From Hyphomonas sp. (GTDB taxonomy: Bacteria; Pseudomonadota; Alphaproteobacteria; Caulobacterales; Hyphomonadaceae), in NCBI GenBank assembly GCA_017792365.1, contig CP051229.1, positions 2,108,001-2,172,000 of the forward strand: a stretch of DNA of 64,000 nucleotides. The letters are read 5' to 3'. Below are positions 1-64,000 of the stretch, piece after piece; the first letter of the stretch is position 1, and the number at the start of each line of letters is the position of its first letter. The translations under genes were made by a program, and so were the position numbers. The notes below the pieces were generated by a model. That model was not told the origin of the DNA. It saw only the letters and a program-made list of their open reading frames with translations, and searched no databases.

Positions 1-1975
1 CGCCACGCTTGACCTCGGCGAATGAAGTTCTGCGCACGGCGCGTCCCGGATCGATGCTCGCCGCCAGCCCCATCGCCCGCCCCGGCGTCGACAATTCGCG
101 GCTGGGCCCGCGAGACGTCGTCTTGCCTTTCGGCGCCCCGTCGGTCTCTTCCTCGAACAGCTCGGCCAGCTTGTCGGTCATCGCCCCGCCCAGCTGTTCA
201 GCATCGACGATCGTGACGGCGCGCCGGTACCAGCGGGTCACGTCGTGCCCGATCCCGATCGCCAGCAATTCCACCGGAGACTTGTTTTCCAGATGCGCGA
301 TCACCTCGCGCAGGTGCCGCTCCAGCGGATTGCCGACGTTCACCGACAGCGTCGAATCATCAACCGGCGCCCCGTCCGAAATCACCATCAGGATCTTGCG
401 ATGCTCGGGCCGCGCCATCAGCCGGTCGTGCGCCCACAAGAGCGCCTCGCCGTCGATATTCTCCTTCAGCAGACCTTCCCGCATCATCAGCCCGAGGTTA
501 CGCCGCGTCCGCCGCCACGGGGCGTCGGCGCTCTTGTAAATGATGTGCCGAAGATCGTTCAGCCGGCCCGGGCTGGTCGGTTTGTCCATCCGCAGCCAGT
601 CCTCCCGCGAACGGCCGCCCTTCCACGCCTGCGTCGTAAAGCCGAGAATCTCGACCTTGACGCCGCAGCGCTCCAGCGTCCGGGCGAGGATATCCGCACA
701 TAAGGCCGCCACCATGATCGGACGGCCGCGCATCGAACCGGAATTGTCCAGCAGCAGCGTCACCACCGTATCCCGGAACTTGCTCTCATCTTCCTGCTTG
801 AAGGACAGGGGCGCGGTCGGATCGACGATGACGCGGGTCAGGCGCGCCGTATCAAGAACGCCTTCTTCAAGATCGAACATCCAGCTGCGGTTCTGCTGCG
901 CCATCAATCGCCGCTGCAGCCGGTTGGCCAGACGCGAAACGGCTCCCTGCAATCCCTGCAGCTGCGCATCGAGATAGGCGCGCAGTCGGCTCAGCTCTTC
1001 GGGATCGCACAGCTGCTCAGCGAGCGACACCTCGTCATGAACCGTCGTGAAGACCTTGTAGTCCGACTTGAAGTCATCGCTGTCGCGGAAGTTCGGACGC
1101 ACTGGCGTTGCAGGCTCGTCATCCTCCGCGACATCGTCCACCTCCATGTCGGCGTCCGCATCGGCAGACACCTGCACTTCGGTTTCCTCGCCAGCTTCCG
1201 ACTCGTCCGCCTCCCCCGCTTCGGATTGCGACTCGCCTTCGGACTGTTCGCCCTCTTCAGGATTGTCCTCACCGTCCGCGGCCGCTTCGGTCTCTTCCTC
1301 GGCGTCTTCGCTTTCGTCCGACTGGCCTTCCTCCTCGCCCTGCGGCTCATCGCCCAGATCCAGATCGCGCAACAGGTCATGCACGATCTCGGCGAATGCA
1401 CCCTGGTCGCGCATCTCACCCGCCAGTTTTGACAATGTGGCGCCCGCGCGCTTCTCGATCTCCCGACGCCAGGGCGCAGCCGCAGCCTCCGCGGAGCGGG
1501 GCAGTGCGCGGTCGCTCAGCCGCTCCCGCAGGAGAAACTCGACCGCGTCCGCCATCGGGGCGCGGGAAGACATGTCCTTGCGTCCATACCCGGCGTCAGC
1601 GCAGCGCTTCTCCAGCGCCGCATCGAGATTCTCCGCAACCCCGTCCATCGCCTTGGCGCCGATCGATTCAATCCGCGCCCGTTCGGCCGCCTCGAACAGC
1701 ACCCGCGCATCCTCGCGTCGCGGCGACTGGCTGGCATGCGCCCGGGCGTCATGATGCGCGACCCTCAGCGCCAGCGCATCGGCCTCGCCCCGCGACAGCC
1801 TCACGGCGTCCGCCGCCAGCGTCCGGTTCGGCGTGGTGAGCGTCAGCACATCGCCGCGCGCCACGCCGCCATCGAGCGAGAACTCGACGCTGACTTCGTC
1901 CCGCCCGGCGAGCGCCCGCGTCGCCGACGCCAGCGCATTCTTGAATGTCTCGAGTGAATCGGAACTCTTGCTCAT
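1..1975 (-). CDS. cobT: Aerobic cobaltochelatase subunit CobT (3' end beyond window)
   Basis: CobT works with the AAA+ subunit CobS and with CobN to insert cobalt into hydrogenobyrinic acid a,c-diamide in aerobic cobalamin synthesis. The 658 visible codons show the family layout: a helical N-terminal part, a very acidic Glu/Asp/Ser linker at about residues 211-290, and a C-terminal von Willebrand A domain whose metal site reads D410-N-S-G-S414. The frame is still open at the left edge. Since family members are about 600-650 residues, little can be missing. The ATG at 1973-1975 shares its first base with the TGA of the upstream flavin monooxygenase (TGATG), so the two are probably translationally coupled. 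cobS lies about 2 kb upstream on the same strand; cobN is not in the window. Confidence 0.93.
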
Positions 1976-3228
1976 CACCGATGCTTGTAAGGCGTCACAG
2001 CGGCGGACGGAAGGCGTGCATCATCCTTCCCGGCAGCCGCATGGCGACGAATTGCAGCCAGAGGCGCGCAAATTGTCCCACTGACCAATCCGGACAGGAA
2101 TTGCGGCCCGGGCGGAACCCGCGACAGCGGCGCCATCACCCAGTCCCGCCACCACGCTACCGACGCCAGGTCGGACTGATACGCCGGCGTGAATAACCAG
2201 CTGACCGTCTGGTAGAAGCGGATGTGCCAGATACGCATGCGGGCGTAGCTGTCAGCAGCGGATGCAAGATCATCATGCGCGCTCAATGCGCTCGAAAGCG
2301 CCAGCGCGTCGAGCAGTCCCATGTTGGCGCCCTGCCCAAGCTGCGGACTTGCGCAATGCCAGCTGTCGCCAACATGGATCACCCCATCGCTAACCGGCCC
2401 GCGGCGCGTGCGATGGGCGTACGAGGCGAACACCAATTGCTCAGGCTCACTGATCTGTCGCAGCAAATCCTCGGTTTCCGGCCAAAGGGCGACGACCGAC
2501 TCCTTCCACCTCGACAGGCCGCCCGCGCGCCAGGCCTGAAAGTCCGTATGTTTCAGGCTCCAGAAGAACGAAGCCATCCGACGACCGCCGGCCTCCAGGC
2601 TGCCAATCGGCAACACACCGACCATCTTCCGCGCCTGCTCATACCGCTGTTCCAGCGCGGTCGCGTCAAACCGCGCATCGCCCTCGGGCCAGTCGACATT
2701 CGTCCACAGCGCCCCGAACGGCAGCACCTGATCCGGCGGCGCCGACAAAGGCGACCACACCCCCAACGCATCGATCACAAGGTCGAACCGCGCACTGCTG
2801 CCGCCATCGGCAAAGTGCAGACGCCCACCGCTGGCCCCCGCGATCTCACGACCGAACTCGAACGACGCCCCCGCGTCTTCCGCACCCTTCAGCAGGATGT
2901 CGAACAGAGCGCCGCGATGCGCGCCGACGCCATGGCCAGCCTCGCCAGCGCCCGCAGCGTACTGCACATCCAGCACCACCCTGCCCGACGGCTGCACCTT
3001 GCCAAACAATCTACTGATCGCGGCCCCACGAGCCCGCATCGCATCCGCCAGCCCAATTGCGGCGAGCACCTCCATCCCCACCGGCTGAAGGATCAGACCC
3101 GAACCCAGCGGAGCCGGCGACGACATGCGATCGAACACCGTCACCCGCCATCCTTCACGTGCGAGAAAGCGAGCGCAGGCAAGCCCGGATATCCCGCACC
3201 CGGCGATGGCGACCGCGCCCGGCCTCAT
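1975..3228 (-). CDS. FAD-dependent monooxygenase (UbiH/PHBH-like fold)
   Basis: Predicted 417-residue flavoprotein hydroxylase of the COG0654 type. The N-terminus has the dinucleotide-binding GxGxxG motif (GCGISG) followed about 20 residues later by the acidic residue of a VFDR strand. Near residue 280 comes the second FAD motif, GDS followed by [11 protein letters not shown], which contacts the ribityl chain. The substrate cannot be read from the sequence. I start at the ATG at 3226-3228 because it sits directly before the FAD motif; a TTG seven codons upstream (3249) is the alternative. It overlaps the cobT start by one base, but such enzymes are not known in the cobalamin pathway, so coupling may be only transcriptional or translational. 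Confidence 0.85.
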
Positions 3229-3318
3229 GGCGCTGTGAATCTTCTGCAAGCTTCATCAACGCCCGGAACGGCGCCTGACAACGGGCGTTGCTTGGTCACG
3301 GAAAAAGGAGACCCCGTC

Positions 3319-3504
3319 ATGAAACCGATCATGATCCTACCGGCCGCGGCGTTCAGCGCAATCATGCTGGCGGCGTGTGGCACGGTCGCCGGCGCCGGCG
3401 TTGGCGCGGCAATTGGCAACAACACTGGCGACGGCGACGCCGAACGCGGTGCAATCATCGGCGCAGCTGCCGGCACCGCAGCAGAGATCGCTGACGACGA
3501 CTAG
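3319..3504 (+). CDS. Small glycine-zipper lipoprotein
   Basis: A 61-residue protein preceded by a strong ribosome binding site (AAAAAGGAG, about 9 nt before the ATG). It has a short hydrophobic signal ending in the lipobox LAAC (Cys20), so it should be a lipid-anchored envelope protein. The mature part alternates Gly and Ala (GAGVGAAIG, then GAIIGAAAG), the glycine-zipper pattern seen in small outer-membrane or osmotic-stress lipoproteins. It ends in an acidic DDD. It stands alone, divergent from the flavin monooxygenase. Its precise function is unknown; the lipoprotein assignment is firm. Confidence 0.8.
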   Translation: MKPIMILPAAAFSAIMLAACGTVAGAGVGAAIGNNTGDGDAERGAIIGAAAGTAAEIADDD

Positions 3505-3588
3505 ACCAGACGGCCAAGACCACCACGACTGCGCAGGTTCATCCTGCGCAGCCTGTGTCTGCTTTCCGCAAAGTCTTTGAACCGGGCG

Positions 3589-3912
3589 CTAGCTCGACTT
3601 GCGATCCGCGCCGCCAGACGGCTGGTCTGGTATGTGCGCCCCGCCAATCGACTGGTAGAGGTCGAACAGGCTCTGATGCGCTGAGACCGCCTTCGCATAC
3701 CAGTCCTTCTGGACGACGATCGAGGGATGATCGAGCAGTTGGCGCTCAACCAGATCAAGCGCAATGCTGGCGGCGTGCAGCGCTTCATGACAGCCTAGCG
3801 TACCGGGCGCAAAGCCAGCTTCATCAAATGAAATGCCGCCCATCGCCTGACGGATGCGCTTCAGCGCTTCCTGACGCTGGGCTTCGATCTCTGCTGCGGA
3901 CTGGGACGACAT
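3589..3912 (-). CDS. Conserved hypothetical protein, 107 residues
   Basis: I do not recognise a characterised family. The product is hydrophilic and mostly helical by inspection, with no signal peptide or membrane segment. It begins with an Arg/Glu/Gln-rich helix, and a central segment (CHEALHAASIALDLVERQLLDHP) looks like an amphipathic helix with several His residues. The ATG at 3910-3912 has GGGAG about 10 nt upstream and is preferred to a TTG five codons earlier. It lies just downstream of cobS on the same strand (36 nt) and may be co-transcribed, which says nothing definite about its role. Confidence 0.6.
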   Translation of the reverse strand: MSSQSAAEIEAQRQEALKRIRQAMGGISFDEAGFAPGTLGCHEALHAASIALDLVERQLLDHPSIVVQKDWYAKAVSAHQSLFDLYQSIGGAHIPDQPSGGADRKSS

Positions 3913-3948
3913 ACGCCGCGCTCCCAACGTCTGTAATGAAAGTGAGGC

Positions 3949-4932
3949 CTAGGCGACCTTCACCATGGCCGCGCTTTCCGGAAGCTCTTCGGCGAACGCG
4001 CGCTGATAGAACTCCGCGACCACCGGCCGCTCCAGCTCATCGCACTTGTTGACGAACGTCATCCGGAACGCGAGACCGACATCCCCGAAAATCTGGAAGT
4101 TCTCGGCCCAGGTGATCACCGTCCTCGGCGACATCACGGTCGAGATATCGCCGGCGATAAACGCGTTGCGGGTCATGTCCGCCACGCGCACCATCTTGGA
4201 GATCAGCTCCTTGTCGACATCCGGCGCCTTCGCCGAAACGATCTCCGCCTCCACGTCGTGCTCAAGGTAGTTCAGCGTCGTCACGATCGACCAGCGGTCC
4301 ATCTGGCCCTGGTTCAGCTGCTGCGTACCGTGATAAAGGCCCGTCGTATCCCCCAGCCCCACCGTGTTCGTCGTCGCGAACAGACGGAAGTACGGGTTGG
4401 GACGCATCACCCGGTTCTGGTCCAGCAGGGTCAGCTGGCCCGATGCTTCAAGCACGCGCTGGATCACGAACATCACATCAGGACGTCCGGCGTCATACTC
4501 GTCGAACACGATCGCCATCGGACGCTGCAGCGCCCACGGCAGGATGCCTTCGCGAAACTCGGTGACCTGCTTGCCGTCCTTCAGCACGATCGCGTCCTTG
4601 CCGATCAGGTCGATACGGCTGACATGGCTGTCGAGGTTGATGCGGATCAGCGGCCAGTTGAGCCGCGCCGCCACCTGCTCGATGTGGGTCGACTTGCCCG
4701 TGCCGTGATAGCCCTGAACCATCACGCGCCGGTTGTGCGCGAAGCCTGCGAGGATCGCCATCGTCGTCTGCAGGTCGAACTTGTAGGCCGGATCGAGATC
4801 CGGAACGTAAGGCGTCTTCTCCTTGAAGGCCGGCGCCTTGCCGTCCATCTCGATGTCGAACGTCTTTCGGATGTCGACCTGCTTCTCTGGCTTGAGCGAG
4901 GAAAGGTCGATCGAGTCGTCAATTACGGACAT
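3949..4932 (-). CDS. cobS: Aerobic cobaltochelatase subunit CobS
   Basis: The AAA+ motor of the CobNST cobaltochelatase, which couples ATP hydrolysis to cobalt insertion. The 327-residue length is normal. The Walker A motif GYHGTGKST is at residues 74-82 and Walker B ends in D144-E145 (IVFDEYD). A sensor-1 ATTNT stretch follows near residue 190, and an arginine-containing MDRW segment follows that. The protein is soluble, with no signal peptide. It is separated from its partner cobT by a hypothetical gene, a glycine-zipper lipoprotein on the other strand and the flavin monooxygenase. The J-domain gene and bolA lie just upstream, an arrangement common in Alphaproteobacteria. Confidence 0.96.
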
Positions 4933-5047
4933 GTATGGGAGGATCTCTTCTGGCTAGTCCCGCCAAGATAGGCGCCAGCACACGCTTTGCAACGCAGCAT
5001 TTTCCCATGAGATCCATGAGGCTTTTCAGCGGCGGTGCGCCCGCCCG

Positions 5048-5722
5048 CTAGGCGAGACCGGTCGACTTGAGCGCCTTGAACGCCTTGATCACGACATCCA
5101 GCCGCTGCTCCATCGAGCGATCGCCGCCGTTCGAATCAGGGTGGTAGCGCTTGATCAGCAGGCCATAGCGCGCCCGCACCTCGGCCGGCTGCGCATCCTG
5201 CTTCAGGCCCATTTCTTCCAGCGCACGAATCTGCAGGCGCGTCAGCCGCCGCCCGCTCTCCTGCTGGGAAGCGCGCGATGCAGCCTGCGCTTCATCAAGG
5301 ATCCAGCTACGGCCCCTAAACCGACCCGTGCGCGCCGATGCGCCAGCTTTGCCGCCCACCGGGCCTGCGCCCAGCTTCCAGGTCTTCTGGTGACCATAAT
5401 GGGCCGACGCCTGAAACGCCGCGATTTCCGCTTCCGTCATGCCATCGAAGAAGTCGTAGCTCTTGTTGTACTCGGCCGCATGGCGTTGGCAGAACCAGTG
5501 ATGGTCTTCCGGGCGCTCCTTCTGCCCCGGCACAGCCCCGACCCGCGCTGAAAACGGCTTGGGCGCCTTGCACAGCCCAGGCGCGTCGCAACCCTTGTGC
5601 TCGCACACGCGCGGCTTCGCGCCACGATTGCGGCGGCCACCGGGCGGCTTCACCCGGATGTCCACGAACTTGACGCGGTACTCGTCCTTATGGTCTTCGG
5701 CAGTCGACATGCGTTTGATCAT
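5048..5722 (-). CDS. J-domain (DnaJ-class) protein with C-terminal J domain
   Basis: A 224-residue protein whose last 65 residues form a J domain with the diagnostic HPD tripeptide (KRYHPDSNGGDRS). It is therefore expected to stimulate an Hsp70 partner. The J domain is C-terminal rather than N-terminal. The N-terminal half carries scattered Cys and His (CEHKGCDAPG, then WFCQRHAAEYN), which could bind a metal; this is inference. The gene sits between cobS and the divergent bolA, an arrangement widely conserved in Alphaproteobacteria. The ATG at 5720-5722 is used; an ATG four codons downstream (5708-5710) is equally plausible. Either way the divergent start codons are under 30 nt apart, so one promoter must lie inside the neighbouring gene. 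Confidence 0.85.
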   Translation of the reverse strand: MIKRMSTAEDHKDEYRVKFVDIRVKPPGGRRNRGAKPRVCEHKGCDAPGLCKAPKPFSARVGAVPGQKERPEDHHWFCQRHAAEYNKSYDFFDGMTEAEIAAFQASAHYGHQKTWKLGAGPVGGKAGASARTGRFRGRSWILDEAQAASRASQQESGRRLTRLQIRALEEMGLKQDAQPAEVRARYGLLIKRYHPDSNGGDRSMEQRLDVVIKAFKALKSTGLA

Positions 5723-5737
5723 GGGGTGCGTTCGTTA

Positions 5738-6007
5738 ATGGCTCAAGAATTGACAGGCCGTGCAGCACGCATTCGCGACGCTTTGACCCGCGAATTCTCA
5801 CCAATCGAACTGCATGTGCGCGATGAATCACATCTCCACGCCGGTCACGCGGGCGCCGCGCCCGGCGGCGAGACCCATTACGCGGTGGTGATCCGCTCAC
5901 CTGCACTGGAAAAACTGAGCCGCGTGGGTCGTCATCGGGCCATCAACGCGGCGCTGGCGCAAGAGTTCGAGACGGGGCTGCACGCCCTGTCGATCGACGC
6001 ATCCTGA
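5738..6007 (+). CDS. bolA: BolA family protein
   Basis: An 89-residue BolA-like protein. BolA proteins pair with monothiol glutaredoxins to handle or sense Fe-S clusters, and some bind DNA. The sequence has the family core: an ELHVRDESHLHAGH-type segment with its conserved histidine, followed by the helix ending in RHRAINAALAQEF. There is no signal peptide. It is transcribed away from the J-domain gene with only about 15 nt between start codons. The ATG at 5738-5740 gives the usual family length; longer in-frame starts would run into the divergent gene. Confidence 0.9.
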   Translation: MAQELTGRAARIRDALTREFSPIELHVRDESHLHAGHAGAAPGGETHYAVVIRSPALEKLSRVGRHRAINAALAQEFETGLHALSIDAS

Positions 6008-6063
6008 AGGGCGGCGGCGCAAAGCACCGAAGCCCAACGGCGCAAACACGAACCTACAAACGA

Positions 6064-6097
6064 GAAACGGCCCCAGTCCGCAGACTGAAGCCGTTTC
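6064..6097. terminator. Strong hairpin between convergent bolA and luxR-type genes
   Basis: Inverted repeat GAAACGGC / GCCGTTTC (6064-6071 and 6090-6097) enclosing a second nested repeat, CAGTC-CGCA-GACTG. It lies in the 220-nt gap between convergent bolA and the LuxR-type gene. No clear U-tract follows on the plus strand, so a factor-independent terminator is likely but not certain. I see nothing else I can name between 6098 and 6228; a small RNA there cannot be excluded. Confidence 0.45.
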
Positions 6098-6228
6098 ATA
6101 CCCAGGACCTGAGCCGGGATTACCGGCGCCGCCGATCCCCCTTGGCGCGACCTTCCTGAACCCGGTGCGGAGCGATATCAGGGCTAACCCCGAATCGCAC
6201 AGTGCTAGTTAATCATTGTCGGGTCGCG

Positions 6229-6945
6229 TCAGCTCAAAAGCCCGATATCCTTGGCGATACGGATCGCGTCGATCATGTTCCGCGCCTTCAGGCGTCTCAG
6301 GATCTGCGTCACATGGCTCTCTACGGTCTTGGGCACCGTGCCGCTTCGCGCCGCGACCTCGATATTGCTCCAGCCCTCAGCGCGCATCTGCAGAACCTGC
6401 ATCTGGCTTGGTGAAAGCTCCTCCAGACCGGCGGCGACGAGGTTGGCGGTGGAAACGGGGAGCATGCGCGCAGCTTCATTGGCGAACACATGCGTAGACA
6501 GGCGCAGCGCGGTCCGCGCCTCGGGGCTGCGGTCCAGCTTCTTGCCGCCAACCATCATGATCGCCGACCCGCCCATGTCGAGCGTCACGCGCTTCGTGAA
6601 TCCGTCATGCATGCCGATCCGGGCCGCGAAACCCATCATCTCGTTCATGCCGCCTGTGTGCCCCGCCCGGCTGCTCAGCTCGTCCCAGTACCCGCACGCG
6701 CCGGTCTGCGTCACACTGAGAAAGACGGGATCTGAAGCCTCGTAGCCGCGCGCGAGATAACCCTCCTGCCATTCACGCGGAATGTTGGAGATCGCCCGCT
6801 TGATCGTCTTCCCGCTGACATCATCGCCGACATAGGCGCACAGGAAGTGAGCAGCGCCAACGCGGCGCGCGATGGGCATGAAGGCGTTGATCAGCGCCTC
6901 ACGCGATTTCACGTGATGCGCATCGGCCTCGAATACGAACGTCAT
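6229..6945 (-). CDS. LuxR-type regulator with autoinducer-binding domain (orphan)
   Basis: A 238-residue quorum-sensing-type regulator with an N-terminal autoinducer-binding domain and a C-terminal LuxR helix-turn-helix. Counting from the ATG at 6945, all six residues that line the acyl-homoserine-lactone pocket in TraR/LuxR are present with exact spacing: W59, Y63, D72, P73, W87 and G115. In the HTH the invariant Leu and Gly are kept, but the usual Glu is Gln (SPSQMQVL). No luxI-type synthase is visible in the window, so it is a LuxR solo here. It lies 16 nt behind aroB on the same strand. The ATG at 6943-6945 is preferred to a GTG or ATG at 7005, which would overlap aroB. Confidence 0.85.
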   Translation of the reverse strand: MTFVFEADAHHVKSREALINAFMPIARRVGAAHFLCAYVGDDVSGKTIKRAISNIPREWQEGYLARGYEASDPVFLSVTQTGACGYWDELSSRAGHTGGMNEMMGFAARIGMHDGFTKRVTLDMGGSAIMMVGGKKLDRSPEARTALRLSTHVFANEAARMLPVSTANLVAAGLEELSPSQMQVLQMRAEGWSNIEVAARSGTVPKTVESHVTQILRRLKARNMIDAIRIAKDIGLLS

Positions 6946-6961
6946 CTCGGCAAGCGAGGCT

Positions 6962-8086
6962 TCAGCCACCCGACGTTTCCTCTCGCAGGAAGTCACGCAG
7001 GTCATTGCTGTCGGCGTCGGGGGAAATGAAGGCCTGCCCGATGCCCCGCGCCAGAACCAGTGTCAGCCGCCCCTGCCGCGCTTTCTTGTCATGGGCCATG
7101 TGCGCAACCAGATCGTCCGGCGGATAGGGCCCTCCGGCCAGCTCGCCGATCCGCGTCGTCAGCCCCAGCGCATTCAGCAGCCTCTCGGCTCGCTCGGCAT
7201 CCCCCTCCGGGCACAGACCCAGCCGGACCGAGTAGCGCATCGCCAGCGCCATACCGCAGCCCACAGCCTCGCCATGCAACAGGCTGTCGCCAAAACCATT
7301 CGCGCGCTCCAGCGCGTGCGCGAAGGTATGACCAAAATTCAGCAGCGCCCGAACGCCGCCCTCGCGTTCGTCCGCTGCAACGATCCGCGCCTTGGCCTCG
7401 CACGAAACCCGCACCGCTTCAGCCAGTGCGGCAACCTCTCCGCGCGCCAGCTCCTCAACGGCGCCTTCCAGAAAACCGAAGAAGTCCGGATCGTCGATCA
7501 GCCCGTATTTCGCGACCTCCGCCAGACCCGCCGCCCGCTCGCGCGCCGGCAGCGTGTCGAGCACATCGAGATCGGCCAGCACCAGGCTGGGCTGGTAGAA
7601 CATCCCGATCAGGTTCTTCCCCGCCTTCGAGTTGACCGCAGTCTTCCCGCCAACCGACGAATCCACCTGCGCCAGCAGGGTCGTCGGAACCTGCACGAAC
7701 CGCGCGCCGCGCTTCATCAGCCCTGCCGCCAGCCCGGTGAGATCGCCAATGACGCCGCCGCCAAACGCAACGATCAGATCGTCCCGCTCACAGCCCGCGC
7801 CGATCAGTTCATCACAGACCCGCTCGAGCGACGCCATCGACTTCGACGCTTCGCCCGGCTCGACCATCACCCAGTCCGAAGAGACGCCTTCCGTCTCAAG
7901 GCCGCCGACAAGGCCATCGCGGTGCAGCTCCGCCACCCGGCGGTCCGCCACGACATAGACCCGGTTGCGCGCCAGCAACGGCTTCAGACGCGCGCCAGCG
8001 CTGCCGAGCAGTCCGCGGCCAATCAGGATGTCATAGCTGCGATCGCCCAGCTCAACGCCGACCGTCTTCTCGGCAATCTCTGTCAT
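6962..8086 (-). CDS. aroB: 3-dehydroquinate synthase AroB
   Basis: Converts DAHP to 3-dehydroquinate in the shikimate pathway, using NAD and a divalent metal. The 374-residue length fits the family. Visible motifs are the NAD-binding GGGVIGD (residues 109-115), QVPTTLLAQVDSSVGGKT, and the metal-ligand stretches GLAEVAKYG and NFGHTFAHALE. The ATG at 8084-8086 overlaps the aroK stop as TGATG, so the two enzymes are probably translationally coupled. A longer in-frame reading runs back into aroK and is not real. Confidence 0.97.
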   Translation of the reverse strand: MTEIAEKTVGVELGDRSYDILIGRGLLGSAGARLKPLLARNRVYVVADRRVAELHRDGLVGGLETEGVSSDWVMVEPGEASKSMASLERVCDELIGAGCERDDLIVAFGGGVIGDLTGLAAGLMKRGARFVQVPTTLLAQVDSSVGGKTAVNSKAGKNLIGMFYQPSLVLADLDVLDTLPARERAAGLAEVAKYGLIDDPDFFGFLEGAVEELARGEVAALAEAVRVSCEAKARIVAADEREGGVRALLNFGHTFAHALERANGFGDSLLHGEAVGCGMALAMRYSVRLGLCPEGDAERAERLLNALGLTTRIGELAGGPYPPDDLVAHMAHDKKARQGRLTLVLARGIGQAFISPDADSNDLRDFLREETSGG

Positions 8087-8649
8087 CACACCCCCAGCGT
8101 TTCGCGCAATGCAGTCACGACGTCTTCGGTCGGCCCCTCGCCGGACTGCACCTGATAGTCGGCCTCGGCATAGACCGGCGAGCGTTCGGCGTTCAGCCGC
8201 TCCAGCGTCTCGCGCGGATTGGGCTGCTGCAACAATGGCCGCGTCGACCGTCTCGACACCCGCCGCCACAAAACATCGATATCGGCATTCAGCCAGACGG
8301 TAGTCGCGTGCGCCTTCATCAGCCTGCGCGTCTCCGGGTCCATGTAGGCCCCGCCGCCAGTCGCAAGCACAATCGGATCGCCCGTCAGCAAACGCTCGAT
8401 CACCGCGCGCTCTCCACGCCGGAATTCCGGCTCACCCAGCTTGGCGAATATCTCCGGAATGGAGAGGTCTGCAGCCTTCTCGATCTCGTTGTCGCTGTCG
8501 ACGAACTCCGCGCCCAGCGCAGACGCCAGCTTGCGGCCAATCGTCGTTTTCCCAGCACCCATCATCCCGACAAGCGCAATCGTGCGCGTCAGCTCACCGG
8601 GCCTGGGCGCTGTATCTGCGTCCGGCCCTGATTTCTCCGGGCTTGTCAT
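8086..8649 (-). CDS. aroK: Shikimate kinase AroK
   Basis: Phosphorylates shikimate at the 3-hydroxyl using ATP. The 187-residue protein has the P-loop GMMGAGKTT near residue 28, the shikimate-binding acidic residue in FVDSDNEIE, a FRRGE segment and the substrate-binding GGGAY loop. The C-terminal lid region contains RRVSRRSTRPLL. The ATG at 8647-8649 has AGGAAA about 10 nt upstream. It is the first gene of an aroK-aroB transcript that may also carry the LuxR-type gene. Confidence 0.96.
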   Translation of the reverse strand: MTSPEKSGPDADTAPRPGELTRTIALVGMMGAGKTTIGRKLASALGAEFVDSDNEIEKAADLSIPEIFAKLGEPEFRRGERAVIERLLTGDPIVLATGGGAYMDPETRRLMKAHATTVWLNADIDVLWRRVSRRSTRPLLQQPNPRETLERLNAERSPVYAEADYQVQSGEGPTEDVVTALRETLGV

Positions 8650-8814
8650 CAAACTGTTTCCTAGGGTCACAGCTACACCGGCTCTGTGCCAACGGGCAAC
8701 GCCCACACAACTTCCAGCAGCAGGCGACACACGGTCGCTGGACCGCCCCGGCGCATTCTGTTTTGATCCGCCAACGGTTCGCTCAACCTTCACGCGACCG
8801 GACAGGAGTCCGAT

Positions 8815-8985
8815 ATGCCCTACGCTCGCCGCCGCGGCCCGCCGATCCGCCTGATTCTGGGCCTCATCGTCGTCGGCATCGCAGCCTTGGTCGGCGGCGT
8901 TTACTATTTCGCAGGCAAAGCCGAAGCCAATCGGCCCGAACAGCGCGAAATCCGTGTCGAGGCGCAAAATGTTGGTCCGTTCTAG
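8815..8985 (+). CDS. 56-residue single-pass membrane protein
   Basis: A short gene that is easy to miss. It has a clear AGGAG ribosome binding site at 8804-8808, six bases before the ATG, and ends with TAG at 8983-8985. The product has a basic N-terminus (YARRRGPP), one strong hydrophobic helix at residues 11-32 and a polar charged C-terminus, the layout of a small inner-membrane protein with N-in topology. Its last 17 nt overlap the start of the next gene in another frame, suggesting translational coupling. I do not recognise a family. Confidence 0.65.
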   Translation: MPYARRRGPPIRLILGLIVVGIAALVGGVYYFAGKAEANRPEQREIRVEAQNVGPF

Positions 8986-10594
8986 CCTTCTGGCGCTCTG
9001 CCTCGCTGCGTCCGCCGCCCCCGCCAGCGCACAGCTCGTCTCCTCGGAACCCTTGCAGCAGGTCGACCCGTGGGGTGTCGGCTGGCTCGGACAGGCCGAC
9101 GGCGCCCTCCCAGCTGACATCTGGCGCAACACCAGCGCCGCCGCTCTCGGGCCGGTCCTCTCATCGATCGATCCCGCCAACGCATCCCCGGCCGCCAGGC
9201 AGGGATTGCGCCGGCTGATGATGTCCGCCGCGCGCAGCCCCACAGATGGCGCCGAGCTGATCCCGGACCGCCTGCGGCTTCTCGAAGGCCTCGGCGAGAC
9301 CCAGCGCGCCGATGATCTGCGTAGCCGATTCTCGACGACAGAATGGGGCGCCGGCGGGGAACAGCGCGCAGCCGCCTTCGCCCTCCTCGACGGGCGCGCC
9401 CGCAGCCAGTGCGCGCGCATCGCCGACATGCCGGCGGGCGATGAAGCATGGATGCCCGCCCGTGCGCTTTGCTACGCCATCGCCGAGGACTACGACGCAG
9501 CCGCGCTCCTCGGCGAACAGGCCGCAGGTTCCGATCCTGATGGGGCGGCCTGGCTCCTTTCCGCAATCGAGTACAAGCGCGAACCGGCGGGCCGCGCCCC
9601 CTCTGCGCGCTACGCCACACCATTCCAGACAGCCGTGACGTTGACGACCGGCCTGCCCGCCGACATGGACGCCCTCGCCAACGTTCCCGCCGACATTGCC
9701 GAGCTCATCCTGCGCAATCCCGCCGCCCCGCTCCAGCAGAAGCGGACCGTACTCCCCGCCGCCGTGGCGGGCGGCCGTGCAACCGCCGCGGACATCGCGG
9801 AATTGCTGAAGCCTGCTGAGGATGAGGATGCGCCCCCCGAAGGATCGGTGCAGGCCGCGCTGGTCGCCGCCGCGAACGCCGAGGCGACGCCATCAGACAA
9901 GTCGACGGCCTACGCGGCCGCCCTCGCCACAGCCGAACGTCCGGCGCTGTTCCACCTCGCCGCGCTGGCCCTCCGCCCCGCGCTGGCCGACCTCGAACCC
10001 GTCGAAAACAATGCCGACCACGCCGCGCTCTTCATGCGCGCCGCGTTGGCCGTCGGCGATCCCGAGCTAGCTTCCAAGTGGCGCACGGCGATCCCGTCCG
10101 GAGAAGACGCCGACCTCTGGCAGGTCGCCAGACTCGATATTGCATCTGCCCTCGCCGGCGCGCCGCCTGAAGACCTGCAGTCCGCGATCTCCACCTTCGT
10201 CGCCGCATCGCCGCTCGCTGAGGACGCCGAGCGCCCGGATGGCCGCACAGCCCGCACCGTCTTCGAAACACGGCTCACCGAAACCAGCCGCGCGCTGTTT
10301 CTCCTCACCGGCTCAGGTCGCCCCCTGCCGCCCGAAGCCCGCGCCCTCCTGAGCGACCTGCGGACAGCAGGCGCTGGCGTCTCCGATCCTGCGCTGATGC
10401 GCGCCCAGGCCGCCAACAATGCCGAAGCGCCCGGTGAAGCGGCCCTGGCCGCCCTCTCGCTGATTGCTGTCGACCCCTCAACCCAGTCCTACATCGGTCT
10501 CGCCGACGCCCTGACCCAGTTGCGGGGAGCGGGCATGGGCGGTGTCGCCGACGCCATCGCACTTGAAGCGATGCAATTGCACAAGACGTTTTGA
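8969..10594 (+). CDS. Secreted hypothetical protein, Ala-rich, 541 residues
   Basis: Begins with a good signal peptide (positively charged MLVRSS, hydrophobic core, cleavage after APASA), so the product should be periplasmic or exported. The rest is rich in Ala, Asp and Glu, with repeated helical segments that would suit an alpha-solenoid or TPR-like fold, though no canonical repeat can be named. I do not recognise a family. The ATG at 8969 lies inside the end of the 56-residue membrane-protein gene, and xerD starts 56 nt downstream. A membrane-anchored partner plus a periplasmic protein is a reasonable but untested reading of the pair. Confidence 0.75.
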   Translation: MLVRSSLLALCLAASAAPASAQLVSSEPLQQVDPWGVGWLGQADGALPADIWRNTSAAALGPVLSSIDPANASPAARQGLRRLMMSAARSPTDGAELIPDRLRLLEGLGETQRADDLRSRFSTTEWGAGGEQRAAAFALLDGRARSQCARIADMPAGDEAWMPARALCYAIAEDYDAAALLGEQAAGSDPDGAAWLLSAIEYKREPAGRAPSARYATPFQTAVTLTTGLPADMDALANVPADIAELILRNPAAPLQQKRTVLPAAVAGGRATAADIAELLKPAEDEDAPPEGSVQAALVAAANAEATPSDKSTAYAAALATAERPALFHLAALALRPALADLEPVENNADHAALFMRAALAVGDPELASKWRTAIPSGEDADLWQVARLDIASALAGAPPEDLQSAISTFVAASPLAEDAERPDGRTARTVFETRLTETSRALFLLTGSGRPLPPEARALLSDLRTAGAGVSDPALMRAQAANNAEAPGEAALAALSLIAVDPSTQSYIGLADALTQLRGAGMGGVADAIALEAMQLHKTF

Positions 10595-10650
10595 GGGCCC
10601 CGCCCAACGGGCTTCATACTCCCTCAAGCAATCCCGGCTCTAATCCTGCG

Positions 10651-11571
10651 ATGCTCGAAACCCGCCGCATAGAAGCGTTTCTGGACACCTTGCGCGCCGA
10701 GCGCGGCGCCGCCGACAACACGATCGACGCTTACCGGCGCGATCTTGAAGACGCATCCGCATTCCTGAAGGCGCGCAACGTCTCCCTGATCGACGCCGGC
10801 GAACGCGATCTCTCGGATTATATCCGCGACCTGACCGACCGCGGCTTCGCATCCTCCACCGTCGCGCGCCGCCTGTCCGCGCTGCGCCGATTCTTCCGCT
10901 TCCTGCTCGGCGACAACGAACGCGCCGACAACCCGACCTCGCGCCTCGACGGACCAACCCCGCGCCGCACACCGCCCGATGTTCTGACGCGCGAGGACAT
11001 GAAGCGGCTCATCGAGGCGGCGGATGGCCCAGAGCCAGCCGACATTCGCAACACCTGCATCGTCGAAATGCTCTACGGCGCCGGCCTGCGTGTGTCCGAA
11101 TGCTGCGAGATGCCGCTGTCCGCACTGCCGGCCCCGGGTGCGACCACGCTCATCGTCCGCGGCAAGGGCGACAAGGAACGCATCGCCCCCCTCGGCACGC
11201 CCGCCATGAACGCCCTGCACGCCTACAAGCAGGTCCGCGAGCAATTCCTGCCCAAGGGCGCAATACGCAAGAAAGCCGAGCGCTACGTCTTCCCCTCACG
11301 CGGCGCCGAAGGCCACCTCACCCGCCGCCGCCTCGCCCAGATCCTCGAAGGTCTCGCCATCAAGGCCGGCGTCGACGTCGCTCGCGTGAAGCCCCACGCC
11401 TTCCGCCACGCCTTCGCAACCCACCTCCTCTCCGGCGGCGCCGACCTGCGCGCAGTCCAGTTGCTTCTGGGCCACGCCGACATCTCCACCACCCAGATCT
11501 ACACCCACGTCGTCGCCGACGAACTGCGCGACCTCCTCGAAACCGCCCACCCGCTCGCCGCGCACGGCTAG
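10651..11571 (+). CDS. xerD: Tyrosine recombinase XerD/XerC-type
   Basis: A 306-residue site-specific recombinase of the chromosome-dimer-resolution type, acting at dif with a Xer partner and FtsK. It has an N-terminal SAM-like core-binding domain (residues 1-90) and a full catalytic set: R147 (GAGLRVSE), K172 (GKGDKER), H249, R252 (HAFRHAFATHLL), H275 (GHADISTTQ) and nucleophile Y284. It is not flanked by phage genes, which supports a housekeeping role rather than an integrase. XerC versus XerD cannot be settled from motifs alone; I favour XerD. The ATG at 10651 matches the usual family start. Confidence 0.9.
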   Translation: MLETRRIEAFLDTLRAERGAADNTIDAYRRDLEDASAFLKARNVSLIDAGERDLSDYIRDLTDRGFASSTVARRLSALRRFFRFLLGDNERADNPTSRLDGPTPRRTPPDVLTREDMKRLIEAADGPEPADIRNTCIVEMLYGAGLRVSECCEMPLSALPAPGATTLIVRGKGDKERIAPLGTPAMNALHAYKQVREQFLPKGAIRKKAERYVFPSRGAEGHLTRRRLAQILEGLAIKAGVDVARVKPHAFRHAFATHLLSGGADLRAVQLLLGHADISTTQIYTHVVADELRDLLETAHPLAAHG

Positions 11572-11618
11572 CCCGCAAGGCAGGTTCCCGCAGCGAAGGG
11601 ACATGCTAAACGCCGCGC

Positions 11619-13439
11619 ATGCCGCGACTTCCGCCTCGCCCCAATCTCAGCTGGACCGACGCCGGCCCGCCCCGCGCCGACGACTTTTCCGACATCTACT
11701 TTTCCGGCGACGGCCTCTCGGAAACGCGCGCCGTCTTCCTCGACGGCTGCAACCTCCCGTCCGCATGGGCCAGTGCGGAAACCTTCACAGTCGGCGAACT
11801 CGGCTTCGGTTCCGGTCTGAACCTGCTGGCCCTCTGGCGTCTCTGGCGCGACCACCGCCCCTCGCCCTCCGCGCGCCTTCACTTCCTGAGCTTCGAAGGC
11901 TTCCTGATGGAGCCCGAAGACGCAGCCCGCATCCACGCCGCCCATCCCGAACTGTCCGAAATCTCGCAACACCTCCTCGCCCGCTGGCCAGTCCGCGCCC
12001 GCGGCGTGCAGCGCATCCCGCTGCCCGACGGCGTCACGCTGACGATCCACATCGACGACATTTCAGCGGCCCTGCCCGAAGCTGAAGCCAGTTGCGATGC
12101 CTGGTTCCTCGACGGCTTCGCCCCGGCGCGAAATCCGGACATGTGGTCAGCCGAAGCCATGCGCCATGTCGCCCGCCTCTCGCGACCCGGCGCGATCGCC
12201 GCCACCTACACTGTCGCAGGCGAGGTCCGCCGCAACCTCGCCGCCGCAGGTTTCACCGTCGAAAAGAAACCCGGCCACGGAACCAAACGCGAGCGCCTCG
12301 AAGCCCGCCTTCCCGGCGCGCCACAGGCCCCAAACCCGCCCCGCACCATCGCGATCATCGGCGCGGGCATCGCAGGCGCCTGCGCCGCCCAGGCCTTCCG
12401 CCAACGCGGCTGCAACGTCACACTGATCGATCAGGGCCTGGGCCCGGGCGCCGGCGCCAGCGGCAATCCCACCGCGCTCGTCATGCCCCGCCTCGACGCC
12501 ACCGACACCCCAGAAGCGCGCGCCCTGATCGAGGCCTACCTCTTCGCCCGCCAGACCTACGGCGCGCTCTCACCCGGAGCCGCCTGCGAACTCCCCGCCG
12601 AGCGTCTCGCCCGTGCGCCCCGCGATGAAACCCGCTTCAGCAAGCTCCTCGACGACCCGCCGCTCCCTCGCGATCTCCTGGCGCCGCTGGCCACAACAGG
12701 AACCGGCGCCGGCTACCTGCTCCCTGCGTGCATCGCCGTCCGTCCAGCCGCAGCGCTGCCCGAACTCATCGGCGATATCGAGACACGCTACGAGACGAGC
12801 GTGTCATCCATCGACGCCCACACTGACGGCGCCGCCATCCACCTGTCCGATGGCCAGACCATCATGGCGGACATGGTCATCCTCTGCGCAGGCGACGCCC
12901 TGCCAGACTTCGCAATTGAGAACGCCCCGCCCATCACCCCGCGGCTCGGCCAGCTCGAAACCATCCCGCACCCGACCAACAGGCCCGCAGCGATCACAGA
13001 CGGCGGCTACGTCGTCGAAGCCTTCGGCGACCTCGTCTTCGGCGCCACGTTCGAACCGGCAGACGGCCCGCCTCAGGTCACCGAAACCGCGCGCGACCAC
13101 AACCGCGAAGTCCTGAAACGCCTGCGGCCCGACCTTCCCGCGTCACTAGACCTCTCGGATCAAGTCTCGCGAGCAGCCCTGCGCGCAACCACACCCGACC
13201 GGCTTCCGTTCGCAGGCCCGGCATGCACAAACAGGAAGGCGCCGGATGATGATCTGGCGCCGCTCAATTCACTGCAGCTTGTTGGAGGTCTCGGCGCGCG
13301 CGGCTTCCTCTGGGCGCCGCTGCTGGCCGAACTCATCGCCGCCCGCGCCTTCGCCGAACCGCTGCCGGTCGAAGCAGGCGTCGCCGCCATCCTCGACCCC
13401 GACCGCTTCAGGCGCCGCGCCGCCCGGCGCGAGAGCTAG
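11619..13439 (+). CDS. mnmC: Bifunctional MnmC (tRNA mnm5s2U synthesis)
   Basis: Carries out the last two steps of 5-methylaminomethyl-2-thiouridine formation at the tRNA wobble position. An N-terminal MnmD methyltransferase has its SAM-binding ELGFGSGLN at residues 60-68 and a WFLDGFAPARNPDMW catalytic region. It is followed by an MnmC1 FAD oxidoreductase starting near residue 242 (IIGAGIAGACAA) and ending in a GGLGARGFLWAPL motif. The 606 residues match the two-domain enzyme. The stop codon overlaps that of the converging small coiled-coil gene (shared CTAG). Confidence 0.93.
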   Translation: MPRLPPRPNLSWTDAGPPRADDFSDIYFSGDGLSETRAVFLDGCNLPSAWASAETFTVGELGFGSGLNLLALWRLWRDHRPSPSARLHFLSFEGFLMEPEDAARIHAAHPELSEISQHLLARWPVRARGVQRIPLPDGVTLTIHIDDISAALPEAEASCDAWFLDGFAPARNPDMWSAEAMRHVARLSRPGAIAATYTVAGEVRRNLAAAGFTVEKKPGHGTKRERLEARLPGAPQAPNPPRTIAIIGAGIAGACAAQAFRQRGCNVTLIDQGLGPGAGASGNPTALVMPRLDATDTPEARALIEAYLFARQTYGALSPGAACELPAERLARAPRDETRFSKLLDDPPLPRDLLAPLATTGTGAGYLLPACIAVRPAAALPELIGDIETRYETSVSSIDAHTDGAAIHLSDGQTIMADMVILCAGDALPDFAIENAPPITPRLGQLETIPHPTNRPAAITDGGYVVEAFGDLVFGATFEPADGPPQVTETARDHNREVLKRLRPDLPASLDLSDQVSRAALRATTPDRLPFAGPACTNRKAPDDDLAPLNSLQLVGGLGARGFLWAPLLAELIAARAFAEPLPVEAGVAAILDPDRFRRRAARRES

Positions 13440-13705
13440 ATCGGGCGGTTTGGCGTCTCGATGCGACCCAACCGGTCGATCTCGCTGGCCAGTGTCCTGT
13501 CACCGTCAGTCACCAGCTTCTCGAGCACGGCCACCCGTACGCGAAGATCCTCGACTTCCTTCTGCACGGCCGCGCCGCCGGACTGCGCCAGCTCACGCTG
13601 CAGTTTGAGTTTCTTCTCCTGCAGCGAGAAATACCCGATGATGGTGGGCATCAGAATGAAAATGCACGCGGCCCCAAAGATGGCGATGAAGAATTCCTGA
13701 TCCAT
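13436..13705 (-). CDS. Small TM/coiled-coil protein, PspB-like array member 6
   Basis: An 89-residue protein with an N-terminal hydrophobic helix (about residues 5-25), a Lys/Gln-rich coiled coil, and the array motif RVRVAVLEKLVTDGD followed by ASEIDRL. The same arrangement recurs in six consecutive genes and resembles the C-terminal coiled coil of PspB, which in E. coli ends in ERIQALESILDAEH. It is the last gene of the run: its stop overlaps that of convergent mnmC, and no terminator is visible. Function is inferred only: an envelope-stress membrane protein. Confidence 0.72.
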   Translation of the reverse strand: MDQEFFIAIFGAACIFILMPTIIGYFSLQEKKLKLQRELAQSGGAAVQKEVEDLRVRVAVLEKLVTDGDRTLASEIDRLGRIETPNRPI

Positions 13706-13719
13706 ATCCCGAACCTTTC

Positions 13720-14004
13720 CTATCGCGCCTCAGCGCTGTCGCGCGCGCCAAGCTGGTTGATCTCGCGCGCCAGCCGGTGGTCGTCATCCGTCACCAGCTT
13801 CTCCAGCACGCGCACGCGCTCCTGCAACTTGGCGACCTCGGCCGTGGATGCGTCAAGGCGAGACTTCATCGCCGCCAGCTCCGATCGCACCGCCTCGCCG
13901 CCGCCATGCTTGGCCGCCTTGGCCTTCGACTCGAAATAGGTCGAAACCACGCCGGTCAGACAGCCGATCGCGACAATGATCACGACCATCTCAAATACGC
14001 CCAT
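13720..14004 (-). CDS. Small TM/coiled-coil protein, PspB-like array member 5
   Basis: 94 residues. It has a hydrophobic N-terminal helix at about residues 5-23, a charged middle (SKAKAAKHGGGEAVRSEL), and a heptad-rich C-terminus with the array motif ERVRVLEKLVTDDDHRLAREI. It is 14 nt upstream of member 6 on the same strand and 27 nt downstream of member 4, so it reads as part of one transcript. It is among the closest matches to member 1 in the motif, as expected from tandem duplication. Confidence 0.72.
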   Translation of the reverse strand: MGVFEMVVIIVAIGCLTGVVSTYFESKAKAAKHGGGEAVRSELAAMKSRLDASTAEVAKLQERVRVLEKLVTDDDHRLAREINQLGARDSAEAR

Positions 14005-14031
14005 AGTCCTGCTCCTTTATCTTCCGGCGGA

Positions 14032-14325
14032 CTAGCTGACGGACATGTCCGCTTCTTGTTTCAGTCGATCCAGAGAGCGCGCAAGCTCTACATCCTGGTC
14101 CGTCGCCAGGCGTTCGAGCACCTTCAATCGCTCGCCCATCGCATCAATGCGCGCATTGGCGCGCTCAAGCTCGGCCCGCGTCTGATCGAGTTCGGCTCGC
14201 ACCGCCTCGCTCGCGCCCGCCAGCTTCAGCTTCTTTTCCTTATAGCCCACAATGATGCCGATGATCGGGATAATGCATCCCAGCGCCACGGCCGCCGTGA
14301 TCATCGTCCACTCATTGAATTCCAT
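14032..14325 (-). CDS. Small TM/coiled-coil protein, PspB-like array member 4
   Basis: 97 residues starting at the ATG at 14323-14325, which has GGGACGGAG about 5-13 nt upstream. A longer reading into the neighbouring gene is rejected. The hydrophobic helix at about residues 7-26 contains IIPIIGIIVG and is followed by YKEKKLKL, nearly the same juxtamembrane sequence as in member 6. The coiled coil ends in the diverged motif ERLKVLERLATDQDVELARSLDRL. Confidence 0.7.
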   Translation of the reverse strand: MEFNEWTMITAAVALGCIIPIIGIIVGYKEKKLKLAGASEAVRAELDQTRAELERANARIDAMGERLKVLERLATDQDVELARSLDRLKQEADMSVS

Positions 14326-14347
14326 CGCTCCGTCCCTTCTCGTCGAC

Positions 14348-14659
14348 CTAGGCGCTCGGCCGATCATCATCCTCGCCGCGCCGCGTGTCACGCCTGCGCA
14401 GCTTGTCGATCTCGCGCTTGAGCTGTTCGTCGCCGTCCGTCGCCAGGCGTTCCAGAACCTCAAGCCGCTCCTTCAAACGCGCATTCTCGGCCCGCGCATC
14501 CGCAACCGCCCGCAGCAGCGCATCAACCTCATCTTCCTTGGATGCCCTTGCCGCGGCCTCGCGCTTCTCCGCATTGGTCCGGCGACCCAGTACGAACGTA
14601 TTGACGCCGATCAGCACGCAGAACAACGCGATCAGCATAAGCTCGATACCGATCACCAT
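14348..14659 (-). CDS. Small TM/coiled-coil protein, PspB-like array member 3
   Basis: 103 residues. It has an N-terminal hydrophobic helix (about residues 3-23, ELMLIALFCVLIGVNTFVL), then a long charged coiled coil with the motif ERLEVLERLATDGDEQLKREIDKL, and a basic-then-acidic tail (RRRDTRRGEDDD). It is 22 nt upstream of member 4. The array motif is most like that of member 4, suggesting that this pair arose by a more recent duplication. Confidence 0.7.
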   Translation of the reverse strand: MVIGIELMLIALFCVLIGVNTFVLGRRTNAEKREAAARASKEDEVDALLRAVADARAENARLKERLEVLERLATDGDEQLKREIDKLRRRDTRRGEDDDRPSA

Positions 14660-14715
14660 ATTCCGTCTCCTTTGCCGTCTTCAGCGCCCCAACGCCCCGA
14701 TCCGCAGACCTGGCT

Positions 14716-15069
14716 TTACCGGTCTTCACCTTTCAGCTTGTCGATCTCGCGGGCGATGTTCGCTTCGTCATCGACAACGATCCGCTCCAGCACCTTCACC
14801 CGTTCGGCCAGCGCCGTGATCGTCGCGCTCATCGTCTCGACGGTTTGTTCGAGTTCCTGGATCCGCGCAGCCGCGTTCGACCGTTCCTGACCGGACGCGC
14901 CGTCCCCCATATCGTCGCCGCTGTCCCAGTAGAGCGAACCGCCAAGGCCGAGCTGCGTCAACAGATCGTCAGCCCTTTGCCGCCGGCGTCTGCGGCGTCG
15001 CGCATACCCGCATCCGCCCCAGCTCTGGGACCGACCGCCCGATGATCCGTCTGCTGTTCCGCTTGTCAT
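14716..15069 (-). CDS. PspB-like array member 2, apparently soluble, poly-Arg
   Basis: 117 residues. Unlike its five relatives it has no hydrophobic helix. The N-terminus is Ser/Gly-rich and contains an uninterrupted run of Arg residues (about 25-31, RRRRRRRQR), then an acidic stretch. The C-terminal coiled coil keeps the array motif in the form ERVKVLERIVVDDEANIAREIDKL. It could be a soluble partner that joins the same coiled-coil bundle or binds nucleic acid or acidic lipid through the basic patch; this is inference. Gaps are 45 nt to member 1 and 56 nt to member 3. Confidence 0.65.
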   Translation of the reverse strand: MTSGTADGSSGGRSQSWGGCGYARRRRRRRQRADDLLTQLGLGGSLYWDSGDDMGDGASGQERSNAAARIQELEQTVETMSATITALAERVKVLERIVVDDEANIAREIDKLKGEDR

Positions 15070-15114
15070 GACCTGTCCCTTCCAATCCGGCCCGCCCTGA
15101 ACATCTTGTAATAT

Positions 15115-15387
15115 TTAGGTGCGCGGCCCCGCCGATCCAATGTCGCGCAGCCGATCGATCTCGCTGGCGAGCTGGCGATCGTCATCCGTCACCAGCTTTT
15201 CCAGCACCCGCACCCGCTCGCTGAGCGCATGGATCTCGCCCTGCATCGACTTGATCAGCTTGTCGTCGTCCGGTGAACGATGTTGCCGCGCCTTCGTCAC
15301 CAGGTGGGTGCGCCAGACCCTGGCCCCGGCGACGATCGCAACGATGGCGACCACCATCGCGAACGGATTGTCGAAGACGTCAAACAT
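15115..15387 (-). CDS. Small TM/coiled-coil protein, PspB-like array member 1
   Basis: 90 residues. A hydrophobic helix (about residues 8-22, FAMVVAIVAIVAGARVW) is followed by a basic juxtamembrane segment and a coiled coil with the clearest version of the array motif: ERVRVLEKLVTDDDRQLAS, then EIDRL. It follows the 77-residue gene by 22 nt and heads the run of six paralogues. Comparison with the PspB C-terminus suggests common descent, but only a profile search could establish this. Confidence 0.72.
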   Translation of the reverse strand: MFDVFDNPFAMVVAIVAIVAGARVWRTHLVTKARQHRSPDDDKLIKSMQGEIHALSERVRVLEKLVTDDDRQLASEIDRLRDIGSAGPRT

Positions 15388-15409
15388 CGGCGTTTCCTGG
15401 CCTTCCCAC

Positions 15410-15643
15410 TTATCGCCGACCCAGCGGCTCCCAGTTGAAATCGATGCCGCAATGTGGCGGGCACGATCTCGGCGCGATATCCATCAGCACTCCGGTTTCG
15501 CCGCGCGACATGGAAATCAGCATATCGCCGGCCCCCAGGTCGATGTCTCCAAGGTGGGTGGCGCCAACCGAGGCAAAGACCCCGAACACCAGCACACCCG
15601 CAGCAATGATTAGTCTCGTATCAAATCCCGACTTCCGAGCCAT
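15410..15643 (-). CDS. 77-residue exported/membrane protein in psp operon
   Basis: One hydrophobic segment near the N-terminus (about residues 10-27, LIIAAGVLVFGVFASVGA) is followed by a short polar domain that ends in a pair of cysteines (SCPPHCGIDFNW). With the usual N-in topology these cysteines would be periplasmic and could form a disulfide or bind a metal. It lies 69 nt downstream of pspC and 22 nt upstream of the coiled-coil array. I do not recognise a family. A role in envelope stress is inferred from position only. Confidence 0.62.
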   Translation of the reverse strand: MARKSGFDTRLIIAAGVLVFGVFASVGATHLGDIDLGAGDMLISMSRGETGVLMDIAPRSCPPHCGIDFNWEPLGRR

Positions 15644-15712
15644 GATCCCTCTCCTGTCTGGCTCGCCCGTGTTTGACCGCAGGCTTCTTGTCGTCCCGCG
15701 GCCGGCTAGACT

Positions 15713-16123
15713 CTACTGCGCACCGCCTTCCAGATCGCGGAACTCGCGGCGCAACTTCCACTCCTCGCTGGTCACCGCACGCTCCATCCCGGCAAGCCGG
15801 TCATCAAGGTCGCGGAACTTGTAGCGGATGTTCGAGAACGTCTCCGAAGGACGATCCGAGACGCCTGACCAGAAGCGCTCTTCTTCCGGCGTCAGGTTTC
15901 GCGGCATGTAGCGGCGGGTCGGCGTGATCGCCCACAGGACGAAGTAGCCGATGAAGATGACGCCCGAGAACATGCCCGTGAAGAATAAGATCGCGACAAC
16001 GACCCGCGTCAGCATGATGTCCCAGCCCATCCGCTCGGCGATGCCGGCGCACACGCCTGCAATCACCTTGTGCCGCGAGCGATAGAACCGCTTGGGGTTG
16101 GGGGAGGTTTGATAATCGCTCAT
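15713..16123 (-). CDS. pspC: Phage shock protein C (PspC)
   Basis: Inner-membrane stress-sensor protein that in enterobacteria cooperates with PspB to draw PspA to the membrane. The 136 residues start with the canonical PspC domain: a basic FYRSRHKVIAGVCAGIAERMGWD segment followed by two hydrophobic stretches (about residues 38-68). A charged cytoplasmic tail with coiled-coil character follows (RYKFRDLDDRLAGMERAVTSEE). Its start overlaps the stop of the third pspB paralogue by four bases (ATGA), indicating translational coupling. Confidence 0.92.
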   Translation of the reverse strand: MSDYQTSPNPKRFYRSRHKVIAGVCAGIAERMGWDIMLTRVVVAILFFTGMFSGVIFIGYFVLWAITPTRRYMPRNLTPEEERFWSGVSDRPSETFSNIRYKFRDLDDRLAGMERAVTSEEWKLRREFRDLEGGAQ

Positions 16124-16446
16124 TGAATTCTGTCTCCTGTGTCCTGGCGCATGGTCTGCGCGCTCTTTTTTGGTTCAGTCTCGATCAGTCGTTCGAGGGT
16201 TTCGATCCGACGCTCCATCGTCCGCGAGGCTCTCCAGATCTCTTCCAGCATCCGCTCTTCGTCCTGGCTCAGCCCGGAATTCGACCGCGCCTTGGTCAGG
16301 TAGTGAAGGAACATCCATGGCAGCACCACGAACAGGCAGACGAAGATCAGTCCCGCCACCCCGAAGCCCACCGCCAGCGCCATATCCACTGCGCCGCTAT
16401 CAACCGCCCTCTGGATCGCCGCCTCGAACTGCTCTTCCTCGCTCAC
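16120..16446 (-). CDS. pspB: PspB family protein (third paralogue)
   Basis: 108 residues from a GTG start at 16444-16446 that overlaps the stop of the preceding paralogue (GTGA); longer upstream reading is rejected for that reason. It has an acidic N-terminus, a hydrophobic helix ending in the PspB-like WMFLHYLTKARS, and a coiled coil TMERRIETLERLIETEP. It is longer at the N-terminus than the other two paralogues. PspB normally relays membrane stress to PspA with PspC, whose gene overlaps this one by four bases. Confidence 0.82.
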   Translation of the reverse strand: MSEEEQFEAAIQRAVDSGAVDMALAVGFGVAGLIFVCLFVVLPWMFLHYLTKARSNSGLSQDEERMLEEIWRASRTMERRIETLERLIETEPKKSAQTMRQDTGDRIQ

Positions 16447-16715
16447 CGCCGATACTCCTCGGTGCGATGGCGGCCAGCTGAGGCGCCGTCTCTGGTCGGC
16501 TCGCTGTCGATCAGCCGCTCCAGCGTTTCGATCCTGCGCTCCATCGTCCGTGCAGAGCGCCACAGGTCTTCCAGCATGCGCTCTTCATCGTCCGAGAGCC
16601 GCCCCGATGAGCGGGCCTTTGCGAAGTAGTGGAGAAACAGCCAGGGGAGGACCACGAAGATCGAGATGATCGCGACAAGTCCAACCGTCATTCCGAATAG
16701 GGCTTCGAGATCCAT
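16443..16715 (-). CDS. pspB: PspB family protein (second paralogue)
   Basis: 90 residues. The N-terminal transmembrane helix (about residues 8-27) ends in LPWLFLHYFAKARS and is followed by DEERMLEDLWRSARTMERRIETLERLID, the PspB cytoplasmic coiled coil. A basic tail ends in RRTEEYRR-like sequence. The ATG at 16713-16715 overlaps the previous paralogue's TGA by one base (TGATG) and its own stop overlaps the next start (GTGA), so all three pspB genes are translated in a chain. Confidence 0.85.
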   Translation of the reverse strand: MDLEALFGMTVGLVAIISIFVVLPWLFLHYFAKARSSGRLSDDEERMLEDLWRSARTMERRIETLERLIDSEPTRDGASAGRHRTEEYRR

Positions 16716-16957
16716 CAGTTATACCCCCGCCGCGTTGGCTGCATGGCTGCGCGCGATCCGACCGGCGCATCATCTTCCAGAAGCCGCTCGAGCGTTTCGA
16801 CCCGGCGCTCCATTCCACGAGCGGATTTCCAGAGATCCTCCAGCATCCGCTCCTCGTCCCCGTCGAGCCGCCCTGAAGCCCGGTTTTTTGTCAGGTAGTG
16901 AAGGAACAACCAGGGCAGCCCGATGAAGATCGCTAGGATTGCGATCAACCCTTCCAT
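16715..16957 (-). CDS. pspB: PspB family protein (first paralogue)
   Basis: 80 residues, close to the size of E. coli PspB. The N-terminal helix (about residues 3-20) ends in LPWLFLHYLTKNRA. The coiled coil carries DEERMLEDLWKSARGMERRVETLERLLEDD. It starts at the ATG overlapping the pspA stop (TAATG), placing it immediately behind pspA as in classical psp operons. Of the three paralogues this one is in the position of the standard pspB. Confidence 0.87.
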   Translation of the reverse strand: MEGLIAILAIFIGLPWLFLHYLTKNRASGRLDGDEERMLEDLWKSARGMERRVETLERLLEDDAPVGSRAAMQPTRRGYN

Positions 16958-17661
16958 TACGAGGCTCCGCCTTCAGAGCTGGAGGCCTTTTTCGAGGAGG
17001 ACGATGACCCGCCGCGCTTGCGCTTGAGTTCCGCCAGCTCCTTCTCGATCGACTCTTCAGCCGCGAGATCCTGGAACTGAGCCTCAAGGGACTGGTCGCC
17101 GACATTGATCAGGTCAGCATACGCTTCCATCTCGTCGACCTTGCGCTCGACCTGGGCGTAGCGGCGGATGGCGTCATCCACCTTGTCCTTCTCCATGCGG
17201 GTGCGCATCTGGATCCGCTGCTCGGCGGCCTCGCGGCGTACGATTAGCGCGCGATGTTTCGTCTTCGCTTCGTCCAGCTTGGCCTGCAGCTTTCCCAGAT
17301 CGTCCTGGCGCTTGGCCGAGACGTCATCGATCGCTTTCAGCGCCTGATGGAGACTTTCGATCTCGCGTTCGGCGCGTTGTTTAGCGGCGAGCGCACCGCG
17401 GGCGAGGTCTTCGCGCCCCTTTTCCACGGCGAGCTCTGCCTTCGACGCCCAGTCCTCTCTCTTTGCTTGGAGGCTTACGAGGTCGCGTTCGTATTCTTTC
17501 TTGTCAGCCATCGAGCGGGCCGCGGCAGCGCGGACCTCGACGAGCGTGTCTTCCATCTCCTGGATGATCAGGCGCGCGATCTTCTCCGGATCTTCGGCCT
17601 TATCGAGCATCGCGTTGATGTTCGAGTTGATGATGTCAGACAGTCGGGTGAAAACGCCCAT
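16957..17661 (-). CDS. pspA: Phage shock protein A (PspA/IM30)
   Basis: Peripheral membrane protein of the ESCRT-III-like PspA/Vipp1 family. It protects membrane integrity and, in the E. coli model, restrains PspF until stress. 234 residues: an N-terminal amphipathic helix (MGVFTRLSDIINSNINAML), then long coiled-coil helices typical of the family (EDPEKIARLIIQEMEDTLVE near the start). It ends in an unusual Lys/Ser/Gly-rich low-complexity tail of about 20 residues. It is followed without a gap by three pspB genes. Confidence 0.95.
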   Translation of the reverse strand: MGVFTRLSDIINSNINAMLDKAEDPEKIARLIIQEMEDTLVEVRAAAARSMADKKEYERDLVSLQAKREDWASKAELAVEKGREDLARGALAAKQRAEREIESLHQALKAIDDVSAKRQDDLGKLQAKLDEAKTKHRALIVRREAAEQRIQMRTRMEKDKVDDAIRRYAQVERKVDEMEAYADLINVGDQSLEAQFQDLAAEESIEKELAELKRKRGGSSSSSKKASSSEGGAS

Positions 17662-17689
17662 ATCAGAACCTTTCGTCTTGTTGTTTCGA

Positions 17690-17827
17690 TCAGAAGAGGA
17701 TGCGAGCGATCAGGAAGCCGGCGACGAAGAAACCCCAGCTTTCGACCGGACGGGTGGTGAGCCATCGGCCGATCCGCTTGAGTGTGTCGCGGGTGCTCGT
17801 TTCGCTCCTGTATTCATGATCACGCAT
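17690..17827 (-). CDS. 45-residue membrane protein, first gene of psp operon
   Basis: A very short gene with a good ribosome binding site (AGGAG about 7 nt upstream of the ATG at 17825-17827). It is placed between the sigma-54 promoter and pspA. The product is charged at the N-terminus and ends in one hydrophobic helix (about residues 28-45, VESWGFFVAGFLIARILF) with no tail after it, so it is probably tail-anchored or inserted C-terminus last. Being promoter-proximal, it would be the first product of Psp induction. I cannot assign it to PspD or another named family. Confidence 0.62.
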   Translation of the reverse strand: MRDHEYRSETSTRDTLKRIGRWLTTRPVESWGFFVAGFLIARILF

Positions 17828-17875
17828 CTTGTGCTCCTGACGTCCACCGGTGTTGTCCCGGCATGGAACATATGA

Positions 17876-17891
17876 TGCAACCGCCATGCCA
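17876..17891 (-). promoter_or_regulatory. Sigma-54 (-24/-12) promoter of psp operon
   Basis: On the minus strand the 16 bases read TGGCATG-GCGG-TTGCA, matching the sigma-54 consensus TGGCACG-N4-TTGCW at all key positions, including the invariant GG and GC with correct spacing. It lies about 50 nt upstream of the 45-residue gene and opposite a divergent pspF-type activator. It is therefore very probably the PspF-dependent psp promoter. Confidence 0.85.
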
Positions 17892-17908
17892 ACTTTCTGG
17901 AAACCATA

Positions 17909-17921
17909 TAAACCATTGATA
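17909..17921 (-). promoter_or_regulatory. IHF binding-site consensus upstream of psp promoter
   Basis: On the minus strand TATCAATGGTTTA is a perfect match to the IHF consensus WATCARNNNNTTR. It sits in an AT-rich patch starting about 18 bp upstream of the -24 element, between the promoter and the pspF gene. IHF bends the DNA between PspF enhancer sites and the promoter in E. coli, and the placement here fits the same role. Confidence 0.65.
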
Positions 17922-17975
17922 TATAACAAAAAATGAGCTGACAGCGGACGTCTGATCCATACATTTGGTCTAAAT

Positions 17976-18013
17976 CGCCAGATTTTTATGGCGTATTTCG
18001 CCACCACGTGGCA
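17976..18013. promoter_or_regulatory. Alternating CGCCA/TGGCR half-sites, candidate PspF enhancer
   Basis: Four half-sites in alternating orientation: CGCCA (17976-17980), TGGCG (17989-17993), CGCCA (17999-18003) and TGGCA (18009-18013). They lie 85-135 bp upstream of the sigma-54 promoter and just before the pspF start. This is where PspF upstream activating sequences and pspF autoregulation would be expected. Assignment is by position and symmetry only. Confidence 0.4.
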
Positions 18014-18025
18014 TGTCTCGCTGTT

Positions 18026-19120
18026 ATGGCGGCGAACCCTCCGGAACTGATCGGCCAATCTCCGGCCGGCTCGAAACCCTCGAGCACGTCTCGCGCGCCA
18101 CTGGTCGACCGACCGATACTCGTCATCGGCGAGCGCGGCACCGGCAAGGAGCTCATCGCCGAACGCCTGCACTTCCTGTCCCCGCGCTGGGAAAAACCGT
18201 TCGTGAAGGTCAACTGCGCCGCCCTGTCCGACGACCTGCTGGACAGCGAACTCTTCGGCCATGAAGCCGGCGCCTTCACCGGTGCAACCCGCAAACGCGC
18301 CGGCCGCTTCGAGCAGGCCGATGGCGGCACGCTCTTCCTGGACGAGATCGCGACCGCCTCCCTGCCCGTGCAGGAAAAGCTGCTGCGCGTCGTCGAATAC
18401 GGCGAGTACCAGCGCCTTGGCGGCGAGCAGGTGCTTGAGTGCGATGTGCGCGTTGTCGCCGCCACCAACGTCGATCTTCCCGGCCGCGCCGAAGACGGCC
18501 GCTTCCGCGCCGACCTGCTCGATCGTCTGGCGTTCGACGTGATCACTGTCGCCCCGCTCCGCGCCCGGCCGCAGGACATCATCCTGCTGGCCGAATACTT
18601 CGGCAACCGCATCGCCCGCGAACTCGAAGCGCCGTCCTTCCCCGGCTGGGGTCAGGCGGCGATCGACAAGATGCTCGCCCACGAATGGCCGGGCAACGTC
18701 CGCGAGTTGAAGAACACTGCAGAGCGCGCAACCTTCCATGCGCTCGCCGAAGGCGCCGACGGCGACTTCCTCGGACCGGTTCAGCTTCGTCCCGGCCTGC
18801 TCAACCCCTTCGATTCCCCCTGGCGCCCCCGAGCCGACCTGTCTAAGCCCGCCAGTCCGGTGCCGCCACTCACCCAACCCGCCGCCCCCGCGCCCGAGGC
18901 GCCGCAAGTTGAACCCGACGATCCGCCTGCAGGCCCTGTCGATTTCCAAGAAGTCGTGTCCGAACTCGAACAAAGGCTCCTGAAGCAGGCGCTTTCGGAT
19001 CATGACGGCCACCAGAAGAAGGCCGCCGATGCGCTAGGCCTGTCCTACCACCAGATGCGGGGGCTGCTGCGCAAATACAGCCTCAGCGGCAAACCGAATG
19101 GCGCATCTGCAGGCGACTAG
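18026..19120 (+). CDS. pspF: PspF-type sigma-54 enhancer-binding activator
   Basis: Activates the divergent psp operon by remodelling sigma-54 RNA polymerase. 364 residues from the ATG at 18026: an AAA+ domain with Walker A GERGTGKE (35-42), the sigma-54-contacting GAFTGA loop (82-87), Walker B TLFLDEIA and the VNAHEWPGN-like WPGNVRELKN region. A Pro-rich linker and a Fis-type HTH follow (HQKKAADALGLSYHQMRGLL). There is no N-terminal regulatory domain, as in E. coli PspF, where PspA provides control. Residues 15-25 do not resemble PspF, while the -1 frame of the same DNA (18070-18099) encodes LETLEHVSRA, which does. A compensating indel pair is likely. Confidence 0.9.
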   Translation: MAANPPELIGQSPAGSKPSSTSRAPLVDRPILVIGERGTGKELIAERLHFLSPRWEKPFVKVNCAALSDDLLDSELFGHEAGAFTGATRKRAGRFEQADGGTLFLDEIATASLPVQEKLLRVVEYGEYQRLGGEQVLECDVRVVAATNVDLPGRAEDGRFRADLLDRLAFDVITVAPLRARPQDIILLAEYFGNRIARELEAPSFPGWGQAAIDKMLAHEWPGNVRELKNTAERATFHALAEGADGDFLGPVQLRPGLLNPFDSPWRPRADLSKPASPVPPLTQPAAPAPEAPQVEPDDPPAGPVDFQEVVSELEQRLLKQALSDHDGHQKKAADALGLSYHQMRGLLRKYSLSGKPNGASAGD

Positions 19121-19205
19121 GGCGCTACCGGGACAAACTTCGCAGCGCACTCTTGGCGCGGGATGAGACGCATTGCAGTGTCCGCCCGGGGAGGACGCCC
19201 AGCTC

Positions 19206-20401
19206 ATGCCGCTACGCCAACGCGTCGTCATCACCTACGCCGACGAGATCGGCGCCGAGACCCGGCAGCAGCTGGAACGCGCCCTCAACGCGCTCGAGAT
19301 CGAACACGCGCCGACCGAAGCCAACGACGACGTCAGCGACGGGGACATCGTCCCCCTGCATGTCGCCTCTCCCCAGACAGAGCACTTCGCAGCGCCGGCC
19401 CATCCCCGCGCCGTGAGGCTCCTGATCACCGGTGATACCGATACAGCGCCAAAGCACTGGCTGCCGATCGCGGCGGAAAATATCGGCGCGCCCTCCCGCC
19501 AGTGGACCACCCTCTTGCGCGCACTCGGTCAGCAGCTCGAACGGCCCGGCCTTTCAGCATTCGCTGAATGCAGCGGCGATCCGGGCAAGCTATCCGACTG
19601 GGCCCAGCGCTACCCGCAGGATCCTCTGGCCACAAACGTCCGCGCCGCTCACTCTCCCGCCTTCCTCCGCGCCGAGCTCGAAGCCGCCATCGAACGCGCC
19701 CGTCAGGCGGAGGAAGCCGCAATCGAGCGCGACACTGCACGCAAGCAGGCCGAGCACGCCGCCCGCATCGCGGGCAAGCAATCCAGCGCCGTCCGCAACG
19801 AAGCCGATATCCTCCGCCACCAGATCGCGATCCTGAAATCGCAACTCGAGGACACTGCCTGGTCCCCCTTCCAGCTGAAAGGCGAAGCGCGCCAGCTGGT
19901 CGAAGCGGCGCGCGAGGCCGTATGGCGCGCGCGGACGACAGTCGCAGACGCGCAGCGCGCTGCAGAAATGATCGCAAACCCGCTGGAATGGCCAAAGGCG
20001 GCCGGATCAGCCAGCCACCCGGCCCGCTACGATGGCGAAAGCCAGAACGGCGTCCCCCACGGCCTCGGCGTCATCGCTTTCCTCAAATGCGGTTCAACCT
20101 ATGCCGGCGAATTCAGCAACGGCCAGCGCCATGGCTTCGGCGCAGGAACCGACGCAGAGGGACGAACATGGATCGGACGCTGGCAGGCCGACCAGCCCGA
20201 CGGCTTCGGCGCGCTGGAACTGCCGAGTGGAGAACGGCGCGAAGGCGAAGTTCGTCCTGCGATGAATGGAGCGCCTGCGATGCGCAACCTCCACCACTGG
20301 CCCGCCCACGGTGTAGCGCGACGCGCAAGCCGCGACCGGTCTACACCGAAGCGCAGCTTCAGCTCCCCAGCCCCGGCGCCGATCCCGCGTCGCTCAACTA
20401 G
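19206..20401 (+). CDS. MORN-repeat coiled-coil protein, probably frameshifted near its end
   Basis: Starts at the ATG at 19206 behind GGGAGGAC, 85 nt after pspF. The N-terminal ~130 residues look globular. A long coiled coil follows (about 155-235, AELEAAIERARQAEEAAIERD type). Then come three MORN-type repeats: YDGESQNGVPHGLGV, YAGEFSNGQRHGFGA and WIGRWQADQPDGFGALEL. The frame then stays open to 20744, running 346 nt into the opposite gene. A one-base shift between about 20255 and 20335 instead ends the protein at TAG 20399-20401, forming the convergent CTAG overlap seen elsewhere in this window. I favour the shorter, frameshifted reading. MORN repeats often bind lipid or act as scaffolds. 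Confidence 0.55.
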
Positions 20402-21741
20402 CCTCCCGCCACCCACTCAAGGTCGGGCGGCTTGGGCTCGCCGCGCCCCGGCGCGCCCCGTTCCCGCACCGGCGTATCCTTCACGGCGCGCAGGACCGTC
20501 AGGAAGAAGATCCCGAGATCGACCACCAGGCTGGCGAACAGCGCCAGCAACGCCTTCTGCCCGAACGGTATCGCGCCCTCGCCGCCTTCCGGCTCGCCCA
20601 GCCCCAGCGCGCTCTGGATCTGCCCGATCAGCGCGAAGAACGCGGCCCGTGTCGCATGCGGCCCTTCCAGAAACTCGAAGTCCGGCGGCGAAACCGGTTC
20701 AATCGAACGCAGCCGTTGCGCCGCCTCATCCAGCTTGGCGCTGAGCACGACGTCCCAGCAATAGCCCGTATCATCCGTGCGCGCCGGATCGGGGCTGCCC
20801 GGACGCGCAGGATCCGGCCCGACCTCGCGCGACAACGCCGCCAGCCGCCCGGCATAGGTCTCGGCATGCAGGGCTCTCAGGCCGTTCGCCTCGCCCGCAA
20901 ACGCGACCGCGTCGCGATGCATGCGCCCGAACACATCCCGCCGATCCGCCACAGAAAGCGTCTCGGCGGTCCGCAGCCGCTCAAGCATGAACGCTTCGTC
21001 CACCCCGATCTCCCCGCCCTTTAACGGGACCTGCCCGCTGAGGGCGTCGACGCGGCGCGTCATTCGCTCGCGCTCGACCGACACCGGCGCAATCCATGTC
21101 CGGCGCACATCCGTTGCGACGCTCTCGGCGCGTTCAGCGAACTGGAACCGGCTCCGCGTCAGGGGGCCATCGCCAGGTGTCGAGTTCGGTCGGTTGGCGC
21201 ACGTCCGCCCTTCCCGCGCCTCGATCGCCGCCCGCTCGCGCGCCAGCGTCGCCGCTTCCAGAACAGCCGTCTCCGCCGCGCCCAGCGCACTGCTCGCCAT
21301 CGCCATCGAGCGGGAGATGTCCTCAGATACCGCCGTGAATTGAGTGCGAGTGAACTCGCGCCCCGCCAGCTCCTTCCAGAAGAAGCCGAACCCGAACCCC
21401 ACCGACCACACCGCAAACAAGAGATAGAAGACGAGGGCCACGGCCCGAACCCATATGCCGCTCCACCAGTTCGACCGCGGCGCGACCACATGATGAAGCG
21501 CGACAACCATCGCGCAGATCACAAACACGCTGAGCGCGATGCTGGTCGACATGTCGAATGCGCCGAGCCGGCCGGCCTCGGTCCCCGCCGCGCGCAAATC
21601 GATGAAACCGATCGCCGTCGCGATCGCCGAGAGAATGCAGAACGCCGTCAGCGTGATGGCCGAAAGCGGACCCTTGGGCGAAAACGGCCGCGTCAGCGAC
21701 TCCCAGTGCGCCGTCCAGGACTTCGTGCGACGCGATCCCAT
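20398..21741 (-). CDS. Hypothetical polytopic membrane protein, 447 residues
   Basis: From the ATG at 21739-21741. Three hydrophobic helices lie near the N-terminus (about residues 26-48, 62-84 and 97-120). A large, mostly helical soluble region of about 270 residues follows, and one more hydrophobic helix sits near the C-terminus (LLALFASLVVDLGIFFLTVL). The central region is rich in Ala, Arg and Glu with coiled-coil character. The layout recalls DUF4407-like proteins, but I cannot confirm this. It is convergent with the MORN-repeat gene. Confidence 0.7.
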   Translation of the reverse strand: MGSRRTKSWTAHWESLTRPFSPKGPLSAITLTAFCILSAIATAIGFIDLRAAGTEAGRLGAFDMSTSIALSVFVICAMVVALHHVVAPRSNWWSGIWVRAVALVFYLLFAVWSVGFGFGFFWKELAGREFTRTQFTAVSEDISRSMAMASSALGAAETAVLEAATLARERAAIEAREGRTCANRPNSTPGDGPLTRSRFQFAERAESVATDVRRTWIAPVSVERERMTRRVDALSGQVPLKGGEIGVDEAFMLERLRTAETLSVADRRDVFGRMHRDAVAFAGEANGLRALHAETYAGRLAALSREVGPDPARPGSPDPARTDDTGYCWDVVLSAKLDEAAQRLRSIEPVSPPDFEFLEGPHATRAAFFALIGQIQSALGLGEPEGGEGAIPFGQKALLALFASLVVDLGIFFLTVLRAVKDTPVRERGAPGRGEPKPPDLEWVAGG

Positions 21742-21837
21742 GTCCCCCCGCCAAACTCGAACACCGCGCCCACTATGCAGCATTCACGGGCCTTTGGCAG
21801 GGCTCGCCCACGAAATTCCGAAACGAATTCTGGAAGC

Positions 21838-22107
21838 CTACGGGTTGCCGGTGTCCTGCGGCTGGGTCTTGTCCAGCACGGCCCGCACCCAGGCAGGCGC
21901 CCGCGCGCCGGTTTCCTGCAGCCGGCGGTCCAGGGCGCGATTGCGCGCGCGAAAGCCGCGCATCGCGTTCTGCGCCATCACCGAATTGCCCACGAGAAGC
22001 GTCAGTCCGACGACAATCAAGACCAGACCAATCGGGATCGGCGTCCAGAACAGCGGGAAACCGATGACGATCATGACCACGCCGAGAAGTGCGAGCAGGA
22101 GTCTCAT
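21838..22107 (-). CDS. Small membrane protein, PGPGW-like
   Basis: 89 residues with a hairpin of two hydrophobic helices (about residues 2-18 and 24-42) broken by FWTPIPIG, resembling the short proline-containing turn of PGPGW-type transmembrane proteins. A basic cytoplasmic tail (RGFRARNRALDRRL) follows. It lies 96 nt upstream of the larger membrane protein on the same strand. Function unknown. Confidence 0.65.
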   Translation of the reverse strand: MRLLLALLGVVMIVIGFPLFWTPIPIGLVLIVVGLTLLVGNSVMAQNAMRGFRARNRALDRRLQETGARAPAWVRAVLDKTQPQDTGNP

Positions 22108-22320
22108 TATATCTTTTGTTTTCGACAGCCCTGAAGCCGGACCGGCTCTTTAGACAATCGTGTCCGCCCCATTGAGGGTCAAGAAGTGCAATCCTCATCA
22201 CCGTCTAAACTTTTGCTGATCTTGCAGTCTGTTGCCAAAGAGCGACGCCGCCGGCCGCAACCACCGTCCGCGCGCTAGAGGCTTCACGCGCTCCGGCATC
22301 CGTCGTATCCGCAGCGAAGC

Positions 22321-22770
22321 ATGACAGACGACACTCCCCTCTCGGGCCGCATCGAAGCTGGCGTCCACATTCTCCCGGCGCGGGTCTACTACGAGGACAC
22401 CGACTTCACCGGCGTGGTCTACCACGCCAACTACCTCCGCTTCATGGAGCGCGGCCGGTCCGAGTACCTCCGCATCATGACGGCGCAGGCAGGCGGCCGC
22501 GATCCGGGCCTATTCGCGGTGACGCGCGTGGAGATCGACTACAAGGCGCCCGCCCGCATTCACGACGCGCTAACCATAAGAACCCGCTTCGAAGGCCTGA
22601 AGGGCCCCCGGCTGCTATTCACCCAGCAAATCGTCAAAGCCGAAAAACTGCTTTGTTCTTCGAGCGTTACGGCTGTCGCGATCACTGAGGACGGTCGTCC
22701 CCGCCGGCCTGATAAGGAAGAACAGGCCATGTGGAACGCGCATCAGGCGCCAATTGCCGCTGGTTGTTGA
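22321..22770 (+). CDS. ybgC: Tol-Pal associated acyl-CoA thioesterase YbgC
   Basis: Hotdog-fold thioesterase usually encoded at the head of tol-pal operons. 149 residues, with the active-site signature YYEDTDFTGVVYHANYLRFMERGR, which contains the catalytic Asp, and the usual hotdog strands afterward. It is cytoplasmic, with no signal peptide. It is followed by a terminator-like hairpin before tolQ, which suggests that readthrough into the tol genes may be limited. Confidence 0.93.
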   Translation: MTDDTPLSGRIEAGVHILPARVYYEDTDFTGVVYHANYLRFMERGRSEYLRIMTAQAGGRDPGLFAVTRVEIDYKAPARIHDALTIRTRFEGLKGPRLLFTQQIVKAEKLLCSSSVTAVAITEDGRPRRPDKEEQAMWNAHQAPIAAGC

Positions 22771-22850
22771 CCAATTCAGCAGCGAATCGGGCTCTACGTC
22801 CTTCATCTCGCCCAATTTCCTCACCAGAAGCTGGGCGATTGAGCTTTGTT

Positions 22851-22882
22851 GGGCCTGACGCGTTGTCGTCAGCCCGTTTTTT
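22851..22882 (+). terminator. Intrinsic terminator/attenuator between ybgC and tolQ
   Basis: GGGCCTGACG-cgttgt-CGTCAGCCC forms a stable stem (one bulged C) followed by GTTTTTTG, a good factor-independent terminator. A second possible stem just upstream (CGCCCA near 22809 with TGGGCG near 22832) could compete or cooperate. tolQ starts 18 nt after the T-run, so this would act inside the ybgC-tol block. Confidence 0.65.
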
Positions 22883-22900
22883 GTTGCGCAAGAGGCCCGG

Positions 22901-23617
<717 letters not shown>

Positions 23618-23620
23618 TCC

Positions 23621-24070
23621 ATGGCCCTGCTCCTCAAGAGGTCGGCGGGGGGCCGGCGCAGCCGTCCCAAGCCGTCGGCTGAGATCAACGTCACGCCATT
23701 CGTCGACGTCATGCTCGTCCTTCTGGTCGTATTCATGATCACGGCCCCGCTCCTTGCGCAGGGCATCCCGGTCGACCTGCCGAAGACGCGCGCTGAACAG
23801 CTCCCCTCCTCGGAGGAACAGCCCCTCGTGGTCACCGTTAATGCTGAGGGTCTCGTCTTCGTCGGCACCCAGGAAGAGGCGGTCGACATCGAAACCCTGC
23901 CGCCGATGCTTGCGGGCATCGCACAGGACAACCTCGAACGCCGCGTCTATGTGCGCGGCGACCAGGCTGCCCAGTATGGCCGTGTCGTCAGGGTGCTGGC
24001 CCTGCTGCAGGCCGCCGGCTTCACCAACGCCGGCATCGTCGTCGAGGACGAAGAAACCGGCGGAGGCTGA
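23621..24070 (+). CDS. tolR: Tol-Pal system protein TolR
   Basis: ExbD/TolR-type subunit with a single N-terminal helix (about residues 28-45) that contains the conserved proton-path aspartate D29 in NVTPFVDVMLVLLVVF. A periplasmic domain of about 100 residues follows. The 149-residue length is normal. It lies three bases after tolQ and eight before tolA. It drives TolA using the proton motive force for outer-membrane constriction at division. Confidence 0.95.
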   Translation: MALLLKRSAGGRRSRPKPSAEINVTPFVDVMLVLLVVFMITAPLLAQGIPVDLPKTRAEQLPSSEEQPLVVTVNAEGLVFVGTQEEAVDIETLPPMLAGIAQDNLERRVYVRGDQAAQYGRVVRVLALLQAAGFTNAGIVVEDEETGGG

Positions 24071-24078
24071 TCGACCGC

Positions 24079-24900
24079 ATGCGTGTCGGCGTACCCTTTT
24101 CCCTCGCCCTGCACCTCACGCTGGCTGCGGCCGGCCTGATTGTGGTGCCGCAACTGCCGCAGCGTGAATCCACGCCGATGCGGGTGCTCCCGGTCGAGCT
24201 GTTGACGATTGGCGACACCACCAACGTCATCCCGGTCGTCGAGGAACAGCCGGAAGCCCCGGTCGCCGAAGAAGCCTCAGCCGAAGCCGAGCCGGAACCA
24301 GAACCCGCAGAAGCCGAAACGGCCGAAGCCGAGCCCATCCCAGAGCCGGAAGCCGAGATCATTCCAGAGCCGGAGCCAAAGCCCGAACCGGAAAAACCAA
24401 AACCGGAGCCCGCGCCGAAACCCGCGCCCAAGCCCGAACCGAAGCCGGATTTCAACGACAGCCTGTCCTCGATCTTGCAATCGGTGGAGCGGCCGAAGGA
24501 AAACAACGCGCCCAGCAACGACCGCACCGCGGCCGACCTGCGCAACGTCGAAAACCAGGATCCGCGCCGCGGCGCCGGCGATAACCGGCGCATGACCATC
24601 ACGGTCGCGGACTTCATCAGGTCGCAGCTGATTTCACGCGGCTGCTGGGCCGACCAGGACGACATGGCCGACGCCAAGCGTTTGCGCGCCGTCATCCGGA
24701 TCCGCTTCGAACGCGACGGGCGCCTGCTCGGCTCGCCGGAACTGATCGAGCCCTCGCGCGAACCCAGCGCTGACCGGCCGATGCAGATCTTCATCCAGCG
24801 CGCCCGCCGCGCGCTGAACCAGTGTTCGCCGTTCACTGTGCCGGCCGAATACTATGCAGTGTCGCCGCCACAGTGGATCGATGTCGAATTCCTGCCCTGA
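24079..24900 (+). CDS. tolA: Tol-Pal system protein TolA-like (Pro/Glu-rich linker)
   Basis: Spans the periplasm to link the TolQR motor to TolB/Pal. 273 residues: an N-terminal hydrophobic segment (LALHLTLAAAGLIVV), a central region made almost entirely of Pro, Glu, Ala and Lys (about residues 55-130, PEPEPKPEPEKPKPEP type), and a C-terminal globular domain with a Cys pair (RGCWADQDD, LNQCSPF) typical of alphaproteobacterial TolA/TonB-like ends. The extended Pro/Glu stretch replaces the long helix of enteric TolA. Confidence 0.9.
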   Translation: MRVGVPFSLALHLTLAAAGLIVVPQLPQRESTPMRVLPVELLTIGDTTNVIPVVEEQPEAPVAEEASAEAEPEPEPAEAETAEAEPIPEPEAEIIPEPEPKPEPEKPKPEPAPKPAPKPEPKPDFNDSLSSILQSVERPKENNAPSNDRTAADLRNVENQDPRRGAGDNRRMTITVADFIRSQLISRGCWADQDDMADAKRLRAVIRIRFERDGRLLGSPELIEPSREPSADRPMQIFIQRARRALNQCSPFTVPAEYYAVSPPQWIDVEFLP

Positions 24901-24953
24901 TAGGCTACTAGAAGTAGGACGGCTCAAAAGCCGGAACCGGAAAGGTCTGTATC

Positions 24954-26330
24954 GTGAAGAACACCGCCACGCGTTTCCTGAGCCTCGTGCTCCTCGCGCT
25001 GACTTCGGCAGTCGCCGCCCTCCCCGCCCAGGCCCAGCTGCGGGTGACGGTCGAAGGGGTAAATTTCGAGCCCATGCCGATCGCCATTCCCACGTTCGAT
25101 GGTGAGAACGCGCAGGCCGAGGAACTGGCCCAGCGCATCTCCGAAGTGGTGATGTCCGACCTGAGCAGCACCGGCCTGTTCGAGATCAAGGAAGGTCCCT
25201 TCGTCCAGCAGGACCTCGACATTTCGATCGCCCCGCGCTTCGCGGACTGGACGATCTACAACATCCAGGCGCTCGTCGTCGGCAACGTCCTGATCGACTC
25301 AAGTTTCAACATGACCGCCCAGTTCCGCGTGTACGACGTCTACGGTGCGTCCGAACTGCTCGCGAAACAGTACTCGGTACCGACGCCGGACAACTGGCGG
25401 CGCGTCGCCCACAAGGTTGCTGATGACATATATTCGCAGCTGACCGGCGAGGATGGTTATTTCGACAGCCGCATCGTCTTCGTGTCCGAGAGCGGTCCGC
25501 CGACGGACCGCAAACGCCGCCTCGCCATCATGGACCAGGACGGCGCCGAAGCCGAATTCCTCATCCCCAGCGTCTCGACGGTGCTGACGCCGCGATTCTC
25601 GCCCACCTCGCAGACGATCATCTACTCGGCCTACGTTCCAGACCCCGCCGATCCCCTGGCAACCCGCCTGCGCACCTACCTCTACGACATCGAGACGGGC
25701 CGCCAGGAAGTGCTCAATGAAGTGGCGCGCGCCTCGAACTACGCCGCCCGCTTCTCGCCGGATGGCCGCTACGTGGTGATGAGCCGCGAACGCAACGGCA
25801 ACTCCGATATCTACACGATCGAACTGGCCCGCCGCACCGAAACCCGCCTGACGACTTCGCCGTCTGTCGACGTTTCGCCCTCCTATTCCGCCGACGGCCG
25901 CAACATCGTCTTCACGTCCGACCGGGGCGGCACGCCCCAGCTTTACGTCATGCGCGCCGACGGCAGCGAGATGAACTGCCCGACCGGCGGGCGCGACTCG
26001 GCCTGCCGCATCACCTTCGGCGATGGCCGCTACTCGACCCCCGTCTGGTCCCCGCGCGGCGACTGGATCGCCTTCACCCGCCAGCACCAGGGGCGCTTTT
26101 ACATTGGCGTCATCCAGCCGGACGGCCAGGGCGAACGTCTCCTTACGGAATCCTACCTCGACGAAGGCCCAACCTGGTCGCCAAACGGCCGCGTCATCGC
26201 GTTTTTCCGCGAAGCCGCGCCGGGCGCCGGTCCAAAACTCTGGACCATCGATCTCAGCGGACGAAACCTCCGGGCGCTCCGCACCCCGGGCGACGCATCC
26301 GACCCGGCCTGGAGCCCCCTGTTGCAATAA
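24954..26330 (+). CDS. tolB: Tol-Pal system periplasmic protein TolB
   Basis: Periplasmic beta-propeller that binds Pal and TolA. 458 residues starting at a GTG (24954) behind GGAAAGG. The signal peptide ends at LPAQAQ. The N-terminal domain is followed by WD40-like PD repeats, seen as recurring SPDGR, SADGRNI, SPRGDW and SPNGRV motifs. The C-terminus ends in the usual DPAWSP. The order tolA-tolB-pal is canonical. Confidence 0.96.
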   Translation: MKNTATRFLSLVLLALTSAVAALPAQAQLRVTVEGVNFEPMPIAIPTFDGENAQAEELAQRISEVVMSDLSSTGLFEIKEGPFVQQDLDISIAPRFADWTIYNIQALVVGNVLIDSSFNMTAQFRVYDVYGASELLAKQYSVPTPDNWRRVAHKVADDIYSQLTGEDGYFDSRIVFVSESGPPTDRKRRLAIMDQDGAEAEFLIPSVSTVLTPRFSPTSQTIIYSAYVPDPADPLATRLRTYLYDIETGRQEVLNEVARASNYAARFSPDGRYVVMSRERNGNSDIYTIELARRTETRLTTSPSVDVSPSYSADGRNIVFTSDRGGTPQLYVMRADGSEMNCPTGGRDSACRITFGDGRYSTPVWSPRGDWIAFTRQHQGRFYIGVIQPDGQGERLLTESYLDEGPTWSPNGRVIAFFREAAPGAGPKLWTIDLSGRNLRALRTPGDASDPAWSPLLQ

Positions 26331-26469
26331 AACACGCGCGGCACGAATTCAGAGGCCCGCCGTATCCGGCGCTGCAAATTCAGTTTGCTTGGCAAAACGT
26401 AATGTGAGCTAGGCTCAAAACTCGCAGGACATGTCGGGATTGGTCTTGCAAATTGTCTGCAATTCGCCG

Positions 26470-26489
26470 GTAATGCGCCCGGGCATTAC
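26470..26489. promoter_or_regulatory. Perfect inverted repeat in the tolB-pal spacer
   Basis: GTAATGC-gcccgg-GCATTAC in the 203-nt spacer upstream of pal. An adjacent AATTG-tctg-CAATT repeat lies about 20 nt upstream. Either could be an operator or an mRNA hairpin controlling pal separately from tolB. No T-run follows, so it is not an obvious terminator. Confidence 0.4.
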
Positions 26490-26533
26490 GTTTCGCGTCA
26501 TTCAAGCCGACGCGCGGCAACAAGGAGTTCGAT

Positions 26534-27064
26534 ATGCGGTCTACTTATCTTGCAGCACTCGTCATCGCGGGAGGACTGGTCTCGGCGTGTGCATCGCAAC
26601 CGGAACCAACTCCCGAACCAGTTGACACCGCGCCGGCGACGCAACCGCGTCCTGCGCCTACGCCAGCTCCGGCTCCCGCCACTGGCCCGACCGCTGGTTC
26701 ACGCGCCGACTTCGAAGCCAAAGCCGCCACCCGCGTCTTCTTCGGCTACGACCAGTACAACCTGGACGAAGCCGATCGCACGGCTCTGGCCGCTCAGGCC
26801 GCCTGGCTGAAGCAGTATCCGAACGTTCGCGTTCAGATCGAAGGCAACGCCGACGAGCGCGGCACGGCTGAATACAACATCGCGCTCGGCGCCCGCCGCG
26901 CCGAAGCGGTTCAGTCCTACCTGCAATCGCAAGGCATCGCGGCTTCGCGCATGTCGACGATCTCTTACGGCAAGTCGCGTCCGATCAACCCGGGCAACAA
27001 CGAAGCCGCATGGTCGCAGAACCGCAACGCGCACACCAACATCGTCGGCGGCGCTTCCAGCTAA
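26534..27064 (+). CDS. pal: Peptidoglycan-associated lipoprotein Pal
   Basis: Outer-membrane lipoprotein that anchors peptidoglycan and binds TolB. 176 residues, with AAGGAG before the ATG at 26534. The signal ends in the lipobox LVSAC. A Pro/Ala/Thr-rich linker follows (APTPAPAPAT), then the OmpA-like domain with FFGYDQYNLDEADR and the peptidoglycan-binding GNADERGTAEYNIALGARRA. The downstream NPGNNEAAWSQNR motif is typical. Confidence 0.96.
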   Translation: MRSTYLAALVIAGGLVSACASQPEPTPEPVDTAPATQPRPAPTPAPAPATGPTAGSRADFEAKAATRVFFGYDQYNLDEADRTALAAQAAWLKQYPNVRVQIEGNADERGTAEYNIALGARRAEAVQSYLQSQGIAASRMSTISYGKSRPINPGNNEAAWSQNRNAHTNIVGGASS

Positions 27065-27086
27065 GCTGACCTCAAAACCACATCGT

Positions 27087-27116
27087 CGCCCGTTCGCCAT
27101 ATTTTAGGCGCGGGCG
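27087..27116 (+). terminator. Hairpin after pal, no U-tract
   Basis: CGCCCG-tt-CGCC-atatttta-GGCG-CGGGCG forms a strong stem with a two-base bulge in the 70-nt gap between pal and cpoB. There is no following T-run, so it may be an mRNA-stabilising or processing hairpin rather than a terminator. Confidence 0.4.
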
Positions 27117-27134
27117 GCGAATAGTTTGAGCGAC

Positions 27135-28016
27135 ATGATTCAGGTGCACCAAATGCTGACCGCCGTACGTCCTGCGCTCGCCGGGCTTGCGGCGGTCTTC
27201 GTTTTCATCCCTCAGACCGCCGCCGCTCAGGTGCTTGGCCAGACGCCCTACGTCGCCCAGCCGGACCCGGTGATCGAACGCCTCCAGGCCCGCGTCGACG
27301 CGCTGGAAGGCGAAGTCCGCAGCGCCACCGGCAAGGCCGAGCAACTCGCCTTCCAGTTGAGCGAAGCCAACAAGAAAGCTGATGCCGCCAATACGGCAGC
27401 CCAGCAGATGAAGGGCGTCGTCGACGCCCTGTCCGCCCGCATCGCCGCCCTGGAAGCCCACGCGCGCGGTGAAACCGAAGAATTGTCGAGCATCGACGTC
27501 GGACCGACCGGCGCGCCGCAGGAATACCTGACGCTTCCGGGCGAGACCGCCCCCGGTCAGCAGACGCAGACCGCCGCAGCAGGCGGCGCGCCGACCGGCC
27601 TTGCCTCGCGCGGCCCCGTTTCAGAACTCCCTGCCGATGAAACCGAGCTCCTCAAGGAATCGCGCGAGCTTCTCCTCTCGGGCAATTACCCCGCCGCCGA
27701 GCAGGCGCTGAGCGTCTACCTCGAGCGCCACCCCAGAAGCCCGCAGGCCGACTCGGCGCAATACCTCTACGGCGAAGCCCTGCTCTACCAGGAGAACTAC
27801 GCCGACGCCGCCACCGCCTACGGCAAGCTGCTGTCCGACTTTCCAAAGTCCGAGCGCGGCCCGGAAGCGCTCGTGAAACTGGCGCGCTCCATGCGTCTGA
27901 TGGGAAAGAAAACCGAAGCATGTCAGGCGCTTGGTCTGATGGGCGGGCAATTCCCCAACGCATCGCAGACCGCAAAGACGCTCGCAGCCACCGAACGCTC
28001 GCGCGCCGGCTGCTGA
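27135..28016 (+). CDS. cpoB: Cell division coordinator CpoB (YbgF)
   Basis: Periplasmic TPR protein that links Tol-Pal to peptidoglycan synthesis at division. 293 residues from the ATG at 27135 (a TTG three codons earlier is possible). Signal peptide (LAAVFVFIPQTAAAQ), an N-terminal coiled coil (VIERLQARVDALEGEVRSATGKAEQLAF), a low-complexity Gly/Gln/Ala linker, then TPR-like repeats (ELLLSGNYPAAEQALSVYL, YGEALLYQENYADAATAYGKLL). It ends with a Cys as in many alphaproteobacterial members. Confidence 0.92.
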   Translation: MIQVHQMLTAVRPALAGLAAVFVFIPQTAAAQVLGQTPYVAQPDPVIERLQARVDALEGEVRSATGKAEQLAFQLSEANKKADAANTAAQQMKGVVDALSARIAALEAHARGETEELSSIDVGPTGAPQEYLTLPGETAPGQQTQTAAAGGAPTGLASRGPVSELPADETELLKESRELLLSGNYPAAEQALSVYLERHPRSPQADSAQYLYGEALLYQENYADAATAYGKLLSDFPKSERGPEALVKLARSMRLMGKKTEACQALGLMGGQFPNASQTAKTLAATERSRAGC

Positions 28017-28061
28017 TCGCGCCCACTGCGGGTGCAGCCGATTGAGATCGTCCGGGCCAGA

Positions 28062-28106
28062 GTTCTAGGGACCGGGGTTTAGGGGACCGGAGTTCAGGGG
28101 ACGCCG
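28062..28106 (+). repeat. Three tandem 15-bp repeats
   Basis: GTTCTAGGGACCGGG, GTTTAGGGGACCGGA and GTTCAGGGGACGCCG follow one another without gaps immediately before the YbjN-type gene. The last unit includes the likely ribosome binding region (AGGGGA). The function is unclear; copy-number change here could alter translation initiation spacing. Confidence 0.6.
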
Positions 28107-28108
28107 CC

Positions 28109-28612
28109 ATGCATCGCCACACGCTCGCAATCCTCGCAACGCTGGCCACGCTCGCCACAACCACCGCCTTGCCAGCCTCAGCGCAGGACGTGGTTCCCAC
28201 CCGCATCGGCATGTTCGACGCCTCCGACCCGCCCGGCATGGCGGCCTTCATGCGGCGCAATGGCTACGAGGCCGAGCTCGGCGCCGATGAGGAGGGCAAT
28301 CCCCAGATCACCGGCCGCCTCTCGCGCAGCGACTACGCCATCAACTTCTACGAGTGCGAGAACGGCCTCTTCTGCAACTCGGTCCAGTTCATCACGCAGG
28401 CCCCCGCGCCCGAGACCGCCACGCTCGCGTCCACAAACACCTTCAACGTCGCCTGGCGCTACGCCCGCGCCACCCTCGTGAATGGCCAGGTTCGCCTGCA
28501 GATGGACGTCAACCTCGACGCGGGCGTCACCGCCGACAATCTTCGCGACACGCTCGACATCTGGCGCCAGCTCTTGGCAATCTTCGAGCGTGAACTCCTC
28601 GGCCTCACCTGA
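28109..28612 (+). CDS. Secreted YbjN-domain protein
   Basis: 167 residues with a signal peptide (hydrophobic LAILATLATLATTT, cleavage after LPASA) and a YbjN-type fold afterward (YEAELGADEEGNPQITGRLSR, then YECENGLFCNSVQF). The C-terminal helix is in the expected position ([21 protein letters not shown]). YbjN proteins are stress-related and of unclear mechanism. The ATG at 28109 is followed by a clear N-terminal signal. Its 3' end overlaps the probable GTG start of tilS. Confidence 0.72.
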   Translation: MHRHTLAILATLATLATTTALPASAQDVVPTRIGMFDASDPPGMAAFMRRNGYEAELGADEEGNPQITGRLSRSDYAINFYECENGLFCNSVQFITQAPAPETATLASTNTFNVAWRYARATLVNGQVRLQMDVNLDAGVTADNLRDTLDIWRQLLAIFERELLGLT

Positions 28613-29696
28613 CCTCACGACGCTTGCGCCAGCCTCTGGCGTAATCGCGCACGCGCTCGATTTGCTGGCCGGCGATGATGCGTGCATCGGCCTCGCCGTT
28701 TCCGGCGGCTCCGACAGCCTCGCCCTGCTGCATCACGCCCAGGCATGGGCGCGCGCCCGCAACCGCACGCTTTTCGTCGCAACGGTCGACCATGGCCTGC
28801 GCGCAGAAGCCGCCGCCGAAGCCGACAGTGTCGCCAGTCATTGCCGCGGGCTCAACATCGCCCACGACACGCTCGTCTGGCGCCCGCCCCAATCGAGCCC
28901 GTCGCAGGCGATCGCCCGCCTTGCACGCTATGGCCTGCTTGCCGACTGGGCCGCGCAACGTCAGATCGGCGCAATCGCCCTCGGCCACACGCTTGACGAC
29001 CGCCTCGAAACCTCCCTGATCCGCGCCCGCGCCGGCTCTACCTGGTATGGTCTCGTTGGCCCCATGCCAGCCGCCGCCGCGCCCACGCCGACCAAACATC
29101 CGCTCCGCCTGATCCGTCCGCTCCTGACCAGGACGCGACAGGCGCTGCGCGCGGACCTCACAGAGGCTGGCATCCAATGGGTCGAAGACCCCACCAACGC
29201 CGCGCGCCGCCACGAACGCGTTCGCATGCGCCAGCTCCTCGCCGCAACGACGCCGGAGACACGCGCCTCGATCCAGCGTTCAATGACGCGCCTCGCCCTA
29301 CTGCGCGCGTCCGTCATCGCCGGCGCACGCACAGCGCTCACGGACATCGACATCGCCAACGAGGCCGCCTCCATCCCGCCCGGCCTGCTCGCCGAACTCA
29401 CCGCCCAATCAAGGCTGCGCCTGCTCGAAACGCTGATCCAGTGCTACGCCCCGCGCACCGCCCCCCTGCAGTCAGCGCGCCTTCAGACCATGGCCGAAAA
29501 CCTGACCTCCGCCGCCGCGACAGCAAGCCGGACCACGCTCGGAAACTGCACCATCCGGCGCTCCAGGAAAGGCGTCATCATCGCGCCTGCCCCACCGCGT
29601 CGCATCGGCGCCCACCCACCAATCCCCGCGCCAGACCCCGCCCGACGCGCGCGTGAACTCCTCATGGATCCATACGCCAGCCTGCTGCGTACCTAG
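28590..29696 (+). CDS. tilS: tRNA(Ile)-lysidine synthase TilS
   Basis: Modifies C34 of the tRNA(Ile) CAU anticodon to lysidine, converting it to AUA decoding; normally essential. 368 residues from a GTG at 28590. The PP-loop [12 protein letters not shown] is near residue 35, with downstream [14 protein letters not shown] and WVEDPTN motifs characteristic of TilS. The start overlaps the previous gene by 23 nt; earlier in-frame starts would lie wholly inside that gene. It is 200 nt upstream of ftsH, a common pairing. Confidence 0.9.
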
Positions 29697-29896
29697 GACA
29701 AGGCTCGCCCGCGACTTGCATCGCCTCCTGCCCGCAGCGACGCCCTAGATGTCCGATTGGTGGAAAACTGCCCGATGTTCTGCACAAATTGCCGCAATCG
29801 GCCGGATTCTCTCCGCGGCTTAACGGTTGGGCACTCGTTTTCGGGCAAGCTCTACCCTATGTTCTTCCCAGAACGTTCTGTCGAAAGGTTCCGTGC

Positions 29897-31810
<1,914 letters not shown>

Positions 31811-31843
31811 TCCGCCTGATCCGGCCCGACTGCAAGACAATAA

Positions 31844-31875
31844 AAAACGGCGGCTGAGCAATCAGCCGCCGTTTT
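31844..31875 (+). terminator. Intrinsic terminator after ftsH, bidirectional
   Basis: AAAACGGCGGCTGA-gcaa-TCAGCCGCCGTTTT is a perfect 14-bp stem with A-rich and T-rich flanks, so it can stop transcription from both ftsH and the convergent DEAD-box gene. It is the clearest intrinsic terminator in the window. Confidence 0.9.
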
Positions 31876-31910
31876 CAATTCTACCGCAGAGTCACGCGGT
31901 CAGCCGCCGC

Positions 31911-33842
31911 TCAGGCCGGCTCCATCGTCCGGCCCCTGCTGCGGGAACGGCCTTGCGATCCGCCGCGATTGCCGCCGCCGCCCGGCTTGCCGGCGCCGCC
32001 GCGGTGCTTGCGTCCGTTGGTCGGCTTGTCCGGGCTCCAGCCTTCACGCTTGCCCGCCGGCTTGCCCTGCGGCTTCCCACCGGGTTTGCCGCCCGGGTTG
32101 CCGTACGACTTTCCGTGCGAACCGCTAGAAGACTTCCCCTGCGATGCGCCGTCACCATCCCGGCGAAACCGGTTCTGCCCACGATCCTGCGGCTTGCCGC
32201 CCGGCTTCCCGAAACGCTTGCCATTGCCGCCGCCTTCGGACTTGCCATAAGGGCGACGATCGGTCCGGCCTTCTGAACGATGGTCTGAGCGACCCTCCGA
32301 ACGACCTTCCGGCCTGCCTTCACGACGACCGCCTTCTGACCTGCCTTCCGGCCGCCCTGAACCGCGCCCGCCTTCATGCTTGGCGCGCTGCGGACGATCG
32401 TCGCGACGCGGCGGCCTCGGTCTGGGCTCGCCCTGCGACATGCGCTGCTGCTCACGCGCCAACGTCTCCACGACAGAGGCATCGGCGGTCCGCACCGGTT
32501 TCTCCGCATGCGTCCGCGCATCCTCGCGGCGCTTTGGCTTGCCATCCCGGCGGTCATCGCGACGGCCCGCCGGTCGACCACGACCCTCGCCGCGACGCTC
32601 GCCACGGCCCTCACCGCGCTCGCCGCGATCCTTGCGGCCGCCACGGCTGCGCGGATCGTCCTGCGTACGCTTCTCGAATTGCGGCTTCACATCCGGCTCA
32701 TCGCCTGTCGTCAGCCCTTCAGGTGTCGGCACCACATCCACCTTCATGCGGATCAGGCGCTCAATGTCCTTCATGAAGCCGATCTCTTCGCGAGCGACGA
32801 ACGAGATCGCCTGCCCCTCGGCGCCGGCGCGGCCAGTCCGACCGATCCGGTGCACGTATTGCTCCGGCACGTTCGGCACATCGTAATTGATCACGTGGCT
32901 CAGGCCGTCGATATCGATGCCGCGCGCCGCAACCTCGGTCGCGATCATCACCCGGCACTCGCCGCTCTTGAACGCCTCCAGCGCCTTCTGGCGCTGCGGC
33001 TGGCTCTTGTTGCCGTGGATGGCGAGCGCATGCACGCCCTGTCCCATCAACTTGCGCACCACGCGGTCGGCGCCATGTTTCGTGCGCACGAACACCAGCG
33101 CCCGCTCGACGCCGTCCGCCATCAGCACGTGCTTCAGCAACGACTGCTTCTGCGCCTGGCCGACATGCATCGCCGTCTGCTTCACCCGCTCCGCCGTCGT
33201 CGACTCGGGCGCAACCGAGACTTTCTCGGGGTTGGTGAGGAACTGGCCAGCCAGCTCCGCGATCGCCTTCGGCATCGTCGCCGAGAAGAACAGCGTCTGC
33301 CGGTCCTTCGGCAGCATCGGCACGATCCGCTTCAGCGCATGGATAAAGCCAAGATCCAGCATCTGGTCGGCTTCGTCTAGCACAAGGATCTCGACCTCTT
33401 TCAGCGTCAGCGCCTTCTGCTCGACCAGGTCAAGCAGGCGGCCCGGCGTCGCCACCAGGACGTCGACGCCCTTCTCCAGCCGGCGGATCTGTTTCCCGAT
33501 CTTTACCCCGCCAAACACCGCCGTCACCGACGTGTCGAGATACTGGCCATACGTCACGAACGAGGCTTCGATCTGTCCGGCCAGCTCGCGCGTCGGCGCC
33601 AGCACCAGAACGCGCGCGCCCCGCTTGGGACGCTGCACATGCACCGAGCGCAGGTGGTTCAGCAGCGGCGCTGCGAACGCCAGCGTCTTGCCGGTCCCGG
33701 TCTGGGCGATGCCCAGAAGGTCATGACCCTGCAGCAGCAGCGGGATCGCTTGGCTCTGGATCGGGGTCGGGGTTGAATATCCCTCGCCCTTCAGGGCGCG
33801 CAGGATGGGTTCGGCAAGGCCGAAATCGTCAAAGGTTGTCAT
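31911..33842 (-). CDS. DEAD-box RNA helicase (RhlE-like) with long basic tail
   Basis: ATP-dependent RNA helicase. The core (about residues 1-375) has the Q motif (FDDFGLAEPILRAL), Walker A AQTGTGKT, PTRELA, TPGRLLD, DEAD, SAT, and the HRIGRTGR helicase motif VI. The last ~260 residues are highly charged and low-complexity, with recurring GRSEG/GRPEGR units and then GKPGGKPQGKP-type units, suitable for non-specific RNA binding. Such tails occur in cold-shock or ribosome-biogenesis RhlE proteins. The ATG at 33840-33842 is the natural start. Confidence 0.92.
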   Translation of the reverse strand: MTTFDDFGLAEPILRALKGEGYSTPTPIQSQAIPLLLQGHDLLGIAQTGTGKTLAFAAPLLNHLRSVHVQRPKRGARVLVLAPTRELAGQIEASFVTYGQYLDTSVTAVFGGVKIGKQIRRLEKGVDVLVATPGRLLDLVEQKALTLKEVEILVLDEADQMLDLGFIHALKRIVPMLPKDRQTLFFSATMPKAIAELAGQFLTNPEKVSVAPESTTAERVKQTAMHVGQAQKQSLLKHVLMADGVERALVFVRTKHGADRVVRKLMGQGVHALAIHGNKSQPQRQKALEAFKSGECRVMIATEVAARGIDIDGLSHVINYDVPNVPEQYVHRIGRTGRAGAEGQAISFVAREEIGFMKDIERLIRMKVDVVPTPEGLTTGDEPDVKPQFEKRTQDDPRSRGGRKDRGERGEGRGERRGEGRGRPAGRRDDRRDGKPKRREDARTHAEKPVRTADASVVETLAREQQRMSQGEPRPRPPRRDDRPQRAKHEGGRGSGRPEGRSEGGRREGRPEGRSEGRSDHRSEGRTDRRPYGKSEGGGNGKRFGKPGGKPQDRGQNRFRRDGDGASQGKSSSGSHGKSYGNPGGKPGGKPQGKPAGKREGWSPDKPTNGRKHRGGAGKPGGGGNRGGSQGRSRSRGRTMEPA

Positions 33843-34222
33843 GGATTACTTTCATACGTCGGGGAGCGCGCACGCATGCGGTCTCGCCGCTTCCTTGATG
33901 TGAAGCGCGGCGCTCATTGATACGACCCGCGTGAACAAGGGCGTTTGGGGAGGTATGTCCGAAGGTCAGGACCAACGAGCGGCCGCATCAGCGGCGCCAG
34001 CTTCACGCTGTCCTGCCATGCGCAGGACCATCCCGCGCAGACACGAGCGGCATGTGGGGCCAAACCCATTAAGAGTCAATGACTTTTCCGAGCCCTCACA
34101 CAGTCCCGGTCCCTAACCCGCGCCATGCCCTCGTTCCGCGAACCCCTCTGGCGCTACGGCGTTTTTCCCTCGCAACCCCTCCGCCGCACAGCTAGTCTCC
34201 ACATCAGACAAGGGAAATCGCC
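33843..34222. other. 380-nt intergenic region, no gene assigned
   Basis: Divergent spacer between the DEAD-box gene and the metallo-beta-lactamase gene, so promoters for both are expected here. A 53-codon plus-strand frame starting at 33955 has GGGGAGG directly against its ATG, too close for normal initiation, and codes for a low-complexity basic peptide. I do not call it. I see no recognisable RNA. Confidence 0.5.
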
Positions 34223-35185
34223 ATGCGCGCAGCCACGATCATCTCCACCACCCTGCTCGCAGCGGCCATGTCGGCCTGCTCGCCGGAACCCGCCGAGGAG
34301 ACGCCAGCTCCCGCCCCTGAAGCCGCCGAAGAGCCCCCGGCCGACGATGCGATGACCCAGCGGGTCGCCGACATGAGGGCCCAGTGGAACGTCCCGACCG
34401 AGCCCTTCCACATCATCGACAACATCTACTACGTCGGCACGCAGGGCCTCGGCTCCTACCTCTTCACCACCGACGAGGGACACATCCTGCTCGACGGCGC
34501 GCTTGAGGAATCCGTCCCGCACATCAAGGCAAATATCGAGCAGCTCGGCTTCGAACTTGCCGACGTCAAATACCTCCTCAACTCCCACGCCCACTTCGAT
34601 CATTCAGCCGGCCTCGCCCAGCTCAAGGCTGAAAGCGGCGCCCAGATGGTCGCCATGGAGGGCGATGTGTCAGCGCTGGAAGGCGGCTTCTACCTCGGTT
34701 CGCCCCGGATCGCCGCCTTCAACGCCCCGCCCGTCAAGGTCGATCGCATCGTTCAGGACGGCGACACGGTGGAACTCGGCGGCCAGGTCCTCATCGCCCA
34801 TCACACCCCGGGCCACAGCCGCGGCTGCACCTCCTGGGGCACCACCGCCAGCGCCTATGGCGACAATTACGAAGTACTCGTCTTTTGCTCGGCCAGCGTC
34901 GCCGCCAACCGTCTCGTCGGGACGCCGCAATACGAGGACATCGTCGACGACTATCGGTTCACCTTCGAAAAGGCCAAGGGCATGTCCGTCCACATACCCC
35001 TCGCGCCGCACCCGGAATTCTTCAACCTGCTGGAAAAACGCGACGCCAACGCCGCCGATGATAGCGAGAACCGGTTCATCGATCCCACCGCCTTCGCGGA
35101 ATACATCGCGGCGCAGGAATCGGCATTCGAGGCGGCGCTCGAACAGCAGATCGAAGCCACCGGCGCAGAAATCGCCACGCCCTGA
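34223..35185 (+). CDS. Subclass B3 metallo-beta-lactamase, lipoprotein
   Basis: Zinc hydrolase predicted to open beta-lactam rings, or a close relative with another substrate. 320 residues, AAGGGAA upstream. The signal ends in the lipobox MSAC (Cys19), so it should be membrane-anchored; a Pro/Glu/Ala-rich linker follows. The active site is complete for B3 enzymes: H122, H124, D126 and H127 in HAHFDH, H198 in TPGHSRGCTSW, and H263 in APHPEFF. It lies 35 nt upstream of a PBP4-type peptidase gene, which suits a cell-wall or beta-lactam context. Whether it confers resistance cannot be read from sequence. Confidence 0.88.
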   Translation: MRAATIISTTLLAAAMSACSPEPAEETPAPAPEAAEEPPADDAMTQRVADMRAQWNVPTEPFHIIDNIYYVGTQGLGSYLFTTDEGHILLDGALEESVPHIKANIEQLGFELADVKYLLNSHAHFDHSAGLAQLKAESGAQMVAMEGDVSALEGGFYLGSPRIAAFNAPPVKVDRIVQDGDTVELGGQVLIAHHTPGHSRGCTSWGTTASAYGDNYEVLVFCSASVAANRLVGTPQYEDIVDDYRFTFEKAKGMSVHIPLAPHPEFFNLLEKRDANAADDSENRFIDPTAFAEYIAAQESAFEAALEQQIEATGAEIATP

Positions 35186-35220
35186 CCCGCAACCGCGAAC
35201 CCGCGCGCAAAAGGCCAGAG

Positions 35221-36699
35221 ATGCTCCTACGGCACTTCCCCATCCTCCTCCTGTTGATCACTGCGGCGCCCGCAACCGCCCAGGTCGAACACGAACTCAA
35301 TCCGCCCGAGGCGCGCTGGGGCATCCATGTCTCGACACTCGACGGCCGTGAGATCCTCAACCGCAACGCCGACAAGCGCTTCCAGCCAGCCTCGATCGTC
35401 AAGCTCATCACCACCGCGGGCGCCTTCTACACCCAGCCCGACCCCCGCATTCCCGATCCAACGTTCGCCACGACCATCCGCATCGAGCACAGGACCGACG
35501 CCGGCCCGCCCGATATCGCCATCGTCGGAGGCGGCGACCCGCTCCTCGCCGACGATCCCGAATGCCCGGACAACTGCCTCTCCCAGCTCGCCGACATCAT
35601 CGTCGGCAATGGCGTCACCGCCGTTACCGACATCATCGGCGACGACACGCTCTTCCCTGACCAGCGTTTCGCCGATGGCTGGTCGATCGAGGATCTGAAG
35701 TTCGCCTTCGCCACCGCAACGTCCGCGCTAACCGTCAACGAGAACGTCCTCAACATCGACGTCACCGGCGGCGACGGCCCCGGCGCCCCGGTGATCGCCA
35801 CTTGGGCCGAAACCGATGACCTCATGAATCTGAGCGTCGACGCGACAACGGTCCAAGGCTACCGCGACCACCTGCGCATCGCCCGCCTGCCCAATGAAGA
35901 CACCATGCGCATCCATGGCGAGTTCGGCGACCGCGCCCGCCCGGTCGAACTGACGATCGGCATCGACGATCCGGCCGAGCACGCCGCCCGGCGCCTCGCG
36001 CGCCTGCTCGCCGAACGCGGCGTCCTCATCCACGGAATACCGCGCGCCCGCCACCGCCAGCCCGTCATCGCCGACGAACCCGACATGCGCGACCTGATGC
36101 AGAACGATCCAACGCCGCCGCGCTCGACAACCCTGCGCCGCCCCAACTCGCAGGAACTCGCCCGCCAGCTCCCGGCCCCGCTGATCGACGTGATTGAGAT
36201 CACCAACAAGGAAAGCCACAACCTGTTCGCTGAACTGCTGCTGCGGCGCATCGGCCTCGCCTATGGCGGCTCCGGCTCCATCGGCGACGGCGTCGACCGG
36301 CTGGATGAAATGCTCGCAGCCGCAGGCGCCAGCCCGGACAGCCATGATCTCGCCGATGGCGCAGGCCTCTCGATCTACAACCGCGTCTCGCCACGCGCCA
36401 TGACCCAGCTTCTGATCTGGGCGAACCAGCAGCCCTGGTACGCGACATGGCGCGACACGCTGCCTGTCGGCGGCGTCGACGGCTCGCTCGAATACCGCTT
36501 CCGTCGCGGGGCGCTGCAGGGAAACATCTTCGCCAAGACGGGATCGCTCTCTGGCGTCCGCTCGCTGGCCGGCTACATGACGGCGGCGTCCGGCCAGACG
36601 CTCGCCTTCACCGTGATCGTCAACGACGTCCCGTCCGCCGCCCGCTCACCGATCGGCAGCATCGACGCCCTGCTCGCCGATATTGCCGCTGCGAACTGA
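35221..36699 (+). CDS. dacB: D-alanyl-D-alanine carboxypeptidase/endopeptidase (PBP4, S13)
   Basis: Low-molecular-weight penicillin-binding protein that trims or cleaves peptidoglycan cross-links. 492 residues with a signal peptide ending TAAPATAQ. The catalytic SxxK is S58-I-V-K61, the second motif lies in DGAGLS with S384 and N387, and the KTG triad is K439 (FAKTGSLSG). The large insertion domain between motifs is typical of S13 members. It is likely co-transcribed with the metallo-beta-lactamase gene. Its 3' end overlaps the convergent exporter gene by about 54 nt. Confidence 0.93.
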   Translation: MLLRHFPILLLLITAAPATAQVEHELNPPEARWGIHVSTLDGREILNRNADKRFQPASIVKLITTAGAFYTQPDPRIPDPTFATTIRIEHRTDAGPPDIAIVGGGDPLLADDPECPDNCLSQLADIIVGNGVTAVTDIIGDDTLFPDQRFADGWSIEDLKFAFATATSALTVNENVLNIDVTGGDGPGAPVIATWAETDDLMNLSVDATTVQGYRDHLRIARLPNEDTMRIHGEFGDRARPVELTIGIDDPAEHAARRLARLLAERGVLIHGIPRARHRQPVIADEPDMRDLMQNDPTPPRSTTLRRPNSQELARQLPAPLIDVIEITNKESHNLFAELLLRRIGLAYGGSGSIGDGVDRLDEMLAAAGASPDSHDLADGAGLSIYNRVSPRAMTQLLIWANQQPWYATWRDTLPVGGVDGSLEYRFRRGALQGNIFAKTGSLSGVRSLAGYMTAASGQTLAFTVIVNDVPSAARSPIGSIDALLADIAAAN

Positions 36700-37597
36700 G
36701 CCATGCTGCGGCGCGCCGACACGCGCCTCGCGGAACACGATGTAAAGCCCGCTGGCGACGATGACCGCCACCCCCACCCAGGTCCATTCGTCCGGCAGCT
36801 CGCCCCAGAACAGCCAGCCCCACAGGCTCGCCCAGATCAGGATCGTGTAGTCGAACGGCGCGCCACGATCGACGCGGGCGCCATGCGGAAGGCCTGCGCG
36901 ATCAGCGGCACGCCGAACGCCGCCAGCACCGCCATCCCGGCCAGCAATTGCAGGTGCAGGTCGGACATCGGCGCCCACACCAGCGGCGCCGCCGGGATCG
37001 CGAACAGCAGCGGGAAAATGTTGTTGTAGAACATCATCGTCCACAGCGACTCGTCGCGATGGATCCACCGGCTCGACAGCATGAAGACGGCGTAGAAAAC
37101 CGCCGTGCCCACCACCCACAACGACGCCGGCTGGAACGCCTCGGCGCCCGGCCGCACGATGATCAGGACGCCGCCAAACCCCGCCAGCACAGCCAGCCAA
37201 CGCCGCCACCCGACAACCTCCCGCAGCACCAGCGCCGACAGCACCGTAATGAAGATCGGCGCGGCGAAGCCGATCGCCGTGGTCTCCGCGAGACCCAGCG
37301 TCTTGAGCGCCGAGAAGAAAGTATACCCGGCCCCCAGCAACAGCACCCCGCGCATGACGTGCAGCCACGGCGTCGCCGTCACGAACCCTTGGCCCCCAGC
37401 CGCCAATAGACCAGCCCCACAATGAACGGCGCCGCAATCGTGTTGCGCACCAGCACGATCTGAAACGGATCCAGCGCATCCGTCAGGTGCTTGGCCAGCA
37501 TGTCGGACAAGCCCATCAGGAAAATGCCGAGCGACATCGTCGCGATCGCCGCGCCCGCGCCGCCAGCCTTCAGCTCTCGTGTATCAACCGCGCTCAT
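36646..37597 (-). pseudogene. EamA/DMT-family transporter, two frameshifts
   Basis: Three consecutive frames together make one drug/metabolite exporter of about 10 helices with two EamA domains. The first frame ends after VYWRLG near 37393. The second runs through the middle helices to MAPASIV near 36865. The third completes it with APFDYTILIWASLWGWLFWG to the stop at 36646. The first break is a run of five G (minus strand) that would restore the frame with six; the second also needs one extra base. Two independent single-base losses in a short gene are more typical of sequencing error than slow decay. Type is given as pseudogene only because the frame is broken as written. Confidence 0.75.
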
Positions 37598-37635
37598 CGC
37601 CCCCTATGTGTCGATTTGAGCGCCGCTGTCGACAC

Positions 37636-38136
37636 CTATTGCGCGCGATCGTCCGCCCGCACGTAGTCGGCGTGCATGAACTGCCGCCAGTCCCCGTCCA
37701 CCTTCACCCAGTCGGTCACCGACAATCCGCCGTCGCCAGTCGCGGCATAGACGGTCCGTCCCTCCTCGGTCTCAGGCCGCCCCCACAAGGTTGTCAGCAC
37801 GCCGTCAGCATATGTCGCCTGCAGCGGATGCAGCGATCCGTTGCTGTCGCTCCAGTACCCCTCGAACCCTTCATACGAAGGCTTGTAGACGCCATCGCCC
37901 GCAAACAGTCGCGCCCCGCCATCGCCGCGCACCTCATAGCGCACCCGCATCAGGTCGCCGCCAAGGCCCGGCGCCCACTCCAGCTCGCACGCCGCCCCCT
38001 CCTGGAACCCATCACAGTCCGCAATCCACCTGCCGCCCAGCGCGCTGAGCGCACCGCTCTCATTATCCTGCGCATCAGCGGGCCGCAGATCCGCGCACGC
38101 GACACACACTACTAGGACGAATGCGCCAACCCGCAT
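37636..38136 (-). CDS. Secreted hypothetical protein, 166 residues
   Basis: Has a signal peptide (VGAFVLVVCVACADLRPADA), so the product is probably periplasmic. The mature part is rich in Trp, Gly and Tyr with alternating polar and hydrophobic strands (GGRWIADCDG, FEGYWSDSNGSLHPLQ), suggesting a beta-barrel or lipocalin-like fold as in DUF1579-type proteins; this is a guess. The ATG at 38134-38136 overlaps the stop of the AraC-type regulator (TGATG), so expression is coupled. Confidence 0.65.
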   Translation of the reverse strand: MRVGAFVLVVCVACADLRPADAQDNESGALSALGGRWIADCDGFQEGAACELEWAPGLGGDLMRVRYEVRGDGGARLFAGDGVYKPSYEGFEGYWSDSNGSLHPLQATYADGVLTTLWGRPETEEGRTVYAATGDGGLSVTDWVKVDGDWRQFMHADYVRADDRAQ

Positions 38137-39017
38137 CACGTGCGCTCCAACTCGATAGGCAGATAGATATCCGTTCGACAGTCGGCCTCCGGCGTCGACT
38201 CCGGATCATCGATATAGTGCGTGAACAGCGGCGCATCCCGCAGCTCCAGTCCCGCCTCCAGCGCCGCGCCATAGAGCCAGTCGATCGCCTCCAGCAGCTT
38301 TCCGTAATCGCCGACATGCCGCATGCGCAGACACGGTCCCACCGGCGCATCCTCCCAGCGGGCGCCAGCCGGCGGCGTCCCCTCATGCGCCACCGCAAAG
38401 GCGCAATCGAAGCGAAAAGCCTCAGGCGGCGACGTCGCCGGATCATCCAGCCACACCCCATGAATGCCGCGCACCGCTTCCGGCCCGGCCCACGCCGCCA
38501 CCAGTTCGAACAACGCGCCATAACCGTTGAACAGGCTCTCATAGGCCCCGACATTGCGCATCGCGACGATCTTCAAGGGCTCAAGCTCGACGATCCGCAC
38601 ATCCATCGCGCGCGCCTCGTCTACATCCGTCCGCAAGCCACGCTCCACCCGCGCGGCGAACGCAGCCATCTTCGTCGGGTCAGACCTGAGTTCGCTGGCG
38701 CTCGCCCCTGCAAACGCCTTCAGCGACCGCGCAAACGACTGCCCGCTCGCAAAACCCGCAGCCTCCGCCGCCTCAACGACCTGCGTCCGCTCATCCTTCA
38801 TCGCCGTCAGCGCCCGGCCCATCTGCACGCGCTGCAGGCTCTCGTAGACGGTCTCGCCTGTCATGAGCCGCCACACGCGGTGAAAATGAAAGGGCGAGAT
38901 CGCAGCCACCTTCGCAAGCTCATCAAGCGATGGCCGCGCCGCCGGTCCCTGCCGCTCGATGTGCGCCAGCACCCGTTCGATCCGCCCCGCATACCGCTCG
39001 ATCTGCATCATCCGCAT
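38136..39017 (-). CDS. AraC-family regulator with GyrI-like effector domain
   Basis: 293 residues. The N-terminal AraC/XylS helix-turn-helix pair (about residues 10-110) has ISPFHFHRVWRLMTGETVYESLQRVQM and EAAEAAGFASGQSFARSLKAFAG. The C-terminal GyrI/BmrR-like small-molecule domain has VRIVELEPLKIVAMRNVGAYE near its start and a TDIYLPI end. Such Rob/MarA-like fusions respond to hydrophobic compounds. It is co-transcribed with the downstream secreted protein; upstream is a 360-nt spacer. Confidence 0.87.
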   Translation of the reverse strand: MRMMQIERYAGRIERVLAHIERQGPAARPSLDELAKVAAISPFHFHRVWRLMTGETVYESLQRVQMGRALTAMKDERTQVVEAAEAAGFASGQSFARSLKAFAGASASELRSDPTKMAAFAARVERGLRTDVDEARAMDVRIVELEPLKIVAMRNVGAYESLFNGYGALFELVAAWAGPEAVRGIHGVWLDDPATSPPEAFRFDCAFAVAHEGTPPAGARWEDAPVGPCLRMRHVGDYGKLLEAIDWLYGAALEAGLELRDAPLFTHYIDDPESTPEADCRTDIYLPIELERT

Positions 39018-39379
39018 GAACTGCTCCCGTGTTGATCAGGCGAATATAGGCTGGCGCCACACGCCCGCGTACCCGGTCTTGCTGAATTGGGGACAGGGCT
39101 TAAACCCGCCCACGCCCGTTGGGGTGCGCAGCAAGACTGATCCAGATTAATCCAATCCGCCAAGAACTCGTATAGCAATCAAGCGATTAGCAATCGACTT
39201 CGCCGGTTTGTGGGGCCAGACTGGAACCTGTAGTTTGTGTCGCGGCGCCGACGACATCCCGAGATGTCAGGCAAGGCGGAACGAAAGCATAAGCACCACA
39301 TGACGCGACCAGACCTCACTCGCCGCCCTGAAAGCGGCCCCGCAGCGTGCAGGAGCCACCCGGCGCCGCGCGGCGACCG
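39018..39379. other. 362-nt intergenic region, no gene assigned
   Basis: Divergent spacer between the AraC-type regulator and the PAS-HWE kinase. It should contain both promoters, but I find no convincing consensus element. I see no inverted repeat, RNA or coding signal that stands out. Confidence 0.5.
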
Positions 39380-40366
39380 ATGAGCGAAGCATCAACCGCA
39401 TCGGCCTATTACGAAGCCCTGCTCGCCGCTTCTCTGGACGCCATCATCCTGATGGATCGCGACGGCCGCTGTATCGAGTTCAACCAGGCCGCCGTCTCGA
39501 TGTTCGGCTATGCACGCGAAGACGCAGTCGGGAGACCTGTCGGCGAACTCGTGGTTCCGCCAGCGGCTCGCGACGCGCACAACGCCGGAATGCATCGCTA
39601 TGTCTCAACCGGCGTCAGCACCGTCCTCAACCATCACGTCGAACTCACGGCCATGCGCGCCGACGGCACCGAGTTCCCGGTCGAAGTCGCCATCGTGCCG
39701 ATCCACTCCGGGGCCGATCAGGTGTTCGCCGGATATATCAGGGACATCTCCGCGCGGCAGAATGCAGAGAGGCGCCGCGCCATGCTGCTTCAGGAAAGCA
39801 GCCACCGCATCAAGAACATTCTGACGGTCGTCCAGTCACTGGCCTTGCGCACGTTCACCGATGAGCGCAGCGCCGCCGAGGCGCGCGAACTCTTCGCAGG
39901 CCGCCTCGTCGCGCTGTCGCATTCCAACGCCGCGCTGACTGCCGATGCGCACGCCAGCGCCGCGCTCGCGGAAATCATCGACAGCGAGATCTCCGGGTTC
40001 GGCGCCCAGGCGGAAGCATCCGGACCCCTCGTTGCACTGGCCCCGTCCGCCGCCCAGACCTTCGCGCTCATCCTTCACGAGTTGGCGACCAACGCCGCGA
40101 AATACGGCGCGCTGTCCACGCCGCTCGGCAAGGTCGCAATCGCCTGGCGGGTAATCGACGCCGAAGACGGCCAGCGCCTCAACTTCGAGTGGCGGGAATC
40201 TGGCGGCCCGCCGGTCAACGCGCCAACCCGCAAGGGATTCGGCTCGATGATGCTCGAATCCATCGCGGCGAAGGATTTCGGCTCCCAGCCAGAGACACGC
40301 TATGCCGCCGACGGCTTCGTCTACACCTTCGACGCGCCGCTCAGTCAGCTGACTGAAGAAGCCTGA
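39380..40366 (+). CDS. PAS-domain HWE-family sensor histidine kinase
   Basis: 328 residues from the ATG at 39380 (a GTG at 39347 is the alternative). One PAS domain (about residues 10-125: LDAIILMDRDGRCIEFNQAAVSMFGY, then GYIRDIS) is followed by an HWE dimerisation helix with the phospho-acceptor His in SSHRIKNILTVVQSLA. The ATP domain has the N box HELATNAAKYGAL and the W-R-E motif (FEWRESGGP) that defines HWE kinases. There is no membrane segment, so it is cytosolic. No response regulator is adjacent. Related kinases feed the alphaproteobacterial general stress response, but that role is not shown here. Confidence 0.9.
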   Translation: MSEASTASAYYEALLAASLDAIILMDRDGRCIEFNQAAVSMFGYAREDAVGRPVGELVVPPAARDAHNAGMHRYVSTGVSTVLNHHVELTAMRADGTEFPVEVAIVPIHSGADQVFAGYIRDISARQNAERRRAMLLQESSHRIKNILTVVQSLALRTFTDERSAAEARELFAGRLVALSHSNAALTADAHASAALAEIIDSEISGFGAQAEASGPLVALAPSAAQTFALILHELATNAAKYGALSTPLGKVAIAWRVIDAEDGQRLNFEWRESGGPPVNAPTRKGFGSMMLESIAAKDFGSQPETRYAADGFVYTFDAPLSQLTEEA

Positions 40367-40378
40367 CGCGACCGGGCC

Positions 40379-41002
40379 CTAGTTCTCTTCGCTATCGCCC
40401 ACCGCGAACGCCGCCAGCGCCTGCAGCGCCTGCGTCTCTTCCTCGGTCAGCTCCATCGGCTCGCAGCGCGGATCGGTCTTCTGGATCGCGCGCGCCATCA
40501 CCGGCGTCACCGGAATCGGATCGCAGCCATGCGTCTGCTCGCAGATCAGATCGTATTGCGGCTCGGCCTGCAGGTGGCAGGTCAGGCAGTTTCCGCCAAA
40601 CCGGTTCACCGCTTCTGAGGTACCGCGCACGTCGATGGTCGTGCCGTCCGGCGAAACGCCCAGCTCGAAGAACTCCCAGTCATGGCTGATGTCCGAGAAC
40701 CCGGCTTCACGCTTCACCATCGCCTCGGTCGGCACCAGCTGCACGACCGAACCAACCGGATAGACGCCTTCCTCGGCGTTCGCGACCGCCACCGTCGCGT
40801 CCAGGTCCCCGGTCAGGCTCGAAACGAAGAATCCGCGAACCGCCGTCATGTCCTGGATGCAGCCAAAGCTCGCTTCGCTGATTTCCATGACGGTCGGCTC
40901 AGCCGTCGCCATTTCCACCTCAGCCTCGCCGCTCTCCTGCGCACATCCGGCAACCAGCACCGCCAGCGCCACGCCAGCAGCCATCGCAATCCGATTTTTC
41001 AT
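40379..41002 (-). CDS. Heme-binding (CxxCH) lipoprotein
   Basis: 207 residues from the ATG at 41000-41002, chosen because it gives a compact lipoprotein signal ending LVAGC. The mature protein has one c-type heme motif, C-L-T-C-H (NCLTCHLQAEP), followed by a further Cys pair in LICEQTHGC that might form a disulfide. The rest does not match a cytochrome subgroup I can name. It is probably a monoheme envelope electron-transfer lipoprotein; a non-heme role cannot be excluded. It converges on the kinase gene with 12 nt between stops. Confidence 0.68.
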   Translation of the reverse strand: MKNRIAMAAGVALAVLVAGCAQESGEAEVEMATAEPTVMEISEASFGCIQDMTAVRGFFVSSLTGDLDATVAVANAEEGVYPVGSVVQLVPTEAMVKREAGFSDISHDWEFFELGVSPDGTTIDVRGTSEAVNRFGGNCLTCHLQAEPQYDLICEQTHGCDPIPVTPVMARAIQKTDPRCEPMELTEEETQALQALAAFAVGDSEEN

Positions 41003-41113
41003 AACTTCAGCCCGCCCGATCAACATAAATCAGCTCAAGGCTAAAGGTTGAGCGCCGCGCGGGTCAATTGAAATACTTGAAAGGATTCAATCTGCCGCTA
41101 CGGCGACAGGCGC

Positions 41114-42148
41114 TCAGTCCTCGTCGTCTTCGAACAGCTGCGCCTGCAGCGTCGCCGGCGCCTTCAGCCCGACGCGCTGCCATGCCATCGGCGTCGCAAC
41201 CCGGCCGCGCGGCGTGCGCGCCACGAAGCCCTTCTGCATCAGGTAGGGCTCGATTACTTCCTCGATCGCATCGCGCGCTTCGGACAACGCCGCCGCCAGC
41301 GTATCTGCGCCAACCGGTCCGCCCGCATACGTCTTCACCAGCGCCTCCAGATAGCGCCTGTCCAGCGCATCCAGCCCGTCGGTGTCGACCTCCAGCCGCG
41401 CCAGCCCGCTATCCGCGCCCTTCGCATCGATGCGCACGCCGTCCGATTCGCAGAAATCCCGCACCCGCCGCAAGAGCCGGATCGCAATCCGCGGCGTCCC
41501 GCGCGACCGCCCGGCAATCTCCTCAGCGCCGTCCTTGGTGATGTCCGCGCCCAGCTTCATGCCCGCGCGATAGACGATCGAGCCCAGCTCTTCCCGCGTA
41601 TAGAATTCCAGCCGCACCGGAATCCCGAACCGGTCCCGCAGCGGCGTCGACAGCAGTCCCGCGCGCGTCGTCGCCCCCACCAGCGTGAACGGCGGCAGCT
41701 CGATCTTCACCGACCGCGCTGACGGTCCCTCGCCGATGATCAGGTCCAGCGTGTGGTCCTCCATCGCCGGATAGAGGATCTCCTCCACATGGCTCGGCAG
41801 CCGATGGATCTCGTCGATGAACAGGACGTCGCGCGGCTCAAGGTTGGTCAGCAGCGCGGCAAGATCGCCAGCCTTTGCGATCACAGGTCCCGACGTTGAC
41901 CGAAACCCGACCCCCATCTCCTTGGAAATGATCTGCGACAGCGTAGTCTTGCCCAGCCCCGGCGGACCCGACAGCAGCACATGGTCCAGCGCATCGCCCC
42001 GCGCCTTCGCGGCGTCCACGAACACCCGCAGGTTCGCCTTGGCCCCCGCCTGCCCGGTAAAGTCGTCAAACGCCTCCGGCCGCAGGGCGCGATCCATTGC
42101 CTCGCCCGGCTGGCGCGAAGGATCGGTAATGTCGCCGTCTCTGGACAT
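41114..42148 (-). CDS. ruvB: Holliday junction branch-migration helicase RuvB
   Basis: Hexameric AAA+ motor that drives branch migration with RuvA. 344 residues from the ATG at 42146-42148 (a GTG at 42175 would add nine). It begins with the family's [12 protein letters not shown], then Walker [10 protein letters not shown], Walker [10 protein letters not shown], sensor [19 protein letters not shown], and the C-terminal winged helix ([15 protein letters not shown]). It is 5 kb away from ruvC-ruvA, which is unusual. Confidence 0.97.
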
Positions 42149-42226
42149 GGAAACGCTTCTGCCCTTGTTCGCCACGGAATGGAACAGGTCCGGAACAATG
42201 GGGAGTTAACGATCCCCAACCCGTCA

Positions 42227-42263
42227 TTCCGGGCGAAGGCGCGAACGCGCCGCAGACCCGGAA
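42227..42263. repeat. Nested palindromic intergenic repeat
   Basis: TTCCGGG-cgaa-GGCGCG-aa-CGCGCC-gcaga-CCCGGAA: an outer 7-bp and inner 6-bp stem inside CGTCATTCCGGG...CCCGGAACCCAG. This is the kind of short dispersed palindrome often found between genes in Alphaproteobacteria. It lies between ruvB and the SemiSWEET gene and could act as an mRNA hairpin. Confidence 0.6.
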
Positions 42264-42291
42264 CCCAGCCCTCCCATCAACCGAAGAACAG

Positions 42292-42570
42292 TCAGGCGGA
42301 CGGCGCCGACCGCCCCATCACATCGCGCACCTTCAGAAACAGGATCGCCCCGGCCAGCACGAAAGTGATCAGGTTCGCGATGATGATCGCGGGCTGCCCG
42401 ACCAGCCATCCATAGACCTCCCAGAACCCCACGCCGGTCGTGAACAACACATACATCAACAGCGAAATCGCCCCGGTATCGCGCGTCTTCAGCACGTGGA
42501 TCGCCTGCGGCAGGAACGACACCGTCGTCAGAATCGCCGCCATCGTCGCCGCCCAGTCCGCCAGCGTCAT
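42292..42570 (-). CDS. SemiSWEET-family sugar transporter
   Basis: 92 residues starting MTLADWAAT at the ATG at 42568-42570. It shows three hydrophobic helices and the PQ-loop signature in the first (TVSFLPQAIHVLKTRDTGAISL), as in bacterial SemiSWEETs, which dimerise to pass sugars down a gradient. The substrate is unknown. It is divergent from the DUF445 gene. Confidence 0.87.
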   Translation of the reverse strand: MTLADWAATMAAILTTVSFLPQAIHVLKTRDTGAISLLMYVLFTTGVGFWEVYGWLVGQPAIIIANLITFVLAGAILFLKVRDVMGRSAPSA

Positions 42571-42674
42571 TTGCGTCTCGCTTGATTTCAGGAAGAAAAT
42601 TGGAGCCTTCGCCCCTATATCCCGTTCATGACATGCCTTCCAGACGCACACGTCAGCCGCTACCCCTATTCCCC

Positions 42675-43934
42675 ATGACAGATCCAGTCCTTCAGGCCCC
42701 GTCGACCGATGCGCTCAAGCGCATGCGCAATATCGCCACCGGCCTCCTCATCTTCATGACGCTGGTCTTCATCATTTCGCACATCTGGGCCCCACCCCAG
42801 TTTGCGGGGCTGTGGGGCTATATCCGCGCCTTCGCCGAAGCCTCGATGGTCGGCGCGCTCGCCGACTGGTTCGCCGTCACCGCCATCTTCCGCCGCCCGC
42901 TCGGCCTGCCCATCCCGCACACCGCCGTCATCCCGCGCAGCCAGGATCGCATCGCCGCCGCCGTCGGCCGATTCATCACGGACAACTTCCTGCAGCCGGA
43001 TCAGGTCCGTGACCGCCTCGCCGACAAGGACCTCTGCGAAGCCCTCGGCGCGTGGCTGGCCGATCCCGAACAGGCCCGCGCCGCCGCAAGAGGCGCCGTC
43101 TCCGCCATTCCGGGCATGCTCGACACGCTCGACGACGACACGGTCGCAGACTTCCTCCGCGAACGCGCGGGCGAAGCAGCCAGCACGATCAACATCGCTC
43201 CGGCCCTCGGCTCGGTGATCGACGCACTCGCCCAGCAGGAACGCCACCACGACATCCTCGACGCGCTCCTCGAGGAAGGCGTCTACCTCCTCGGCCAGAA
43301 CGAGCACCTGATCCGCGAGAAAGTCTCCGGTCGCTCCGGCTGGCTGATGCGCACCATCAATGTCGACAAGCGCGCCGCCGACGCCCTCGTCGACAGCCTC
43401 TATGCCGAGCTGCATGCAGCCACCCACGATCGTCACCATCCGCTCCGCGTGCGCATCAACGAGCTCGCAGAAAAGTTCGCCTACGACCTCAAGCACGATC
43501 CCCGCATGCAGAAGAAGGTCGAAACCTGGATCAAGGACGCCGCCGCCCACCCCGCCGTCGCCGGCGCCTTCGAAGGCGGCTGGTCCCACGTCAAGGAAGC
43601 CATGCGCAAGGACGCATCAGCCGAAGACAGCCAGATGGTCAGCTGGCTGTCCGACGCCTTCCGCTCGCTAGGCGAAAGCCTCCTCACCGAAGCCGAGGTG
43701 CGCGAGGCCCTGAACGCGCGTATCCGCGCACTGCTGGTCGCACTCGCCGAACGCCACGGCGAGGACGTCGCCCACTTCGTCTCCGAAACCATCAACGGCT
43801 GGGAAGCGAAGACCATCGTCGAGAAGCTGGAGACCAATGTCGGCCGCGACCTCCAGTACATCCGCATCAACGGCACGGTGATCGGCGGCCTGATCGGCCT
43901 CGTCCTCCACGCCGGCTCGGAACTGATCCACTGA
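42675..43934 (+). CDS. DUF445 (YjiN-like) membrane protein
   Basis: 419 residues from the ATG at 42675. There is an N-terminal TM helix (NIATGLLIFMTLVFIISHIW), and then the DUF445 signature containing AFAEASMVGALADWFAVTAIFRRPLGLPIPHTAVIP. Long, charged, helical periplasmic or cytoplasmic repeats follow. A final hydrophobic stretch, NGTVIGGLIGLVLHAGSELI, closes the protein, as is typical of the family. Function is unknown in the family; it is often considered an envelope structural protein. Confidence 0.88.
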   Translation: MTDPVLQAPSTDALKRMRNIATGLLIFMTLVFIISHIWAPPQFAGLWGYIRAFAEASMVGALADWFAVTAIFRRPLGLPIPHTAVIPRSQDRIAAAVGRFITDNFLQPDQVRDRLADKDLCEALGAWLADPEQARAAARGAVSAIPGMLDTLDDDTVADFLRERAGEAASTINIAPALGSVIDALAQQERHHDILDALLEEGVYLLGQNEHLIREKVSGRSGWLMRTINVDKRAADALVDSLYAELHAATHDRHHPLRVRINELAEKFAYDLKHDPRMQKKVETWIKDAAAHPAVAGAFEGGWSHVKEAMRKDASAEDSQMVSWLSDAFRSLGESLLTEAEVREALNARIRALLVALAERHGEDVAHFVSETINGWEAKTIVEKLETNVGRDLQYIRINGTVIGGLIGLVLHAGSELIH

Positions 43935-44006
43935 CCTCACGACAAACTAAACTGGATTAGTGACCAATCCCCTTGTTCGCTTTATGTTCTCGTTTCGGAG
44001 AACACC

Positions 44007-45257
44007 ATGGCTTCAAGAACCCTGATCCAGAAACTCGCCGTTCTCGCTGACGCAGCGAAGTACGACGCATCCTGCGCTTCATCGGGAACGCAGAAGCGCA
44101 ATTCGCTGGGCAAGGACGGCGTCGGCTCCACCGAGGGCATGGGCATCTGCCACGCCTACGCGCCAGACGGCCGCTGCATCTCTCTCCTCAAGATCCTGCT
44201 GACCAACTTCTGCATCTTCGACTGCCGCTACTGCATCAACCGCTCGTCCTCAAACGTCGAGCGCGCCCGGTTCACGGTCGAGGAAGTCGTCTCCCTCACG
44301 CTCGACTTCTACAAGCGCAACTACATCGAAGGCTTGTTCCTATCTTCCGGCATCATTCGCTCGCCCGACTACACGATGGAGCAACTCGTCGAGGTCGCGC
44401 GCCGCCTGCGGATCGACCACAACTATCGCGGCTACATCCACTTGAAGACCATCGCCGAAGCCGATCCGCTCCTGATCGAGAAGGCGGGCCGCTACGCCGA
44501 CCGCCTGTCCGTCAACATCGAACTGCCGACCGAGACTAGCCTCACGCAGTACGCGCCGGAAAAGTCCGGCCCCACCATCCGCAAGGCGATGGCCGACGTC
44601 CGCAGCAACATCGAGACAACGACCGAAAAGGCGCCCGATCGCGGCAAACCGCCGCCGCGCCCGCCGCGCTTCGCGCCCGGAGGCCAGTCGACACAGATGA
44701 TCGTCGGCGCCGACGCCTCCATCGACCGCGACATCCTCTCGACCTCGGCGCGCCTCTATTCCTCCTACAAGCTGCGCCGCGTCTACTATTCCGCCTACAG
44801 CCCCATCCCCGACGCCAGCAGCGACCTGCCGCCCGTACGTCCGCCGCTGCAGCGCGAACATCGCCTCTACCAGGCCGACTGGATGATGCGGTTTTACGGC
44901 TACGAACATGCCGAGATCGCCGGTGCCGATACAGGCGGAATGCTCGATCTCGACATCGACCCAAAGCTCGCCTGGTCGCTGCGCAACCGCGCCTACTTCC
45001 CCGTCGACGTCAATCGCGCCTCAAAGGAGCAACTGCTCCGCGTTCCCGGCTTCGGTCCCGGCACGGTCAAGAAGATCCTATCATCCCGCCGCCACGCCCG
45101 GCTCAGGCTGGATCATCTCTCCCGGATATCCCGCTCGATCTCCAAATCCCTGCCCTTCATCACCGCGGCCGACTGGACCCCCGGCGCCCTCACCGACAGC
45201 GACAGATTGCGCGCGCGCTACACGCCAGAACCGGAGCAGATGTCGCTGTTCGCATGA
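44007..45257 (+). CDS. Radical SAM protein, putative DNA modification/repair (TIGR03916 type)
   Basis: 416 residues. The radical SAM cluster motif is C69-x3-C73-x2-C76 (CIFDCRYC). A long conserved core includes the family's LFLSSGIIRSPDYT, and a helix-hairpin-helix DNA-binding element sits near the C-terminus (about 333-358, NRASKEQLLRVPGFGPGTVKKI). The family is always found with a DUF4130/uracil-glycosylase-like partner, and here that partner starts within the stop codon (ATGA overlap). The chemical substrate is unknown; a DNA lesion is the standing guess. Confidence 0.9.
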   Translation: MASRTLIQKLAVLADAAKYDASCASSGTQKRNSLGKDGVGSTEGMGICHAYAPDGRCISLLKILLTNFCIFDCRYCINRSSSNVERARFTVEEVVSLTLDFYKRNYIEGLFLSSGIIRSPDYTMEQLVEVARRLRIDHNYRGYIHLKTIAEADPLLIEKAGRYADRLSVNIELPTETSLTQYAPEKSGPTIRKAMADVRSNIETTTEKAPDRGKPPPRPPRFAPGGQSTQMIVGADASIDRDILSTSARLYSSYKLRRVYYSAYSPIPDASSDLPPVRPPLQREHRLYQADWMMRFYGYEHAEIAGADTGGMLDLDIDPKLAWSLRNRAYFPVDVNRASKEQLLRVPGFGPGTVKKILSSRRHARLRLDHLSRISRSISKSLPFITAADWTPGALTDSDRLRARYTPEPEQMSLFA

Positions 45258-46711
45258 TCGCCGTCGACCTCAAATCCGAGACCGACTTCGCCAGCTGGCG
45301 CACCCGCGCCCGCAGCCTGCTTGCGGCCGACATCCAGCCCGGAATGATAGCCTGGCGCACCAACCCGGCCGACCGCGACCTCTTCGGCGAGCAACCATCC
45401 CCGCTCCCCGAACGCGACATCAAGGTCCGCGTCCCTCGCCAGTTCCTCACCCTCGCCGAACGCGCCGCATGCCACCGTGACGATGAACGGTTCGCGCGCC
45501 TCTATCGCCTGCTCTATCGCCTCCACCACCGCGACTGCGCCCTCAGCGACAAGTCAGACCCGGACATCATCTGGCTCGAAAAACGCGACAAGGCGGTCCG
45601 CCGTGACATCCACAAGATGCACGCCTTCGTCCGCTTCCGCGCCTCGGGCGTCTCGGAATTCGGCCGCGAACAATTCGGCGCCTGGTTCGAGCCCGACAAC
45701 TACATCGAGGAACTAGCCGTCCCCTTCTTCGTCCGCCGCTTCCCCAACATGGACTGGCTGATCGTCACGCCCCGGCGCACGGCTCGCTATGTCGACGGCG
45801 AACTCACCTACACCGACGGCGGCGCCCGCGATCAGCTGCCCGCAGAAGACGCCGTCGAAGACCAGTGGCGCACCTACTTCGCCTCGATCTTCAATCCCGC
45901 CCGCCTGAAGACCAAGGCGATGACGGCCGAGATGCCCAAACGCTACTGGAAGAACCTGCCCGAAGCGCAACTCATCCCGTCCCTGATCGCAAGCTCGACA
46001 ACCCGCGCCCGCGAGATGCAGGCCGCCGCGCCCCAGCCCGCAAACCCGCGCGCCGCAACCATCATGCGCCAACGCGAGCTGACCGCCCCTCAAGCCGAAC
46101 CCCTAAACACCCTCGCCGCCGTAAACGCCGCCGCCCGTACCTGCACACGCTGCGATCTCTGCCGCCATGCCTCGCAAACCGTACTCGGCGAAGGCCCGCA
46201 ATCCGCGCGGCTGATGATTGTCGGCGAACAACCAGGCGACCAGGAAGACATCGCCGGGCGCCCCTTCATCGGCCCCGCCGGCAAACTCCTCGACCAGTCG
46301 CTCGCCCATTCCGGCATCGAGCGTTCAACGACCTACCTCACCAATGCCGTGAAGCACTTCAAGTTCACGCCGCGCGGCAAACGCCGCATCCACTCGAAGC
46401 CGAACGCCGGTGAAATCAATCAATGCCGCTGGTGGCTGAACCTCGAACGCGAATTCGTCCAGCCCGAGATCATCCTCGCCATGGGCGCCACCGCCCTGCG
46501 CGGCGTGCTGGGCCGCGCCGGCAGGCTCACCGACTATCGCGGACAGACGCTGGAAATCGCAAAAGGCGTCACGCTGCTCACAACCGTCCACCCGGCCTAC
46601 CTGCTCCGCCTCCCGGATGCCGACCGGCGCGAACAGGAACTGGCCCGCTTTCGCGCGGACCTCGCCCAGACAGCCATGCTTTTGGAAGAACGGACCCGCG
46701 CTAGCGGATGA
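45254..46711 (+). CDS. udgX: UdgX-family uracil-DNA crosslinking domain fused to DUF4130 (TIGR03915)
   Basis: 485 residues in two parts. Residues 1 to about 250 match the DUF4130/TIGR03915 partner of the radical SAM enzyme. Residues about 285-480 are a family-4-like uracil-DNA glycosylase with Fe-S cysteines beginning C297-x2-C300, motif A GEQPGDQED (324-332), and motif B H446-P (VHPAYLL). Crucially the KRRIHS loop at 376-381 is present: in UdgX the His (here H380) replaces the water-activating step and becomes covalently bonded to the abasic sugar after uracil removal. So this is expected to crosslink to uracil DNA rather than turn over. It overlaps the radical SAM stop by four bases. Confidence 0.9.
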   Translation: MIAVDLKSETDFASWRTRARSLLAADIQPGMIAWRTNPADRDLFGEQPSPLPERDIKVRVPRQFLTLAERAACHRDDERFARLYRLLYRLHHRDCALSDKSDPDIIWLEKRDKAVRRDIHKMHAFVRFRASGVSEFGREQFGAWFEPDNYIEELAVPFFVRRFPNMDWLIVTPRRTARYVDGELTYTDGGARDQLPAEDAVEDQWRTYFASIFNPARLKTKAMTAEMPKRYWKNLPEAQLIPSLIASSTTRAREMQAAAPQPANPRAATIMRQRELTAPQAEPLNTLAAVNAAARTCTRCDLCRHASQTVLGEGPQSARLMIVGEQPGDQEDIAGRPFIGPAGKLLDQSLAHSGIERSTTYLTNAVKHFKFTPRGKRRIHSKPNAGEINQCRWWLNLEREFVQPEIILAMGATALRGVLGRAGRLTDYRGQTLEIAKGVTLLTTVHPAYLLRLPDADRREQELARFRADLAQTAMLLEERTRASG

Positions 46712-47060
46712 ATTCCAGCGCCGCGCGGAAATCCTCCTGCCACACCACCCGCGCACGCGCGCGAATGCCCGACAGGGGTTCGTAGAAATCGACAAGGTCC
46801 GGCAGGTCCAGCTTGCGAAACGATTCAATCCGCACGCCGAATTCCGAAAGATCCTTCACGGCGACAGAAAACCGTTCGCCATTGCGGTCGATCGTGATGG
46901 TCGCCTCGCGGAACTGAGGCTTCCGCACGCTGCGGCGGGATTCGACGGGCTCGGGCGCGACCGGCCGCGGCTCAGCCTCGGCCGGCCGCTCCGATGGGTC
47001 GCCGAACATTTTTCGCATGCGGGAAAACAAGCCGGGTTGGCCTTTTAGTCCAGTGGTCAC
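46701..47060 (-). CDS. PilZ-domain protein
   Basis: 119 residues from a GTG at 47058-47060 with AGAGGTG about 9 nt upstream. A variable N-terminus (RMRKMFGDP and Pro/Glu-rich linker) leads to a single PilZ domain with the RRSVR motif and DLSEFGVRIES, the two elements that bind cyclic-di-GMP (RxxxR and D/NxSxxG). It is likely a cyclic-di-GMP-responsive adaptor. It converges on udgX, whose 3' end it overlaps by 11 nt. Confidence 0.8.
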   Translation of the reverse strand: MTTGLKGQPGLFSRMRKMFGDPSERPAEAEPRPVAPEPVESRRSVRKPQFREATITIDRNGERFSVAVKDLSEFGVRIESFRKLDLPDLVDFYEPLSGIRARARVVWQEDFRAALEFIR

Positions 47061-47150
47061 GGCGACATCACCTCTTGCCAGCCATCCCCGACCTGAGGCG
47101 TGTGTAGCGGGAATCACTTTCGCGCCCGTTAAACCCGATCGTAACAAATG

Positions 47151-47768
47151 TTAGCCGGCGGGCGCGAGGCCCTTCAGCGCAACCCGGATCAGATCGCCTT
47201 CCTTGGCCCCCTCGCCAAGGTCGCGCGCAGCCTGCGCAACCGCCCGCGCGGCGTCCGCCTGCCCATAGCCAAGGTTCACCAGAGCCGAGACCGCATCTGC
47301 GCGCGCTCCGGATTGCGGCGCCGCCACAGCCGGATCCGCGCCCGGCGTGAACGTCCCGAACAATCCGCTCGGCGGCGGCTTGCCCTTGAACTCGGTGATG
47401 ATGCGCTCCGCCAGCTTCTTGCCGACGCCATTCGCCCGCTGGATCGACGCGACATCGCCCAGCGCCAGCGCGTCCATCAACTCGTTCGGCGCCAGCGTGT
47501 CGAGGATCGCCAGTGCGACCTTGGCGCCGACCCCCGGCGCATCCTGCAGACGCGAAAACCAGGCCCGCTCGTCCGCCTGCGCGAACCCGAACAGCTTGAT
47601 CGCATTCTCCGACATCTGGGTTTCGACGAAAATCTCGGCCGCCTCCCCCACGCTCAGTCGTGACAACGTACGCGACCCCGCATGCAAGAGGTATCCAACG
47701 CCGCCGACATCGACGAGCGCCTGCCCATCGCCGATCGCCGCCACGCTTCCCCGCAGCCGCGCGATCAT
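47151..47768 (-). CDS. ruvA: Holliday junction protein RuvA
   Basis: Binds four-way junctions and recruits RuvB. 205 residues from MIARLRGSV at 47768. It has an N-terminal OB fold (LVDVGGVGYLLHA), two helix-hairpin-helix motifs (LQDAPGVGAKVALAIL, IQRANGVGKKLAERII) and a C-terminal RuvB-contact domain after a flexible linker. The start overlaps the ruvC stop by four bases. ruvB is elsewhere in the window. Confidence 0.96.
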   Translation of the reverse strand: MIARLRGSVAAIGDGQALVDVGGVGYLLHAGSRTLSRLSVGEAAEIFVETQMSENAIKLFGFAQADERAWFSRLQDAPGVGAKVALAILDTLAPNELMDALALGDVASIQRANGVGKKLAERIITEFKGKPPPSGLFGTFTPGADPAVAAPQSGARADAVSALVNLGYGQADAARAVAQAARDLGEGAKEGDLIRVALKGLAPAG

Positions 47769-48280
47769 CCGTTGACCACGCGCAGCTTCATGCTCAGTTC
47801 CGGCCCCATGTGATGCGCGCAACAGACCGCCGCAGCCAGCGCATCGGCGGCGTCCGCGGTCACATTCCCCGCCTTCGGCAGCAATCGCTTGATCATGAAC
47901 GCGATCTGGTCCTTGTCCGCCGCCCCGGTGCCGACCAGCGACTGCTTGATCTTTCGCGCGGCAAATTCCGATACCGCCAGCCCGCGCGACGCCAGGGCCG
48001 CCAGCGCCGCGCCCCGCGCCTGTCCCAGCAACAGCGTCGACCGCGGATTAACGTTCACGAACGTCTCCTCCACCGCCGCCACCGTCGGCTTGTACTCCTC
48101 GACAATCTTTCCAATGCCCGTGCTGAGCTCCGCCAGCCGGCGCGCCAGCTCGGCGTCCACGTCCGGCGAAATCACGCCATGCGCCACCCACGACAGGCGC
48201 GGCCCGGCCACATCGATTACGCCCCAGCCCATGCGCCGCAGGCCGGGATCGACTCCAAGGATACGCACCGAATCCGGCAT
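47765..48280 (-). CDS. ruvC: Crossover junction endonuclease RuvC
   Basis: Resolves Holliday junctions by paired nicking. 171 residues. The four acidic catalytic residues are visible: D11 in ILGVDPGLRR, Glu in AAVEETFVN, and the Asp pair of the C-terminal VTADAADALAAA segment. It is the promoter-proximal gene of ruvC-ruvA. Confidence 0.96.
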   Translation of the reverse strand: MPDSVRILGVDPGLRRMGWGVIDVAGPRLSWVAHGVISPDVDAELARRLAELSTGIGKIVEEYKPTVAAVEETFVNVNPRSTLLLGQARGAALAALASRGLAVSEFAARKIKQSLVGTGAADKDQIAFMIKRLLPKAGNVTADAADALAAAVCCAHHMGPELSMKLRVVNG

Positions 48281-48363
48281 TCGCGTCTCTCCACTATCAG
48301 CGAACGATAAGGGAACAGCTCAATCTTAAGAAGCCGGAAACCGGCGAAGGTCAGATTTTCGCG

Positions 48364-49017
48364 ATGACCACGCCGCTGCGCCAGACCCGCCGCACCCTCC
48401 TTGCCGGGGGCCTCGCCGCCACCGCTCTTGCGGCCACCCCGGCGCATGCTGCGCCCCGCCTCGCCTACCCGCTGCGGATCCTCTATGGCCGGATCGGTCC
48501 GGAAGGCTTCGAGCGCATCGACGCGGAAGAACAGGCGCTCTGGTCGGCCATGGGCGTCCGCCTCGGCGGACTGATCGGCCGCCTCGAGCCGGTACAGCTC
48601 TACACCATGCTGACCAGTAACCCGCCGCGCCTCGACAATGACGCCGGGAACATCCTCTTCGCCCGCCAGATGGCCTCCGATCTCCGCCTCGATCACATCC
48701 TGCTATACGCCTCATCAGATGGCCGGCGCGAATATCCCGCCTACGACAACTGGGCCTCGAAGGCCTTCAACGGCGCCCGCAGCCGCCTGTCGCGCGGCGA
48801 TCAGGCCATCGCCGAAGCGCACGTGCTGGAAACCGCAGGCGGCCTGCCGCTGCTCTCGCTCTCCCTCGATGCGCCGCCGCGCCACCCGCTCAACCCGTTC
48901 GCGTTTCACCGCGACCCGGAGGAGCAGGCGGTCAACCGCCTCGTACGCAGCCTCGAAGCCCGCATCCAGGAAGACGCCCACGCCGCCTTCGACGCCACCC
49001 GATCCATCGCCGACTAG
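48364..49017 (+). CDS. Secreted hypothetical protein, 217 residues
   Basis: Signal peptide with twin arginines (QTRRTLLAGGLAATALAAT, cleavage after AHA); a weak Tat-type RR is possible but a Sec route is equally likely. The mature part is a mix of short helices and strands with no motif I recognise. It converges on ycgN, sharing the four bases CTAG at the stops. Confidence 0.7.
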   Translation: MTTPLRQTRRTLLAGGLAATALAATPAHAAPRLAYPLRILYGRIGPEGFERIDAEEQALWSAMGVRLGGLIGRLEPVQLYTMLTSNPPRLDNDAGNILFARQMASDLRLDHILLYASSDGRREYPAYDNWASKAFNGARSRLSRGDQAIAEAHVLETAGGLPLLSLSLDAPPRHPLNPFAFHRDPEEQAVNRLVRSLEARIQEDAHAAFDATRSIAD

Positions 49018-49499
49018 ACCCGCTTCCGCCGCCGGCGCGCGAAAGCTGACGGCGGCCGGTCCGCCCAGTCGACGATATGCTCGATCCAGTCTTCTTCCGC
49101 GACGCTGCTCTCGCTGACAGTCCGTCCGCGCCCGGAAACCCCGCGCCGGTGAACCTCCTCGCGATCGCCGCAAACCAGATAGTGCCAGTCAGGCAGGTCC
49201 TTGCCTTCCTCAAGCAGGCGATAGGCGCACGTCTTCGGCAGCCAGGAATACTTCGGCACCTTCGCCGGCGTCAGCTTCAGGCATTCCGGAACATGCTGTT
49301 TGCGATTGGCGTAGTCCGAACACAGACACGTCTTCGCATCCAGCAACCGGCAATGCAGGTTGGTGAACACTGTCGCGCCGGTGTCCTCGTCTTCCATCTT
49401 CACCAGGCAGCACTTGGCGCAGCCGTCGCACAACGACTCCCACTCGCGCCGGCTCATCTCGCCAAGCGTCTTGGTTTTCCAGAATGGGAGATCGTCCAA
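49014..49499 (-). CDS. YcgN/UPF0260 family Cys-cluster protein
   Basis: 161 residues from a TTG at 49497-49499, the start that matches the usual MxDLPFWKTKTL beginning. The family's metal-site cysteines are clear: LCDGCAKCC near residue 24, and further Cys in HCRLLDAKTCLCSDY, VPECLKL and TCAYRLL. Function is unknown; an Fe-S or zinc site is likely. It follows the GNAT pair on the same strand, 7 nt after their stop. Confidence 0.85.
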   Translation of the reverse strand: MDDLPFWKTKTLGEMSRREWESLCDGCAKCCLVKMEDEDTGATVFTNLHCRLLDAKTCLCSDYANRKQHVPECLKLTPAKVPKYSWLPKTCAYRLLEEGKDLPDWHYLVCGDREEVHRRGVSGRGRTVSESSVAEEDWIEHIVDWADRPPSAFARRRRKRV

Positions 49500-49506
49500 G
49501 TTCGGC

Positions 49507-49803
49507 CTAGAGGGGCTGCTTCAGCACATCGCTCCACTGGGGATGCCGCGCCATCGTGTAGCGCGCAAGTACGCAGACCGGATCGATCTTCAGCTTTTCG
49601 GTCCGCGCATCCATCACCGCCCGCTCCATCAGCGCCCGGTCAACGCATTCAACCGGCATCTCCTCAGGGATTGCCGTGTGGTCGATCACCATCGTCTGCT
49701 TCTCGCGCCGGAACTTCATTTCCGCCAGCGGCAGCCCCGGCGACCGGGCCACATAGCGCCCGCCCGACGCGGTCTCTTCGCAAGTAATGCCAATCTTGAT
49801 CAT
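49507..49803 (-). CDS. GNAT-fold protein (YjdJ-like), degenerate acetyl-CoA motif
   Basis: 98 residues from the ATG at 49801-49803. The fold matches YjdJ-type (PF14542) acetyltransferases: VIDHTAIPEEMP, then a long helix, then a DPVC...RYTMARHPQWSDVL end. The segment that should be the glycine-rich pyrophosphate-binding loop reads PVECVDRALMERA and lacks the Gly residues present in its partner, so acetyl-CoA binding may be lost. The start overlaps the partner's stop (ATGA). Confidence 0.72.
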   Translation of the reverse strand: MIKIGITCEETASGGRYVARSPGLPLAEMKFRREKQTMVIDHTAIPEEMPVECVDRALMERAVMDARTEKLKIDPVCVLARYTMARHPQWSDVLKQPL

Positions 49804-50132
49804 GGGCCGTCCTCCACCAAAACGTCGGCCCAATCCTTGTTGCGGCCGATCATTACGCGCACGAACGAACACTGAGGGTTGATACTAGCACGTTCTTCGC
49901 GTGCGTCCTCCACCAATCGCTGCACAAGTGCGAGACCGACGCCCCGCCCCGATAGGGCGCTATCCACGCGCGTCGAATAGGCATTGCGCCTGATTCCGTT
50001 GGGAGTTTTCTCGTCCTCATACATCAACAGGCCGGTGCGACCGTCCACCAGCGTCCAGTATCGACCGCCTCCGCCGCTGCGCTCCCGCTCAATGTCGAAA
50101 ACAGCGCCGGGTTCGGTTGATGTATCCGTCAA
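49800..50132 (-). CDS. GNAT-family N-acetyltransferase (YjdJ-like)
   Basis: 110 residues from a TTG at 50130-50132 with CAGGAA about 8 nt upstream; an ATG or other start up to 50240 is possible, so the N-terminus is uncertain. The acetyl-CoA loop is intact (SGRGVGLALVQRLVEDA), followed by INPQCSFVRVMIGRNKDWADVL typical of small YjdJ-type GNATs. It is the upstream member of a tandem pair. Confidence 0.72.
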   Translation of the reverse strand: MTDTSTEPGAVFDIERERSGGGGRYWTLVDGRTGLLMYEDEKTPNGIRRNAYSTRVDSALSGRGVGLALVQRLVEDAREERASINPQCSFVRVMIGRNKDWADVLVEDGP

Positions 50133-50295
50133 ATCGGGATTCCTGAATCTGTGTGCTGACCGCCCGCCGTTGCTCCGAAAACGCTGGTCGCCAGCATTGG
50201 TTGCAGTCGTTCGGCTCAGTCGGCCTTTTCGCCGCCGCAAGCCGAAGCTAGGGATAGGCTCGCATCAAGACGGATTCGTGATCCTCACGTGAAAA

Positions 50296-50892
50296 ATGCC
50301 TGACAGCCTGTTCTTTCCCGCTGCAGCGGCCTTCGCCGGCCTGCTGGTCTTCCTCGCCCTGCAGCCCTTTGCAGAGCGTCCGCCAACCGGTCCGATCAGC
50401 GCCGGCGCCGGCAACGCCGAGCAGGTGCTGGTGTCGGGCGACCAGCTGCGCAGGTTCCTGCCCGGCGGCGTCGGCGGCATCAGCTTCCTCTCGACCGACA
50501 GCGGCGAGACCACCATCCGCCTCTCCCGCCTCGCGGAGAACGCCTACGAGGATCCGCGCCTCGGCACCCACCTCGTCATCGCAGAAGACCTGGAATTCGC
50601 CTTCGAGAACCGGCCGATCACCGTCACCATCGAAGCGCGCTCGACCGGCGAAGTCGCCGCGACATACTTCGAAGCCAACTACCTCGCCCGCCCAGGCGAA
50701 GAAACCGGCTGGCAGACCTTCGCGCTCACCCGCGAGTTCGCCCCCTACGTCCTCGAATACAATCCGCCCTCCCGCGGCGACACGCTCGGCTACGACTTCC
50801 TCGGCATCCGCCCCGTCACGCCCGAAAAGCGCCGGACCATGGAAATCCGCTCGATCGAGTTCTCCGTCGCCGGCCCGAAGTCCGGCCAGTAA
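50296..50892 (+). CDS. Membrane-anchored hypothetical protein, 198 residues
   Basis: One N-terminal hydrophobic helix (LFFPAAAAFAGLLVFLAL) serves as signal or anchor. The rest looks like a beta-sandwich by its alternating pattern (ISFLSTDSGETTIRLSRL, ITVTIEARSTGEVAATYFEANYL), reminiscent of carbohydrate-binding folds. I do not recognise a family. It converges on the histidine phosphatase gene with one base between stops. Confidence 0.68.
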   Translation: MPDSLFFPAAAAFAGLLVFLALQPFAERPPTGPISAGAGNAEQVLVSGDQLRRFLPGGVGGISFLSTDSGETTIRLSRLAENAYEDPRLGTHLVIAEDLEFAFENRPITVTIEARSTGEVAATYFEANYLARPGEETGWQTFALTREFAPYVLEYNPPSRGDTLGYDFLGIRPVTPEKRRTMEIRSIEFSVAGPKSGQ

Positions 50893-50893
50893 C

Positions 50894-51502
50894 CTAGGCG
50901 TCGCCGGGCCGAACATTCCAGCGCGCAACCCGCTCGCCTTCGCCGTCGAGTTCAATGACCCCATAGGCGCCAGTCTTCAGCTTCAGGTCTTCCCCTGCCG
51001 CGCCGACAGCCTTCAGCGCGAACCGCGCGATCCCGTTCGACGTCACCACCAGATGATCGCCATCCTGTCCGGCCAGCTTCGCGAACAATTGCTGCCAGTT
51101 GCCGATCAGCGCATCGACATCGACCCGCCATCCCGGTGGCGCCACGCCGTCACGCTCCCACGCCGCCAGCGCATCGGCGCCAATGCGCGCAACCACCTCG
51201 TCCTCAGGCCGGTTCTCGTCCGGCCCATAGTCGATCTCGCGCAGGAACAACACAGCCTGAAGCTCGCAGGCATTGGGCTGCGCCGCGAGGATCGCCTCGG
51301 CGGTCGCCCGCGTCCGCTTCAGCGGACTGGTGCGCGCCGATACGAACCTGACGCCCGCCTCTACGAAATGCCCCGCAAGCGCATCGGCCTGCGCCCGGCC
51401 CGAATCCGACAGCGGCAGGTCCGTCCGCCCGCCAACCCGCGTCACCACATCGCCTCTATCGAAAGTGTTGCCGTGCCGAACGATGAAGACGCGCGAAGCC
51501 AT
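50894..51502 (-). CDS. Histidine phosphatase (phosphoglycerate-mutase-like)
   Basis: 202 residues. The catalytic RHG motif is R9-H10-G11 (FIVRHGNTF). A LSDSGRAQADALAGHF segment, a TRTSPLKR-like arginine site (SARTSPLKRTRATAEAI) and a second histidine region later (LVVTSNGIARF, with Asn where His is usual) follow. The substrate cannot be told; candidates include phosphosugars. It lies 4 nt after kdsD, so they may share a transcript. Confidence 0.82.
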   Translation of the reverse strand: MASRVFIVRHGNTFDRGDVVTRVGGRTDLPLSDSGRAQADALAGHFVEAGVRFVSARTSPLKRTRATAEAILAAQPNACELQAVLFLREIDYGPDENRPEDEVVARIGADALAAWERDGVAPPGWRVDVDALIGNWQQLFAKLAGQDGDHLVVTSNGIARFALKAVGAAGEDLKLKTGAYGVIELDGEGERVARWNVRPGDA

Positions 51503-51506
51503 CGGC

Positions 51507-52466
51507 TCAGGCCACGCCCATCCGCAGAAGATCGTGCAGGTGAACCAGCCCTACAGCCACGCCGTCCTCGACGACCACCAGCTGCGTGATCTTCTTTTCG
51601 TTCATCACCCGCATCATGTCCGCAGCCAGCGTCTCGCGCTCGGCGACCACTGGCCCCTTCGTCATGATCTCCGCGATCGTCTCGGCCTTCCTGCCGGACG
51701 CGACATAGCGGCGGATGTCGCCGTCGGTGACAATGCCCGCCAGCCGTCCGTCATCGCCCTCGATCGCCACTACGCCAAACCCGCGCGCCGACAAAACGTC
51801 CAGCGCCTCTCCCAACTTCGCGCCGGCCTCCACCAGCGGCAGGCTTTCGCCGCCATGCATGATGTCTTCGGCTGTCAGCAGCATCGCCCCCAGCTTCCCG
51901 CCGGGGTGGAACACCTTGAAGTTCTCTGCCTTGAACCCGCGCCGCTCCAGCAGGGCGACCGCCAGCGCATCGCCCATCGCCATCATCAGCGTCGTAGACG
52001 TCGTCGGCGCATTGGTCTGGCCGCACGCCTCGGCGGCGTCCGGTATCTGCAGCAGGATCGTCGCCGACTCCCCCAGCGCCGAACCCGGCTTGGTCGTCAT
52101 CCCGATCAGCGGGATCGAATACCGCCGCGCATAGCTGAGGATATCCGACAGCTCCGTCGTCTCACCCGACTTCGACAGCGCCAGCACGACATCATCCGTC
52201 GAGATCATGCCGAGATCGCCATGGCTCGCCTCGGTCGCATGAACGAAATACGCCTGCGTCCCCGTGGACGCCAACGTCGCCGCAATCTTGCGCGCCACAT
52301 GCCCCGACTTGCCGATCCCGGTGCAGATCACCCGGCCCTTCGCGCGCATCACCGCATCGACCGCCGCCGTAAACCGCTCATCCAGCGACGCCGACAACTG
52401 CCCCAGCGCCTCCGCCTCCAGCGCCAGAACCCGCCGCGCGATCGCAATATCGTCCTGTGAACTCAT
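51507..52466 (-). CDS. kdsD: D-arabinose 5-phosphate isomerase KdsD (KpsF/GutQ family)
   Basis: Makes arabinose 5-phosphate for Kdo synthesis and lipopolysaccharide. 319 residues from MSSQDD at 52466. The N-terminal SIS domain has TGIGKSGHVARKIAATLASTGT, HATEASHGDLGM and SKSGETTEL. The C-terminal half is two CBS domains (AEDIMHGGESLPLV, and TKGPVVAERETLA with HLHDLLRMGVA). It is followed by the histidine phosphatase gene. Confidence 0.93.
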   Translation of the reverse strand: MSSQDDIAIARRVLALEAEALGQLSASLDERFTAAVDAVMRAKGRVICTGIGKSGHVARKIAATLASTGTQAYFVHATEASHGDLGMISTDDVVLALSKSGETTELSDILSYARRYSIPLIGMTTKPGSALGESATILLQIPDAAEACGQTNAPTTSTTLMMAMGDALAVALLERRGFKAENFKVFHPGGKLGAMLLTAEDIMHGGESLPLVEAGAKLGEALDVLSARGFGVVAIEGDDGRLAGIVTDGDIRRYVASGRKAETIAEIMTKGPVVAERETLAADMMRVMNEKKITQLVVVEDGVAVGLVHLHDLLRMGVA

Positions 52467-52525
52467 GGCGTTCCTATGCGATGGTTCTGGGACGATGTCA
52501 TCTCGGGATGCAACTTGACGAAAAA

Positions 52526-52638
52526 GCCCCCTCCGGCGCTTTGCGCCACCTCCCCCTCTAGGGGGAGGAGATCGAGCCAGCATGTTTCAACGCTTTTCCT
52601 CCCCCGAACGGGGGAGGTTGCCGAAGGCCGGAGGGGGC
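52526..52638. repeat. 113-bp palindromic repeat element
   Basis: Perfect 11-bp terminal inverted repeats (GCCCCCTCCGG at 52526-52536 and CCGGAGGGGGC at 52628-52638) enclose two smaller palindromes: TCCCCCTCTAGGGGGA (52551-52566) and CCTCCCCCgaacGGGGGAGG (52599-52618). No coding capacity. This is typical of non-autonomous dispersed palindromes in alphaproteobacterial genomes. It lies between kdsD and the yjhX-type gene. Confidence 0.75.
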
Positions 52639-52648
52639 CGCTCCCGCC

Positions 52649-52906
52649 TCACCGGTTGTCCAGCTGCGGCCGCACCGCCGCCAGTCCGTCCCGCGTGATC
52701 CGGTAGGGTCCTCCGCTCCGGCTGCGAATCCACCGCATCCGCCGCAACCGGCGAAACACACGCAGGCTGCAGCCTTCCAGCTTCCAGCCCTCGCGCGTCA
52801 CGCACTCCACCGCGACCACACGACCGTTCTCTGCGCGGATGAACTCGATCAGTCCGCCCTGCGCCAGCGCGTGCAACACGCGCTGCTCATGCTTTGAGAT
52901 ATTCAA
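52649..52906 (-). CDS. yjhX: YjhX family protein (UPF0386)
   Basis: 85 residues, the same length as E. coli YjhX, from a TTG at 52904-52906. The conserved opening [17 protein letters not shown] and the closing [22 protein letters not shown] are both present, with the basic [13 protein letters not shown] helix between. In E. coli YjhX has been described as a toxin paired with the GNAT protein YjhQ. Here no GNAT is adjacent (the nearest is about 2.5 kb away), so a toxin role is uncertain; a winged-helix DNA-binding role is also possible. Confidence 0.85.
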
Positions 52907-53112
52907 TTGATTGTCCAGAAACCGAACGCAATTCGTCCGCGCGACGACTTGGCCGCGCGGCGGGTTCAGACGTGAGCAGGCGCCGCCCGACCATCGGTCA
53001 GGCGGTACGGCTCACGCGCTCAGGCAATCTCTCTTGACATAAACCCTCGGCCATCTGCTTGGCCACGACGCGCTTATGCCAATCCACTCGGCTGCGCGTC
53101 AACACATGCGTC

Positions 53113-53906
53113 CTAACGCTGCCCCCGCTCGCCGTCGATCACCGAACGGCGCAGCCGCGCCATGCCGCCAATCCAGCGGTCATAATCAGACGTCTTGCGC
53201 TGCATGTAGGTCGTCACCTGCTCATGCGGCAGAATGAGAAAGCGCTCCTCAGCCAACCCCTCGACCACCACATCCGCCACGGCCTCCGGCGTCATCACCC
53301 CATCGACATTTTGCGCGCCGCCCGCCCCGCCCAGCATCGGCGTATCCACCGCCTGCGGGCACAACAGCGACACCTTGATCCCGTGATCCTTGTGCGCGAT
53401 CGCCAGATGCTCTCCGAACCCGATCGCCGCATGCTTGGTCGTCGAATAGACCGCAGAGCCGATCTGCGACAGCAATCCGGCCGCGGACACCGTGTTGAGA
53501 AAATACCCCTCGCCGCGCTCGATCATCGCAGGCAGGCAGGCCCGGGCCGCATAGACATGCGCCATCACATTGACGCCCCAGGCTTTCTCCCAGCCCTCGT
53601 TCGGCGTCGACGCAGCATTGTCGATGTCAGGATCGCGGATCGATATCCCGGCGTTGGAACAGAACAGGTCGATACGGCCAAATTTGTCGACAGCCGCCCG
53701 CGCAACCGCCTGCACATCGGCCTCTTTCGTAACGTCAGCGCCAAGGCCAACCGCGCCAAGCTCCCCGGCGACCGCTTCGGCGCCTGCACCATCAAGGTCC
53801 GCCAGCACCAGCCCCTCAACGCCCGCCTTCGCAAAGCGCTGCGCCATCGCCTTGCCAATCCGCTGGCGCCGCCCGTCACGACCACGACCTTGCCCGAAAG
53901 CTGCAT
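53113..53906 (-). pseudogene. Short-chain dehydrogenase/reductase, single frameshift
   Basis: The gene starts MQLSGKVVVVTGGASG at 53906, then loses frame in the middle of the nucleotide-binding TGxxxGIG motif at about 53858-53862: one missing base between GGASG and the continuing IGKAMAQRFAKAGV. The rest of the enzyme is intact: NAG (SNAGIS), catalytic SAAG, Y-x3-K (YSTTKHAA) and the PG-like CPQAVDTPM. In total about 264 residues. A single base deletion in a GC-rich stretch of a conserved enzyme may be a sequencing error. Substrate unknown. Confidence 0.8.
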
Positions 53907-54067
53907 GATTTTTTCTCTCCCTTTTCGCGCACCCTATAGCGGCCAACGAGCCAGGAATACAGGCGTGCCGGGCGAGACAGCGCTTCATCGCCGCGCGCGA
54001 AAGCGGGCGACCAGCCGGCGCGGGCCAGCTTGCGTTCAGACACTCATGGAGGTCGCCGCGAGAGCGC

Positions 54068-54430
54068 CTAGCGCAGCTTCTCGGTCAGCGAGATGTTCGT
54101 CACGATGTGGGTCAGCCAGTACCGCACTTCGTTCTTCAGGTTGTTCGGCGCAGCGCCCTCGAAGACGTAATTCACCAGCGCCGGCGTGCTCCGGCAGGCG
54201 TCGTCTTTGCGCATCGCAGCCACTTTCAGGCCGCGAAGATCTTCCGGTTCGCCATTGATGAGGATCGTCCCGTCGCCGCTCAGGCGCACATCCAGCGCGG
54301 TCGCATTGCAGCGGCCGACTTCAGCGATCGTTGTGTTGGAAAGCGGGATCCAGGCCGGATTGGCGGCGAACCCCATCATCGAAAACGCTGACATCACCAC
54401 CACGCCAGCCAGCACATTTTTACGCAACAT
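54068..54430 (-). CDS. Secreted hypothetical protein, ExbD-like periplasmic domain
   Basis: 120 residues from the ATG at 54428-54430 with GGAGAGGG about 6-13 nt upstream. A hydrophobic N-terminal helix (LAGVVVMSAFSMMGFAA) is followed by about 90 residues with DVRLSGDGTILINGEPED, which resembles the periplasmic part of ExbD/TolR proteins. It lacks the ExbD transmembrane Asp. Function unknown. Confidence 0.65.
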   Translation of the reverse strand: MLRKNVLAGVVVMSAFSMMGFAANPAWIPLSNTTIAEVGRCNATALDVRLSGDGTILINGEPEDLRGLKVAAMRKDDACRSTPALVNYVFEGAAPNNLKNEVRYWLTHIVTNISLTEKLR

Positions 54431-54503
54431 CAACACCCTCTCCGGCCCCGCCAGCCATCGACCTGCAATGTGTGCCAAAAAGGCGACAGTGATTCAACTA
54501 TTG

Positions 54504-54550
54504 GAAAGGAGATACCTATGAATTTCTGCGGCTGACCGAATTTTGGTCAG
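54504..54550 (+). other. Strong RBS with five-codon ORF and hairpin
   Basis: AAAGGAG at 54505-54511 is followed seven bases later by ATG-AAT-TTC-TGC-GGC-TGA (54518-54535). A hairpin, CTGACC-gaatttt-GGTCAG (54532-54550), begins inside the stop codon. No gene follows on this strand for more than 2 kb. It could be a leader peptide remnant, a truncated gene start or chance. Confidence 0.3.
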
Positions 54551-54619
54551 AACGTTTGCGAGTTGTTACCCCTACCTTGCGGCCAACCGACTTGGCGAGC
54601 TTGGCAATCGCCTCACGGT

Positions 54620-55450
54620 CTAGAGCGCATCCGCAGCGACCCAGGATCCCGCGCGACACACAATTACGGAACGCGACAGTGTTGCATTGTCGGCAATCGA
54701 TCCCTCCGCAACCATCCTGAAGGATTGGATCGCCGCACGGTCGTCTGTGCCAACCCGTAAGTAGCCATTTCGATCAAATACAAGCGCCTGATCGCCTTCC
54801 GACTCCGATCTGCATGAATCAGGAAGCCACAGGAGACCTGTCGCAAGCCCACTTTCTGCTTCGACAATCTCTATGCCCAACTCGGTCGTGGTTCGAACTT
54901 CACCTATCCGGTCCTTCAAGTTGGCCTCCGCCAACTCAAACGCCTCGGCCTCGGACAGGTTGTGATCCGACAAAGCCTCAGGACCCATTGCGGCCAGCGT
55001 CTCCGGGCTATCCAGCATGAGCACAGCAATCATGTCGCCCGCGAAGGGACGATGTACCGCCGTAGAATTTTCGAGAATGCTCGCATAGCCCTCGGGTCTG
55101 AGCACTACGACCAGCCTGTTGCGAAAATTGGACGTATCCGGCGGCCCCGCCATCATCGCCAGACCCATTCTCGCGAGCCGTCCTTGCAGGTCCGCCTTTC
55201 GCGATGGATCCCTGGCGTACTCCCTGTACATGTTTTCGGTAGCCAAGACGTGTTCACAGGCTGCGGCATCCGGGCCGAAATAAACGGTCCAGTCGTCCGC
55301 GATGCGAACGCAAAGATCGGCTCGCTCACTGCGCAGGAGATCAATTACCTCGTCGCGAAACTGCGCGGGAGCGACGACATCCTGAGCGTGCGAGGGAGCA
55401 GCCGCGGTCCCGAGCGCGAGCGCAAGCGCGATTCTCAAGATCCACTTCAT
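54620..55450 (-). CDS. Secreted hypothetical protein, 276 residues
   Basis: From the ATG at 55448-55450 behind a G-rich site (GGGGGGAC). Signal peptide (ILRIALALALGTAAAPSHAQ). The mature protein is acidic and mixed alpha/beta with three or four cysteines spread out (DLCVRI, AACEHVL, DSCRSES, IVCRAG), which could make disulfides. I do not recognise a family. The codon use and lower GC in places differ slightly from its neighbours. Confidence 0.68.
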   Translation of the reverse strand: MKWILRIALALALGTAAAPSHAQDVVAPAQFRDEVIDLLRSERADLCVRIADDWTVYFGPDAAACEHVLATENMYREYARDPSRKADLQGRLARMGLAMMAGPPDTSNFRNRLVVVLRPEGYASILENSTAVHRPFAGDMIAVLMLDSPETLAAMGPEALSDHNLSEAEAFELAEANLKDRIGEVRTTTELGIEIVEAESGLATGLLWLPDSCRSESEGDQALVFDRNGYLRVGTDDRAAIQSFRMVAEGSIADNATLSRSVIVCRAGSWVAADAL

Positions 55451-55512
55451 ATGGCGTCCCCCCAATATGCCGGGGAAGCAAAGCTCAACACGCGAGCTGA
55501 GTCCAGCGACCC

Positions 55513-57175
55513 CTAAGCCCGCGAGAACTTCTTGAACGTCGGCCGCTTCGGCTCGAGGCTCTCAACGCCCAGCCGCCGCTTCTTGTCCTCGAGGTAGGAC
55601 GAGAAATCCCCCTCGAACCATTCCACATGGCTGTCGCCCTCAAACGCGAGAATGTGCGTGCACATCCGGTCGAGGAACCAGCGGTCGTGGCTGATGATCA
55701 CGGCGCAGCCCGGGAAATCCTCAAGCCCCGCCTCCAGCGCCTGCAGCGTCTCGACGTCAAGATCGTTGGTCGGTTCGTCAAGCAGCAAGAGGTTGCCGCC
55801 CTCGCGCAACATCTTGGCGAGGTGCACCCGGTTGCGTTCACCGCCCGACAGCTGGCCAACCTTCTTCTGCTGGTCCGTCTTCTTGAAGTTGAACGCCGAC
55901 ACATAGGCGCGCGAGGGTTGCTCGACGCCGCCGACATCGATGATGTCCAGCCCGTCGGAGATCTCCTGCCACACCGAATTGTTGTCGTTCAGGCTGTCGC
56001 GCGACTGGTCGATGTAACCCATCTTCACCGTCTCGCCGACCTTGAAGTCGCCGCCGTCGGGCCCTTCCCTGCCGGTGATCATCTTGAACAGCGTCGTCTT
56101 GCCCGCGCCGTTCGGCCCGATCACGCCGACAATGCCGCCGGGCGGCAGGCGGAATGACAGGTCCTCGATCAGCAGCTTGTCGCCGAACGCCTTGTTGAGG
56201 TGCTCGGCCTCGACAACCACCGATCCAAGCCGCGGACCGGGCGGAATGCGGATCTGCGCGGTGGTGACCTTTTCCTTCTCGGCCTTGGCGGCCTTCTCTT
56301 CATAAGCGGAGATACGCGCCTTCGACTTGGCCTGCCGGGCCTTCGCGCTGGAGCGAACCCATTCCAGTTCCTTGGCCAGCGAGCGCGCCTTGCCGGCCTC
56401 CTCGCGCTGCTCCTGCTCCATCCGCTTGGCCTTCTGCTCCAGCCACGCCGAATAATTGCCCTGATACGGAATGCCCTGCCCGCGATCGAGCTCCAGCATC
56501 CAGCCCGTGATCTGGTCGAGGAAATAGCGGTCGTGCGTCACCAGGATTACGCAGCCGGGGAAGTTGATCAGGTAATTCTGCAGCCAGTTCACCGTCTCGG
56601 CGTCGAGGTGGTTGGTCGGCTCGTCCATCAGCAGCATGTCAGGCTTCGACAGCAGCAACCGGCAGATCGCGACCCGCCGGATCGCCGCCCGACAGCTTGG
56701 TCACATCCGCATCGCCCGGCGGGCAGCGCAGGGCCTCCATCGCCATTTCGATCCGCGCATCGATGTCCCAGGCGTCGGCAGCGTCGATCTTCTCCTGCAG
56801 CGCCGTCATCTCGGCCATCAGCTCGTCGCTGTAATCCTCGCCAAGCTTCATCGAGATGGCGTTGAACTCATCAACCCACTGCTTCTCCTCGCAAAGCTCC
56901 GCAGCGTTCTCGAACACGGTCTTGGTCGGATCGAGCTTCGGCTCCTGCGGCAGGTAGCCGACCTTGACGCCGTCCGCCGCCTTGGCCTCGCCGTTATACT
57001 CCTTGTCCTCGCCCGCCATGATGCGCAGCAGCGTCGACTTACCCGCGCCGTTGACGCCCACCACGCCGATCTTGGCGTCCGGAAGGAAGGACAGCCGGAT
57101 GTTCTCGAAGATCTTCTTTCCGCCCGGGTAGGTCTTCGACAGGCCGTCGAGGTGATAGACGTATTGTACGCTCAT
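55513..57175 (-). pseudogene. ettA: Energy-dependent translational throttle EttA (ABC-F), frameshifted
   Basis: A ribosome-binding ABC-F ATPase of about 556 residues. The first frame (57175 down to about 56685) has Walker A GVNGAGKST and reaches the signature LSGG. The second resumes at RRVAICRLLLSKPDMLLMDEPTNHLD and runs to the end, with the second nucleotide domain (GPNGAGKTT, LSGGERNRV, LDEPTNDLD). The shift falls exactly in LSGGERRR at about 56679-56685, where four bases stand where six are expected. Apart from this the gene is complete and well conserved, so an assembly or sequencing error should be tested first. Confidence 0.88.
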
Positions 57176-57332
57176 GCGTGCAGAACTCGCGTGTTTAGAG
57201 GAATTGCGCCGCCTAGATGCGCGCTTGGCGCTACGGAATCAAGCCACCACCGCTGTCATCCAACGACAGGCTTCACCCGCGCCTCCGATTGAGCAATGCT
57301 CCGCCAAAACGAGATACAAATGGGAGGGAAGT

Positions 57333-58824
57333 ATGAGGAACTGGCAGGCCGCCATTGCGGCTGGAATCCTGTTGGCGGCGTGCGCGCCCGCAGCCGTGGA
57401 CACCGAAGCCCCGGCGCCTGAAGCCTCATCGTCCGACACGGGCTTCCCAGTCGAGATCGCAGAGACCGAACGCACAGCCCTCGACGACTACATGGACAAG
57501 CCCGAGGACGTGTACGGCTGGACCAAGGTCGCCGAGATCCCCGGACAGGGCTTCACCGCCGACATTCTCGAACTCACCTCCCAGACATGGCGCAGCGAGG
57601 CCGACGTCGACCGCCCCGTCTGGAAGCACTGGCTCACCGTCATCCGGCCGAATGATGTCACCACCGACACCGGCTTCCTCTACATCACCGGCGGCTCCAA
57701 CGATGACGAAGCCCCGACCTCGGTCCCCGAAATGCTGGTCCCGGTCGCGATGGAAACCAACTCCATCGTGGCCGAACTGCGGATGGTCCCCAACCAGCCG
57801 CTCTACTATTCGGACACGCCGGACGTCGCCCGCTACGAGGACGACTCGATCGCTTACACATGGGTCAAGCACACCAAGAGCAAGGAAGATGAATGGCTGA
57901 TCCGCCTCGCCATGGTGAAGTCAGGCGTCAAGGCGATGGACGCAATCCAGGAATTCACCGCCACCGAGGAAGGCGGCGGCCATACCCTTTCGGAATTCGT
58001 GGTCTCCGGCGCCTCGAAACGCGGCTGGACGACCTGGCTCGTCGGCGCGGTCGATGAACGCGTCAGCGCCATCATCCCGCTCGTCATCGACGCCCTGAAC
58101 ACCAACGCGCTCGCGCGCCACCATTACGAAGTGCTCGGCTTCTTCGCCCCCGCGCTCGCCGACTATGTCCACCACGGCCTCATCCCCCACATGGAGGGCG
58201 ACCCGGACTATCAGGCCGTGCTCGATATCGAGGACCCTTACGAATACTTCGACCGCGGCCGCATGCAGTTGCCGAAATACGTGATCAACGCCGCCGGCGA
58301 CCAGTACTTCCACCCCGACACCTCGCAATTCTACTGGGACGAGATGCCGGAGGAGAAATCCCTCCGCTACGTGCCCAACGCCGATCACTCGCTCGGCGGC
58401 TCGGACGTGGTCGAGACCATGATCGGCTTCTACCAGATGATCCTCAACGGCACGCCCCGGCCCACCTATTCCTGGACGATCCGGGACGAAGACGGCGCCA
58501 TAATCGTCTCCACCCCCGACTTCAGAAGTCCGCCTCTGGGAAGCCCACAACCCCGACGCCCGTGACTTCCGCGTCGAAAGCCTCGGCCGCGCCTACCAGT
58601 CGACCGTGCTCCAGCCCAGCGCCGACGGCGACTACATCGCCGAGATCACCGCGCCGGAGAGCGGTTTCAAGGCGTCATTCGTCGAACTCACCTTCAACAC
58701 CCCCTCGGGCCACCCCTTCAAGGTCACGACCGGCGTCTCGATCACCCCCAACACCTTCCCCTTCAAGTGGGAAGACGCAGCAGAGCAATACGCCGACACG
58801 CTGGGCGGGGAGAACCTCGACTAA
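57333..58824 (+). pseudogene. PhoPQ-related (PF10142) lipoprotein hydrolase, copy 1, frameshifted
   Basis: About 496 residues if the frame is restored. GGGAGGGA precedes the ATG at 57333; the signal ends in the lipobox LLAAC. The alpha/beta-hydrolase-like core has the family's WLIRLAMVKSGVKAMDAIQEF and the nucleophile region VSGASKRGWTTWL, then DPYEYFDR and NADHSLGGSD with the probable Asp/His. The frame breaks near 58515, where ACCCCCGACTTC needs one C fewer to read on into VRLWEAHNPDARDF and the C-terminal beta domain ending at 58824. Copy 2 downstream shows the same sequence unbroken at this point. Confidence 0.82.
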
Positions 58825-58874
58825 CCCCGCCAACGCCCACGAAACCGCCCGCAAAACCGCTCAGGGAGAGCGCC

Positions 58875-60373
58875 ATGACATTCCTTCTTCGCTCCGCCGC
58901 GCTGGCGCTCGCGATCGCCGCCGCAGCCTGCACACAGGCCGAAGACACGACCGCCGTCGAAACCCCGACGGCATCGGACGCAAGCGCAACCGCGTTCCCG
59001 ACGGCCGTCGCCGACAGCGAGCGCACGCCGCTCGATGATTACATCGACAAGCCTGAAGACGTTTACGGCTGGCGGCGCGTAGGCGGCTTCGATGGCGACG
59101 GCTTCTCCGCCCACGTCCTCGAAGTCACCTCCCAGACCTGGCGCGGCGAAACCGAAGTCGACAGGCCGGTATGGAAGCACTGGCTGACCATCGTCGAACC
59201 CGATGAAGTCACCAGCGACGCCGCGCTCCTCTACATTACAGGCGGATCGAACGACAACGACAGCCCGACCGAGGCATCCGAACGCGCCATCCGCATCGCA
59301 ACCGAAACCGGTTCGATCGCGGCTGAACTCTTCATGGTCCCCAACCAGCCGCTCCATTTCACCGACTCGGCCGACAAGGCGCGCTACGAGGACGACCTCA
59401 TCGCCTACACCCGCGACAAGCACTTCAAGACCAAGGACGATGAATGGCTCGTCCGCCTCGCCATGGTGAAGTCAGGCGTCAAGGCGATGGATGCAATGCA
59501 GGAATACCTCGCCACCGAAGAGGGCGGCGCAATCGACATCAACCGGTTCGTCGTCTCCGGCGCCTCCGCGGCTGGACGACATGGCTCGTCGGCGCGGTCG
59601 ATGAACGCGTCATCGGCATCATGCCGCTCGTGATCGACGCTCTCAACAGCGAGGCCATCACCCGCCACCATTATGAAGTGCTCGGCTTCTTCGCCCCCTC
59701 GCTCGGAGACTACGTCCACCACGGCCTGTTCCCGCACATGGTCGGCACCGACGACTACCGCAGGGTGCTCGAGATCGAGGACCCCTACGAATATCGCGAC
59801 CGCGGACGCCTCCAATTGCCGAAATTCATCATCAACGCCGCAGGCGACCAGTACTTCCACCCCGACAATTCGCGCTTCTACTACGCCGAAATGCCGGACG
59901 AGAAACGCCTGCGCTACGTCCCCAACGCCGCCCACAACCTAGCCGGCTCGGACGCGGTCGACAGCATGATCGCCTTCTACGAAGCCGTCATCACCGGCAC
60001 GCCGCGGCCCGACTACTCCTGGACGACGCCATCGCCCGACACCATCGTGGTTGAGACCGAAACGCAGCCGCTCGAAGTCACCCTCTGGCAGGCCCACAAT
60101 CCGGAAACCCGTGATTTCCGGGTCGAGCACCTCGGCGAAGCCTACACCTCGACCATCCTGTCGCCCGAACCGGACGGGACCTATATCGCGCAGGTCGACC
60201 AGCCCGAAGCCGGCTTCAAGGCCTTCTTCGTCGAGCTGACCTACCCCGGCCCCGGCGAACAGCCCTTCAAGTTCACCACCGGCGTCACGATCATCCCCGA
60301 CACCGTCCCCTTCAACTGGGATGACGCCGCAGCCCAGTATGAAGACACGCTGGGCGGCGAAAACCTCGAATAA
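58875..60373 (+). pseudogene. PhoPQ-related (PF10142) lipoprotein hydrolase, copy 2, frameshifted
   Basis: Tandem paralogue of the preceding gene, 50 nt downstream, with AGGGAGAG before the ATG at 58875 and a lipobox-like AAAC. The first part runs to VVSGAS near 59565. The second frame resumes at RGWTTWLVGAVDERV and continues through DPYEYRDR, AAHNLAGSD and the C-terminal domain to 60373. Compared with copy 1, four bases are missing directly after the nucleophile serine codon, where copy 1 reads TCGAAACGCGGC. So the two copies are broken at different places. If real, copy 2 would lack a working active site. Confidence 0.82.
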
Positions 60374-60500
60374 GGTGCTGGAAGCAAAGTAGAAAACGCA
60401 CCTCGCCCTCGCGTCAACTTGGCTCTCGCCAAATGCCTTACGTTATGGAAAGGTCCGCGCCTCAACGCCCACGCAGAGGCGGAAACCGGGAGGAAAACTC

Positions 60501-61862
60501 ATGACCGCAGCCGCACCGGCAGCCGCATCGGCAGCCCCAGCAGACGCACGCACACCGCCCTATTCGTGGTTCGTGCTCTTCATGCTGATGTTCATCTACA
60601 TCTTCAACTTCCTGGACCGGCAGCTGATGTCGACGCTCCAGGAATACATCAAGGCGGATCTGGGCCTGTCAGACACCCAGCTCGGCCTGATGACTGGCTT
60701 CTTCTTCGCCCTGTTCTACACCGGTTTCGGCGTCATCGTGGGCTTCCTCGCCGACCGCACCAGCCGGGTCCGCATCCTCGCGGCGGGCTGTTTCATCTGG
60801 TCCCTGTTCACCGCGCTCTGCGGTCTCGCCAGAACCTTCCCGACCATGGCCGTGGCCCGGATCGGCGTCGGCGTCGGCGAAGCGGCTGGCGCCCCGCCCT
60901 CCTATTCGATCGTGTCGGACTACTTCCCGGCCCACAAGCGCGGCATGGCGCTGGCCATCTTTTCGCTCGGCGTGCCCTTCGGCATGGCGCTCGGCGCAGG
61001 CTTTGGCGGCACGATCGCTGAAATCTGGTCCTGGCGGCACGCCTTTGTCGGCATCGGCATCGCCGGCATCGTCGCCTCGATCATCCTTCTGATCGTCGTG
61101 CGCGAGCCCAAGCGCGGCGCGATGGATGAAAAGCCCGCTGTGGCAACCGGCCCCGGCGCGGACGAGGCCGTCACGCAGCCCGGCTTCCTGACCACGGTGA
61201 AGGAATTCTTCTCCAACCCGATCCTGCTCTTCACGGCGCTCGGCTGCGGCCTGTCGGCCTTCGTCGGCTATGCCGGTCTGAACTGGAACGTCTCCTTCCT
61301 GATGCGCGTCAAGGATATGGCGCTCGCAGACATCGCGGCCTACTACGCCCTGATGCTCGCCATCGCCATGGGCGCCGGCACCTTCATGTCCGGCTTCCTT
61401 GTCGACATCCTCGCGAAGCGCTCCAAGGTCTGGTACGGCCTGCTCCCCGCCATTGCCATGGCGCTGTGCATCCCGTTCCACCTTGCCTACGTCGCATCGT
61501 CCGGCTGGGTCGCCGCGCTGCTCCTGCTCGCCGGCCCCACTTTCCTCAACATCTTCTATCTCGCGCCGGCCCTCGCCGTCGTGCAGAACACCGTCAAGCC
61601 GTCACAGCGGACCATGGCCGGCGCCCTGCTGCTCATGGTTCTGAACATGATCGGCCTCGGCGGCGGTCCGACGCTGATGGGCATTATGTCCGACACGTTC
61701 GGCGCCACGATGGGTCCGGTGGAAGGTCTGAAAATGGCGTTCTACGCGCTGACGCCGTTCTTCGGTCTGGCGGTTCTCTTCCTGCTGTTCATGGCGCGCG
61801 CCTTGGGCAAGAAGGAAAAGGCTGACCGCGCCGCAATGAGCGCTGCGCCCCAGACAGCTTAG
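60501..61862 (+). CDS. MFS transporter (spinster-like)
   Basis: 453 residues with GGGAGGAAA before the ATG. Twelve hydrophobic helices are visible. The MFS loop motif after TM2 reads GFLADRTSRVRIL. TM1 contains FIYIFNFLDRQLMSTL, the form typical of the sphingosine/spinster-type subgroup, and TM4-5 has ARIGVGVGEAAGAPPSYSIVSDYFP. It probably exports or imports an organic acid or lipid-like compound; the substrate is unknown. It follows the two hydrolase genes on the same strand. Confidence 0.9.
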   Translation: MTAAAPAAASAAPADARTPPYSWFVLFMLMFIYIFNFLDRQLMSTLQEYIKADLGLSDTQLGLMTGFFFALFYTGFGVIVGFLADRTSRVRILAAGCFIWSLFTALCGLARTFPTMAVARIGVGVGEAAGAPPSYSIVSDYFPAHKRGMALAIFSLGVPFGMALGAGFGGTIAEIWSWRHAFVGIGIAGIVASIILLIVVREPKRGAMDEKPAVATGPGADEAVTQPGFLTTVKEFFSNPILLFTALGCGLSAFVGYAGLNWNVSFLMRVKDMALADIAAYYALMLAIAMGAGTFMSGFLVDILAKRSKVWYGLLPAIAMALCIPFHLAYVASSGWVAALLLLAGPTFLNIFYLAPALAVVQNTVKPSQRTMAGALLLMVLNMIGLGGGPTLMGIMSDTFGATMGPVEGLKMAFYALTPFFGLAVLFLLFMARALGKKEKADRAAMSAAPQTA

Positions 61863-61873
61863 GTGGAGGCGGC

Positions 61874-62368
61874 CTAGGCCGCCATCATCGCAGCAACCAC
61901 TGCCTGCAGCCCGCGCGCGTCTCGATCATCGAACGCCGCGGGCTGTTCGCTGTCTACGTCCAGAACGGCGACCAGCGCGCCGTCATCGCCGAGCACCGGC
62001 ACCACGATCTCTGACTTCGACCGGCTGTCACAGGCGATATGGCCCGGAAACGCCTCGACATCGTCCACCACGATGGTCTCAAGCCGCTTGGCGCACGCGC
62101 CGACCACGCCCTTGTCGAACGGAATGCGCAAACACCCCAGCGTGCCCTGGTACGGCCCCACGACAAGCTCGTCGCCCTTGGCCGGATCGACGACATAAAA
62201 CCCGGTCCAGAAAAACCGCTCGCCAAACGCCTGCCTCAAAACGCAGGCCGTCGAGGCCATCCGCGCCACGAGATAAAGCTCGCCAGACACGATCGATCTC
62301 AGCTCCGCAGCCACCTGCTCATAACAGGCGTCACGGTCCTCCGGATATTCGATATTGGCGGGCTGCAT
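61874..62368 (-). CDS. GAF-domain free methionine-(R)-sulfoxide reductase-like
   Basis: 164 residues from the ATG at 62366-62368. Family fRMsr (YebR): the core reads FFWTGFYVV, VVGPYQGTLGCLRIPF, PGHIACDSRSKSEIVVPV. Three catalytic cysteines are expected. C79 (GCLRI) and the nucleophile C113 (HIACD) are present. The third, normally in GVCG, is Val here (V89), with a Cys three residues further (C92). The enzyme may use C92 instead or recycle differently. A 16-bp palindrome (GGCGGCCTAGGCCGCC, 61868-61883) covers its stop codon. Confidence 0.87.
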   Translation of the reverse strand: MQPANIEYPEDRDACYEQVAAELRSIVSGELYLVARMASTACVLRQAFGERFFWTGFYVVDPAKGDELVVGPYQGTLGCLRIPFDKGVVGACAKRLETIVVDDVEAFPGHIACDSRSKSEIVVPVLGDDGALVAVLDVDSEQPAAFDDRDARGLQAVVAAMMAA

Positions 62369-62396
62369 GCGGGCTCCTCGCTGGAAGCCCGAACAT

Positions 62397-62804
62397 TCAG
62401 GCTTTCGCGAGTCGATCGTAGATGATTTCCAGCGTCTGTGCGAATTCGCGCGCGCGCTGCTCATCCAGGTCGTCCAGCGCCGACGTCAGGCGGTTGACCG
62501 GATCGTTCTGCAACAGCGCCGCCCCCGTCTCCGTCAGGTCGATCTGGCGCACCCTGCGATCGTCTTTCGACGACTGAACGGTCACATAATGTTTGCGCGC
62601 CAGCGCCGCCACCGCGCGCGAGGCAGGCGCATGCGTCACGCCAAGATAGCTGGCGACGCCGCTCACGGTCCGTTCCTTGTCAGGAGCGGACGCAAGATAG
62701 CGCAACACCGCCCATTGGCCGGGATGAACCGCTTTGGGTCCACGCGCATCATATATGGCGCGGGCAGTCTGCTCGAGCAGACGCGCCATACCGCAAGACT
62801 TCAT
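62397..62804 (-). CDS. MarR-family transcriptional regulator
   Basis: 135 residues from the ATG at 62802-62804. The winged helix shows GQWAVLRYLASAP, TVSGVASYLGVTHAPASRAVAALARKHYV and the DRRVRQIDLTETGAALL wing, all standard for MarR. It lies 28 nt upstream of the methionine sulfoxide reductase gene on the same strand, so it may control that gene, possibly in response to oxidants. This is inference from position. Confidence 0.87.
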   Translation of the reverse strand: MKSCGMARLLEQTARAIYDARGPKAVHPGQWAVLRYLASAPDKERTVSGVASYLGVTHAPASRAVAALARKHYVTVQSSKDDRRVRQIDLTETGAALLQNDPVNRLTSALDDLDEQRAREFAQTLEIIYDRLAKA

Positions 62805-63053
62805 GTGAGCGCCCCCTCCGGCGACTGGATGACTATCCCTCAACCCAGCGCAGTTCTCTTGGACCGGCGCGCACGGCTAGGCAACTACAAAGACTAAGAC
62901 AAGTCGTCACAAAGATGTTCAGTGTTAATGTGACGCGAGCACCGATTAACTATCCGGCCGCCAACTGGTTCCCGCGTCACAACATCTGCAGCGATGCGCA
63001 CGATCCACATGACGGGAAGCATGTCGGCGAAACGGAAACTGATCTATGGCGGC

Positions 63054-63127
63054 TGGAGCGGGTGAAGGGAATCGAACCCTCGTCGTAAGCTTGGGAAGCT
63101 TCTGCTCTGCCATTGAGCTACACCCGC
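63054..63127 (-). tRNA. tRNA-Gly (anticodon CCC)
   Basis: 74 nt including an encoded CCA. The acceptor GCGGGTG pairs with CACCCGC, discriminator T. D-arm GTAGCTCAATGGCAGAGC. Anticodon loop TTCCCAA gives anticodon CCC. T-arm GAGGGTTCGATTCCCTT. The first anticodon-stem pair (G/A) appears mismatched; the rest of the fold is regular. It reads GGG codons. Confidence 0.92.
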
Positions 63128-63299
63128 GCGCCGCCGTTTCTATCACCACAGTCCGATCCCGAACAACTGGCGGGCGCCCTCGTTTCAATATCGGCGGGCC
63201 CAGGTCGGCATTCGCCCTTAAGGCATTTCGGATATAAGACATGTCAGGAACCGCACGCGACCGCCGCAAGGCGCGCGAACCCAGGAAACGCGACCACGC

Positions 63300-64000
63300 A
63301 TGACCACACCCGGCGCCCTCGTCATCTTCGGAGCAACCGGCGACCTCGCCCAGCGCATGCTGTTTCCCTCGCTCTACTACCTCGATCATGACGGCCTCCT
63401 GCCCGACGATTTCCGCATCATCGGCGCCGCCCGCCACAAGGCGACCAACGACGCCTTCCGGGATGACGTCCGCGCATGGGTCAAGGAGCGCGCCGGCGAT
63501 CGCGACATCTCCGAAAAGACGTGGGACAGGTTCGCCAGCCGCATCGCCTACTTCTCCGGCGACGCCACGAAGCCCGACAGCTATGAAGAGCTGAAAGCCC
63601 TGATCGGCGATCCGCCGGGCGGGTCGATCTTCTACCTCTCCACCGCCCCCTTCCTCTACAAGCCGATCGTCGAAGGCCTCGCCTCCCGCGACATGACCGG
63701 CGCGCCCAACCGCATCATCCTCGAAAAACCCATCGGCCGCTCGCGCGCCACCTGCGAGGAAATCAACGAAGCCATCGGCGCCCACTTCGATGAAGAGCGC
63801 ATCTTCCGGATCGACCACTATCTCGGCAAGGAAACCGTCCAGAACCTCATCGCCCTGCGCTTCGCCAACGCCCTCTTCGAACCGCTCTGGGACCGCCAGT
63901 CGATCGAATACGTACAGATCTCCGTCGCCGAGACGCTCGGGGTCGACGGCCGCTTCTCCTATTACGACGAATACGGCGCCAGCCGCGACATGGTGCAGAA
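63300..64000 (+). CDS. zwf: Glucose-6-phosphate 1-dehydrogenase Zwf (3' end beyond window)
   Basis: First enzyme of the oxidative pentose phosphate and Entner-Doudoroff routes. 233 codons are visible from the ATG at 63300. The NAD(P)-binding motif FGATGDLAQRMLFPSLY is at the N-terminus, EKPIGRS follows, and the active-site signature RIDHYLGKE lies near residues 170-178 (H173, K177). The full enzyme is about 490 residues, so about half is missing at the right edge. Confidence 0.95.
   Translation, partial: MTTPGALVIFGATGDLAQRMLFPSLYYLDHDGLLPDDFRIIGAARHKATNDAFRDDVRAWVKERAGDRDISEKTWDRFASRIAYFSGDATKPDSYEELKALIGDPPGGSIFYLSTAPFLYKPIVEGLASRDMTGAPNRIILEKPIGRSRATCEEINEAIGAHFDEERIFRIDHYLGKETVQNLIALRFANALFEPLWDRQSIEYVQISVAETLGVDGRFSYYDEYGASRDMVQ

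Follow-up and report, generated by a model that had tools for sequence, protein, structure and literature searches.

At this locus a UdgX-type uracil-DNA domain is fused behind a DUF4130 domain and encoded directly downstream of a radical-SAM gene, which raises the question of whether uracil capture and radical chemistry form a single device or are separable activities brought together in one operon. The earlier note on this DNA had read the three parts as one DNA-lesion system, in which the radical enzyme possibly releases or processes the crosslink left by UdgX. The evidence presented below, drawn from the window (the whole 64,000-nucleotide stretch of Hyphomonas sp. DNA that was analysed) and from related loci and genomes, strengthens the lesion-system part of that reading by a conserved LexA box and speaks against the single capture-and-release device, since the pair of radical-SAM and DUF4130 proteins and UdgX also occur apart.

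The operon and its LexA box

The first gene (44007..45257; this and all features below are on the plus strand unless otherwise stated) encodes a 416-aa protein of the TIGR03916 radical-SAM family (543.5 bits, cut-off 343.5), and the second (45254..46711) a 485-aa DUF4130-UdgX fusion protein recognised by NCBIfam and Pfam profiles. The start codon of the fusion gene and the stop codon of the radical-SAM gene share an ATGA overlap (45254..45257), in line with the coupling of the two genes proposed in the earlier note, and short gaps or overlaps also separate the two genes in most homologous operons. The same operon is present in 79 of 80 related loci, a recurrence far beyond chance expectation; the exception (L079) is a 3,055-base contig on which the fusion begins at the contig edge. 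The closest relatives of the operon are found in the Hyphomonadaceae (Henriciella, Ponticaulis), and a PADLOC scan matched no defence family.

The protein families, their linkage and the widespread combination are already known. NCBIfam holds a linked set, TIGR03914, TIGR03915 and TIGR03916 (UDG_fam_dom, SAM_7_link_chp and rSAM_link_UDG), in which the linkage is recorded in the model names; the window genes match all three well over the cut-offs, and the window operon is a member of this set with no difference from it. TIGR03916 is described there as a putative DNA modification/repair radical-SAM protein, and a 2013 paper ties DUF4130 to radical-SAM and UDG proteins. A literature search found no paper naming both UdgX and radical SAM, and the words "fusion" and "fused" are absent from two UdgX papers (PMC10359453, PMC10776899). 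The present work adds the analysis of separability, the conservation of the LexA box operon by operon and the cysteine pattern of the radical-SAM protein, all of which subscription papers may also hold.

A LexA (SOS) box, GTTCGCTTTATGTTC, is located at 43975..43989, 17 bp ahead of the start codon of the radical-SAM gene, and has the form of a direct repeat, GTTC-N7-GTTC, the published alphaproteobacterial LexA motif (PMC8565304). The same motif precedes the lexA gene of the host genome (box 733099-733113; LexA domain 732877-733062, minus strand). When searched in either orientation from 250 bp upstream to 30 bp inside the radical-SAM gene, GTTC-N7-GTTC was found at 80 of 87 orthologous operons, compared with 2.3% of 280-base stretches drawn at random from these loci. 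In the window overall the motif is not above chance (three found, 1.9 expected), so that the argument for LexA rests on position and conservation; on these sequence grounds the operon is probably LexA-controlled and inducible by DNA damage.

Two more boxes of this type are found nearby. One, GTTCCCTTATCGTTC (48302-48316, minus strand), sits immediately upstream of ruvC (47765-48280, minus strand), which is followed by ruvA (47151-47822, minus strand), and ruvC-ruvA is likely to be a second SOS operon near the first. The other GTTC-N7-GTTC (42182-42196, minus strand) has no obvious repair gene adjoining it and may be due to chance.

We take COG4277 to be the HhH/radical-SAM gene of the present operon. 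For a COG1573-COG4277 operon, SOS control has been predicted in Bacteroidetes, and a UDG system of this kind is said there to have been reported as SOS-controlled in Verrucomicrobia and Alphaproteobacteria (PMC8565304). The published operon likewise consists of two genes, for a UDG and a partner, under LexA control, and in the available part of that paper it is treated as a base-excision system, UdgX crosslinking not being discussed there. It is very probably the operon described here, whose SOS control would thus already be in the literature.

The radical-SAM protein and its DUF4130 partner

The radical-SAM protein matches the Pfam Radical_SAM profile (34.4 bits, cut-off 29.5) and carries a CX3CX2C SAM-cluster motif (C69, C73, C76; 44211..44234) that is invariant in 58 radical-SAM proteins. 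Three more cysteines, C23, C48 and C57 (44073..44177), are likewise invariant (58/58) and, standing beside the CX3CX2C motif, they lead to the hypothesis of an auxiliary Fe-S cluster, at which both sequence and model are hinting; their spacing is unlike the CX4CX5C of lipoyl synthase, and the predicted model, with a pLDDT of 81, falls to a low-confidence 50-60 or so in the stretch that contains them. Near the C terminus, the helix-hairpin-helix named in the earlier note is borne out by the HHH_3 profile (aa 333-362; 45003..45092), which in the window protein scores 25.8 bits, slightly below the Pfam cut-off of 27, and is matched at E <= 0.1 by 44 of 47 orthologues.

Among known structures the model comes closest to lipoyl synthase, HydE and biotin synthase (Z about 14-15), with which it shares a barrel fold (Z about 15, 210-227 residues), and the extra cysteines recall an auxiliary cluster; sequence identity is about 10-17%, the window protein has its HhH tail, and membership in these families is not claimed. 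The nearest NCBIfam models, 25 of which were listed, include MoaA, ThiH, HydE, LipS1 and BioB.

These comparisons bear on an alternative in which the radical-SAM protein would be a SplB-like enzyme for the direct reversal of pyrimidine photoproducts, and UdgX would share its SOS operon as an independent passenger. DUF4130-associated enzymes have indeed been named SplB-like photolyases (PMC3765255), and SOS control of the operon would suit such a function. However, the best structural matches are the three enzymes named above, three extra cysteines are invariant, and spore photoproduct lyase appears neither among the 25 listed NCBIfam models nor in the listed structure matches, an absence that is compatible with SplB kinship. 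We regard this alternative as unlikely. A search of openly available papers found no report on the activity of the radical-SAM enzyme or of the pair that it forms with DUF4130.

Viral scans found no DUF4130 relative, and a radical-SAM relative on two contigs; these IMG/VR contigs (L138, L139), with relatives at 63-65% identity, may be of phage origin or misbinned sequence from a host.

The partner domain, DUF4130, occupies aa 7-238 of the fusion protein (45272..45967) and is identified by TIGR03915 (197 bits, cut-off 112) as well as by the Pfam DUF4130 profile (130.5, cut-off 27), in agreement with the domain order given in the earlier note. Its AlphaFold model (aa 1-238) is confident (pLDDT 89), and VIA-align placed it mainly beside proteins of the DHH superfamily, namely PAP phosphatase (Z 8.1, the best), RecJ (7.5) and Cdc45 (about 6.9), with Z values in the range that the tool warns about. 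Foldseek gave a weak best E of 0.02, hhalign of DUF4130 against RecJ gave no signal, and the DUF4130 profile found nothing up to E 1 among PDB sequences. The resemblance of the predicted fold to DHH/DHHA1 proteins, without sequence support, is therefore best taken as a lead. Seven polar residues (R16, R117, H120, R127, E146, R162 and R217) are invariant or nearly so, which suggests an active or nucleic-acid-binding surface.

Core pair and accessory UdgX

Gene content was surveyed in 190 genomes of the class and 249 of the phylum, and both fused and unfused forms were found. UdgX was scored as present at E <= 1e-50, a threshold at which fragments could be missed. The genomes are related to one another, there is overlap between the two samples, and the co-occurrence counts given here ignore shared ancestry; a significance test that assumes independence should carry no weight. 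The genome of Caulobacter vibrioides, included as a control, has all three families above cut-off. In the class sample nine genomes have the radical-SAM and DUF4130 pair, seven of them with UdgX (six fused, and G033 with UdgX on another contig) and two, G162 and G175, without it; UdgX also occurs in nine further genomes that do not have the pair. In the phylum sample the radical-SAM protein was found in 39 genomes, every one of which also has DUF4130, and two more have DUF4130 but not the radical-SAM protein (G389, and G373 near a contig edge).

UdgX was found in 29 of these 39 pair genomes against 9 of the 210 others, an association which, together with the fusion and the gene overlap, favours one device in which UdgX would capture uracil sites and the radical-SAM/DUF4130 pair would release or process the UdgX-DNA crosslink. 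On the other hand, 10 of the 39 pair genomes have no UdgX and nine genomes have UdgX without the pair, which disfavours a crosslink-releasing role to which the radical enzyme is dedicated. The pair-only alphaproteobacterial operons L179, L180, L182 and L183, moreover, retain the LexA box, and RecA-dependent pathways or proteases have been proposed to resolve UdgX adducts (PMC10359453). A single capture-and-release device thus appears improbable. Taken together, the pair without UdgX, UdgX without the pair and the LexA box in pair-only operons indicate that the substrate of the radical enzyme is most likely independent of UdgX adducts, which would be handled elsewhere without the radical enzyme.

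By gene content, therefore, the core is formed by the radical-SAM and DUF4130 pair, with UdgX as a separable accessory. In the pair-only alphaproteobacterial operons the linker past DUF4130 is kept to profile position 271-278, suggesting from the sequence that UdgX was lost in these lineages. On the radical-SAM tree, for which unfused rows were picked deliberately, the fused and unfused labels change about seven times, with at least three changes forced by well-supported branches.

Two further loci depart from the common arrangement. L177, in a genome that lacks the radical-SAM gene (G389), carries a DUF4130-UdgX fusion gene that has a LexA box at its start. L178 (G182) is a decaying operon: it has a LexA box, the radical-SAM protein is reduced to its final third, the DUF4130 domain is cut short, and a different ORF contains a weak UdgX remnant.

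The UdgX domain and the proposed function

The C-terminal half of the fusion protein is, by family score, motifs and residues, a textbook UdgX domain (aa 240-472; 45971..46669), with 314 bits against a cut-off of 189.95 for TIGR03914, the NCBIfam model named "UdgX family uracil-DNA binding protein", and with M. smegmatis UdgX chains (6ajo and others) as its best PDB matches (E 4e-50). The earlier note had recognised it by a KRRIHS loop with H380 and by GEQPGDQED (aa 324-332), and both motifs, as well as the numbering of the histidine, proved correct. From the alignment with the M. smegmatis chains and conservation among domain hits, motif A is GEQPG (E325, Q326; 46223..46237) and motif B is HPAYLLR (H446, R452; 46589..46609); between them is the R-loop KRRIH (aa 376-380; 46379..46393), with H380 as the predicted crosslinking residue.

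Eleven M. smegmatis residues, with roles taken from PMC10359453 and PMC10776899, were mapped by alignment onto the window protein (E52=E325, Q53=Q326, D56=D329, D59=D332, F65=F338, N91=N364, K94=K367, R107=R378, H109=H380, H178=H446 and R184=R452). All are present and nearly invariant among the aligned domain hits, including the counterparts of the D56-D59-R107 bridge (D329, D332, R378) together with F338, N364 and K367. R378 and H380 are found in 123 of 123 hits aligned at the R-loop, a number that includes overlapping loci and is not one of independent genomes. The remaining two of the 125 aligned hits are a fragment (L181) and a second UDG of the host (L002, G000:C1:3339435-3340004), an ordinary family-4 type enzyme with GEGPG and without the R-loop, which makes it a negative control for the UdgX signature.

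The idea that the domain is an ordinary multiple-turnover uracil-DNA glycosylase in a fusion draws on its membership in the family-4 UDG superfamily (TIGR00758, 123.5 bits, slightly below the cut-off of 125.3) and is very hard to credit, since GEQPG and the R-loop residues R378 and H380, both invariant in related fusions, are the UdgX signature (R107 and H109), and mutants of H109 acquire ordinary glycosylase activity (PMC10359453). These residues would accordingly predict that the UdgX domain bonds covalently to uracil DNA through H380. C297, C300, C391 and H368 are also conserved among the UdgX domain hits and may be the ligands of a 4Fe-4S cluster. The M. smegmatis structures (PDB 6ajo, 6ail, 6ioa, 8iie) have the same motifs, catalytic residues and KRRIH R-loop as the window domain; unlike the window fusion, their solved chains are of about 205-230 aa and are without DUF4130.

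The reading that we prefer, with a probability of roughly 0.7, is that of a LexA-controlled damage operon, in which a radical-SAM and DUF4130 core acts on lesions or modifications of DNA or nucleotides and UdgX, fused to DUF4130 here and in many related Alphaproteobacteria, binds uracil sites. Upon SOS induction both proteins would be made, and the radical-SAM protein and DUF4130 would act together, in a reaction of their own, with the helix-hairpin-helix of the former holding DNA; we infer that the radical-SAM and fusion proteins form a complex and that a lesion is what they act on. After excising uracil, the UdgX domain would remain attached covalently, via H380, to the abasic sugar, and its fusion may bring the core pair to uracil or abasic sites, or shield such sites, during the SOS response. 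More specifically, and as a tentative proposal that we consider possible at best, the pair could be an unrecognised two-cluster radical enzyme, induced in the SOS response, whose chemistry changes lesions in DNA or nucleotides (e.g. by inserting sulfur or by removing a damaged base through a radical reaction), with a partner domain of DHH-like fold and with the fused UdgX anchoring it covalently to uracil or abasic sites.

The physiological role of UdgX has been termed largely unknown (PMC10359453). Through its fusion here to a module whose SOS box is conserved across many Alphaproteobacteria, uracil capture is linked with the response to DNA damage, and the SOS-box operon offers a genetic handle on the role of UdgX. 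The core pair, present in 39 of the 249 phylum genomes, is catalogued only as putative, and its chemistry, if shown, would add a new reaction to DNA repair or modification.
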